From Candidatus Rifleibacteriota bacterium (GTDB lineage: Bacteria; Muiribacteriota; Ozemobacteria; Ozemobacterales; Ozemobacteraceae), in NCBI GenBank assembly GCA_028689875.1, contig JAQVCG010000009.1, positions 1-42,757 on the forward strand: DNA of 42,757 bases. The letters run 5' to 3'. The notes beneath the pieces were generated by a model. It did no database searches and was not told the origin of the DNA. It saw only the letters and a list, made by a program, of their open reading frames with translations. A program made the position numbers and the translations under genes. Position 1 is the first letter of the stretch, and each line of letters starts with the position of its first letter. Shown piece after piece: positions 1-42,757 of the stretch.

Positions 1-1173
1 TCACAAAAATCTACGTTTAGTTTCAGAAATGTAAAAGACGGAGCAGACAGATTCTTAGGTATATCGCAAAGCGGAGAAAAGCCCTATGCCAGAATTTATA
101 CCCGCCTCGGAAATCCTACAACCGAATATCTTGAAAAAACTCTTTTTCAACTTGATTGTCAGCATTTAATCGATGCTGCTCTTGCAGCAGACGAAAAAAA
201 GCCCACAATAGCATCGCTCGTGTGCTCTTCAGGAATGTCAGCCACAGCTTGCACCACACTGGCAATGGTTAAATCCGGAGATGAAATTCTTTGCGGCTGC
301 GTTTACGGCTGCACTGACAGCTTCTTCAGAAGTCTCGAAAAATTCGGAGTCAAAACCCATTTTATTGATACTTCAAACCTTGAAACAGTAAAAAAGACAA
401 TCGAAGATAATCCAAAAATCGTCATGATGTTTATGGAAACACCGGACAACCCGACGCTAAAAGTTTCTGACATAGAAGCTATATCAAGAATTACACAGCC
501 TAAGGGTATTGCGCTGGTTATAGATAACACTTTTGCTACATCTTATTTACAGCAGCCTTTCAGATTGGGCGCAGATATAGTGGTGCAAAGCCTTACAAAA
601 TATGTGAACGGCCACTCTACAAGCGTAGCCGGCGTTATTCTCGGACCCTATGAATTTATGAGCAATTTTGTGTTCCCCGTTTACAAAGACTTTGGGCCTA
701 CACCCAGCCCGTTTGATTCCTGGCTGAATGCACAAGGCCTTCAGACCCTGCATCTCAGAATGAAAAGAGCCTGTGACACAGCATTTGAACTCTCTAAACG
801 CCTCGAAAATCATCCGAAAGTTGAAAGAGTTTATTACCCCGGCATGCCTTCTCACCCACAATACGAGCTGGCTAAAAAACAAATGCGACTAGGCGGCGGA
901 ATGATTTCGCTTGAGCTTAAAGACGGCTTTGAACCGGCACGAAAACTTATGGATTACTTTGCTTCTCATACTACTCCGGCAGAACTGGCAGTTAGCCTCG
1001 GAAGCGTAATAACATATTTCCAACACCCTGCATCTATGACCCACGCAGGAGTTCCCGAAGCAGCTCGAATTGAACGCGGCATTACAAACGGGTTAGTCAG
1101 AATTTCTGTGGGTATGGAAGGCGTCGAAACATTGTGGGATGCCATAGAAGAAGGCCTTAAACTAGCATATTAA
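1..1173 (+). CDS. Cys/Met metabolism PLP-dependent lyase, 5' partial
   Basis: The frame is open from the first base, so the gene begins upstream; 390 codons are visible. This is the Cys/Met metabolism PLP family (methionine gamma-lyase, cystathionine gamma-synthase, O-acetylhomoserine sulfhydrylase). Near the visible N-terminus is the phosphate-binding YTRLGNPT motif, then CSSGMSA, the DNTFAT strand that holds the PLP-binding Asp, and the Schiff-base lysine in SLTKYVNGHS. The C-terminus carries the family SLGSVITYFQHPASMTH and LVRISVGMEG segments. Such enzymes act in the cytoplasm on sulfur amino acids or activated homoserine. Family membership is clear; the exact reaction is not. Methionine gamma-lyase is favoured because the next recognisable genes are catabolic (hutH, hutI), which is inference. 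It is followed after 33 bases by a gene on the same strand. Confidence 0.88.
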   Translation, partial: SQKSTFSFRNVKDGADRFLGISQSGEKPYARIYTRLGNPTTEYLEKTLFQLDCQHLIDAALAADEKKPTIASLVCSSGMSATACTTLAMVKSGDEILCGCVYGCTDSFFRSLEKFGVKTHFIDTSNLETVKKTIEDNPKIVMMFMETPDNPTLKVSDIEAISRITQPKGIALVIDNTFATSYLQQPFRLGADIVVQSLTKYVNGHSTSVAGVILGPYEFMSNFVFPVYKDFGPTPSPFDSWLNAQGLQTLHLRMKRACDTAFELSKRLENHPKVERVYYPGMPSHPQYELAKKQMRLGGGMISLELKDGFEPARKLMDYFASHTTPAELAVSLGSVITYFQHPASMTHAGVPEAARIERGITNGLVRISVGMEGVETLWDAIEEGLKLAY

Positions 1174-1206
1174 TAAAACTAAATCTATATATACGGAGGC
1201 GCTGTT

Positions 1207-1680
1207 TTGAGCGTTAAAAGACCACCAGAACTTACTTGGCAAGATAAAGCCATTTTGGTTGCCATTCCCTTGGTAGTATTCACAATATTTATGCTGGCTA
1301 ACTATTTAAGCCGAGATTTGACTGTTGCCGATGCCTACGAGCAGAAACTTGTAGATGTCGATGTGCGCGACGGAGGCAATATAGTGCAGCTTTACCCGGC
1401 TATTGCCACAGATTCTGTAAGCTGCAGAGTCAAAACCCGCGACGGCAAATTAGACTTTGACTTTGTTTACCCGATTCAAGCGTCTGAAACCATTAGATTT
1501 GAACTGGGTCACACAGTGCAATTCTTTGGGCAGTACAAATATGATGCTAAGGGCGGAACGGTTACAGCGCCGTATAAAACAAAGACAGGCCGAATGAACG
1601 GCTGGGCCATATACGAAAATAAGCGTTATATCGGTAATAATCCCGGAGACCCCGTTTCATCAGCACCACAGGGAATGTAA
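1207..1680 (+). CDS. Small membrane-anchored protein of unknown function
   Basis: 157 residues, starting at a TTG with a strong GGAGG seven bases upstream; no ATG fits better. One hydrophobic segment (about residues 15-31) probably anchors the N-terminus in the inner membrane. The remainder, about 125 residues, is strand-rich and soluble, with no cysteine pair or lipobox. The segment from about 108 to 142, ending in GWAIYENKRYIG, looks like a small beta-barrel (OB-like) fold and vaguely recalls DUF3465-type proteins; that resemblance is weak and should not be used as a function. It sits between the PLP lyase and hutH in the same direction, so it is probably cotranscribed. Confidence 0.7.
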   Translation: MSVKRPPELTWQDKAILVAIPLVVFTIFMLANYLSRDLTVADAYEQKLVDVDVRDGGNIVQLYPAIATDSVSCRVKTRDGKLDFDFVYPIQASETIRFELGHTVQFFGQYKYDAKGGTVTAPYKTKTGRMNGWAIYENKRYIGNNPGDPVSSAPQGM

Positions 1681-1702
1681 AATAATTAAGAGGGACATAA
1701 GA

Positions 1703-3223
1703 ATGATTGAACTTAACGGCAGTAACTTGACCATAGAAAAAGTATGGAAAATATCTCAGGGCGAAAAAATAAGTATTTGTCCCGAGTCGATGAAGAAAGT
1801 AAAAGCATCTCGCGAAATAGTCGAAAAAATAATCAAAGAAGAACGTGTCGTTTACGGTATCACAACGGGTTTTGGACATCTTTGCAATACGCGAATTGAT
1901 AAGTCTGATTTACAAAGATTGCAAGTAAACTTGATCAGAAGCCATGCCACAGGGGTAGGCGAGCCTTATCCACGTGATGCAGTCAGAGCTTCGATTGTTG
2001 TCAGAATTAACTCGTTGCTTCACGGCGTAAGCGGTGTTCGCCCCGAATTGATCGACGCTTTGACCGCATTGCTTAACAGCGATGTTGTGCCATATGTTCC
2101 GCAGCAAGGTTCGGTTGGATGCTCAGGCGATTTAGCACCTTTATCGCACATCATGCTTGTTCTTATGGGTGAAGGCGAAGTCTTGTGCGAAGACGGCCAC
2201 ACGATTTGTCCCGCACTGCCGGCTCTCGAAAAAGCAAATCTGAAACCGATTTGTCTCGAAGCAAAAGAAGGGCTTGCCTTAATTAACGGAACTGCTGTTA
2301 TGGCAGGGGTTACATCATTAGCTCTATACCGCGCAATGCATATATCTAAGTCTGCCGACATTATTGCGAGTATGACCCTCGAAATGGTTAAAGGTTCAAC
2401 AAAGCCTTTTGATCCTGATTTTATCGCACTGCGTCCGTATCCGGGAATGGCCCAAGTTGCTGAAAACGTGCTTTCATGTATTGACGGCTCTGAAGTTCGC
2501 GACAGCCACATAGGCTGCACTAAGGTGCAAGACGCTTACAGCCTGCGCTGCATTCCGCAAGTGCACGGCGCAACCCGCGAAAACCTGAACCACCTTGTAG
2601 ATCAGTTGACAATCGAAATTAACGCTGTAACTGACAACCCGATTATTTTGAGCGAAGACAAAATCATTTCGGGCGGCCACTTTCACGGTCAGCCAATAGC
2701 CTTTGCCGCAGACTACCTCGGCATCATTATGTCAGAGCTTGCAAATATCAGCGAAAGGCGTATTGACAGACTTCTGAACCCGTTGATTAACGAAACTAAG
2801 CCGTTCTTGTCCGTTAACCCGGGTGTTAATTCGGGCCTTATGATTATTCAATACACTGCTGCAGCGCTGGTCAGCGAAAATAAAGTGTTGGCACATCCCG
2901 CATCTGTCGATTCAATACCGACATCAGCTTACCAAGAAGACCACGTGAGCATGGGCAGCATAGCCGCAAGAAAAGCGGGCAAAATCATTGAACATACAGC
3001 TCAGGTGCTTGCAATCGAATGGTTAAGTGCCGCTCAAGCCTATGAATTCGTTAAGCCCCTTAAAATGGGGAAAGGCACAGGCGCTGCTTATGAGCTGCTA
3101 AGAAAATCGGTGCCCGCTCTTGAAGAAGACAGAATTCTTGCACCCGATTTGAGAGTAGCGAGAGACCTGCTATGGAACAATAGCCTTTTTGAGCACGTAG
3201 AAAGAAAGGTAAAACTGGTTTAA
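1703..3223 (+). CDS. hutH: Histidine ammonia-lyase (histidase)
   Basis: 506 residues, normal length for histidase, which converts L-histidine to trans-urocanate and ammonia, the first step of the Hut pathway. Visible hallmarks are the YGITTGFG loop with its catalytic Tyr near residue 51, the MIO-forming region GSVGCSGDLAPLSH at 136-149, the VQDAYSLRC segment, and the N-terminal part of the aromatic ammonia-lyase fold. The MIO triad here reads Cys-Ser-Gly (140-142) instead of the usual Ala-Ser-Gly; the cyclising Ser and Gly are kept, so activity is plausible. The ATG is preceded by GAGGGACATAAGA, a good Shine-Dalgarno. hutI follows one base after the stop. hutU, the second pathway step, is not in the window. 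Confidence 0.95.
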   Translation: MIELNGSNLTIEKVWKISQGEKISICPESMKKVKASREIVEKIIKEERVVYGITTGFGHLCNTRIDKSDLQRLQVNLIRSHATGVGEPYPRDAVRASIVVRINSLLHGVSGVRPELIDALTALLNSDVVPYVPQQGSVGCSGDLAPLSHIMLVLMGEGEVLCEDGHTICPALPALEKANLKPICLEAKEGLALINGTAVMAGVTSLALYRAMHISKSADIIASMTLEMVKGSTKPFDPDFIALRPYPGMAQVAENVLSCIDGSEVRDSHIGCTKVQDAYSLRCIPQVHGATRENLNHLVDQLTIEINAVTDNPIILSEDKIISGGHFHGQPIAFAADYLGIIMSELANISERRIDRLLNPLINETKPFLSVNPGVNSGLMIIQYTAAALVSENKVLAHPASVDSIPTSAYQEDHVSMGSIAARKAGKIIEHTAQVLAIEWLSAAQAYEFVKPLKMGKGTGAAYELLRKSVPALEEDRILAPDLRVARDLLWNNSLFEHVERKVKLV

Positions 3224-3224
3224 A

Positions 3225-4490
3225 ATGAAGCAAATAGCTGATTTTGTATTGCATAATCTCGATTGTGCAGTGCTTTTTACAAATCTTTATAAGGGTAAAG
3301 GCACAAAGGCCGGCTGGAACATTAATGAACTTAAAAGCGCTTCTGTAGCTTCAAAAGAAGGAAAAATCGTTTGGGTCGGAGATGCGGCTGAATTGACAGC
3401 TAACGTAGAAATACTTCCCGACACAAGATTTTATAACGGAGAAGGCTTAACGGCGGTACCGGGATTCGTAGATTCTCATACACACTTGGTTTATGGGGGT
3501 AATCGCGCCGCCGAATTTGAAATGCGCGTGCAGGGCAAAACCTATCTCGAAATTCTTGAAGCGGGCGGTGGAATACTGCGAACAACAAATGCGGTAAGAG
3601 AAATGAGCGAAGGCGAGCTTTTTGCAGAATCAGCTTATAGACTTGAACAGGCCATGGAAAGCGGCGTAAGCACTATCGAAATCAAAAGCGGATATGGCTT
3701 AGACCTCGAAAACGAGCTTAAAATGCTAAGAGTCGTGGCGATGCTTAAAGAAGAATACCCCATAAAAATTGTATCAACTTTTATGGGCGCGCACGCCATA
3801 CCGGCTGACAGGCTGAACGACCCCGACAAGTTCGTTGATGAAATTTGCGAAGTCTGGATACCGGAAGTGGCAAAAACCGGGCTGGCGCAGTTCAACGACG
3901 TGTTCACCGAAAAGAAAGCTTTTACGGTTGAGCAGTCGCGAAGAGTGCTGCAGGCCGGTCTTAAATATGGAATGAAACCTAAAATTCACGCCGACGAAAT
4001 AAATGTTCTGGGCGGAATTGATTTAGCAGTTGAGCTGGGCGCTGTAAGCGCCGACCATTTGCTGATGACAAACGACGACGAAATCAAAAAACTGGTGAAC
4101 AGCGGCGTAATACCAACGGTTTTGCCGGGCACTTCTACATATTTGATGGAATCGCACCACGCACCCGCAAAGAAAATGATCGAAGCGGGGCTTCCGGTGG
4201 CAATTGCATCAGACCACAACCCGGGCAGCTGCCAATTCTTGGGAGCAAACATGATACAATCGCTTGCAATGCTGCAGCTTAGAATGAGCGCGTCAGAGGC
4301 GCTTATTGCCGGAACAGCACACGCAGCTTTTGCAGTCGGGTTAGGCGACGAAACCGGAGCCATCGAAGTTGGTAAAAGCATGGATATCGCATTGTTTGAT
4401 ATTAAATCATTCAGAGAAATCGGCTACAAAATCGGGCAGAATCTTTTGTATGATTTGATAATCGACGGCGTTCCGGTTTACAGCGAATAA
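3225..4490 (+). CDS. hutI: Imidazolonepropionase
   Basis: 421 residues, typical for HutI, a cytoplasmic amidohydrolase that opens 4-imidazolone-5-propionate to N-formimino-L-glutamate in histidine breakdown. The metal-binding PGFVDSHTHLVYGGNRAAEFEMR segment (broken here only by position, about residues 79-100) has the HxH pair and the family RxxEF. Later come the FMGAHAIP and KIHADEI metal and substrate segments and the ASDHNPGSC loop with its metal-binding Asp. The ATG lies one base after the hutH stop with no convincing Shine-Dalgarno, so translation is probably coupled to hutH. The N-terminal 60 residues form the small beta-sandwich typical of the superfamily. Confidence 0.95.
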   Translation: MKQIADFVLHNLDCAVLFTNLYKGKGTKAGWNINELKSASVASKEGKIVWVGDAAELTANVEILPDTRFYNGEGLTAVPGFVDSHTHLVYGGNRAAEFEMRVQGKTYLEILEAGGGILRTTNAVREMSEGELFAESAYRLEQAMESGVSTIEIKSGYGLDLENELKMLRVVAMLKEEYPIKIVSTFMGAHAIPADRLNDPDKFVDEICEVWIPEVAKTGLAQFNDVFTEKKAFTVEQSRRVLQAGLKYGMKPKIHADEINVLGGIDLAVELGAVSADHLLMTNDDEIKKLVNSGVIPTVLPGTSTYLMESHHAPAKKMIEAGLPVAIASDHNPGSCQFLGANMIQSLAMLQLRMSASEALIAGTAHAAFAVGLGDETGAIEVGKSMDIALFDIKSFREIGYKIGQNLLYDLIIDGVPVYSE

Positions 4491-4496
4491 ACCGAT

Positions 4497-5303
4497 ATGC
4501 ACCCATACTTTCTTGCCTCGCGCGAATATAAAAATCAAAATACCGTCATAAACGTCGGCTCAGTAGACGGTTTCGAAGTAAATATAGGCGGCGATGAACC
4601 TGTTTTTATCGCCGGCCCATGTTCGATAGAAGACGAAGAGTCTGCCCTGCAGCTGGCTTTAAAGCTCAAACAGTTCGGGGTAAAAATATTCAGGGCAATG
4701 ATTTTTAAACCCCGAACTTCGCCATACTCTTTTCAGGGGCTTGATACGGCCGGAATTCCCGTTTTAAAGATGTTAAAAAGCAAAACGGGTATGATTTTGC
4801 TGACAGAAGTCAGAGAAGCCCACGAAGCCGATGCGGCATTCGGTTACACCGACATTTTTCAAATAGGCACAAGAAACATGTCGAACTTTAATTTGCTTAA
4901 ACATGTGGGCTCTTTAAATAAGCCGGTTATTCTTAAAAGGGGCATGGGTTCTACAATAGAAGAGCTGCTTTGTGCAGCCGAATACATTTTGGCCCAAGGA
5001 AACCAGGACGTCATTTTGTGCGAACGGGGAATAAGAACTTTTGAAACCTATACCAGATTTACTCTTGATATTAGTGCCGTGCCGGCTATAAAAGAGCTTT
5101 CGCATCTGCCTGTTATTATTGACCCGAGCCACGCTTCAGGAAGAAGCTCTCTTGTGGCTCCTTTGACCAGAGCAGGTTTGGCGGCCGGTGCCGACGGTGT
5201 TATGATCGAAGTTCACGAACACCCCGAAGACTCAAAATCAGACGGTTCGCAGGCTATAAAACCCGAACAGCTTAGCGCAATCATTAAAGGGCGCCACAGA
5301 TAA
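4497..5303 (+). CDS. aroF: 3-deoxy-7-phosphoheptulonate (DAHP) synthase, short type
   Basis: 268 residues; makes DAHP from phosphoenolpyruvate and erythrose 4-phosphate, the entry to the shikimate pathway. Motifs of the class I-beta enzyme are clear: IAGPCSIED near the start of the barrel, FKPRTSPYSFQGL (phosphate and E4P binding), TEVREA, QIGTRNMSNFNLL, PVILKRGM, LCERGIRTFE and IIDPSHASG with the metal-binding His. Only about 30 residues precede the barrel, so neither the ferredoxin-like regulatory domain of Thermotoga-type enzymes nor a fused chorismate mutase is present; feedback insensitivity is inferred. KDO8P synthase is less likely because the KPRTS motif and spacing are DAHP-like. The ATG is six bases after the hutI stop without a Shine-Dalgarno, so it is probably translated by coupling. 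Confidence 0.9.
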   Translation: MHPYFLASREYKNQNTVINVGSVDGFEVNIGGDEPVFIAGPCSIEDEESALQLALKLKQFGVKIFRAMIFKPRTSPYSFQGLDTAGIPVLKMLKSKTGMILLTEVREAHEADAAFGYTDIFQIGTRNMSNFNLLKHVGSLNKPVILKRGMGSTIEELLCAAEYILAQGNQDVILCERGIRTFETYTRFTLDISAVPAIKELSHLPVIIDPSHASGRSSLVAPLTRAGLAAGADGVMIEVHEHPEDSKSDGSQAIKPEQLSAIIKGRHR

Positions 5304-5318
5304 TCCTTTAAGCCGTTT

Positions 5319-7181
5319 TTAAACGTAAGCCGCTAAGAAAGCAGTTGAGACAGCGTAGTATATAATCAAAGCAAAAATATCGTTGAATGAAGTTACAAAA
5401 GGCCCCGAAGCAACAGCGGGGTCTATTTTGAACTTATCGAATAATAGGGGAATTACTGCACCGAAGGCCGCTGCAAAGGTCATGGCGGCCATCATGGCTA
5501 TACCTACCGTCATAGACAAATAAAGTGAAGTTATTTGCCCCGATGCCATACTATTGCCGGTTCTTATTAAGTATTCGGCCCAAGCGCCGACCACAAAGCC
5601 GCAGACGCCGCCCATAACAGCTCCCGCAATTATTTCTTTGAATACACGCTTAAATAAATTGTCGCGGGCGTAAGGATTAACGGCCAAGCCGCGTATAGCA
5701 AGAGTTGATGACTGAACGCCGGTATTGCCGCCCATAGCCGTAACTACCGGAACAAAAAAGACTAACGCAATCATACCGTCGAACTTTGCCATGAAAAACT
5801 TTAAAATGGTGCTGGTGATAAAGCCGGTACATAATGTTATTAAAAGCCAGGGAAGGCGTGATTTACAGGCTTGCCATGCAGAATCGTCGTCTAATTCGTC
5901 GTCTGAAGTACCTGCTAACTTAAATATGTCTTCGGTGGCTTCTTCTTCTAATACGTCCATTACGTCGTCAACAGTGATTACACCGATTAATTGGTCATTG
6001 TCGTTCACAACAGGTACAGACATGTAGTCGTATTTTGCAACAACAGCGGCGACTTCTTCCTGGGGCATATTGACATGAACGCTTACAACGTCGTCATCCA
6101 TGACCTCGCTAACGGTTTGCCTTACATTTGATGAAAAAATATCGCGAATTGATATAACACCTTTTAAGCGTTCTTCGGTGTCTATTACATACATGTAGTA
6201 AATATTTTCGATATCGGCAGCTACCAATCTTAAGTGAGAAATGGTGTTTTCGATAGTAAAATCTTCAAATATGGCGATATACTCGGTGGTCATAATACCG
6301 CCGGCGGTATATTCATCGTGCGCTAAGAGCTTTTTAACGTCGCTGGCTTCATCGAGATCCATATGTTTAAGAATCTCGTCGGCTTTTTCTTTATCAATCT
6401 CTTGCAAAAGGTCGGCCGCTTCGTCAGGATCCATTTCTTCGATAATATCTGAAGCGGTTTTGGCATCAAGCTTGTCGATAATGTTTAACTGTGTTTCGGT
6501 ATCGACTTCTGCAATAGTATCTGCAGCCAGCTCTTCGTCTAAGTTTTCTATCAACGAGATTCTGTCTTCGTCGTCAAGATCTCTTAAAATATCTGCTAAG
6601 TCGGCAGGGTGCAGGTTTTGAAAGTTCTCATTGCTCAGTTTACTGGTAATTGTTTCAAATTCTTCATCGCAGCCTACGATTTTGTCCCAGTCGACCTGCT
6701 CTGATTCAAACAATTTGCCGATTTTTTTAAATACAGAGCCTAAAACGAGTGTGTTGCTAAGGCGCATTAAAGCAGAACGCATGCCGATATCAACACCGGA
6801 AACCCGTATAATACCGTTTGATTCTTCAAGAATCAGATCGTTAATTTCTACGGTGCGAATGTTAGCTGTATCGATAACCGACTTGTCCCATAACTCGGTA
6901 GCTTCTGGGCGGTCTGCCTGTTTGCCGTAAACAGCAAGATTCTTTAAATCAACTTTTAATACAAATTTTTTTAATGTGAACTGCTCAAAATTGTAGGATT
7001 TTGCTACTTTTTCCGAGCCTGATTTAAAATCATAAATTATTGTTTGGTCTAAACAGGGCTGTTCGTTACTTAGAGCTAAAGTAAAATCAACGATTCTGCC
7101 GACTTTGCTGCCGGCCTTATCGTATATTGGAGCGCCGATTAAATCTGTTAAAAATGTTTTTCTCATCAGGGTCATGATCAT
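5319..7181 (-). CDS. mgtE: MgtE-family magnesium transporter
   Basis: 620 residues from the ATG at 7181, which has AGGA five bases upstream; a GTG at 7184 and ATGs at 7172 and 7163 are alternatives. Order of domains: an N-terminal PRC-barrel-like part (FLTDLIGAPIYDKAG and onward, to about 160), an MgtE N domain of repeated helical Asp/Glu-rich units (NLHPADLADILRDLDD, DPDEAADLLQEID), a pair of CBS domains (about 310-430), and a C-terminal five-helix membrane domain from about 460 with the PVVTAMGGNTGVQSS signature. MgtE is a Mg2+-gated Mg2+ channel of the inner membrane; the acidic cytosolic domains sense Mg2+. The gene converges on the DAHP synthase gene with only 15 bases between. Its start is overlapped by a short leader ORF (7117-7197). 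Confidence 0.93.
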   Translation of the reverse strand: MIMTLMRKTFLTDLIGAPIYDKAGSKVGRIVDFTLALSNEQPCLDQTIIYDFKSGSEKVAKSYNFEQFTLKKFVLKVDLKNLAVYGKQADRPEATELWDKSVIDTANIRTVEINDLILEESNGIIRVSGVDIGMRSALMRLSNTLVLGSVFKKIGKLFESEQVDWDKIVGCDEEFETITSKLSNENFQNLHPADLADILRDLDDEDRISLIENLDEELAADTIAEVDTETQLNIIDKLDAKTASDIIEEMDPDEAADLLQEIDKEKADEILKHMDLDEASDVKKLLAHDEYTAGGIMTTEYIAIFEDFTIENTISHLRLVAADIENIYYMYVIDTEERLKGVISIRDIFSSNVRQTVSEVMDDDVVSVHVNMPQEEVAAVVAKYDYMSVPVVNDNDQLIGVITVDDVMDVLEEEATEDIFKLAGTSDDELDDDSAWQACKSRLPWLLITLCTGFITSTILKFFMAKFDGMIALVFFVPVVTAMGGNTGVQSSTLAIRGLAVNPYARDNLFKRVFKEIIAGAVMGGVCGFVVGAWAEYLIRTGNSMASGQITSLYLSMTVGIAMMAAMTFAAAFGAVIPLLFDKFKIDPAVASGPFVTSFNDIFALIIYYAVSTAFLAAYV

Positions 7182-7197
7182 CACTGTCCTGTTTCAT
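7117..7197 (-). CDS. Putative 26-residue acidic leader peptide overlapping the mgtE start
   Basis: An ATG at 7197 lies seven bases after GGAGGA, the best Shine-Dalgarno in this interval, and opens a 26-codon frame that ends at TAA inside mgtE, in a different frame. The peptide begins M-K-Q and then has six acidic residues and a proline in positions 4-12 (D, S, D, D, H, D, P, D, E), followed by an Arg/Asn-rich tail. The mgtE frame is blocked just upstream by TGA overlapping this ATG. Known MgtL leaders of enterobacteria use acidic and proline codons to destabilise ribosomes at low Mg2+ and so control mgtA. Analogy to that is inference; a chance ORF or a sequence error near the mgtE start are alternatives. 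Confidence 0.45.
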   Translation of the reverse strand: MKQDSDDHDPDEKNIFNRFNRRSNIR

Positions 7198-7293
7198 TTC
7201 GCGCTCCTCCTTTTATGATATTTTAGACCGCTTATAATAACTCTTAAAGCCAAAAAATGCCACAAATTTCGCACTTAATCTTTTGAAAGGATA

Positions 7294-7302
7294 TGGTATA
7301 AT
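7294..7302 (+). promoter_or_regulatory. Extended -10 promoter for the exported protein at 7326
   Basis: TGGTATAAT is a perfect -10 hexamer with the extended TGN element, 23 bases before the ATG; the Shine-Dalgarno GGAGG lies between them. No good -35 hexamer is visible at the usual distance, which fits an extended -10 promoter. Confidence 0.6.
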
Positions 7303-7325
7303 CTTTATATCGGAGGTTAGAGGTT

Positions 7326-8666
7326 ATGAAAAAAATTATTGTTTTATCTGCAATGCTTTTATTTGTAAGCGTAGTATCAGCATTTGCAGCAATGCCCGCT
7401 ACAATCAAAGAAAGCGGCACCTGGGATGCGCTTAACTCTTTCCAGGTAATACAGGCAACAATAAATAAGCAGAACGAAAAGGTTTGTCTGCCGACGATCG
7501 AATTTACCTCTAAGGTCGATATGGAACAGCTTCAGCTTGAGTTGAAAAATGGAATTCAAAAACAAGAAGCTATTTTTAATCTTTATCACGACGGTATCGG
7601 GCGCCCTAAAAAGCAGGGCGGAATGCTGTACGCTTCAGACGTTTATTTAAAAGACCTTAAAATGACATATACAGGTTTTTTGAGCAAACTCGGCTATAAA
7701 TTTTCGGTTTCAAATAAACCTGCCTACGAAGACCCCGATGCTCTTAAAAACATTATATATTCGCGCGGAATAGACGAAAGCAAACGCGAATCAGACAAAA
7801 AGCAAAGAGAAAAAGATAAAGAAAAGGCAAGAAAACAAAGAAAAGAAAAACCGCCTACCAGAAGAATCGAAACGATTTATGATGTGCTGCCGCCGGGGGT
7901 GATTCCGCCGGCTACTCGTAAAGAAATTGCAGAAATAAATCGCAGAATCGAAAATATGAAAAACAGGCCCTATGAAACCAAAGATGTCGAAATAGACCCT
8001 GTTAGATGGGCGAGCGGAGTTTGCGGGCTTTTGAAGGAAGACGGCAATATAACCGGGGCAAAAATAGAAGGGCGAAAGCCGCAGATTAAAATTAGGGTCC
8101 CTAACAAAAAAGGTTGGCTTACGCCCGCTATGATAAAAGAACTTGACGGAGCAAGATGCGAATTTATGCTTCAACGAGACCGGAATGGCCATGAGGTAAT
8201 AGAAAATGGTGCATATCTTATTCGCGATCTCTATTTGCACAAACTAAAACTTAGCTGGGAAGAATGGCTTGAAAAGCATGGTTTGAAGTGTCCGGATTTT
8301 GAAAACAAACCGACCTATGCACAACAGCCAATAGTGTTAGACACAGAATATCTGCCCGCAACTTGGATTAAAACCCTTGCCATCGCTGCTTGCGGAGTAA
8401 ACTTTCCTAAAAAGAACGTTCTTGTAAGAGAAAAAGAGATGCTTCGAGTGTTTCCGCCCGAAACTAAGCCGACAAACTTTAAGCATTATGCAAAAGCATT
8501 TGACGAAAAATACGCAAATTGCGCTATTGGTGTGACTTTGCTTATATGCCCCGACAACAAGCCTTATATGGAACTCGGGCAAAAACGTGCCTTAAGAATC
8601 TATTTCTCTGAGGCAGGAACAAACTTAGATTTCTTGCAAAAAGAGCTTATTAAAGAGCAAAAATAA
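7326..8666 (+). CDS. Exported protein with an internal duplication, function unknown
   Basis: 446 residues. A typical signal peptide (MKK, hydrophobic core, cleavage likely after AFA near residue 21) sends it to the periplasm. Two related units are seen: residues about 55-135 and about 250-332. Their ends align as GGMLYASDVYLKDLKMTYT...LGYKF...NKPAY against NGAYLIRDLYLHKLKLSWE...HGLKC...NKPTY. Between them is a very basic, Lys/Arg/Glu-rich stretch (about 150-180) and a Pro-rich turn (DVLPPGVIPP). A third, more divergent C-terminal part follows (about 345-446). I recognise no family. Promoter and GGAGG ribosome-binding site are clear. It is divergent from mgtE and ends at a hairpin shared with tpiA. 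Confidence 0.8.
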   Translation: MKKIIVLSAMLLFVSVVSAFAAMPATIKESGTWDALNSFQVIQATINKQNEKVCLPTIEFTSKVDMEQLQLELKNGIQKQEAIFNLYHDGIGRPKKQGGMLYASDVYLKDLKMTYTGFLSKLGYKFSVSNKPAYEDPDALKNIIYSRGIDESKRESDKKQREKDKEKARKQRKEKPPTRRIETIYDVLPPGVIPPATRKEIAEINRRIENMKNRPYETKDVEIDPVRWASGVCGLLKEDGNITGAKIEGRKPQIKIRVPNKKGWLTPAMIKELDGARCEFMLQRDRNGHEVIENGAYLIRDLYLHKLKLSWEEWLEKHGLKCPDFENKPTYAQQPIVLDTEYLPATWIKTLAIAACGVNFPKKNVLVREKEMLRVFPPETKPTNFKHYAKAFDEKYANCAIGVTLLICPDNKPYMELGQKRALRIYFSEAGTNLDFLQKELIKEQK

Positions 8667-8670
8667 AAAA

Positions 8671-8697
8671 GGGCAGACTTTGATTTAAAGTCTGCCC
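8671..8697. terminator. Bidirectional intrinsic terminator between the exported-protein gene and tpiA
   Basis: Perfect 11-bp stem GGGCAGACTTT / AAAGTCTGCCC with a five-base loop. Reading the minus strand, the stem is followed by TTTTTTATTTTT, an excellent U-tract for ending the tpiA transcript. On the plus strand a weaker CTTATATTTTT tract follows, so it may also end the upstream plus-strand gene. Confidence 0.88.
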
Positions 8698-8714
8698 CTT
8701 ATATTTTTAACTAA

Positions 8715-9467
8715 TTAAAAAACGGTAAGTTTTGCAAAAGAATCTGCTTCTAGACTGGCTCCACCAACGAGTGCGCCGTCGATGCCGTCTTGTTCCATGT
8801 AGGTTTTGATGTTTTCGGGTTTGACCGAGCCTCCGTATAGTATTCTGACTTTTTCAGCTGTGGCTGTTCCGAATCTGCTGTGAATGAACTCGCGAATCAA
8901 TGCAATTGCATCTTTTGCGTCTTTTGCGGTTGCATTTTTTCCGGTTCCGATGGCCCATACGGGTTCGTAAGCGATTACTATGTTGCCTAACAACTGTTCA
9001 GAAACACCTTTGAGGCCGTTTTCAAGCTGATTCAAAATGATTTGGTCGGTTTGATTTTTTTCGCGGTCTTCAAGTCGTTCGCCTACGCAAAGAACAGGAA
9101 TAAGGTCGTGTTCAAAAGCAGAAAGCACTTTTTTGTTAATGAATGTATCGCATTCGCCAAATACCCATCTGCGTTCACTGTGGCCTAATATAACAAACTC
9201 ACAGTTCAGATCTTTGAGCATTGCCGGGGCTACTTCGCCGGTAAAAGCACCTTTTTCTTCAAAGTGCATGTTCTGGGCGCCCAATAAAATATTGGTTCCT
9301 TCACGTGCCTGGTCTACGGTTGAAATTAGCGGAAAAGGCGGGCATATTAAAACATCTACATCGCGCAAATCAGAAATTTTGGGCAAAAGTTCGGCCATGA
9401 AGCTTTTTGCTTCTGCGGTTACTTTGTGCATTTTCCAGTTTGCTGCTATGATTGGTCTTCGTTTCAT
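8715..9467 (-). CDS. tpiA: Triosephosphate isomerase
   Basis: 250 residues, the usual length. Interconverts dihydroxyacetone phosphate and glyceraldehyde 3-phosphate in glycolysis and gluconeogenesis. All catalytic residues are present: Asn10 and Lys12 in AANWKMH, His96 in GHSERR, Glu168 in AYEPVWAIGTGKNAT with the mobile loop 6, and the phosphate-binding YGGSV and GALVGGASL segments. A CAGGAG Shine-Dalgarno precedes the ATG. It is the last gene of a gap-pgk-tpiA run, 18 bases after pgk, and ends at the strong terminator at 8671-8697. Confidence 0.98.
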   Translation of the reverse strand: MKRRPIIAANWKMHKVTAEAKSFMAELLPKISDLRDVDVLICPPFPLISTVDQAREGTNILLGAQNMHFEEKGAFTGEVAPAMLKDLNCEFVILGHSERRWVFGECDTFINKKVLSAFEHDLIPVLCVGERLEDREKNQTDQIILNQLENGLKGVSEQLLGNIVIAYEPVWAIGTGKNATAKDAKDAIALIREFIHSRFGTATAEKVRILYGGSVKPENIKTYMEQDGIDGALVGGASLEADSFAKLTVF

Positions 9468-9485
9468 TGTTGATCTCCTGTGGTG

Positions 9486-10673
9486 TTACTTAATGGGCTT
9501 TGAAAATATTTCGATACCGGGCAGTGTTTTGCCTTCAAGAAACTCTAAGCAAGCGCCGCCGCCGGTCGAAACGTGAGTGACTTTGTCGGCAGCACCCATT
9601 TGTTCTATGGCTGCTACAGAATCGCCGCCGCCTACAACGGTAGTTGCATCAAGAGTTGCGAGAAGTTCGGCTATGACTCTGGTTCCGTTATCAAAGGGCT
9701 TAACTTCGAAAACGCCCATGGGTCCGTTCCATAGAACGGTTTTAGCCTTTTTAAGCTCGTCAGAAAATTCTTTTATGGTTTTGGGGCCTATATCTAAGCC
9801 CATTTTGTCGTCGGGTATGTTATCAGACGCGATAGCTTCGGTTGCAATGCCTTCTTTAATTTCAGAGGCTGCGATTACGTCTTGTGTAAACAAGAACTTT
9901 TTGCCGAGAGCTTTGGCTTTTTCTATTACCTTTAAAGCTAAATCGAGCTTATCGTTTTCGCAGAGCGAATTGCCGATTTTGTGCCCGAGAGCTTTATGGA
10001 AAGTGTAAGCCATTCCGCCGCCGACCAATAGGGTGTCGACCTTTTCGAGAAGGTTTTCAATGACAGTGATTTTGTCGCTGACTTTTGCGCCGCCCATAAT
10101 GGCTACAAACGGTCGTTCCGGAGATGTCAAAACTTTGCTCAGATATTTTACTTCTTTTTCCATTAAGAAACCGGCATATGCCGGAAGGGTGTCGGCGATG
10201 CCGGCAGTTGATGCGTGTGCGCGGTGAGCTGTGCCGAATGCGTCGCTAACAAAAATATCGCCAAGAGAAGCAAGAGCCTTAGAAAATTCAGGGTTGTTCT
10301 TTTCTTCTTCTTTGTGGAATCTTAGATTTTCAAGAAGCGTTACATCGCCATCTTTCATTTTGCTGACGGCTGCGTTCGCCTTTTCCCCGATACAGTCTTC
10401 GGCAAAGGCTACAGGTTTATCGAGAAGCTCGCTTAAGCGTGCAACAACTGACTTTAACGAATATTTATCAACTCTTTCGCCTTTGGGGCGGCCGAGGTGG
10501 CTCATAATTATGGCGCGGCCCTTGTTATCAATGATGTGCTTGATGGTGGGAATGGCCATTCTGATGCGTGTGTCGTCGGTGATTTTGAGGTCTGCATCAA
10601 GGGGAACGTTAAAATCTACGCGAATTAAAACCTTTTTGCCTGCGAAATCAATGTCTTTGATTGTTCTAAACAT
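9486..10673 (-). CDS. pgk: Phosphoglycerate kinase
   Basis: 395 residues, normal for monomeric bacterial PGK, which transfers phosphate from 1,3-bisphosphoglycerate to ADP. The N-terminal signature KKVLIRVDFNVPLD, the SHLGRPKG motif, LLENLRFHKEE, the FVSDAFGTAHRAHAS substrate segment and the PFVAIMGGAKVSDK motif are all present, as are the C-terminal nucleotide-site segments NGPMGVFE and GGGDSVAA and the STGGGACLEFLEG end. An AGGAGAAAGC Shine-Dalgarno precedes the ATG. The 95 bases separating it from gap hold a terminator-like hairpin, so pgk and tpiA may receive fewer transcripts than gap. Confidence 0.98.
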   Translation of the reverse strand: MFRTIKDIDFAGKKVLIRVDFNVPLDADLKITDDTRIRMAIPTIKHIIDNKGRAIIMSHLGRPKGERVDKYSLKSVVARLSELLDKPVAFAEDCIGEKANAAVSKMKDGDVTLLENLRFHKEEEKNNPEFSKALASLGDIFVSDAFGTAHRAHASTAGIADTLPAYAGFLMEKEVKYLSKVLTSPERPFVAIMGGAKVSDKITVIENLLEKVDTLLVGGGMAYTFHKALGHKIGNSLCENDKLDLALKVIEKAKALGKKFLFTQDVIAASEIKEGIATEAIASDNIPDDKMGLDIGPKTIKEFSDELKKAKTVLWNGPMGVFEVKPFDNGTRVIAELLATLDATTVVGGGDSVAAIEQMGAADKVTHVSTGGGACLEFLEGKTLPGIEIFSKPIK

Positions 10674-10700
10674 GCTTTCTCCTGTTTTTTTTAAAGGACA

Positions 10701-10747
10701 AAAAAGATAAAAGGGAACCTGAACAATGTTACGTCAGCTTCCCTTTT
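10701..10747 (-). terminator. Terminator-like hairpin between gap and pgk
   Basis: On the minus strand AAAAGGGAAGCTGA pairs with TCAGGTTCCCTTTT (one mismatch in 14 positions, 11-base loop), and ATCTTTTTTG follows. This has the form of an intrinsic terminator placed inside the operon. Partial readthrough would set gap expression above pgk and tpiA. No separate pgk promoter is obvious. Confidence 0.7.
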
Positions 10748-10768
10748 GAGTCAACAGTTAAAAAGTAA

Positions 10769-11776
<1,008 letters not shown>

Positions 11777-11812
11777 TTAAGAGACCTCCGTTTAAGTAGA
11801 GCCGTCGTTTTT

Positions 11813-14515
11813 TTAGTTTTCAAGTTTCGATTTAATTGATTCGAGCTGAGCTTTAAGCATATCGCCGATTGTGTCAGAGAAACCTGATTCAGATTCTGCC
11901 TGATATTTTTTGAGTTCTTTTGCGTCGCTGTCCATGTTAGCTTCTCTGATTGAGAGTTTGAGTCTGCGGTTTTTGCGGTCGAGTTCGAGAACTTTGTAAG
12001 TTACCACATCGCCTACTTTAACTACTTCAGAGGGATTATTCACGCGCTGAGCTGCAAGCTGAGATACGTGTACGAATCCGATAACACCTTCGGCAACTTC
12101 TATTTCTGCGCCATTGTCAAGAAGGTTAGAAATGGTGCCCTGATGAATGCTGTCGCGTCTGAATTTGTTCTCAACGTCTTTCCAGGGGTCGTCCTGCAAG
12201 CGGCGTAATGACAAACCAATTTTTTGTTTGTTTTTGTCGATTTCGTATACAACAACTGTGACTTGATCGCCGACTTTAAGGGTTTGTTCCGGATTTTCAA
12301 CATCGTTCTGCCAAGAAAGTTCAGAAACGTGCAACAAACCTTCGATACCATTGGCAAGCTGAACAAATGCACCGTAAGAAACGATGTTCTTAACAACGCC
12401 TGTTACCTGTTCGCCAATTTTGTATTCGTATTCGATTCTTTCCCAGGGGTCAACTGTGGTTTGTTTCAAACCAAGTGACAGTCTGTGGTTAGCAACATCG
12501 ATATTGAGAATTTTTACGCTGACTTCCTGACCTTTTTCAAGGATTTCTTTAGGATGATTAACTTTTTTCACCCAATCCATGTCAGAGATGTGCAACAAGC
12601 CTTCAACACCTTCGGCAATGCCTATGAAGGCACCGAAATCGGTCATGTTATTTACTTTACCGGTTACGATGTCGCCGATAGCATATTGAGAGGCAACTTG
12701 TTCCCAGGGGTGAGGAAGAACTTCTTTATAAGAAAGAGAAATGCGTTTCTTTTCTTTATCGATTTCTTTTACGATTACATCAATTTCGTCACCGGTATTT
12801 ACTACCTGATTCGGATGATCAATGTTGCGTGCCCAAGAAAGGTCAGATATGTGAACCAAACCTTCTACGCCTTCTTCTAATTCAACGAAAGCGCCGAAGT
12901 CCATAAGATTTTTAACTTTGCCGTGGTATTTTTGACCAACTTTATAGCGTGTGTCAACGGTTTCCCACGGATTTTCTTTTTTCTGTTTGAGGCCAAGGCT
13001 GATTTTGCCTTTTTCAGCATCCATTTTCAAAATTTTAGCTTCGACTTCATCACCGGGTTGAACGACTTCGCGGGGGTTAGATATAACTGACCAGCTCAAA
13101 TCGTTGCGGTGAATGAGGCCTTCAACGCCATCGCCCAAGTCTACAAATGCGCCGTATTCAACGATTCTTGATACAGTGCCTTTGATAAGATCGTCAACGT
13201 TGAATTTTGAGAAGATTTCATTCTTCTTTGCGTCTCTTACTTTGTCAAGAATGGCGCGTTCAGAAACTACAACGTTTTTGCGGCGGCGGTCAAATTCGGT
13301 GACCATCATTTTGAAAGATTTGCCAATGCTTTCTTTTGCGTTTTTGCCGTGTGAAAGCTGGCTTTGGGGCAAAAAGGCTCTGATGCCGAGAGCGGTTACA
13401 TTGTAGCCGCCTTTAATGCGTTCGGTGATCGTGCCTTCGATAGGAGTTTTGTTCTTGTAGGCATCTTCAATGTCTTCCCATGAACCGCGTTCTTTAGCTT
13501 TTTTGAATGAAAGCTGAACTTGGCCGTGACCATCGTCGATTCTGGTGACGAATACTTTAATTTCATCGCCAACTTCGAAATTAGCGGTTTCATCGCTAAA
13601 TTCTTCTATTGGAATAATGCCGTCTGATTTGTAGCCCAAATCAACATAGACACCACTCTGGTTCTTCTCGATAACAGTACCTGTTACGATTGCCCCTCGG
13701 GAGATTGTTTGGAACTCCTTACCGCTAAGCGCCTCTTCCATGGTCATTTCTACGGCGCCGGCCGGTTCCTGTTTGTTCATTTCTACATCTGTCATACTTT
13801 CCTCCGTTGGGATCAATGCGTCCCGAGTATTAGTTACAATTATGATAATCCGATCAACGACTTCATCAATGGTCATTGCGGTTGTATCCAAAAATATGGA
13901 TCCTTTTGCCTGCACTAACGGTGCAAACTCGCGACTCGAATCCAGTTTGTCGCGATTTTCAATTTCTTTTTTGAGTTCTTCGAGATTTGCTTCAAACCCT
14001 TTTTCATGAAGGTCTTTTAAGCGGCGCATAGCGCGTTCTTCAATTGAAGCGCTCATGTATATTTTTACCGGTGCGTCAGGAAACACGACAGAACCGATAT
14101 CACGCCCATCTACTACCCATTTGCCTTTAGAACCGATGCTGCGTTGAAGTTCGGTCATGCACTCACGAACTCCGCGGCTTGCGGCTACTGCAGATACATT
14201 GCGGGCAACTTCGGGGTCTCTGATTTCTTTGGTTACATCAACATCTTTTAAAAATACCAGAGGTTGAGATGAACCTTCGCGGGTTTCAAATCTTAGCCCG
14301 CATTCAAGTGCGCATTTGCGCATGGCTTTGTCATCAGAAATGCTTATGCCCTCTTTGAGAGCTTTGAGCGTTACTCCACGGTACATGGCGCCTGTGTCAA
14401 GATAGCCATAACCAAGTTTGTCTGCAACTTTTTTTGCTACCGTGCTTTTGCCGGCCCCTGCGGGACCATCAATGGCGATTATATCGCGAGAGTTAAAATG
14501 ACTTTGTGTCTGCAA
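11813..14515 (-). CDS. cmk-rpsA: Cytidylate kinase fused to ribosomal protein S1 (seven S1 domains)
   Basis: 900 residues. Residues 1-230 are a complete (d)CMP kinase: Walker A GPAGAGKST (17-25), YLDTGAMYRG, VVDGRDIGSVVFPDA and the RRLKDL lid region. After a short linker (about 231-268) come seven S1/OB domains at about 272-338, 355-420, 441-511, 526-597, 612-683, 699-770 and 787-856; E. coli S1 has six. Domains 3-6 carry the classic GAFVxLxxGVEGLxHxSxL core. S1 binds mRNA on the 30S subunit. The start is TTG (no ATG fits) with AGGAG 11 bases upstream. The order aroA, cmk, rpsA is the common bacterial one, here with the last two fused. A second start within the linker (Met241, position 13795) has an ideal ribosome-binding site. 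Confidence 0.96.
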   Translation of the reverse strand: MQTQSHFNSRDIIAIDGPAGAGKSTVAKKVADKLGYGYLDTGAMYRGVTLKALKEGISISDDKAMRKCALECGLRFETREGSSQPLVFLKDVDVTKEIRDPEVARNVSAVAASRGVRECMTELQRSIGSKGKWVVDGRDIGSVVFPDAPVKIYMSASIEERAMRRLKDLHEKGFEANLEELKKEIENRDKLDSSREFAPLVQAKGSIFLDTTAMTIDEVVDRIIIIVTNTRDALIPTEESMTDVEMNKQEPAGAVEMTMEEALSGKEFQTISRGAIVTGTVIEKNQSGVYVDLGYKSDGIIPIEEFSDETANFEVGDEIKVFVTRIDDGHGQVQLSFKKAKERGSWEDIEDAYKNKTPIEGTITERIKGGYNVTALGIRAFLPQSQLSHGKNAKESIGKSFKMMVTEFDRRRKNVVVSERAILDKVRDAKKNEIFSKFNVDDLIKGTVSRIVEYGAFVDLGDGVEGLIHRNDLSWSVISNPREVVQPGDEVEAKILKMDAEKGKISLGLKQKKENPWETVDTRYKVGQKYHGKVKNLMDFGAFVELEEGVEGLVHISDLSWARNIDHPNQVVNTGDEIDVIVKEIDKEKKRISLSYKEVLPHPWEQVASQYAIGDIVTGKVNNMTDFGAFIGIAEGVEGLLHISDMDWVKKVNHPKEILEKGQEVSVKILNIDVANHRLSLGLKQTTVDPWERIEYEYKIGEQVTGVVKNIVSYGAFVQLANGIEGLLHVSELSWQNDVENPEQTLKVGDQVTVVVYEIDKNKQKIGLSLRRLQDDPWKDVENKFRRDSIHQGTISNLLDNGAEIEVAEGVIGFVHVSQLAAQRVNNPSEVVKVGDVVTYKVLELDRKNRRLKLSIREANMDSDAKELKKYQAESESGFSDTIGDMLKAQLESIKSKLEN
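13793..13805 (-). promoter_or_regulatory. Internal ribosome-binding site and ATG for stand-alone S1
   Basis: At the Cmk/S1 linker the in-frame codons for T-E-E-S-M read as GGAGG, five spacer bases, then ATG (codon 241). That is a consensus Shine-Dalgarno with optimal spacing, better than the one before the TTG of the full fusion. Initiation here would give a 660-residue S1 with all seven domains. Confidence 0.6.
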
Positions 14516-14572
14516 CGTTTAAGAGACTCCTGTAAAATAGATGCCAAAACTATTCCGGCACCTGATGCGCAC

Positions 14573-14601
14573 TATTGTACAATAAGATATTTGAAATTGC
14601 A
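14573..14601 (-). promoter_or_regulatory. Sigma-70 type promoter for cmk-rpsA and the glycolytic genes
   Basis: On the minus strand -35 TTGCAA (14601-14596), a 17-base spacer and -10 TACAAT (14578-14573), placed just after the aroA stop and about 58 bases before the TTG start of the fusion gene. Five of six positions match consensus in each hexamer (approximately), so a housekeeping promoter is likely. Confidence 0.65.
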
Positions 14602-14623
14602 ATAACTTTGTGAAAAATAGTTT

Positions 14624-15901
14624 TTACTCTAAAATAAAATTTTTCAGCCTTTCAAAATATCCCGGAAATGAAATGTTTACGCATTCCGAATCGCTTATTA
14701 ACAGCCCGTTTGAGCTCTTTAAGGCTAATATTGCAAAACTCATGCAAAGTCTGTGGTCGTTAAAGCATTTTAATAAAATATTTTCGTTGCTTTTTAAAGA
14801 GCCATTTAAAATATTTTGACCTTTGATGACAAAACCATCTTCTCTTTCTTCGCAAATTATATTTAACTGCTTTAAGCCAATAATTAAGGCTGCAATGCGG
14901 TCGCTTTCTTTTACTCGCAACTCACGTGCGCCGCTCACTTCTGATATACCGTCGGCAAAGCTCATAATTATGCCTAATAAAACTACTTCATCTATCATTG
15001 TGGGAATCTGATCACCTGTTATTGTTATACCGCGTAATTTTTTCCCTTTAACAACAATATCGCCGTATGGCTCGTATGTTGAATTATTGCTAATTATTTC
15101 TACTTCTGCGCCCATCTTTTGTAAAATTTCGTAAAAACCGATGCGTGATTTATTTAATAATATGTTTTTTAAGTTTACCGAGCTGTTATTAAATAATGCT
15201 GCTGCACCCGCAAAGTATGCGGCGCTGCTTGGATCACCCGGAATTGTGAAGCTTTTGATAACCGGCTGTTTAAGGTTTATTTGCTTTAATAATCTTGCGG
15301 TATGGTCTCTGCCGGGATTCGTTTCAATTATTTGTGTCGGCGGCTCGCCTTTGCAAAGAGCTAATGATGCGAGTTCAACCGCAGATTTAACCTGTGCAGA
15401 ATTCGTAATGTTTTCAAAAATAATAGATTTGGTTTTTCCTGTCGACTTTATTATTACCGGAAAACAATCGTTATTGCTGCAGGTTATGTCGACACCCATG
15501 CGTCTTAGAGGTTGTGCAACGCGTTCCATGGGCCTTTTGCTTAAGGATTCATCGCCCGTTAAAATGTAATTACCTTTTAGACAGGCTAAAATACCGCATA
15601 ATAAGCGCGCTGTTGTGCCTGAATTGCCGCAATATAGCTCTATGGGTTCGCTGTCGGTTGAGTGTTCCTTTACTTCACTGCCGTCGAGATAAGTAAAGTC
15701 ACCGATTTCTCTTACCCTGACACCAAGCTTTTGAACTGCTTTTAGAGAAGTTTTTACGTCTTCGCAGCGCGATAAATTGCTTAGACAGATTTCATACCTA
15801 AGCAAAACCGATATTAGTACAAGTCGGTGTGATATTGATTTATCGCCATCGAAACTGAACTCACCGCCAACTTTATTTGCAGGCTTTTGAAATATCTGCA
15901 T
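14624..15901 (-). CDS. aroA: 3-phosphoshikimate 1-carboxyvinyltransferase (EPSP synthase)
   Basis: 425 residues, usual length. Adds the enolpyruvyl group of PEP to shikimate 3-phosphate, step six of the shikimate pathway. Motifs: GDKSISHR near residue 19 (substrate Lys/Ser/Arg), YCGNSGTTARLLCG (PEP-binding loop), LSKRPMERVAQPLRRMG, NSAQVKSA, the TMIDE catalytic Asp/Glu segment, RELRVKESDR and NDHRLCMSF. The ATG directly follows the stop of the upstream gene (TAAATG) without a Shine-Dalgarno, so translation is coupled. It lies just upstream of cmk-rpsA, a conserved gene order. Local AT content is higher than in the neighbouring glycolytic genes. Confidence 0.96.
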   Translation of the reverse strand: MQIFQKPANKVGGEFSFDGDKSISHRLVLISVLLRYEICLSNLSRCEDVKTSLKAVQKLGVRVREIGDFTYLDGSEVKEHSTDSEPIELYCGNSGTTARLLCGILACLKGNYILTGDESLSKRPMERVAQPLRRMGVDITCSNNDCFPVIIKSTGKTKSIIFENITNSAQVKSAVELASLALCKGEPPTQIIETNPGRDHTARLLKQINLKQPVIKSFTIPGDPSSAAYFAGAAALFNNSSVNLKNILLNKSRIGFYEILQKMGAEVEIISNNSTYEPYGDIVVKGKKLRGITITGDQIPTMIDEVVLLGIIMSFADGISEVSGARELRVKESDRIAALIIGLKQLNIICEEREDGFVIKGQNILNGSLKSNENILLKCFNDHRLCMSFAILALKSSNGLLISDSECVNISFPGYFERLKNFILE

Positions 15902-17209
15902 TTATTCGGTTTGTGGCTTGCCCAACATTATCGAAAGAATTTGATCGTCAGTTTGCACCATACCCGGCGCGGCAATAAGACCAATATTAGCAAGACTTTC
16001 TTCTATGGTTTTGCCTAATACGCCATTTGAAACCGGCAATTTTAAACCGTTCATGGCCATCATTGCTGCTTGAAACGCAGAGTCTACGGCACATGTCAGC
16101 TTTATGGCACAGCCAACTTTGGCTCCATCACAGATTATTCCTGTAATTCCGCCGACCATATTGTTTATTGCCGCTGTTGCGTCATCAATGTTGCCGCCCA
16201 TCAGGTATGTGATACCCGCAGTTAGCCCGATTCCCGAACAAACAACGCAGCCGCACATGGCCGACAGGGTTCCAGAATGATGTTTTAAAATACTTGTGAT
16301 GCCGTGGCTTATCGCTAATGCTTCACCCAGCTTTTTTTCGCCGCATTTCAAATGTTCGCTCAACACATGCAAGGGAAGAGAAATAGTGAGCCCTTGATTG
16401 CCCGAACCTGCTGAAGTCATTACGGGAAGGTTGCAGCCCGACATTCTTGCATCTACCGCCGCCGAAGTGAGCGATTTTGCTCTGTTAGTAACGTCGTTGC
16501 CCATCCAGCCGTCTTGTATAAGCTTATTATAAATGTTGCCGATATTGAGCTTTCCTTCATGGGTGAGCCCTGCTTTTGCCACTTTTAAATTTATTTCGAT
16601 GCCTTTAAGTAAAAGTTCACGCACATCGGCAGATAAATCTTCGATTTTATGCCAAATATCTGAAAAAGAAGAATCCGCTAATGCTTTTCGCTCGTTTAAA
16701 AGCTCGCCGGAATTTGACTTTTCTGTTGAACCTGATTCAAAGATTACTTTGCCATTTTGTTCCAACAATGTAACATTTTCATGTGTGCCCGATATTATGC
16801 AGCGCCCCGTGTTGTTTTTGTCATCTGTTACTATTATATCCATGTATAGACCGTGCCGTTTTGATGCCGGTTCTATTTTTATAATGCCTTTTTTTACTAT
16901 TGCCTTAGCTTTTGCAAGAATTTCATCGTCTAAATTTTCTAATAGGGTTAAATCCATTGCTTTCGGTGTGACGAGTGCACCTAAGGCTGCTGCTAATGCT
17001 ATGCCGTGTTGGCCGTTTGTGTTGGGAATTCCAACTTCAAGCGCGTTTTTAATTAGATTGGTAGACAGTTTGAGTATAATTTGCTGCAATTCGCCTGATA
17101 CCAAGCTTTTTGCTTTGCATGCGCCTAATGCTATTGCAATTGGTTCAGTGCAGCCTAATGCCGCTTTAATGTCAAGTTTTAGTGTCTTTTCAAGCTGTTT
17201 TATACTCAT
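15902..17209 (-). CDS. cyuA: L-cysteine desulfidase / UPF0597 (CyuA/YhaM) family
   Basis: 435 residues from the ATG at 17209, which has GGAGAC five bases upstream; an in-frame extension to 17278 lacks a ribosome-binding site and is not family-like. The protein starts MSIKQLEKTLKLDIKAALGCTEPIAIALG, matching the UPF0597 family, related to the serine dehydratase alpha chain. Conserved Cys residues lie in GCTEP (near 20), CNLPVMTSAGSGNQG, CGCVVCSGIGL and GAKVGCAIK, consistent with an oxygen-sensitive Fe-S cluster in cysteine desulfidase, which releases sulfide, pyruvate and ammonia from L-cysteine. Family assignment is firm; substrate is by analogy. It is the first gene of a pair with aroA. Confidence 0.88.
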   Translation of the reverse strand: MSIKQLEKTLKLDIKAALGCTEPIAIALGACKAKSLVSGELQQIILKLSTNLIKNALEVGIPNTNGQHGIALAAALGALVTPKAMDLTLLENLDDEILAKAKAIVKKGIIKIEPASKRHGLYMDIIVTDDKNNTGRCIISGTHENVTLLEQNGKVIFESGSTEKSNSGELLNERKALADSSFSDIWHKIEDLSADVRELLLKGIEINLKVAKAGLTHEGKLNIGNIYNKLIQDGWMGNDVTNRAKSLTSAAVDARMSGCNLPVMTSAGSGNQGLTISLPLHVLSEHLKCGEKKLGEALAISHGITSILKHHSGTLSAMCGCVVCSGIGLTAGITYLMGGNIDDATAAINNMVGGITGIICDGAKVGCAIKLTCAVDSAFQAAMMAMNGLKLPVSNGVLGKTIEESLANIGLIAAPGMVQTDDQILSIMLGKPQTE

Positions 17210-17382
17210 TGTTTGTCTCCTTGTGATTGCATATAAATTATCACAATAGTCAAAAAAAATACACTCTGCGAACCACATTTTCTGTCAGCTGAAATTCGCT
17301 GTCGATATAACCATCATCTTTTGCTTCTAACCTGCGAGTAATCTCTGACTAGCACTAAGGAGATTCTTAGGCTGTTGTATAC
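17210..17382. other. Non-coding stretch upstream of cyuA
   Basis: No gene is supported here. The part next to cyuA is AT-rich and, on the minus strand, contains TTGACT followed by a GATAAT-like sequence with non-standard spacing, so the cyuA promoter is probably here but cannot be fixed. The segment 17327-17602 is open on the minus strand but is explained by the repeat that follows. Confidence 0.4.
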
Positions 17383-17612
17383 GCGGTGAACGGTGAGGCG
17401 GGCGCACAACGCTCATAAAATCGCTCGGTCTCATAACATTCGCTGCGTCTTTCGGCTCGCACGGCCGGAGAACCCCCGTAACGCGCTTCATGCGCGTGAC
17501 GGATGCCTTTTGCCGTCGTGGCAAAAGTTCCGGCCTTAGCGGCCTCCTTCGCAGAATGTTATGGCCCTCGCTCCAATATTTGCTTTTGTGCGCCCTTCTC
17601 ATTGTTCACCGC
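17383..17612 (-). repeat. Structured dispersed repeat, copy A
   Basis: Outer inverted ends GCGGTGAAC (17383-17391) and GTTCACCGC (17604-17612) enclose a 192-base core (17402-17593) that matches copy B at 38082-38273 in reverse complement without any gap, with 19 differences (about 90% identity). In element orientation the core has nested stems: P1 GCGCACAA/TTGTGCGC; P2 CATAACATT/AATGTTATG extended by CTGCG/CGCAG; P3 GGCCGGA/TCCGGCC; and two hairpins, P4 CTTTTGCC/GGCAAAAG and P5 CCGT-ACGCGC/GCGCGT-ACGG. A second GTTCACCGC occurs at 17634-17642. No transposase is near. It may be a structured RNA, or a MITE-like mobile DNA element. The long minus-strand ORF through it is probably fortuitous. Confidence 0.85.
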
Positions 17613-17686
17613 CGCCACAGGTGCCGCCTCAAAGTTCACCGCAGTTGCTACCAACAAAATGCATCTGATCTTTAAGCAAGTAAGGT

Positions 17687-17715
17687 TTGATTTATGAATC
17701 TGAACATACTATAAT
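17687..17715 (+). promoter_or_regulatory. Promoter for the glycosyltransferase 9 gene
   Basis: -35 TTGATT (17687-17692), a 17-base spacer and a perfect -10 TATAAT (17710-17715), 41 bases before the ATG at 17756. It lies about 75 bases beyond repeat copy A. Confidence 0.7.
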
Positions 17716-17755
17716 CACAGCGCTGAGTAAGACAAAATTAAAATAAAGGTCTTTT

Positions 17756-18736
17756 ATGAAAGTTTTGAACGTTTTGGTTTCTAGAACCGACCGCGCAGGC
17801 GATTTGCTGCTTACTATGCCTATTTTCCGCGAACTAAAGACTGCTTTTCCAAACTGTCGTATTACAGCTCATGTGCGTAAATATACGGCTTCTTTGCTTA
17901 AAATGTGCCCCGAAGTCGATGCGCTTATTATTGATGACGACTATGCGCCGGGTATTATCTCGCAGCCTCTGATCGAAAAACTTAAAAACGAAGAATTTGA
18001 TGCTGCTGTTTTGGTGCATCCCTCGCCGAGGGCAATAATGTCTGCTTTTCTAGCTAAAATACCAAAACGTATAGGAAGAGCTTCAAACCTTTTTATGCCA
18101 TTTTTAAATGTCAGAAAAGTTCAGCATAGATCAAAGAATGTAAAGCATGAATTTGAGTATAATCTTGATTTGTTGGCGGGCTTAATCGATAACATTAACC
18201 CCTTGCCATATAAAATTAATAGTTTTAACGATATTAAGCCGCTTGATTCAAAATCAGTTGTGATTCATCCCGGTAGTGGCGGGTCTGCATACAATATACC
18301 TGTGCAAAAGTATCTTTTGTTGGCTGAAATTTTGGTAAATCATAAAATCAGTGTGTATGTAAGTCTGGGCCCGGGTGAAGAATATTTAAAAGAAGTTTTT
18401 AATAAAACTTTAAAAGATAAAATAAATTATATTCAAAATGTGCCCGATTTTTATGAACTGGCAAAATTGTTCAAATTAAAGTCTGTTTTTGTGGGCGGTT
18501 CTACCGGTCCCCTTCATTTGGCTGCGGCTCTTAACATGTTTTGCGTCAGCTTTTTTCCGCCGGTAAAAGCAATGACTCCTAACAGATGGGGACCAAGAGG
18601 CGCAGAGTCGATAGTGTTTAAACCTGATTTACCTCAGTGCAATGGCAAATGCTCTAAATGCCCGCATAATGGGTGCATGCAGACTATTCCCATGACACCG
18701 GCCGCAGAGACAATAATTAAGCACTTTGGCGATTAA
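17756..18736 (+). CDS. Glycosyltransferase family 9 (heptosyltransferase-like)
   Basis: 326 residues. The N-terminus SRTDRAGDLLLTMPIFRELK, the HPGSGG phosphate-binding loop and FVGGSTGPLHLAAAL are those of GT9 enzymes (ADP-heptose:LPS heptosyltransferases), which build the LPS inner core at the cytoplasmic face of the inner membrane. Near the C-terminus is a cysteine cluster CNGKCSKCPHNGCM, seen in a subset of GT9 proteins and possibly metal-binding. The acceptor cannot be told. AAAGG serves as Shine-Dalgarno. It stands alone with its own promoter and converges on the lipoprotein gene with a single base between stops. Confidence 0.87.
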   Translation: MKVLNVLVSRTDRAGDLLLTMPIFRELKTAFPNCRITAHVRKYTASLLKMCPEVDALIIDDDYAPGIISQPLIEKLKNEEFDAAVLVHPSPRAIMSAFLAKIPKRIGRASNLFMPFLNVRKVQHRSKNVKHEFEYNLDLLAGLIDNINPLPYKINSFNDIKPLDSKSVVIHPGSGGSAYNIPVQKYLLLAEILVNHKISVYVSLGPGEEYLKEVFNKTLKDKINYIQNVPDFYELAKLFKLKSVFVGGSTGPLHLAAALNMFCVSFFPPVKAMTPNRWGPRGAESIVFKPDLPQCNGKCSKCPHNGCMQTIPMTPAAETIIKHFGD

Positions 18737-18737
18737 T

Positions 18738-19274
18738 TTAATTCTTTGCGTCGGGAAAATTCTTTAAATCGCGCAGTTCCATAATTACTATAGTTTTTTC
18801 TACCAATTCCGGAACATTCTGCATCATACCCGGTTTCCAAAGGTAGATTTTATAAGTGGCACCGTTGTTCTTGGCAATTAACGTTATATCGGCCCATTCG
18901 TTTCGTGTCGTTGGTGTTTTCTGAAAGCTTTTAAAAGCATCTTCATAAAAATCGCATATGGTGTCAATGTCGTTGTCTGTCGCATACATAATAGAAAGAA
19001 CTTTGCTGGCATAAACTTCTTTGATGTCAAAAAATTTGGCATCAATCGCAAGAGGAACATCATTCGTCGGGTAATAATCGGGTAATGTCTGCAAAGATTC
19101 AGGAGAGGAGTGCTTTTTTAAACTTGGGTCAATAGTTACTTTGTTTGTAGCGATATTTAATTGTTTTATACCTGCAGTTTTTGTTTCTGATGTTGCAGGT
19201 TTTTTATCTGAAGTGCATCCTAACTGTGAAAAAATTAAAATTATTATCAATAAGATATAATTAGTTTTTTTCAT
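18738..19274 (-). CDS. Putative lipoprotein of unknown function
   Basis: 178 residues from the ATG at 19274, which has AGGA close upstream; an in-frame ATG at 19313 would place 13 hydrophilic residues ahead of the signal sequence and lies within the terminator of the preceding gene. Residues 1-19 are a signal peptide ending SQLGC, a usable although non-ideal lipobox (Gln instead of Leu at -3), so Cys20 is likely lipidated. The mature part is about 160 residues with no recognised domain; after a Ser/Thr/Lys-rich linker it forms an alpha/beta domain around DAKFFDIKEVYASKVLSIMY. It follows the pyrophosphatase gene but is separated from it by a strong hairpin. Confidence 0.7.
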   Translation of the reverse strand: MKKTNYILLIIILIFSQLGCTSDKKPATSETKTAGIKQLNIATNKVTIDPSLKKHSSPESLQTLPDYYPTNDVPLAIDAKFFDIKEVYASKVLSIMYATDNDIDTICDFYEDAFKSFQKTPTTRNEWADITLIAKNNGATYKIYLWKPGMMQNVPELVEKTIVIMELRDLKNFPDAKN

Positions 19275-19296
19275 AAAATCCTCTCTCTCATTGCAT

Positions 19297-19330
19297 AAAA
19301 ACGGGTGATACATGAAAATATCACCCGTTT
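19297..19330 (-). terminator. Intrinsic terminator after the pyrophosphatase gene
   Basis: Perfect 12-bp stem AAACGGGTGATA / TATCACCCGTTT with an eight-base loop; on the minus strand it runs into further T residues (TTTTT in total). It lies 17 bases beyond the hppA stop. Confidence 0.85.
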
Positions 19331-19346
19331 AAATTGTTAGAACTAA

Positions 19347-22061
19347 TTAGAACGCATCAAAGCCTGAAAACCCACTGCTTGATTCAGTTTTTTCGTCAGT
19401 ATTTGTTGTGTTGTCAGAACTTGTTGCTTCGTTTGAACCGAAAGCAGAATCAAATCCGCCTTGTGCTTCTGTTTTAGTTTCAGTTTTTGCAGAGTCGGTT
19501 TTGCTGTCAAAACCTTCGCTGAAGCTGGTCGCTGCCGGTGTTTTTGCTTCGGTTGCCGGAGCTAGTGGCTTTACGGTGCCGGGGGTGTAAACGGCTTTTT
19601 GGGGTTTAACCAAACTTTTGTTTGCAGCATCATTGGGTGAGGTGATTATGTCTTCTGTTCCCATGAGGGGATCGTCTTCGAACAAAGAATCAACTGCACT
19701 TGCTTCTTGAACTCTTTCTAGGCTCGGGTAATTCAGTTTGCCTTTTTCAACGCCTCTTAAGAATTCGTTACGATATTTTAATTCTGTAGGAGCGAATCCG
19801 AGGTTTCTTTGAATGACCGGTGAATAGCTTACGGTTAAACCTGCAACAACAACAGCTACCATGCTCATGAGCTTGATAAGAATGTTGAGAGAAGGTCCGG
19901 ATGTGTCTTTGAAAGGATCTCCGACGGTATCGCCAACAACAGTAGCTTTGTGGCAATCTGAACCTTTTCCGCCTAATTGACCCGATTCAACGTATTTTTT
20001 TGCGTTGTCCCAGGCGCCGCCTGCGTTAGACATCAGAATGGCTACGGCAAAACCTGTTGCTAAGCCGCCCACTAACATACCGAGAACCCCGCCTACGCCA
20101 AATATCAAACCAACGAGAATCGGAACTATGATTGCAAGAAGGCTGGGAGCGAGCATTTCTCTTTGAGCGCCCTTAGTAGAAATGGCAACACAAGAAGCGT
20201 AATCGGCTTTAGCACCTTCTTTGCCTTCGAGAAGGCCGGGAATTTCTTTAAATTGTCTTCTGACTTCTTCAACCATGCTGTGGGCAGCGCGTCCAACAGC
20301 TTTCATTGTCATGGCGCAGAACACGAAAACAAGCATAGAACCGATGAATACTCCGACTAATACCATCGGATTCATCAAGTTTACGCCATAATAACTCATA
20401 AAGTCTGACATGGATGCAAATTCTATGGGAACCGCATTCTCGCCGCTTGTATAAACATATTTATCTATTACTTCGCCGGTGGTATTAGCAATTCTGATCA
20501 GGGCAATTCTGATTTCTTCAATGTAGGCGCCTAACAGAGCCATTGCGGTCAAAGCAGCTGAGCCGATTGCAAAGCCTTTGCCTGTCGCGGCGGTAGTATT
20601 GCCTAATGAGTCGAGAGCATCAGTTCTTTTGCGAACTTCGGGGCCCATTCCTGACATTTCAGCATTGCCGCCTGCGTTGTCGGCGATGGGGCCGTAAGCG
20701 TCGGTAGCTAATGTTATGCCAAGGGTTGAAAGCATACCAACTGCGGCTATACCAATACCGTATAGGCCGAGAGAAGCATTAGTGAAACCACCGGCAAAAC
20801 CGTATGCCAAGACAATGGCGATACAAACGGTCAATACGGGTATACCGGTCGATTCCATACCGGTTGCAAAACCTTCGATGATTACGGTAGCCGGGCCGGT
20901 AGATGATTGATTTGCTACTTCTTTGGTCGGCGGATAATCTGAAGAAGTGTAATACTCAGTGGCTGCACCAATTAAGATCCCTGCCATTAAGCCGGTTACG
21001 ATTGAGCCTAATATTCCCAAGTGCCCGGGAAGCATATATTTTACAAGGAAAATGGCACAGACTGCTGTTAATATCGAAGCAACTCTGACACCTTTTCCAA
21101 GGGCGGCCATCAAATGTTTTTGGCTGGCATTTTCGTCAGTTTTTACGAAATATACGCCTAACAATGAGAATATGATGCCTGAACCGGCAATTGCCATTGG
21201 AAGCAATATTGAGCTAAGCTGAAGTCCTGAAGCAACCATGGTTGGATCACTGAAAGCAGCTGCTCCGAGGGCGGCTGTTGCCAGGATTGAACCACAGTAT
21301 GATTCATAAAGGTCGGCGCCCATACCTGCCACGTCTCCTACGTTATCGCCTACGTTATCGGCTATAACAGCGGGGTTTCTGGGGTCGTCTTCAGGAATTC
21401 CTGCTTCAGTTTTTCCAACCAAGTCGGCGCCAACGTCGGCAGCTTTAGTGAAAATTCCGCCGCCAACACGGGCAAACAATGCTTGTGAACTTGCACCCAT
21501 CCCGAAGGTAAGCATGATAGTGGTTATTTCCAGGTAGTTGTGAACTGCAAAAATGCTGTCTTTGAATATGGTTTCTTTGGTAGACATAACCCAATTGAGT
21601 ATCTTCCACCAAATCGAAATATCAAACAGACCAAGACCTACAACAACAAAGCCCATAACTGCACCACTTCTAAATGCTATTTGCAGCCCTTTATTAAGAG
21701 ATGCGGCAGCGGCGGCAGCAGTTCTGTTACTGGCATTAGTGGCTGTTTTCATTCCAAGATAACCTGAGAGGCCTGAGAAAAGACCGCCGGTTAAAAATGC
21801 GAATGGAGTCCAAGGACTCTGAATTTTCAATACAAAAGCTAAAAATGCAAAAAATGCAAAAGCTATGACGAAAAAGATGCCAACGACTTTGTATTGAGAC
21901 CAAAGATATGACATCGCACCTTCTTTTACGTAACCTGCGATTTCCTTAGACTTCTCACTACCTTCATCTGCTTTTTTCATTTCTGCGTAAAAGTAATACG
22001 CAAACACCAATGCGAGCAGAGAACCTGCAGGAGCCAGCCAGAATAAGAATTCTGTGTTCAC
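19347..22061 (-). CDS. hppA: Membrane-bound pyrophosphatase (K+-dependent type) with long C-terminal tail
   Basis: 904 residues, against about 670-770 for most family members. Residues 1-750 are the complete 16-helix ion-pumping pyrophosphatase, which couples PPi hydrolysis to H+ and/or Na+ export. Visible are [20 protein letters not shown] and [19 protein letters not shown] (PPi/Mg site, about 200-243), [17 protein letters not shown] (453-469) and [21 protein letters not shown] (704-723). [11 protein letters not shown] has Ala491 and Gly494, the pair found in K+-dependent enzymes. The tail (about 751-904) is Ser/Thr/Lys/Glu-rich, disordered-looking, with three Gly-Phe-Asp repeats (near 850, 869 and 900) and ends GFSGFDAF. 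The start is GTG with AGGAGG five bases upstream. A near-consensus promoter precedes it. Confidence 0.95.
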
Positions 22062-22136
22062 AAAAACCTCCTAAACGCTTTCAATAATTCATTCCAAGAT
22101 ATAACTATAAAAACTTAATTTTGTACAGCAAGTTTG

Positions 22137-22165
22137 ATTTTATTACACTTAACCACAGTTGTCAA
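22137..22165 (-). promoter_or_regulatory. Strong sigma-70 type promoter for hppA
   Basis: On the minus strand a perfect -35 TTGACA (22165-22160), 17-base spacer and -10 TAAAAT (22142-22137), 76 bases before the GTG start. The best-scoring promoter by eye in the window. Confidence 0.75.
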
Positions 22166-22197
22166 AATAAATGAGTCGGGATATATGTTAAAAATTG

Positions 22198-23577
22198 TCA
22201 CTTCATTGCACTGCTTATAAAAACAAAAATTATGGCTCCGGGAGCTATCCACCTAATAAAAAATAACCATAGTTTTCCAAGTGGAAATCTTATCTTACCA
22301 TTGTTTGTTACTTCTTCAATCGGGCTATGACCATTTTCTATGTGTTTTTGCTTATCCCATACCCAGCCGGCCAAAATGCATATTAATATTCCGCCCATAG
22401 GGAGCATCATGTTACAAACTAGAAAGTCCATTGAGTTAAATATATTTCTGCTTCCGATTATTTCGTATGTTGACATGGGTCCAAAGCTTAAAGAACAAGG
22501 TAAACCAACCAAAAAAGCTGTTAAAACACAGCTTATAGAGCCTTTTAGTCTGCTTATCTTTTTATCATCAACCAGATAACAAACGCAGGTTTCAAGTATA
22601 GATATAGATGAAGTTACTGCTGCGAAAAGAGCAAGCATAAAAAATGCAATAGAAAAAAAATGTCCGAAAGACATTTTTTCAAATACAGCAGGAAGAGTGA
22701 TAAAAATTAAACCCGGGCCCTCTGAAGGAGAAAAACCAAGAGCAAATACTGCAGGCAATATGCAAAGTCCTGCAACGATTGCAAATATTGTGTCTATTAC
22801 AGGAACAATCGCAGCACTTTTAAGTATGTTTTCTTTTTTTGATAGATAACTTCCGTAGGTGGTCATAGAGCCTAGCCCGATGCTGAGAGACAAGAAAACC
22901 TGACCCATTGCCGCTAAAATTACATCAAAAGTGATTTTAGAAAAATCGGGCTTAAGAAAAAAACTTACGCCTTTTTGAGCACCTTCTAAAGTAAGTGAAC
23001 GGGCTAAAATAACTAATAAAATACACATAAGAGCGGGCATTAGTATCTTTGATGCTTTTTCTATGCCATTTTTGACACCGGCTCCAACAATAATTAGGTT
23101 TAATGATATATAAATGCCCAAATAAACAACCGGTTCAATTGGAGACGAAATAAAGTTTTCAAAAACTGCCTTATATTCAAGTGAACTTGAGCTTGAATTA
23201 ATAAATAGTCTTGAAAAAGAAACGACCATATACTTAACTATCCAACCGCCAACAACACAATAATACGAAAGCATTAAAAAAGATGCTAAAACCTGTATTT
23301 TACCGCCAATGCCCCATTTTTTATTTATTTTTTGATAAGCTCCTACAGGATTAAGGCCGGTGTATCTGCCAATGGCTACTTCTGCCAAAATCAAAGAGGA
23401 ACCGACAGTTAAAGCTAAAATCATATAGACAAAAACAAATGCTGCACCGCCGTTTTTTCCCGCCAGATACGGAAACTTCCATAAATTACCTAAGCCGACG
23501 GCAGAACCCGCGGCAGCCATAATAAATCCAAGGTTAGAGCCCCAGTTTTCACGTAATGTTTTTATGTTATCTTTCAC
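22198..23577 (-). CDS. Neurotransmitter:sodium symporter (NSS) family transporter
   Basis: 459 residues, about 11-12 membrane helices. The LeuT-fold NSS signature is plain at the N-terminus: ENWGSNLGFIMAAAGSAVGLGNLWKFPYLAGKNGGAAFV, where the unwound helix 1 (GSAVGLGN) forms the Na+ and substrate site (positions about 22-32). Later segments such as LSIGLGSMTTYGSYL (helix 6-7 region) and SFGPMSTYE fit. These carriers import amino acids or related solutes with Na+ across the inner membrane; the substrate is not determinable. The start is GTG with AAGGA six bases upstream. It follows purD by 26 bases in the same direction and is probably cotranscribed. Confidence 0.9.
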   Translation of the reverse strand: MKDNIKTLRENWGSNLGFIMAAAGSAVGLGNLWKFPYLAGKNGGAAFVFVYMILALTVGSSLILAEVAIGRYTGLNPVGAYQKINKKWGIGGKIQVLASFLMLSYYCVVGGWIVKYMVVSFSRLFINSSSSSLEYKAVFENFISSPIEPVVYLGIYISLNLIIVGAGVKNGIEKASKILMPALMCILLVILARSLTLEGAQKGVSFFLKPDFSKITFDVILAAMGQVFLSLSIGLGSMTTYGSYLSKKENILKSAAIVPVIDTIFAIVAGLCILPAVFALGFSPSEGPGLIFITLPAVFEKMSFGHFFSIAFFMLALFAAVTSSISILETCVCYLVDDKKISRLKGSISCVLTAFLVGLPCSLSFGPMSTYEIIGSRNIFNSMDFLVCNMMLPMGGILICILAGWVWDKQKHIENGHSPIEEVTNNGKIRFPLGKLWLFFIRWIAPGAIIFVFISSAMK

Positions 23578-23603
23578 AAATATTCCTTGCAGATAAACGT
23601 TTA

Positions 23604-24848
23604 TTACTTTAATCCTATATCACTTCGATAAAATACGTTTTCAAGTTGTAATTGAGTAATTGAATCGTAACATTTTTCGCGCGCCTCGCTTAAATCCTTT
23701 GCTATAGCTGTTATGCATAAAAGGCGCCCGCTTTTATAAGAGATGTTGTCTTTGTTATCATACTTTTTACAATTTGAGAAAAAAACAGAATTATTTTTTA
23801 TACTGTCGAGACCTTTGATGATTGGCTCTGAATCCTCTCTTTCAGGGTAACCGGCTCGCGCTAATATTACAGAGACCGTCGAGTGGTTTCCGAATGCTAC
23901 TTCTGCCCCAAAGTTCGTTAAGCAGCCCATTGAACAGTCTTTCAACAAATCGGCCAAATCGCCTCTAAATCTTGAGAGTATTGTCTGCGCCTCGGGGTCG
24001 CCGAGTCTTGCGTTAAACTCTAATACCTTCGGGCCGTCTTTGGTCAGCATTAGCTGAATAGACAAAAAGCCTCTGTAAAGTAAATTGTCTTTTTTCATTC
24101 CATTTACAACCGGCTGTACTATTGTGCTGATTATTTCTTTTTCTAACTCGGGTGTAAGATCCGGGGATGGGCTTATAGCGCCCATTCCGCCCGTAGTAGT
24201 GCCGGTGTCGCCGTCGCCCGAAAGCTTGTAGTCGCGGCAAGAACTGAAAGAAACCCACTGGTTTCCATCAGTCAGTATGCTGTAAGAGCATTCGGTGCCT
24301 TCAATTCTTTCTTGTAAAATTAATGGCGGACCATGAATTTTAAAGAATTTTGCCGCCGCATCTTTAGCATCTTCTGCGGACTTGCAGACTGCTACGCCTG
24401 TTCCGTGGGCAAACCCGTCGCATTTAACAACTGTTAAATTGTGGTTTTCGTCTAATGCCGCTATTGCTTCTGAGTAGTTTGCAACGATTTTTGTTACGGG
24501 TGATGGAATAGAATGAGCTGCCATAAATGAATAGGCAAAGGCTTTGCTGTTTTCTATTACCCCAGCATCTGCTGCAGGGCCTATAACCGGAATCCCTGCT
24601 AATGCGAGAGCGTCAACGGTTCCATCTTTTACAAATTTAGCAGAGCCAATAACTGCCAATTCGACTTTGTCTTTAAAATAGGCCACTAGTTCGCTGTTTT
24701 CTCGCATTAAAACACGTTTGCAAATTGAAATGTCGTCCATGCCGGGGTTTCCGGGACACGCAAAAATTTTATGAACAGCGGGCGATTTCGCAAGCGCTGC
24801 TACAAAAGCGTGTTCTCTAGCTCCTGCACCCAATACAAGTATATTCAC
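23604..24848 (-). CDS. purD: Phosphoribosylamine-glycine ligase
   Basis: 414 residues, standard for GAR synthetase, the second step of purine synthesis (5-phosphoribosylamine + glycine + ATP). N-terminal MNILVLGAGAREHAF, then CPGNPGMDD, an ATP-grasp core (TVVKCDGFAHGTGVAVC, LQERIEGTECSYSILTDG) and GGMGAISPSPDLT, then FNARLGDPEAQTIL with metal-binding residues. Many PurD proteins have Gly-Leu-Ala-Ala-Gly-Lys-Gly where this one has Asp-Gly-Phe-Ala-His-Gly-Thr-Gly, a mild divergence in the ATP-binding loop. The start is GTG with AGAGG upstream. It lies nine bases after a heptosyltransferase gene, an unusual pairing. Confidence 0.93.
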   Translation of the reverse strand: MNILVLGAGAREHAFVAALAKSPAVHKIFACPGNPGMDDISICKRVLMRENSELVAYFKDKVELAVIGSAKFVKDGTVDALALAGIPVIGPAADAGVIENSKAFAYSFMAAHSIPSPVTKIVANYSEAIAALDENHNLTVVKCDGFAHGTGVAVCKSAEDAKDAAAKFFKIHGPPLILQERIEGTECSYSILTDGNQWVSFSSCRDYKLSGDGDTGTTTGGMGAISPSPDLTPELEKEIISTIVQPVVNGMKKDNLLYRGFLSIQLMLTKDGPKVLEFNARLGDPEAQTILSRFRGDLADLLKDCSMGCLTNFGAEVAFGNHSTVSVILARAGYPEREDSEPIIKGLDSIKNNSVFFSNCKKYDNKDNISYKSGRLLCITAIAKDLSEAREKCYDSITQLQLENVFYRSDIGLK

Positions 24849-24857
24849 GTTAACCTC

Positions 24858-25874
24858 TTATAATGGTTTAGAAATTTTTCTTAATTCAGCAGAAACCTTG
24901 TAAACATCTGATGCAGAAATACTTTGCATGCAGGTGTGTGTCTTTAAAGGACAAACACGCTGCCGGCAAGGAATTTTTTCGCAGGCATCAGAAATTACAG
25001 GTCTGAAATTTATGTTTAAAGCCCCCGTTCTGGTCATGTCAGTAGGTCCTACCGGTACCACTGTCGGTGTTTTATATAGCGCGGCAAGATGCATTGTGCC
25101 GGAATCATTTGCTAAAAGCAGACTGCATTGGCTTAGCAGGCAACCTAGTTCAGTTATGGAAGTTTTTCCAACGGCGTTAACAATAGAGTTTTCAGGTAAG
25201 TGCTTTGAAATCTCGTCTGCAATTGCCTCTTCGTTTTTGCCGGCGGTAATAATGATTTGCTTTTCGGGTTCGTGCTTTTGTATTAGTCTGGCAACTTCTG
25301 CAAATTTTTCTGGCTGCCATCTCTTTGCTGCTCCAAAAGCGGCACCCGGTGCTATTATTACATAAGGTTTTTGGGGCAATATTCCAACTTTTTCACAGGT
25401 TTTTTCAAAAAAATCTTTCTCAAACTTTGTCGGGTTAAAAGTATAATCAAAATCGGTAATGCCGATTTCTTTTGCTAGCCCGCAATATAACTTAGATTCG
25501 TGAATCTCTTTATAATTTTCAGGTTTAACCACATTATTATCTAAAAAAATGTTTCTGAACTGACTCTTATAGCCGATTGTGTGTTTTGCACCACACATCT
25601 TGCTTAACATAGCGGCACGCAAGGAATCAGGAAAAACAAGAACACAGTCAGCATTTAATACGCGTAGTTTTCGGGTTTCTTTTATAGTTTTAAATAAGCC
25701 TTTTTTGCTTTGAACACAGTGTATGTGCAAAGAAAGCCCGGAAAGGTCGTATACTTCTTTTAAATGAGGCCTTGTAACTATGTGAGTCTCGGCCTTTTTA
25801 GACACTGCCGCAATGGCCGGAAGCGACATTATGACGTCGCCAAGCCAATTCAGCCCTATGATTAAAATTTTCAT
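24858..25874 (-). CDS. waaF: ADP-heptose:LPS heptosyltransferase (WaaF type)
   Basis: 338 residues. MKILIIGLNWLGDVIMSLPAI matches heptosyltransferase II closely; GAAFGAAKRWQPEKFAEVA (nucleotide-sugar site) and LLANDSGTMHLAALYKTPTVVPVGPTD complete the GT9 fold. A C-terminal Cys set (CEKIPCRQRVCPLKTHTCMQSI) is typical of WaaF. It adds a heptose to the LPS inner core in the cytoplasm. No Shine-Dalgarno precedes the ATG; instead a -10-like TATTAT ends six bases before it, so the mRNA may be leaderless. It begins a presumed waaF-purD-symporter operon. Confidence 0.92.
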   Translation of the reverse strand: MKILIIGLNWLGDVIMSLPAIAAVSKKAETHIVTRPHLKEVYDLSGLSLHIHCVQSKKGLFKTIKETRKLRVLNADCVLVFPDSLRAAMLSKMCGAKHTIGYKSQFRNIFLDNNVVKPENYKEIHESKLYCGLAKEIGITDFDYTFNPTKFEKDFFEKTCEKVGILPQKPYVIIAPGAAFGAAKRWQPEKFAEVARLIQKHEPEKQIIITAGKNEEAIADEISKHLPENSIVNAVGKTSITELGCLLSQCSLLLANDSGTMHLAALYKTPTVVPVGPTDMTRTGALNINFRPVISDACEKIPCRQRVCPLKTHTCMQSISASDVYKVSAELRKISKPL

Positions 25875-25880
25875 GCGTTA

Positions 25881-25909
25881 ATAATAATATGATATACCTC
25901 ATTTTACAA
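25881..25909 (-). promoter_or_regulatory. Putative leaderless promoter of waaF
   Basis: Minus-strand -35 TTGTAA (25909-25904), 17-base spacer, -10 TATTAT (25886-25881), then six bases to the ATG at 25874. Transcription from it would start at or next to the ATG. Confidence 0.5.
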
Positions 25910-25934
25910 CAGAATAAAATCTCTCGTTTAAATA

Positions 25935-25963
25935 TGTAAAATTTTGGTCTTTGTGTCGATAAT
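25935..25963 (+). promoter_or_regulatory. Putative leaderless promoter of the ATP-grasp-like gene
   Basis: -10 GATAAT (25958-25963) ends seven bases before the ATG at 25971; the -35 position 17 bases upstream (TGTAAA, 25935-25940) is poor. No Shine-Dalgarno exists for this ATG or for the TTG at 25944. Confidence 0.4.
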
Positions 25964-25970
25964 TTCGACA

Positions 25971-26786
25971 ATGAATAAAGAATTACCAACACAATCAGAT
26001 GATGTTTTTAAAAGCAGAAAAGCCTTAAGAGAATTCTGCATTAAAAACAAAGTCGCATGCCCTGAGTTTTTTGTTTCTGAAGATTTTGCTAAGATCAGCG
26101 CTTGGGCAATAAAACATAATAAATTCCCAATGGCGATTAAAGCAGAAGAGGACAGTATCAATGAAGAAAACTCTTACTTGCTCAAGGCTTTCAGAGAACT
26201 GCCGGAATGCTTTGACTTAATTAAAGCTAAAGCTAAAAACATTGTAATAGTTGAAGAGTTTATAGAAGGAAAACCAAAAATTGAAGTGTGTTGTCTAAAA
26301 GGCAAAATACGAATGTTTTCTCAAATAAGCTTAGAAAAATCGATTATATTAAAACACTCTTGGAGGGCTTTTCCCATAAGTGTACCGGCTAAAATTGCAA
26401 AAGACATAAAAGATATAATAGATAAATTTAAGCCCTATTGTGAAAATTTGGCAGTGCCGGTAAGATTTTCGTTTGCTATTAATAAAAGTCTGCCGGTTCT
26501 TATTTCTGCCGATGCCGGTTTAATGCGCCCTGAATACAATAAAGAGTGGGCTGTGGCTGCAAATATTCCACCTATACTTGAAGAAAGTGGACTATACAAA
26601 TGTGACGGAATTTGCAAAGTTGTTTATAAAAGAAATGTTGATTTTGCAAGCTTTAATCCCGATACGTTAAAAAGCGTTTGTGCTCCGGCTTTTGTTCTTT
26701 ATCAAAAAAATGGTGAAGATTTGATAGTGTTTTTAAAGCATGCAGATGCCCAAATCTTACAAAAAGCTTCAATTTTTTCAATATAA
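25971..26786 (+). CDS. Degenerate ATP-grasp-like protein
   Basis: 271 residues from the ATG at 25971; an in-frame TTG at 25944 would add nine residues without support. The layout recalls the middle and C-terminal parts of ATP-grasp enzymes such as PurD: a start like the B-domain entry (SRKALREFCIKNKVACPEFF), a lysine strand (FPMAIKAEED), then IVIVEEFIEGKPKIEVCCLKGK, equivalent to the ATP-binding Glu strand of PurD, and later VPVRFSFAINKSLPVLISADAGLMRPEY where PurD has its metal-site segment. The glycine-rich ATP loop and the NxRxGDPE metal motif are missing or changed, and no pre-ATP-grasp domain is present, so catalysis is doubtful. It is divergent from waaF-purD; a decayed purD duplicate or a regulatory paralogue are possibilities. 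Confidence 0.6.
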   Translation: MNKELPTQSDDVFKSRKALREFCIKNKVACPEFFVSEDFAKISAWAIKHNKFPMAIKAEEDSINEENSYLLKAFRELPECFDLIKAKAKNIVIVEEFIEGKPKIEVCCLKGKIRMFSQISLEKSIILKHSWRAFPISVPAKIAKDIKDIIDKFKPYCENLAVPVRFSFAINKSLPVLISADAGLMRPEYNKEWAVAANIPPILEESGLYKCDGICKVVYKRNVDFASFNPDTLKSVCAPAFVLYQKNGEDLIVFLKHADAQILQKASIFSI

Positions 26787-26795
26787 TTAACTGAT

Positions 26796-27446
26796 TCAAT
26801 CTTTCATTTGGTCGTATAATTCTTCAAGTCTGGCACTTGCTAATGCATCCCCGGGATTTTTGTGAACATGCCTTTGCAGAATATCTATTTCTGACCTTGT
26901 GTATCTCATTATTTTTCTTAAAACGTCTAAATCTCTTGCAACCGTATCATCTTCATTAGGTATTTGTCGCGCTCTTTCCAAGTCATCATATGCTCTTTTA
27001 TATCTTCTTAATTCCAAATTTATTTGAGCGCTTAACCGCGCAGCCAAATAATTTCCGGGGTCGTAAGATTGGGCTCGTTCGAGGCGCCTGAAAGCTTCAC
27101 TGTAGTTTTCCCTGTAATAGTCATTTGTTGCGTTTTCTACGTATATGCGCGCACGGCTTTCTTTTACATAAGCGGCACGCTCCTGCGACACCTGTTTTTC
27201 GTGAGCAGTTTGTTCAAACCCTTTTGTAAAAAGCGATTTCATTTCTGCTTCAGGTTTTGATTTGGCCGTGATTCCTTGAGTGCTTAGATTTTTTCGTATA
27301 GAAGTGAAATCTATATTAGTAGCAGTGGGAACAGCACGTGCTAAATATATCAAACCCAGAATCAGTATAATAGAAAATATGCTTAGCAGAGCTATCGATA
27401 TTTTTTTCTTTTTAGAAAATCCTTCGGTGGTGCTTAATAAGGACAT
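26796..27446 (-). CDS. Membrane-anchored TPR protein
   Basis: 216 residues. A short basic N-terminus (SKKKK) and a single hydrophobic helix (about 18-37) suggest an inner-membrane anchor with the rest outside. Residues about 100-170 contain TPR-like helical pairs (NDYYRENYSEAFRRLERAQSYDPGNYLAARLSAQINLELRRYKRAYDDLERA, given here only as the positions 104-156), with the usual Tyr, Ala and Pro spacing. TPRs mediate protein-protein contacts; the partner is unknown. The gene overlaps the previous one by 13 bases, so the two are translationally linked. It is the last gene of the ABC-F/clpS/clpA run and converges on the ATP-grasp-like gene. Confidence 0.72.
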   Translation of the reverse strand: MSLLSTTEGFSKKKKISIALLSIFSIILILGLIYLARAVPTATNIDFTSIRKNLSTQGITAKSKPEAEMKSLFTKGFEQTAHEKQVSQERAAYVKESRARIYVENATNDYYRENYSEAFRRLERAQSYDPGNYLAARLSAQINLELRRYKRAYDDLERARQIPNEDDTVARDLDVLRKIMRYTRSEIDILQRHVHKNPGDALASARLEELYDQMKD

Positions 27447-28276
27447 ACAGCTTCTTTGAGGTTTAATCCCCGTTCCTTTAAATATTTAAGCCAAATACTG
27501 GAAAATTCTTTTTTTGTTTCTTTGCCAAATTCATTAGAACGCAAATAATCATAATGATAGCCCATTAAAGCAAACTCTCTTTTTAACGATGGTAAAGCCT
27601 TTTTGAAGCCGTTATCTAATGTTTGTTCAAAGGTTTTTGCCAAGGGCCAAACATTGTTTTGTTTTAAGGTTTCTTCTTCTGCTTTTGCATTTAAAGGCGA
27701 TAATAATAGCTGCCACAGCGCTTTAAGTTTTAATAATTCGGTTAATGCCTCAACATCAGGTGTTAAAACGCTATTTTTGTTTTTGTAACCGTTTAACCAA
27801 ATCAAAGTCTGTACCGGAAACCTTTGCACAGAAGGGTGGTGCCTTCTTAGCAAAACATGTTTGAGCTCTGCCGGTTTTATTTTATCAAATTGTGACCAAT
27901 CAAGAGGTTCAGATTCCATTTTTCCTATTGCTATTGCTGCTTTTAGCTCAGACAAGTCGTTTTCTGGAAGTTCCAAAAAGACTGTTTCGCAATCACTCGC
28001 AATTTTGTCAACCAATTCTGCTTTGTACGCATTAACTTTGTCTTCTGTGTCCCTTATGGCGGCGATTGACCTGTAATACAAGGCTTCAGGTTTATCTTCA
28101 AAGTCGGGCCATATATATAGCAGTCGGTCAAATATTTCGACGCATTCTTTAAATCGCGATAAATCAAATGCTCTTTTGCCGTTTTCGAACATTTCATTTG
28201 AATCAAGGGCAAAAGCAAAAACATAATTTAGAACAAAAAATAGTAAAACAAGCGTTTTAATCGCTTTGTTGCGCAT
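27434..28276 (-). CDS. Exported TPR-like protein of unknown function
   Basis: 280 residues with a signal peptide (hydrophobic core to about residue 22, cleavage near FAFA). The mature N-terminus has a TPR-like helical pair (NEMFENGKRAFDLSRFKECVEIFDR). The remaining 200 residues are helical, with no recognised domain and one Cys near the C-terminus. AGAGG lies six bases before the ATG. It follows clpA by 56 bases across a two-tier hairpin and overlaps the next gene by 13 bases; the pair probably acts together in the periplasm or at the inner membrane. Confidence 0.68.
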   Translation of the reverse strand: MRNKAIKTLVLLFFVLNYVFAFALDSNEMFENGKRAFDLSRFKECVEIFDRLLYIWPDFEDKPEALYYRSIAAIRDTEDKVNAYKAELVDKIASDCETVFLELPENDLSELKAAIAIGKMESEPLDWSQFDKIKPAELKHVLLRRHHPSVQRFPVQTLIWLNGYKNKNSVLTPDVEALTELLKLKALWQLLLSPLNAKAEEETLKQNNVWPLAKTFEQTLDNGFKKALPSLKREFALMGYHYDYLRSNEFGKETKKEFSSIWLKYLKERGLNLKEAVCPY

Positions 28277-28305
28277 AATAAGCCTCTTTTGTTAGTTGTA
28301 ACACA

Positions 28306-28353
28306 ACGCCGACAAACTGCCGAGTCTTTAAACTAATCGGCAGAGGTCGGCGT
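28306..28353 (-). other. Two-tier hairpin at the clpA stop codon
   Basis: Outer stem ACGCCGA (28306-28312)/TCGGCGT (28347-28353), internal loop, inner stem CTGCCGA (28317-28323)/TCGGCAG (28337-28343). It spans the last clpA codons and the stop. No T-tract follows on the minus strand, so it is not a standard terminator; it could protect the clpA 3' end or set a processing point before the TPR genes. Confidence 0.55.
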
Positions 28354-30609
28354 ATTGTTTACGTTTGCTATTGCATTTATTTCAAGATTTTCGGAATTAT
28401 CTGCCTTACCAATTTTTGCTATTCCACCCTTTTTAAGGCTTCCAAACAAAATTTCATGTGCAAGTTTATCTTTAATTTCTCTTTGGATAAGCCGCGAAAT
28501 TGGTCTTGCTCCCAATACAGGGTCGTAACCCTTCTCAGCAAGCAATGTTAGGGCCGAATCGCTTATGTCTAAGATAACTTTGCGTTCTTTCAACTGCTCA
28601 TTCATTTCATTGATAAATTTATTTACCACAAGCTTAATGCTTTCGAGCCCAAGCGCATTAAATGGAATTATTGAATCTAATCTGTTTCTGAATTCCGGCG
28701 TGAAGAGTTTTTCTATCGCTTCTTTGCCTTTCCATTCTACGTCTTTTATGCTGTGAGTAAAGCCGATACCGCCTTTCGCCATTTCGCGTGCGCCGGCATT
28801 TGAAGTCATAATCAGAATAACATTCTTGAAATCGGCTTTTTTACCCGTGTTATCTGTTAAAGTCGCGTGATCCATTATTTGAAGCAATATGTTAAAAATA
28901 TCTTCGTGAGCTTTTTCTATTTCGTCTAACAGCAAAACAGAGTAGGGGTGCTTTTTTATTGAATCTGTTAAAGCCCCGCCCTGTTCAAACCCTACATAAC
29001 CCGGAGGTGCGCCAATAAAGCGCGATACTGCGTGCTTTTCCATGTATTCGCTCATGTCAAAACGCAAAAAGTTTACCCCCAGTAGTGTGGCTAATTGTTT
29101 TGCTACTTCGGTTTTGCCTACTCCGGTGGGGCCTGTAAATAAGAACGAACCTACCGGCTTGTCATTACTTTTCATGCCTGCACGAGCTATTTTTATAGAC
29201 CTTACGATTGAGTCTATAGCGCTATCTTGCCCAAACACTACCTTCTTGAGATCTCTGTCGATATATTGCAGCTTTTCGCTTTCAGACGAAGTTATGCGCT
29301 TCGCCGGAATCTTGGCAATTTTAGCCACAGCCGTTTCTATATGGCGTTTTAAAACAATTTTATGTGAACTTTTTCTGAGCTTTTGTATGGCAGCCGCTTC
29401 GTCTAACACATCTATGGCCTTGTCAGGCAGAAATTTTTCGTCGATATATTTTGCTGAAAGTTCTACGGCCGCTTTTAGTGCAGACTTCGAATATTTGATT
29501 CCATGAAAATCTTCGTAAACTTTCCTTAGCCCGCGTAATATTCTATATGTTTCTGCTATGTCAGGTTCATATAAATCAACTTTTTCAAACCTTCGCAATA
29601 GTGCCCTGTCTGATTCGATGTTCTTAAACTCTTCAAAGGTAGTGGTGCCAATACAGCGCAATTTGCCCGAACTAAGAGCCGGTTTGAGCATATTAGCCGC
29701 ATCGGGGCCACTTTTTGAGCCGGAACCCGCGCCAATTATATTGTGAATTTCATCTAAAAACATTATTACATTGGGTATGGCTTCTAAACTTTTTACGGTG
29801 GCTTTTAATCGCGCTTCAAAATCACCCCTGTAGCGTGTTCCCGCAAGCATGGCGCTAATATCGATTGAATAAATCTTCGCGTCTTTTAAACATTCGGGCA
29901 CCCGCCCCTGATGAATTCTTAAAGCAATACCTTCAACTATAGCGGTTTTACCTACACCGGGCTCGCCAACAAAAATTAAATTGTTTTTGCGACGCCTGTT
30001 CATGATGACAATGGCCCGAGAAACCTCTGCACGACGACCTATAAGAGGGTCTATTTCGCCTTTTGCCGCCTTGTCGTTGAGGCAAGTGGCAAATTTAACC
30101 AATACATCGCCTTTTACAGGTGGCTCATCATCTTCTTCGCCCTCGTAATATTCTTGTCCCTCATTACCATCTTCATCGCTTCCGGGCATACCGTGCGATA
30201 CATAGCTCATTACGTCAAGCTTAGTGATGCCCTTTGAATTAAAATAATAAGCAGCGTATGATTCTTTTTCTTCTAAAATCGAAATCAGCAAATCGCCGGG
30301 GCCGGCTGAAGTTTTGCCCGAAAACTGAATGTGCTGTATCAGCCTGTCCATTACTCGTTGAAAACTTAAGGTGGCTACAGGTTCTCTAACAGAACTTCTT
30401 GGTAAAACAGGAACATTTTCTTTTATGTGCTCTTCGAGCCCTTCTTTCATTTCACGAACATCACAACCGCACGCATCAAGTATAGATTTTCCTTCGCCGT
30501 CGTTTACAACTCCAAGCAAAAGATGTTCTACCGTAAGATACTCATGAAACTGAGAAGTAGCTTCTTCTATGACCTTTGTAAGAATTTGTTCGAGATTTTT
30601 GCTGATCAT
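28333..30609 (-). CDS. clpA: ATP-dependent Clp protease ATP-binding subunit ClpA
   Basis: 758 residues, same size as E. coli ClpA. The N domain (1-145) is followed by an acidic linker (about 142-165). AAA+ module 1 has Walker A GEPGVGKT (215-222) and Walker B MFLDEIHN (283-290); module 2 has GPTGVGKT (493-500) and LLLDEIEKA (559-567). The ClpP-docking loop GGIGF lies at 613-617. No M (ClpB-type) coiled-coil is inserted, which separates it from disaggregases. ClpA unfolds substrates into ClpP; with ClpS it serves the N-degron pathway. The ATG overlaps the clpS stop by four bases. clpP is not in the window. Confidence 0.97.
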   Translation of the reverse strand: MISKNLEQILTKVIEEATSQFHEYLTVEHLLLGVVNDGEGKSILDACGCDVREMKEGLEEHIKENVPVLPRSSVREPVATLSFQRVMDRLIQHIQFSGKTSAGPGDLLISILEEKESYAAYYFNSKGITKLDVMSYVSHGMPGSDEDGNEGQEYYEGEEDDEPPVKGDVLVKFATCLNDKAAKGEIDPLIGRRAEVSRAIVIMNRRRKNNLIFVGEPGVGKTAIVEGIALRIHQGRVPECLKDAKIYSIDISAMLAGTRYRGDFEARLKATVKSLEAIPNVIMFLDEIHNIIGAGSGSKSGPDAANMLKPALSSGKLRCIGTTTFEEFKNIESDRALLRRFEKVDLYEPDIAETYRILRGLRKVYEDFHGIKYSKSALKAAVELSAKYIDEKFLPDKAIDVLDEAAAIQKLRKSSHKIVLKRHIETAVAKIAKIPAKRITSSESEKLQYIDRDLKKVVFGQDSAIDSIVRSIKIARAGMKSNDKPVGSFLFTGPTGVGKTEVAKQLATLLGVNFLRFDMSEYMEKHAVSRFIGAPPGYVGFEQGGALTDSIKKHPYSVLLLDEIEKAHEDIFNILLQIMDHATLTDNTGKKADFKNVILIMTSNAGAREMAKGGIGFTHSIKDVEWKGKEAIEKLFTPEFRNRLDSIIPFNALGLESIKLVVNKFINEMNEQLKERKVILDISDSALTLLAEKGYDPVLGARPISRLIQREIKDKLAHEILFGSLKKGGIAKIGKADNSENLEINAIANVNNTPTSAD

Positions 30610-30920
30610 TCTTTCTCCATTATACTTTTTAAGGGAAAACCGCTTCGCGCAGCTGCAGAATGAACTTGCGCCACTTTTGTTTCGGCGATTTCCTTAGTAT
30701 ATACACCCGCCAGTCCTTTGCCGCTTTTATGTATGCTAAGCATAATAGAAGTGGCGGTTATCGGCGAATGCCTGAAAACTACTTCTAAAATTTCTACTAC
30801 AAAATCCATGGTCGTGTAATCGTCATTCAACAAATAGACTTTAAACATGGGTGGTTTAGTGGTTTTGTTTTTTGTTCTTTCGAGAACATCACTTTTTGAG
30901 TCTGTACCTATATTTGTCAT
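30606..30920 (-). CDS. clpS: ClpS adaptor
   Basis: 104 residues. Binds N-terminal bulky residues of substrates and delivers them to ClpA. The core carries PPMFKVYLLNDDYTTMDFVVEIL with the substrate-gating NDDYT segment, then the HKSGKGLAGVYTKEIAETK region, where His and Gly line the pocket and contact ClpA. A flexible N-terminal extension of about 22 residues precedes it, as usual. A GGGGAAGAG Shine-Dalgarno lies ahead of the ATG. It overlaps clpA by ATGA and starts 15 bases after the ABC-F gene stop. Confidence 0.96.
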   Translation of the reverse strand: MTNIGTDSKSDVLERTKNKTTKPPMFKVYLLNDDYTTMDFVVEILEVVFRHSPITATSIMLSIHKSGKGLAGVYTKEIAETKVAQVHSAAARSGFPLKSIMEKE

Positions 30921-30935
30921 GTTTTTCTCTTCCCC

Positions 30936-32909
30936 TCAGGTGTTTCTAAGACGTTCAAGTGCTGTTGCTGTCTCTTCGTTTTCGATACACAAAGACTCCC
31001 AGTCGCTTATGGCCTTTTCTAACTCTGTTTGGGCTTGCGCATGTTGTTCCGCTTCTTTTGCTATTTGCATGGCAGTAAAGGTTGCCGGTGGGTTTGCCAG
31101 GGTTTCCTCGATCTGAGCAATTCGTAACTCGGCCATAGAAACATACTCTTCTTTTTCTTCAATTTCTCTCTTAAGTTTTTGAAGTTTATTGGAAAGCTGC
31201 TTTTGCTGCTTGTTCAGTTCGCGTTGTTTTTGCTTTTTATCGTCTGTTTGCTGCTCATAATCAGATTCATTTGTTGTCGAATCAATCGTTTGATCGTTAT
31301 CTCTCAGGGCTTTTGAGTGCATGTATTGACTGTAGTTACCCTTATATGTTCGTGCCCGGCCGTTTTCTATTCCCAAAACTTTGGTAGCAAGGCTGTCTAA
31401 GAAAAATCTGTCGTGAGATACAATTATTATTGTGCCGGGAAACTCTTCTAATGCATTTAAAAGAGCTTCTCTGCTGTTTATGTCTAAATGGTTTGTGGGT
31501 TCGTCGAGTAACAGTAAATTGCTCGGCCTAAGCATCATGCGCGCCAGTCCGAGACGGCTTTTTTCACCGCCTGACAATACTCTGACTTTTTTATTTGCAT
31601 CGTCGCCCGAAAACAAAAATGCACCTAAAATGTTTCGAATTTCGGGAATAGCATCGAATGGGGATTCCCTTGTCATACGATCATAAACAGTTTCGTCACC
31701 GGTAAAACTAATTTCTTCGTCTTGGGCAAAATAGCCAAAATGCACGCGATAGCCTGTTTCGAGGGTTCCGCCCCACGAGCTGTCTTCGCCCGCCAAAATG
31801 CGCATGAGTGTGGTTTTTCCCGCACCGTTCTCCCCAATTATGGCTAACCGGTCGCCCCGTTCTAATACGAATGAAACGTCTTTTAAAACGTGTTTTTGTC
31901 CGAATGATTTGCTGATGTTTTCGCCGCGCATAACAACTTCGCCGCTGCTCTCGCATTCGGGAAACTTAAATCTCAGCTTTGGAAAAGCCCTGATTTGTTC
32001 AACGTCTTCGATTTTTGCAAGCTGTTTTATGCGGCTCTGCACCTGAGACGCTTTTGTGGCCTTATATCTGAATCTTTCGATAAACTTTTCGACTCGTTTT
32101 TTTTCGCGATCTAAACGCTCGGCTTGAGCTTCTGCTTCTGATGCCCAGACCTCGCGTGCTTCTAAAAAGCCCGAGTAATTGCCCCTAAAGGTTCTTGAGC
32201 CTTCGGGTAAAATCGCCACAACAGAGTCTGCCAGCTCGTCTAAGAAATAACGGTCGTGCGAAACTATTAGTATGCCGCCGGTATAATTTGATAAGTAGTC
32301 TTCCAAAAAGGATATAGAAGAAATATCGAGATAGTTTGTCGGTTCGTCAAGAAGCAAAAAGTCGGGTTCTGTAAGCAAGAGCCTTACAAAATATGCGCGC
32401 ATTTGCCAGCCGCCCGAAAATGTTTTCAGTAAATCGTGAAAGCGGTCTTCGGCAAAGCCAAAGCCCTTTAAAAGCCTTATAGTCTTGGCCTGCCAAGTAT
32501 AACCGCCTGACTTTTCGTATTTGCCTAACAGTGAATCGTATTCGGTTTGAAGCTGGGCCGTATGATTGCCGTTCGCCATCTCGTTTTCGATAAAATCGAT
32601 GCGGGCTTTTATCTCTTTGAGCTTTGTAAATGCTTGAGTGGCGAGTTCCCAGAGAGTGAGCGTTTCTTTTTCAGTTTCTAATAAGAATATCTCTTGCGGT
32701 AAATAGCCTATGCGGCTGTCTTTAGCCCTCACAACAGTGCCTGTGTCGCTGTGTTCTTCACCTAAAATGATTTTCATCATGGTCGACTTGCCGCAGCCAT
32801 TGCTGCCAACCAGAGCGACACATTCGCCCGGATTGACAGAAAAAGTCACGCTCGAAAAAAGATTTCGAGTCGAAAATGATTTTGATAAATTGTTAATCTG
32901 CAAAGACAT
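30936..32909 (-). CDS. ABC-F family ATPase
   Basis: 657 residues: two ABC domains in one chain with no membrane segment. The first has LVGSNGCGKST (about 34-44), signature FSGGWQMRAY and LLLDEPTNYLD; the second has IIGENGAGKTT, LSGGEKSRLGLARM and LLLDEPTNHLD. The connecting helical linker (about 240-300, WASEAEAQAERLDREKKRVEKF) and a C-terminal coiled coil (about 540-640, Lys/Gln/Glu-rich) identify it as ABC-F, of the YdiF/YheS-Uup side of the family. ABC-F proteins act on ribosomes (translation factors, some antibiotic protection). Its exact subgroup is unsure. No Shine-Dalgarno; a -10-like TAACAT ends six bases before the ATG. Confidence 0.92.
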   Translation of the reverse strand: MSLQINNLSKSFSTRNLFSSVTFSVNPGECVALVGSNGCGKSTMMKIILGEEHSDTGTVVRAKDSRIGYLPQEIFLLETEKETLTLWELATQAFTKLKEIKARIDFIENEMANGNHTAQLQTEYDSLLGKYEKSGGYTWQAKTIRLLKGFGFAEDRFHDLLKTFSGGWQMRAYFVRLLLTEPDFLLLDEPTNYLDISSISFLEDYLSNYTGGILIVSHDRYFLDELADSVVAILPEGSRTFRGNYSGFLEAREVWASEAEAQAERLDREKKRVEKFIERFRYKATKASQVQSRIKQLAKIEDVEQIRAFPKLRFKFPECESSGEVVMRGENISKSFGQKHVLKDVSFVLERGDRLAIIGENGAGKTTLMRILAGEDSSWGGTLETGYRVHFGYFAQDEEISFTGDETVYDRMTRESPFDAIPEIRNILGAFLFSGDDANKKVRVLSGGEKSRLGLARMMLRPSNLLLLDEPTNHLDINSREALLNALEEFPGTIIIVSHDRFFLDSLATKVLGIENGRARTYKGNYSQYMHSKALRDNDQTIDSTTNESDYEQQTDDKKQKQRELNKQQKQLSNKLQKLKREIEEKEEYVSMAELRIAQIEETLANPPATFTAMQIAKEAEQHAQAQTELEKAISDWESLCIENEETATALERLRNT

Positions 32910-32915
32910 GGCAAG

Positions 32916-32944
32916 ATGTTACCATGACAGCCAATTTTAAACAA
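32916..32944 (-). promoter_or_regulatory. Putative leaderless promoter of the ABC-F gene
   Basis: Minus-strand -35 TTGTTT (32944-32939), 17-base spacer, -10 TAACAT (32921-32916), six bases before the ATG at 32909. A 12-base direct repeat AGCCAATTTTAA (32929-32940, again from 32947) overlaps the -35. Confidence 0.4.
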
Positions 32945-32955
32945 GAAGCCAATTT

Positions 32956-34191
32956 TTAAGGCTTTTTCCGAAGTAAGTCGACAGTCTTTTGATTTTGTGG
33001 AGCAGCTGCCGGCAGACTGAAATCCCAGAAGAGCTTTTGTTTTAAATGCTTTTCTAGCGCCATTATGATGGTTTCTCCGAAAAATGGGGGCGGGTCTTTT
33101 AGCAACAATTCTATAGCAATCATTTGTGCGTTTTCCGGGTCAACAGCCATTTTTGCCTCGAAGCTTTCTGTAAGTGTCGCCCAGTCAGGCGTGGCGTTGT
33201 TTGTGCCTGACAGTGTGAGATTTGAGTTTGCTTCTTTCGTTGCTGTGTTTGTAATAATTTCGGTGCTTACTGCTGTTGGTGCTACTGCGATTTGTGGTGC
33301 ATTCAGACTTGCAATAAAACAGGCTATGCAGGCAAGTGCAATAATTGTTATTCCTGCCGAAAGCTTTCGACTTAGGTAGTTGCGAAGTTGCCGATATAAA
33401 AACGCTAATAGCAGAAATACGCACGAGATTACTGCAATCAACTGATTCGGCGGCAGATCAGCTTGATAGGAAGTAGCGATGCCCATAATAGTGGCGAATG
33501 ATGCACTAAGCACTGCCAGCAACATTCCCTGTAACAGATGTCTTGCCAGCAAAAGGGCGGTGGCAGCAGGCACTACGAGATAGCAGAAGACCAGCATTAC
33601 ACCGGCTATTCTTGAGGCTGCTGCAACGGTCAGACCAAGAAAAACGAAAAATAGCAGTTCATAGCGCCAGGCTTTTATTCCGAGAGTGATGGCCGATTCG
33701 CGGTCGAGAAATGAATAAAGAATCGGCCGGTAGAAGAGCCACAAGACCAGCAAGGCCGGAAGCATAACTGCGCAGATGGTTATCAGGTCGGCGTTTGAGG
33801 CAAATAGAAGGTTGCCATAAAGAATTGCTTTTACTTTTTCGAGCCCGAAGCCGCTGTGTGCCACCAAAAGAATGCTCATGCCGGAAGCAAAAATGAAGAT
33901 TGCGCCTAGAATTGTGTCGCGCGGCAGACGCGTAAATTCGTAGGGGTAGGCGAGAATTGCCACGACGAGCAGGCACAGGAGCGCTGCGCCGGCAAATGGG
34001 GGCAGCTCATACACGAGGGCGAAAGCAACCCCAAAAGCTGCGACTTCCGAAAGGGTTACCCCGATAAATACCATGCGCTTGAGAACGACGAAGATGCCGA
34101 ATATTGAGAATGTCGCCGCCATGAGGAACGCTGCAGGTAAAGCGCCCCCATAGATGCCGGCTATAGCTTTAAGACTGCTGAGATCGAACAT
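32956..34191 (-). CDS. znuB: Metal ABC transporter permease (ZnuB/MntB type) with C-terminal extension
   Basis: 411 residues from the ATG at 34191, which has AAGGA upstream and overlaps the ATPase gene by 23 bases; a longer in-frame start (34254) lies inside that gene and is not family-like. Residues 1-275 are an ABC-3 family permease: LMAATFSIFGIFVVLKRMVFIGVTLSEVAAFG at the N-terminus and RIAGVMLVFCYLVVPAATA in the middle, with eight or nine helices. Unusually, a further hydrophobic helix and about 110 polar residues follow (Thr/Asn-rich, then helical up to LLRKKP), absent from normal 260-290-residue homologues. It forms the inner-membrane channel for Zn2+ or Mn2+ with the genes before it. 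Confidence 0.88.
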   Translation of the reverse strand: MFDLSSLKAIAGIYGGALPAAFLMAATFSIFGIFVVLKRMVFIGVTLSEVAAFGVAFALVYELPPFAGAALLCLLVVAILAYPYEFTRLPRDTILGAIFIFASGMSILLVAHSGFGLEKVKAILYGNLLFASNADLITICAVMLPALLVLWLFYRPILYSFLDRESAITLGIKAWRYELLFFVFLGLTVAAASRIAGVMLVFCYLVVPAATALLLARHLLQGMLLAVLSASFATIMGIATSYQADLPPNQLIAVISCVFLLLAFLYRQLRNYLSRKLSAGITIIALACIACFIASLNAPQIAVAPTAVSTEIITNTATKEANSNLTLSGTNNATPDWATLTESFEAKMAVDPENAQMIAIELLLKDPPPFFGETIIMALEKHLKQKLFWDFSLPAAAPQNQKTVDLLRKKP

Positions 34192-34903
34192 TTTTGTTTT
34201 CCTTGTTGATTTGTTTGTAATTTCTGCTTGCCAGTAGTGCATTAATAGGCACACGTGCCGACTGGCCCTGATAAATGCGAAAAACTTCGTCAGTCAGCCC
34301 GATGATTGGGTCGAGACTGTGCTGCGCAAATAGAACGGTTTTTTGTTCTTCTTTTGCAAGGCTGTAAAGCAGCTTAACAAGGTCGAATTCTGACTGCTCA
34401 TCAAGTCCGGCGGCAGGTTCGTCCATTATCAGGACTTCGGCGCCACTGACCAGAGCCCTCGCAATCATTACTTTCTGGCGCATGCCACCGGAGAGTTCGT
34501 TGAGGGTGCGTTCTGAATGCCTAATCAGGTTGAAGCGTTCAAGATAACTGTCGATTTGCTCACGCATCTTGTGGTCAGGCTTTTTCCAGAGACCTAATTT
34601 GGGGTAGAGCCCCATTGTTATTACTTCTCGTGCAGTAACGGGGTAGATGCGGTCGAGGGTAGAAACTTGCGGCACATAGCCGGGCGGCTGTGAATCGAAG
34701 GGATGGAGAAGCTCGCCGTCTAAAGGCGGCAAAAGGCCGAGAATTGTTCGCAGAAGCGTTGTTTTGCCTGACCCGTTTGGGCCGACGAAGGGCAAAAATT
34801 CGCCTCTTTTGATTTTTAGGTTTATTTGGTTGACTACGGCTTCGTTATCGTAGCCGATCGTTAGATTTTTGCAAATTATTAGATTGTTGTCATCTGACTG
34901 CAT
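34169..34903 (-). CDS. znuC: Metal ABC transporter ATP-binding protein (ZnuC/MntA type)
   Basis: 244 residues. Walker A GPNGSGKTT (about 41-49), the Q-loop PPGYVPQVSTLDRIYPVTAREVI typical for zinc/manganese importers, signature LSGGMRQKVMIARAL, Walker B VLIMDEPAAGLD and the H-loop FAQHSLD. It powers the permease encoded next. The start overlaps the binding-protein gene by 14 bases and the end overlaps the permease gene by 23 bases, so all three are translationally coupled. Confidence 0.93.
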   Translation of the reverse strand: MQSDDNNLIICKNLTIGYDNEAVVNQINLKIKRGEFLPFVGPNGSGKTTLLRTILGLLPPLDGELLHPFDSQPPGYVPQVSTLDRIYPVTAREVITMGLYPKLGLWKKPDHKMREQIDSYLERFNLIRHSERTLNELSGGMRQKVMIARALVSGAEVLIMDEPAAGLDEQSEFDLVKLLYSLAKEEQKTVLFAQHSLDPIIGLTDEVFRIYQGQSARVPINALLASRNYKQINKENKNVRSQQS

Positions 34904-35957
34904 TTTTATTCTCCAAAAGACCGGCTCGATGTGCTGCGGCGCAAAGTTGCTCTACCCAGAAATTCATGAGTTTTTCCCAGGTGTCAAGCTCGGGGCGGCT
35001 GCTCACGTAATAAGGCAGCAAGATTGCTTGGGCATCGGCATTTGAAGCGACACGATTGACCGTTTTTTCATCGAAATAGTCAGCAGAAATGACCAGCTTA
35101 ATGTTGTTCTGTCTCATGGCTTCTCTAAGCGCGGCAAGATGTCTTGGCGAGGGCGGAATTCCTGGTTTGGGTTCTATGAAGCCGCCTTCGATTAGGCCGA
35201 AATCATCAAACAGATATAGCCAGTTTTTATGATACGAAACGATTTTGGTGCCGCGTAGGGGCCAAAGACTGCCAAGCCAACCGCCTGCATAATCTGAGAG
35301 AGGTTTGCCTTTATAGTGTTTTTCTGCAAGAAAATTGAGCAGCTTTCCGCTTTTGTGCAGGTCGAGAAGAGTCTGTTGGCGCATAATGCTAATCAGTTCA
35401 CTGCCATAGAGCATTTGGCAGATGTTTGCAACAAATGCGGCAGTATTGCGATCAAACTGATCTTTTTGTTGGGGTCTGTTGCGGCTCAATCCGATTCTGA
35501 TGTTGTCGGCCGCTTGTATGATATTTAGCGGGCTGACGGTTACATGCGGATTCCCATAAAGGTGTAGTCCGCCTTCAATATGCGAATAAGCTACCGGTTT
35601 ATCTTTAAGGTTCATGCCTGTCGCTGCCGCGACGTAGCCGATTTCTCCGCTTCTTATACGACGATTGCCTGATTTATCGACAGCTGAAGGGAGCCACATT
35701 TCCAAATCAAGACCGGTTGCAATTAAAAGGTCGGCGCTTCTAAGAATTTCTACGAAGGATGGCTTTGGTCTAACGAAATGAGCGTCTTGGGTACCTTCTA
35801 CTATAGAGCGCACTTCAACGGCGTCTTGGCCTATTACTCGGGCTAGATAAGCGTAGTCGGGAAGTGTGGTTACAACCTTTAGAGGAGCTGCTTGAAGAAG
35901 TGATGCGGCAAATAATTGAACAAATAGAATCAATGATATTATGCTAAATTTTTTCAT
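34890..35957 (-). CDS. znuA: Periplasmic metal-binding protein of ABC transporter (ZnuA-like)
   Basis: 355 residues with a signal peptide (cleavage near LLQAA, residue 23). It is a cluster A-I (ZnuA/TroA) binding protein: VVTTLPDYAYLARVIGQDAVEVRSIVEGTQDAHFVRPKPS, where His in DAHF is the first ligand; the second His is in GNPHVTVSP, the third in SYHKNWLYLFDDFGL, and an acidic ligand is in SADYFDEK. The His-rich flexible loop of many ZnuA proteins is absent, so Zn or Mn cannot be decided from the protein alone. The permease, ATPase and a barrel protein lie in the same operon. The gene follows the barrel gene by 17 bases. Confidence 0.9.
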   Translation of the reverse strand: MKKFSIISLILFVQLFAASLLQAAPLKVVTTLPDYAYLARVIGQDAVEVRSIVEGTQDAHFVRPKPSFVEILRSADLLIATGLDLEMWLPSAVDKSGNRRIRSGEIGYVAAATGMNLKDKPVAYSHIEGGLHLYGNPHVTVSPLNIIQAADNIRIGLSRNRPQQKDQFDRNTAAFVANICQMLYGSELISIMRQQTLLDLHKSGKLLNFLAEKHYKGKPLSDYAGGWLGSLWPLRGTKIVSYHKNWLYLFDDFGLIEGGFIEPKPGIPPSPRHLAALREAMRQNNIKLVISADYFDEKTVNRVASNADAQAILLPYYVSSRPELDTWEKLMNFWVEQLCAAAHRAGLLENKNAVR

Positions 35958-35974
35958 TTATAATCTCCCGTTTA

Positions 35975-37396
35975 TCAGTAACGATCGTGTTTGTGAGGAC
36001 CGGCTGCCCATATGCACTGTAGCATCAGGCGCTTTTCATCGGGTCCCATGTTGTGCCCTGATTTGTAGTCAAATTCAAGGCGATATTTAACCCATGGGCT
36101 TTGTTGCCATGTCATATATGGGCAAATCTGCCATTCATGGGCGTTATGGCCTGTAACGGCCAGCGGGGAGAGAGAAAATCCCGGAACAGCGGCATAGTTT
36201 TGAGTGTCCGGTTCGTAGTAGTCGATCCTGAATCCTGATTCCAGCTGGCGATCAAGTTTCCATTGAAGGTTGGTATAGCCGCCCCAAGCAAAGATAGAGT
36301 CTTTGTTGCCGAGGTCAGGTGTCAGAATATCTTTTTTTACGCCGTAGAATTCAGTTCTCCACATGAAGTTGCGATATTTCATGTTGTCGGCCGGTTCCCA
36401 CAAATGGGTAAAATCCAGGCCAAATCCCAGAACAGGTCTGGTTGAATCTATGGTTGTATCGGCGATGCCTTTTTTGATTGTCCATAGGTCGTTAACTCCG
36501 GCAAGTGCAGTTAAGCCAATTTCATTATATGTGTTTTTGCTGATGTCTTTGAAAGATTTAAGATGCAGAAGCATTGAGGGTACACCCTTAGTGTTTCCGG
36601 CAAAGAGGCGCTCATTGGTTGCTTCGGTCAGTTGCATGGTCAGTTCGTTGGTTGTCCTATTAGAGCCGCCAAGATGCCATTCAAACGAAACACCATTTTG
36701 CACAAGGCCGCCGTCACCAAGAATGCGGCGCATTGCAAGCGGAAATTCTGTTTGATCAAGGGCGGCCTGGTGCCAGCGATGGACAATCCCGAACTGTTGT
36801 CTGAACTTACCTATTGTAAGATTGAGATTCTTGCTAACTCCATATCTGGTTATGTAGGCTTCACCAAGGAGCGATATGTTTTCTTTGACCGGCACAGCTC
36901 CCTTGAATCTGGTATTTGGGTCGAGATATGTTTCGTAGTGAACCCCGAGATTTCTAAGTGCGGCATCTGCGTAGTTTCTGTTACCCTTAATACTTTGTAG
37001 GCGATATAAGAAATCGCCGACTACGCTTAATTCGGGGTTCTCGGCTTGTCGGCTTAATTCACCGGCAATGAATTTTCTGTCTGAGTCGCTGTTGACGGTG
37101 CTTGTTGCTGAATTGGCAGAATCTGCGCTTGCTTCAATGGCGCTCTGTCTAAGAGCCATAAGTTCAGCATCTTCTGAAAATTCCGGCTTTGAGATGATGC
37201 GTGCAGAAAGTTCGTTTATTTGAGCAGTCAGTGAGGCAATTTGAAGTTCATATTGCCGTTGCATTTGTTCAATTTTCTTTTCAAATGCTTTTAGACGGGC
37301 TTCTGTTGCGTTATTAGCGGTGCATGTGTTAGGCAAAAAAAGCAAAAAGTTAAATAAAAAAATAGAATATAAAAATAATGTACGAAAAGAATACAT
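35975..37396 (-). CDS. Outer-membrane beta-barrel protein with N-terminal coiled coil
   Basis: 473 residues. A signal peptide (about 1-27) is followed by a coiled coil (about 30-70, EARLKAFEKKIEQMQRQYE onward), which may trimerise or contact peptidoglycan. From about 115 the chain alternates polar and aromatic residues in amphipathic strands (for example ISLLGEAYITRYGVSKNLNLTIGKFRQQFG) and ends in a strand with a terminal aromatic residue (GPHKHDRY), the outer-membrane insertion signal. Such barrels often accompany Zn uptake operons as metal-permeation porins; that role is inferred from the adjacent binding protein. AGAGG precedes the ATG. Confidence 0.82.
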   Translation of the reverse strand: MYSFRTLFLYSIFLFNFLLFLPNTCTANNATEARLKAFEKKIEQMQRQYELQIASLTAQINELSARIISKPEFSEDAELMALRQSAIEASADSANSATSTVNSDSDRKFIAGELSRQAENPELSVVGDFLYRLQSIKGNRNYADAALRNLGVHYETYLDPNTRFKGAVPVKENISLLGEAYITRYGVSKNLNLTIGKFRQQFGIVHRWHQAALDQTEFPLAMRRILGDGGLVQNGVSFEWHLGGSNRTTNELTMQLTEATNERLFAGNTKGVPSMLLHLKSFKDISKNTYNEIGLTALAGVNDLWTIKKGIADTTIDSTRPVLGFGLDFTHLWEPADNMKYRNFMWRTEFYGVKKDILTPDLGNKDSIFAWGGYTNLQWKLDRQLESGFRIDYYEPDTQNYAAVPGFSLSPLAVTGHNAHEWQICPYMTWQQSPWVKYRLEFDYKSGHNMGPDEKRLMLQCIWAAGPHKHDRY

Positions 37397-37454
37397 AGTT
37401 TAACCTCTAATTGTTGATTTTAGGGAGTTTTTAAAAATTTAAGAAATATTCAAA

Positions 37455-37853
37455 TCAGCAAATTAGATCCGGAGGCCCTCTTGGAAAAATCGTTAAGATT
37501 ATTCCTTGTGAATAAGTGCCTGTTAAGAAGTTGTTAAGAATTGAAACATTCGCTGAGAATGAAACGTCGATAATTCTTGCGAGGCCGTTGGTGTAAAACT
37601 GCGAAGCCAAATCGCAAAGACTGCAGAAATCGGTTTCATACTCATGATTGTCTATTGTGTATCTGTCGCTGTCGTGTTTGTCAAAACGATAAATGCAACA
37701 GGAATGGCAGTTCGTTTTTTTGTCATTAAGCTGCTCATGACTTGAAGGCTTCTCAAGTGCAAAATGCAGAGGGAAAGCGATCATCCATGCTAAAAGGATC
37801 CCCAGAATAAAGGTCGCACAAAAAACCTTTAATTTTGTCGTGAACAGTCTCAT
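37455..37853 (-). CDS. Small Cys-rich membrane protein (DUF2946-like)
   Basis: 132 residues from the ATG at 37853; the TTG at 37862 would add three. One membrane helix (about 11-30) is followed by a soluble domain with C-x-x-C-C (NCHSCC) and C-x-x-C (CSLC) motifs and several His residues, ending PRGPPDLIC. The order helix, CxxC, and terminal Arg-Gly-Pro-Pro resembles DUF2946 proteins, which are often near metal-homeostasis genes; this is a by-eye resemblance. It begins the metal-uptake operon, 58 bases before the barrel gene. No Shine-Dalgarno is present and the -10 ends seven bases upstream. Confidence 0.65.
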   Translation of the reverse strand: MRLFTTKLKVFCATFILGILLAWMIAFPLHFALEKPSSHEQLNDKKTNCHSCCIYRFDKHDSDRYTIDNHEYETDFCSLCDLASQFYTNGLARIIDVSFSANVSILNNFLTGTYSQGIILTIFPRGPPDLIC

Positions 37854-37860
37854 GCGCAGC

Positions 37861-37889
37861 AAAATACCACAAACTCATTTTTAGGTCAA
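37861..37889 (-). promoter_or_regulatory. Putative leaderless promoter of the metal-uptake operon
   Basis: Minus-strand -35 TTGACC (37889-37884), 17-base spacer, -10 TATTTT (37866-37861), then seven bases to the ATG at 37853. No clear Zur or Fur box was seen around it. Confidence 0.55.
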
Positions 37890-37934
37890 TTAAAATAGCA
37901 TAAGCCAAAAATTATTTTTAACCTCTGCCGTTTT

Positions 37935-37963
37935 CGCTGTTGCTATCAACCCTCTGTTATATT
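37935..37963 (+). repeat. 29-bp imperfect direct repeat flanking copy B, left
   Basis: CGCTGTTGCTATCA then a TATATT end; matches 38290-38318 at 26 of 29 positions. A related 16-mer lies next to copy A (17640-17655). These may be insertion-linked duplications or part of the element family. Confidence 0.6.
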
Positions 37964-38061
37964 ACCAGTCTCGCTGAAAGCCGGCGCTGAATTTCTCGCT
38001 TTCCAAAAAACTTTCTAATAACCTTGCAACTTGCGATAACGGCCTGCTTCGCTGTTTAATC
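37964..38061. other. Non-coding stretch left of repeat copy B
   Basis: No gene is supported. Several short CTCGCTG/CTTTC-type words recur (around 37971-38010) but no clean repeat or promoter was identified. The larger interval 37890-38463 holds only the repeat copy, its flanks and one promoter. Confidence 0.35.
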
Positions 38062-38292
38062 GCGGGGAACGCACGAGTATGGCGCACAAAAGCGAATATT
38101 GGAGCGAGGGCCATAACATTCTGCGAACGAGTCCGCTAAGGCCGGAACTTTTGCCTGGATGGCAAAAGGCCTCCGTCACGTGCCTGAGGCACGTTACGGG
38201 GGGTTTCCGGCCGTGCGAGGCGAGAGACGCGGCAAATGTTATGAGGCCGAGCGATTTTATGAGCGTTGTGTGCCTAACTCGAAGTTCACCGC
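38062..38292 (+). repeat. Structured dispersed repeat, copy B
   Basis: Outer ends GCGGGGAAC (38062-38070) and GTTCACCGC (38284-38292), one mismatch from inverted. The 192-base core (38082-38273) is collinear and gap-free with copy A. Stems P1-P5 are all kept: P5 changes ACGCGC/GCGCGT (A) to ACGTGC/GCACGT (B), a compensatory C:G to T:A change, and its loop-closing A-A mismatch in A becomes C-G; P1 and P2 each change a pair to G-U. The plus-strand ORF at 38079-38348 runs through it, but 14 of the 19 A/B differences alter the encoded residue, so protein-level constraint is not evident. Confidence 0.85.
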
Positions 38293-38318
38293 TGTTGCTA
38301 TCACCTCTCTGCTATATT
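38290..38318 (+). repeat. 29-bp imperfect direct repeat flanking copy B, right
   Basis: Partner of 37935-37963 with three mismatches, overlapping the last three bases of the right GTTCACCGC end. Confidence 0.6.
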
Positions 38319-38400
38319 CATCCACCCGCCGCGATGCCGGTATCATAGTGTTTCTGAAAGCGAATGTAATTCAAGCTCCGGATAAATTTCACATTTTGTG

Positions 38401-38429
38401 TTTAAATTTGCCTCCTCCTAATGTATACT
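38401..38429 (+). promoter_or_regulatory. Promoter for the helicase paralogue operon
   Basis: -35 TTTAAA (38401-38406), 17-base spacer, -10 TATACT (38424-38429), 34 bases before the ATG at 38464, with GGGAG as a somewhat distant Shine-Dalgarno. Confidence 0.5.
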
Positions 38430-38463
38430 TGTCCGAGTAAAAGCAAAAGGGAGACAAATTAAG

Positions 38464-40722
38464 ATGGAAAATAAGGCATTTTCACTTTCGGGTTTGCTTA
38501 GCAAAACGCCGCCTCAAAACGAAACGCCCGCAAAACCGGTCGAACCTCCAAAAGCTCCGGAACCCGCAAAAACCGTCACGCCTTATACCAGCGATGCTTC
38601 AGGCAGAACTGTTATTAATATGATCCCCTCGCTTGACCAGATTAAACCGGCAGTACAACAGGCTCAGCCGCAACCTCAGCAACCTCAAGTGCCGCATCCG
38701 CAGCAAAGAACAGCTCAGCCTCCGATTCATCCTCCCGCTCGGCAGCCTGTTCAAGCTCCCGCACCGTCAGTATTCCAGGGCCTTTCACAATATCAAACGC
38801 CCGCGCAATCTTCTGCATCGCAACCTGCATCCGTGCAAACTCCAGGTCCTAGAACGGCTTCACCGGCGTCTTCAGCCGCACAGACTCCCAATACACCGCA
38901 CCCGACACCTTCGGCCCCTTCCGCTCCTATAATGCCTTCGGCGATGCCTCAAACGCCTCCCACTGCACGAGCTTCTCAAGCGCCCCAAATGCCTTCTGCA
39001 AAACCTTCAGCCGAGGCGCCTGAAACACCGGCAGCACCGGCTAACGAATTTTCGTTGTCGCAAAATCAGCAGTCTGTCAAGAAGCCAATTGCGCAGACTT
39101 CGGGCACCGAGCAAAAGGAAATCGAGAAAAAAGTTTTTACTTCTGATGTTACGGGCTATGGCGATGAAGACCTCGAAGTGGCTATTCTGTCAGGAGTTAT
39201 GAAGGACTCTTATATTTTGGAATCCTTAAAGGGAAAAGGCCTTATGGCAGGGCTCTTTTCAACGCGGTTTTCACGAGCCATTTATCAAAGTATCCTTTCA
39301 TTGCGCGAAGAAAGCCCCGAGCTTTCTGCCCTAGATAAAATCGTTTTGCGCAATAAAATGCGTCAGATGAATTTGCTTGATTCGGGGGCTCAAACCTTAA
39401 TAGATAAAATTATTGCAGAAATTCCTCCAAATCTTGACCAAGCAATTCATTACCTCGAATTGATGAAGGATCAGGCGCTTAAGCGAAAACTTAAGGAAGT
39501 GTCTTTCGATATTGTGAAATATATCGATAAGCCCGAAGACCACAAGAATTACAATATTGAAACCTTTACAAATAAGATTATTCACGATGTCAGAAATATT
39601 CAAAAGGCGCGCACAACAAAAAGAATAAACCTTGTAAAAGAAGAAATGCACGACATCATGGAAGACATAGAGCGCCGAGAAAGGGAAGGCGAAGTTGAAA
39701 TTATCGGTTACAGCTGTGAGCCGATGCATTACCTTTGCCAGGCTATTTCAGGTTTTAGAAAAGGATTTATGTATGCTATTGCAGGGGCACCAAGACGCGG
39801 TAAAACTACCTTTACTCTTGAACTCGCCACAAGGGTCGCGACTTTAAATAGAATCCCTGTGCTCTTTTTTACTTACGAACAAACCAAGAAAAACCTGACC
39901 TATCGCTTGTTGGCTAAAGAAAGCCGTTTAAACCCTGATAGCTTGCAGCGCAAAAAGATTTATTCTGATATTATCGCAGAAGCAAAGTTCTCGGGCGGTT
40001 GGAAAAGAATGCAGGAATACATGGACTACTTCTATATCGTCGAGGCAACAAAAGAAGATACCGTCGACAGAATCAGGTCTTATGCATATAACGCAATGCA
40101 AGACTTTAACACTGAAAACTTAATGATTTTTGTGGATTACATTCAAAAAATGCCGCTTTCACGAAATTATAACGACGAAAAATTTAAAATTGAAGAAATA
40201 TCAACCGAACTTAAAGCTTTGAGTATCGAATTGAATAACCCGATCATGACAATAAGCTCGCTGTCTAAAGAAGGCTGTCTTATTGATGCCACCGAAAGCG
40301 AAGAACGACCGACCATGTATCACTGCAAAGGTTCGGGAGACTTGGAATACGACCTTGACTGTGCTATGATTCAGGCAAAAGACTGGGGCGACACTAAAGA
40401 ACTTTATGAGCAGCTTCAGCAAAGAGCTGAACAACTTGGAAAAGATCCAACGCGTATTCCAAAGGTCGATGTGGTCAATTTGTTTTTGGATAAAAACCGC
40501 GATGCTCCTGAGGGCATTTTTTCGGTTATTCAATATTTGTTTTTCATCGAAGACAATAAATTCGTAGAATTGGGGCCGAAATTCGATGACGACAGATATA
40601 GATTCGGTAAGATTGAAGAGCTCATTGACAGGCTTATTGCACAGAACTTTATTATTTTCTTCGATAAACCGAAAGATACAGGCACAAGGGGACGTGCTAC
40701 TATACAGCTTAAAAACTTCTGA
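38464..40722 (+). CDS. DnaB-type helicase paralogue with Pro-rich N-terminal extension
   Basis: 752 residues. Residues about 14-215 are low-complexity Pro/Ala/Gln/Ser, probably disordered. From about 233 a DnaB N-terminal helical domain is recognisable (DEDLEVAILSGVMKD onward, ending YLELMKDQALKRKL near 342). The RecA-like domain has Walker A GAPRRGKTT (441-449), a candidate catalytic Glu in FTYEQT (472), Walker B LMIFVDYIQKM (553-563) and, near 685, LFLDKNRDAPEG, equivalent to the DnaB arginine-finger region. The Walker A and the segment after SSLSKEG differ from the replicative DnaB consensus (AQLNR, SDLR), so I think it is a paralogue, possibly a primary DnaB if no other exists. Its operon partner is a TPR lipoprotein. 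Confidence 0.8.
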   Translation: MENKAFSLSGLLSKTPPQNETPAKPVEPPKAPEPAKTVTPYTSDASGRTVINMIPSLDQIKPAVQQAQPQPQQPQVPHPQQRTAQPPIHPPARQPVQAPAPSVFQGLSQYQTPAQSSASQPASVQTPGPRTASPASSAAQTPNTPHPTPSAPSAPIMPSAMPQTPPTARASQAPQMPSAKPSAEAPETPAAPANEFSLSQNQQSVKKPIAQTSGTEQKEIEKKVFTSDVTGYGDEDLEVAILSGVMKDSYILESLKGKGLMAGLFSTRFSRAIYQSILSLREESPELSALDKIVLRNKMRQMNLLDSGAQTLIDKIIAEIPPNLDQAIHYLELMKDQALKRKLKEVSFDIVKYIDKPEDHKNYNIETFTNKIIHDVRNIQKARTTKRINLVKEEMHDIMEDIERREREGEVEIIGYSCEPMHYLCQAISGFRKGFMYAIAGAPRRGKTTFTLELATRVATLNRIPVLFFTYEQTKKNLTYRLLAKESRLNPDSLQRKKIYSDIIAEAKFSGGWKRMQEYMDYFYIVEATKEDTVDRIRSYAYNAMQDFNTENLMIFVDYIQKMPLSRNYNDEKFKIEEISTELKALSIELNNPIMTISSLSKEGCLIDATESEERPTMYHCKGSGDLEYDLDCAMIQAKDWGDTKELYEQLQQRAEQLGKDPTRIPKVDVVNLFLDKNRDAPEGIFSVIQYLFFIEDNKFVELGPKFDDDRYRFGKIEELIDRLIAQNFIIFFDKPKDTGTRGRATIQLKNF

Positions 40723-40737
40723 TTGAGGGAGACAGTT

Positions 40738-42504
40738 TTGATTCAGATTTCTAAAAGAATTGTTGCGCTGCTTGCATTTGTAGTGCTAAGCAGCTTTGTT
40801 GCGGTAAATTTGGGCGGTTGTTCGGCGGGGGGCGGGCAAACGACGCTTTTGTCCATAACGCCCGAGCAATATTTGGCTTCTGCAAAGGAACAGCTCGAAA
40901 CAATCGAAGAACGCGACTACGAAGTTCGTGATCTAGAAGAAGTTATAAGAGTCTTAGAAAACGCCGAAAAAGATGGAAAAAAGACCGAGACGATAGACAG
41001 GGCAAGAATGTATCTTGTGCTTGCAAATTCTTTGCTGGCGCGAAAAAAATATAGGGATTTAACCGTTAAGGGGGATTATATTTCGAATAATCCCGAGCCT
41101 TTTTATGTTGTAAATACAAAAGAAGTTAAAGAAACTTTGCGAACTGCCAAAAAATGGCTGAGAATGTGCGATTCGCAGTTTAAAACCGCATCGTTGGCGG
41201 CAGACATGAATTATGTGCGCGGCATCTATTATATGCAAAAAATGCTTACAGTTCATAATCGGGAGCGCAAAGAGTATTTGAATGAAGCTGTGTCGGCATT
41301 TAGAAAATGTTTGGGGCAGGCGCCCGACTACAAATCTGATTTTAGGCTGTTTACAAAAGTTCAAACCAACAGAGAAGTGAGACTAAAATTGGCCGAAGCT
41401 CTTGCGTTTGGCGGCCGGCAAGCTGATGCTTACGCAATAATTTCAGAGTTTACTTTTAAGCCTATAATACCGTTTGCGGGTGCAACAGATTCGAGCGATT
41501 ATGCATGGCATCACACCAAAGGGTTTGTGCTTGCAACTATGGGCATGTATAAAGAAGCAGCCGAAGCGTTAGAACGATTTAAAATCGTATCTCCAACCGA
41601 TTATATGCAGGTAGACGAGGCGCTTTATTATCTTCAGGGCATTTATGAAAAACTTGCCGAAGTAACTAAAGACAAAAAATACGAATTAGAAGCAGGCTTG
41701 GTAGCAAGTATGATAGAAAAACTTGAAGGCCCGCTTTCAAGCGAATCATATGTAACTTCCGCTCACCTTTTCCCTAAACCCATGTTCGGAGATATAAAAT
41801 TTTTTGAAGGCGTAATCAAGTTTTATGATAAAAACTTCGAAGAAGCGCGAAAAATCTTTGCAGCTCTGTCTGAACGCGGTGCGATGAGCCGGGCCAATCG
41901 AAGTGCAGCGCTTTTGTATGAAGCTGAATGCTTGTTTTATACAAATGCTGCGATTGCAGACGATATGATCGAAAATCTTATAAATCTTGCCGGCAAAAAC
42001 GATTTAACCCCAATGCAGCTCGAAAGATTAGGTTCGCTGCTGGCCGGTTACGTTATGAATAAAGACTTAGAAGAGAATACAAGCATAGTGCAGCACGAAT
42101 CACAGCAATTCATCAGAAATGTTTTTTCGGCGCCGACTGCTTTGAGCATAAGACTCAAAAGAGGCGAGCTTAAAAGGGTGTCAAAAGAGTTAAAAGACAG
42201 GAAGAACCCTGATGAAGGTGCCGATGAAGATGCTGAAAGAGAAATCAGCAGTCTTATCATTGAGGCGTATGTAAACAGGCCCGAAGATTGGATAACAAGT
42301 GCTTCGGCTTATATTGTTGAACTGCCCGAAATGGCGCACGTAGGCAAAGGCAAAATTGTTGGCCGGGAAGAGAGTGGTGAATGGGAGTTTAAAGACGAAA
42401 GAATTAATACTTTCAGACGAAACAACCAATACCTAATTATTATTGAGTATGATAATTCCGATTCGGAAAAATCAATTCAGGGAATTCTGTATAAATCAAT
42501 ATAA
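40738..42504 (+). CDS. TPR-type lipoprotein of unknown function
   Basis: 588 residues from the TTG at 40738, which has GGGAG six bases upstream; an in-frame TTG at 40723 directly after the helicase stop has none. A signal peptide leads to NLGGC, a good lipobox, so the protein is a lipoprotein. The mature protein is helical and has TPR-like units, for example ARMYLVLANSLLARKKY, the EYLNEAVSAFRKCLGQAPDY unit and MGMYKEAAEALERFKIVSPTDY. It has no recognised catalytic domain; the C-terminal 60 residues switch to beta-rich sequence. It follows the helicase gene by 15 bases, so the two are very likely cotranscribed. Confidence 0.78.
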   Translation: MIQISKRIVALLAFVVLSSFVAVNLGGCSAGGGQTTLLSITPEQYLASAKEQLETIEERDYEVRDLEEVIRVLENAEKDGKKTETIDRARMYLVLANSLLARKKYRDLTVKGDYISNNPEPFYVVNTKEVKETLRTAKKWLRMCDSQFKTASLAADMNYVRGIYYMQKMLTVHNRERKEYLNEAVSAFRKCLGQAPDYKSDFRLFTKVQTNREVRLKLAEALAFGGRQADAYAIISEFTFKPIIPFAGATDSSDYAWHHTKGFVLATMGMYKEAAEALERFKIVSPTDYMQVDEALYYLQGIYEKLAEVTKDKKYELEAGLVASMIEKLEGPLSSESYVTSAHLFPKPMFGDIKFFEGVIKFYDKNFEEARKIFAALSERGAMSRANRSAALLYEAECLFYTNAAIADDMIENLINLAGKNDLTPMQLERLGSLLAGYVMNKDLEENTSIVQHESQQFIRNVFSAPTALSIRLKRGELKRVSKELKDRKNPDEGADEDAEREISSLIIEAYVNRPEDWITSASAYIVELPEMAHVGKGKIVGREESGEWEFKDERINTFRRNNQYLIIIEYDNSDSEKSIQGILYKSI

Positions 42505-42515
42505 GGAATTTTGAA

Positions 42516-42757
42516 ATGACTAATTCTGTCACACTGTTTCAACAAGAACTCGAGGGCGGCAAAACCGTCGTCAATGTTAATGAAGTGGCTGTGTGCCTTA
42601 AAAACAATCTCGAAGGATGCGAAAGAAGCGTTTTCTTTAACAGCGAAAGCGATAAGTTTTCGGGCCCGGCAGTATTCCTTTTTTCGGTTAAAAAGGCAAA
42701 AGACTTACTGTTAGAGGGCTGTGAATACCAGGGATACGAATTTGTCGTAGAAACCGG
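42516..42757 (+). CDS. Unrecognised gene, 3' truncated by the window end
   Basis: An ATG with AAGGA upstream, 11 bases after the lipoprotein stop, opens a frame that is still open at the last base (80 codons visible). The visible part is soluble, with three Cys residues (in AVCLKN, EGCERS and EGCEYQ) and alternating strands. I recognise no family. It is on the same strand and closely spaced, so it probably belongs to the same operon. Confidence 0.72.
   Translation, partial: MTNSVTLFQQELEGGKTVVNVNEVAVCLKNNLEGCERSVFFNSESDKFSGPAVFLFSVKKAKDLLLEGCEYQGYEFVVET

Follow-up and report, generated by a model that had tools for sequence, protein, structure and literature searches.

Enterobacterial ERIC (or IRU) repeats are about 127 bp in length. 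Among the stem-loop repeat families covered by PMC2267715, the ERIC models span 103 to 115 bp, YPAL from Yersinia measures 168 to 169 bp, and Bcr1 from the Bacillus cereus group 147 to 167 bp. Prokaryotic MITEs, exemplified by the Correia elements and reviewed in PMC10969869, are short and non-autonomous, possess terminal inverted repeats, and show presence/absence polymorphism. REPs (20 to 40 bp) and REPINs are palindromic intergenic DNA kept as a hairpin and are associated with TnpA-REP (PMC3116915, PMC8266576).

The window analyzed here, a stretch of 42,757 nt from a Candidatus Rifleibacteriota bacterium, contains two copies, termed A and B, of an element that resembles each of these systems in part. 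We consider A and B to be, most probably, genus-specific, dispersed, non-coding, and imperfectly palindromic DNA repeats that are MITE-like or ERIC-like and non-autonomous. The element is best read as a new, previously unlisted family of MITE-like palindromic repeats that lie between genes and form a hairpin of unusual length.

Copy number and taxonomic range

Copy A (17383-17612, forward strand) and copy B (38062-38292, reverse strand) match at 195 of 230 positions without a gap, and BLAST against their own genome aligned them at 87% identity over 231 nt (E = 2e-74). An earlier note on this DNA had described the two as collinear over 192 bases with no gap and 19 differences, which ungapped alignment reproduced exactly. 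Both copies named in that note are real, but the full count is 17 rather than two. BLAST and a covariance model (CM) built from 15 distinct copies retrieved 8 full copies from the source genome (G000; 2.38 Mb, 71% complete, 178 contigs) and 9 from G001 (bacterium ADurb.Bin157), the single genome of the same genus that was compared. These are accompanied by twelve or more copies that are partial or have lost their core. The family is known from these two draft MAGs only, and their contigs break at the repeats.

Covariance model and BLAST searches of 38 other genomes of the phylum retrieved no copies, and a core-pattern scan of 84,980 species genomes gave ADurb.Bin157 as its sole match. The element was likewise absent from phage, plasmid, and viral-contig collections. 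Copies fall into two subfamilies, one comprising the G000 copies and the other most G001 copies, with a common 208-nt core and different outer arms. Tandem pairs also exist, at spacings of 365, 511, and 362 nt. The only G000-type copy in G001 (L013) adjoins a truncated aspS fragment (G001:C57:9426-9889, L040) that is 98% identical to G000, compared with 78 to 89% for the other orthologous stretches compared; this copy and its aspS fragment may represent a recent transfer or a mis-binned contig.

Anatomy of the element

The core, of about 208 to 231 bp, is bounded by inverted repeats and set in a short repeated outer frame. It comprises seven helices: a long outer stem with conserved internal loops, followed by two apical hairpins. 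The left end of the outer frame reads GGTRGCAACK, while its right part consists of degenerate TTCGAGAGTTGG-type repeats, each about 20 nt long, and ends at GCGCCGGCTTTCAGCGG (motif X). Motif X gave 25 matches in the two genomes, mostly adjoining the element, versus 0 for the reversed control. Frames that lack a core, or that retain a short leftover hairpin, are present in both genomes.

Copy A is a full-length hairpin element of 230 nt (CM score, 245.7 bits over 17394-17601). Repeat searches delimited it by terminal inverted repeats of 27 nt each on the forward strand; the left repeat (17383-17409, starting GCGGTGAAC) is 85% complementary to the right repeat (17586-17612, ending GTTCACCGC). 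Apical hairpin 1 (helix 6, alignment columns 81-114; 17473-17505, forward strand) is the most conserved part, and apical hairpin 2 (helix 7, columns 116-137; 17507-17527, forward strand) contains three pairs with double changes. Repeat and end searches also located an extra left-end fragment (CCGCCTCAAAGTTCACCGCAGTTGCTACCAA) after A, at 17624-17654 on the reverse strand. This inverted fragment shows that the core of A is inverted relative to its outer frame; the inverted core and duplicated left end across 17383-17654 possibly arose through inversion through the arms.

Copy B is likewise a full-length hairpin element, of 231 nt (CM score, 227.7 bits over 38074-38281). An end search placed its left outer frame (..GATAGCAACAGCGGTGAAC) at 38284-38318 on the reverse strand. 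This frame is repeated without a hairpin at 37935-37963 (reverse strand) as a direct repeat 90% identical to 38290-38318. A motif search identified motif X (GCGCCGGCTTTCAGCGA) at 37971-37987 on the reverse strand, where it serves as the outer mark on the right side of B's composite element.

Several related repeats were observed elsewhere in the two genomes. Tandem repeats marked by GCGCCGGCTTTCAGCGG occur at G001:C47:17357-18019 (L041:14358-15020) and G000:C4:14756-15414 (L034). Units lacking the hairpin are spaced 94 to 96 nt apart in G001 and 131 nt apart in G000, and those containing it 362 to 380 nt apart; in these arrays, the hairpin seems to be placed inside the units of a larger repeat. 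Iteron-like, degenerate direct repeats of about 20 to 21 nt (TTCGAGAGTTGGAAGTTA) lie beside core-less frames at G001:C23:3873-4360 (L102). A small module, TGGTTTATTGTCAAACCATGTGTCG, with a short hairpin of its own, lies near several copies (L035:4340-4400, L043, and L042).

An antisense ORF crosses each copy (91 aa, 17327-17602, reverse strand, for A; 89 aa, 38079-38348, forward strand, for B), and most copies keep one antisense frame open, as might be expected of a small protein gene. Variable sites are even over the three codon positions (16/14/15 and 33/26/33), however, and thus carry no signal of protein-level purifying selection. The frame is also shifted in copies L018 and L021, no start codon common to the copies was seen, and neither ORF of A or B has a Pfam match. 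Given the flat codon-position variation, the frameshifts, and the lack of a Pfam match, we ruled out the ORF as a gene and regard a protein-coding explanation as scarcely credible; the frame is open by composition. The earlier view that this is not a protein gene was therefore well founded.

Gains, losses, and genomic setting

G001 has an empty site in place of A, with about 28 nt instead of about 400 nt between flanks that are 84% and 88% identical. The DNA replaced (approximately 17281-17680) includes A and its outer frame; the flanks align with nothing between them, and the borders are uncertain by 10 to 20 nt. Conversely, a copy beside the UDP-glucose dehydrogenase gene (copy E) is present in G001 and absent in G000. 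At the site of B, G001 retains a 39- to 45-nt stub of one arm only. The recQ site holds a full copy in G001, while in G000 it holds a core-deleted remnant of the G001 copy's subfamily, cut between two GCTTTTG repeats (G000:C143:4390-4420, L035; versus G001:C11, L043) and followed by two full copies of G000's own subfamily. These two full copies are newer than the remnant.

Neighboring genes are unrelated and encode EPSP synthase/serine dehydratase, DnaB, SMC, RecQ, MurJ, and UDPG dehydrogenase, among others. No copy lies inside a plausible gene; copies occupy long intergenic regions, many of them divergent, in both orientations, and convergent and tandem gene settings also occur. A repeat that is mobile, or that at minimum inserts recurrently, behaves in this way, and the deletions are of the kind that palindromes typically undergo. 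The instability of palindromes is well established and presumably acts on the cores of this element as well, in that replication slippage across the palindrome would steadily delete them. For an uncultured lineage, the family also provides a record of gains, core deletions, and duplications in tandem.

The confinement of all copies to intergenic regions, many divergent, would also suit a DNA site under host selection that additionally spreads through recombination. Examples would be a repeat that structures the chromosome, or a cruciform or protein-binding site located upstream of a divergent gene pair. Such a site could further account for the TTCGC motif repeated through both arms and for conserved internal mismatches, for example, the C.A mismatch at columns 83/112, which is kept in 13 of 15 copies. 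Yet the orthologous genes of the sister genome lack the element, convergent and tandem positions are also occupied, and core deletions are tolerated. We therefore judge host selection quite improbable as the main explanation, although the conserved unpaired positions and internal mismatches may leave room for a host function.

Fold and covariation

Both copies fold with high stability (z = -8.9 for A and -5.8 for B), with 0 of 200 shuffles as good in either case. Standard pairs make up 99.2% of pair cells in the alignment of the 15 distinct copies, and when the structure was slid along this alignment, paired cells fell to 35 to 45%. Double changes occur in 23 of 64 pairs, a degree of covariation reached by 0 of 500 shuffles. 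Invariant columns of the core make up 51% of unpaired and 62% of paired positions. This common fold and the strong covariation over 15 copies uphold the earlier proposal that nested hairpin pairing is kept with compensatory changes. Neither of the outcomes that the earlier note had named as a refutation, a lack of covariation across many copies or purifying selection in the ORF, was observed. The apical C:G to T:A change in that proposal is also real, corresponding to columns 92/103 within apical hairpin 1. In contrast, the changes to G-U that had been assigned to stems P1 and P2 call for a correction: read along A's strand, the differences between A and B at columns 11/201 and 52/163 are A.C mismatches, and they become G-U only on the other strand.

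DNA-level or RNA-level constraint

Covariation is usually taken as proof of a functional RNA. Strong covariation, conserved loops and internal loops, and a very stable RNA fold would all be in keeping with a multicopy family of structured non-coding RNA genes whose helices are selected in the transcript. A transcript on either strand should favor G-U over A-C on that strand. In the element, the 388 variable-pair cells include 374 Watson-Crick, 6 G-U, and 4 A-C cells; G-U is thus no more common than A-C, neither strand is favored, and the G-U-admitting covariation expected of a structured RNA gene was not found. For RNase P RNA of this bacterial family, compared at a mean identity equal to that of the element copies, the counts were 262 Watson-Crick, 38 G-U, and 3 A-C cells among 304 (Fisher p = 4e-9 for the G-U share, element versus RNase P RNA). 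ERIC fell between the two, with 15 G-U and 3 A-C among 231 variable-pair cells, in a rough comparison based on 11 copies chosen by their conserved centre. Expressed as the wobble share of variable-pair cells, these values are 1.5% for the element, 12.5% for RNase P RNA, and 6.5% for ERIC.

Individual pair cells do not count as independent observations, but counting by pair or by event leads to the same picture. Variable pairs that ever show G-U number 2 of 26 in the element and 19 of 49 in RNase P RNA. Mapping on a tree gave 30 double Watson-Crick to Watson-Crick events, against 5 events to or from G-U and 6 to or from A-C; 11 of the 30 are transversional and so could not have passed through G-U. 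Nearly pure Watson-Crick changes, together with similar numbers of G-U and A-C, indicate that complementarity is kept at the DNA level with no RNA strand favored. Thus, the arms are kept complementary as DNA and not in the manner of a structured RNA.

Other observations also weigh against RNA genes. Copies are gained and lost, their cores are deleted, and they adjoin unrelated genes in both orientations; Rfam gave no match to the element at the gathering score or even at E = 1; and no conserved promoter or terminator was established. Taken together, these results render a family of RNA genes improbable. Of the two possibilities raised in the earlier note, a structured RNA or a mobile DNA hairpin, the second is favored and the first disfavored on the strength of site presence/absence, remnants, unrelated neighbors, terminal inverted repeats, and strand-neutral covariation confined to Watson-Crick pairs. 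Strong covariation with scarcely any wobble and without strand preference points instead to a constraint on, or repair of, a DNA palindrome. Comparing the numbers of G-U and A-C could offer an easy way to tell other structured-RNA candidates apart from DNA hairpin repeats.

A compensatory change can gain both of its sides simultaneously when replication switches template (PMC8794818), and single-step copying of one arm into the other may account for some double changes in the element. Copies L018 and L021 carry a CC to TT tract of two bases that mends the standing C.A mismatch plus the neighboring position, and it looks like a template-switch event. This tract, together with double changes that lack intermediates (11 of 30 transversional), could be taken to mean that the arms are kept alike by template switching only, as PMC8794818 proposes for RNA hairpins, with no structural selection. 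Pure correction should, however, erase the internal loops and mismatches, which persist in almost every copy from either genome, and it leaves dispersal unexplained; arm copying as the sole process is therefore very unlikely. Because the C.A mismatch and internal loops are kept in the other 13 copies, in both genomes, and unpaired columns are almost as often invariant as paired ones, we infer that selection on folded or paired DNA is favored, with arm copying as an additional source of mutations.

Possible mobilization

If the element is a mobile DNA hairpin, new copies would arise through mobilization in trans by a putative nuclease or transposase, whose target would be DNA in the form of the hairpin or of the paired arms. 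Such an enzyme would most likely act on the ends of the element or on its folded strand. The full-length hairpin would then persist because only full-length copies multiply. It is conceivable, if somewhat doubtful, that the substrate is the element's own folded single DNA strand, with the 230-nt hairpin, including its mismatches, recognized by the putative in-trans enzyme. If so, the strict, strand-neutral Watson-Crick covariation records selection on folded DNA and not on RNA.

Among the flanking genes scanned, no transposase or nuclease was consistently adjacent to the element. End searches in the two genomes (G000 being 71% complete) gave fragments only, and an autonomous copy sharing these ends was not found. 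The empty site showed no clear target-site duplication; its borders have diverged, and the flanks are 84 to 88% identical. Two end fragments 3.6 kb apart on G001:C44 were considered as an autonomous element, but the ORF between them is surface protein-like rather than a transposase, and this reading was rejected. Paralogous AAA-ATPase_like/PDDEXK_9 genes (G001:C44:1979-3529 and 7270-8820, L048) and a PDDEXK_2 "putative transposase" gene (G001:C183:1560-2489, L047) lie directly beside an end fragment or copy. As mobilizers, the AAA-ATPase_like/PDDEXK_9 genes next to L022 and L023 (two loci only) and the PDDEXK_2 gene next to L021 (one locus only) were set aside as unsupported, and an IS66 transposase beside L017 as a single case. 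Readings as integron attC sites or CRISPR-like repeats were also rejected: cassette ORFs are lacking, and the scan of flanking genes showed neither an integrase nor cas genes.

Comparison with known repeat systems

As with REPs and REPINs, the element is palindromic intergenic DNA kept as a hairpin, and by analogy with these systems its mobilization in trans is plausible. It is far longer than a REP, however, and no TnpA-REP gene was found beside any copy, nor a Y1 transposase gene among the flanking genes of the copies. The element shares with MITEs its terminal inverted repeats, its presence or absence at orthologous sites, its small size, and its non-autonomous character. It differs from them in that its whole interior, and not just its ends, is palindromic and conserved. 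Neither a target-site duplication nor a parent transposon was found, the flanks being diverged and the MAG 71% complete.

YPAL and Bcr1 resemble the element in size class, low copy number (tens), taxonomic restriction, and intergenic location, although they belong to unrelated taxa and the element is absent from its phylum outside its genus. ERIC/IRU repeats are, like the element, intergenic, non-coding, and dispersed, with a long imperfect stem-loop, covariation between the arms, and a MITE-like character. In contrast to ERIC, the element is about 230 bp long, has two apical hairpins and a repeated outer frame, and contains fewer wobbles (1.5% versus 6.5% of variable-pair cells, from a small ERIC sample). 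The ERIC centre matches enterobacterial plasmids only, and the element matches no plasmid. The features of a stem-loop repeat family are all found here: dispersed copies (8 + 9), a common stable stem-loop, and an intergenic location. Thus, the element is a new family of the stem-loop kind described in PMC2267715, with a greater length and less wobble than the ERIC copies tested.
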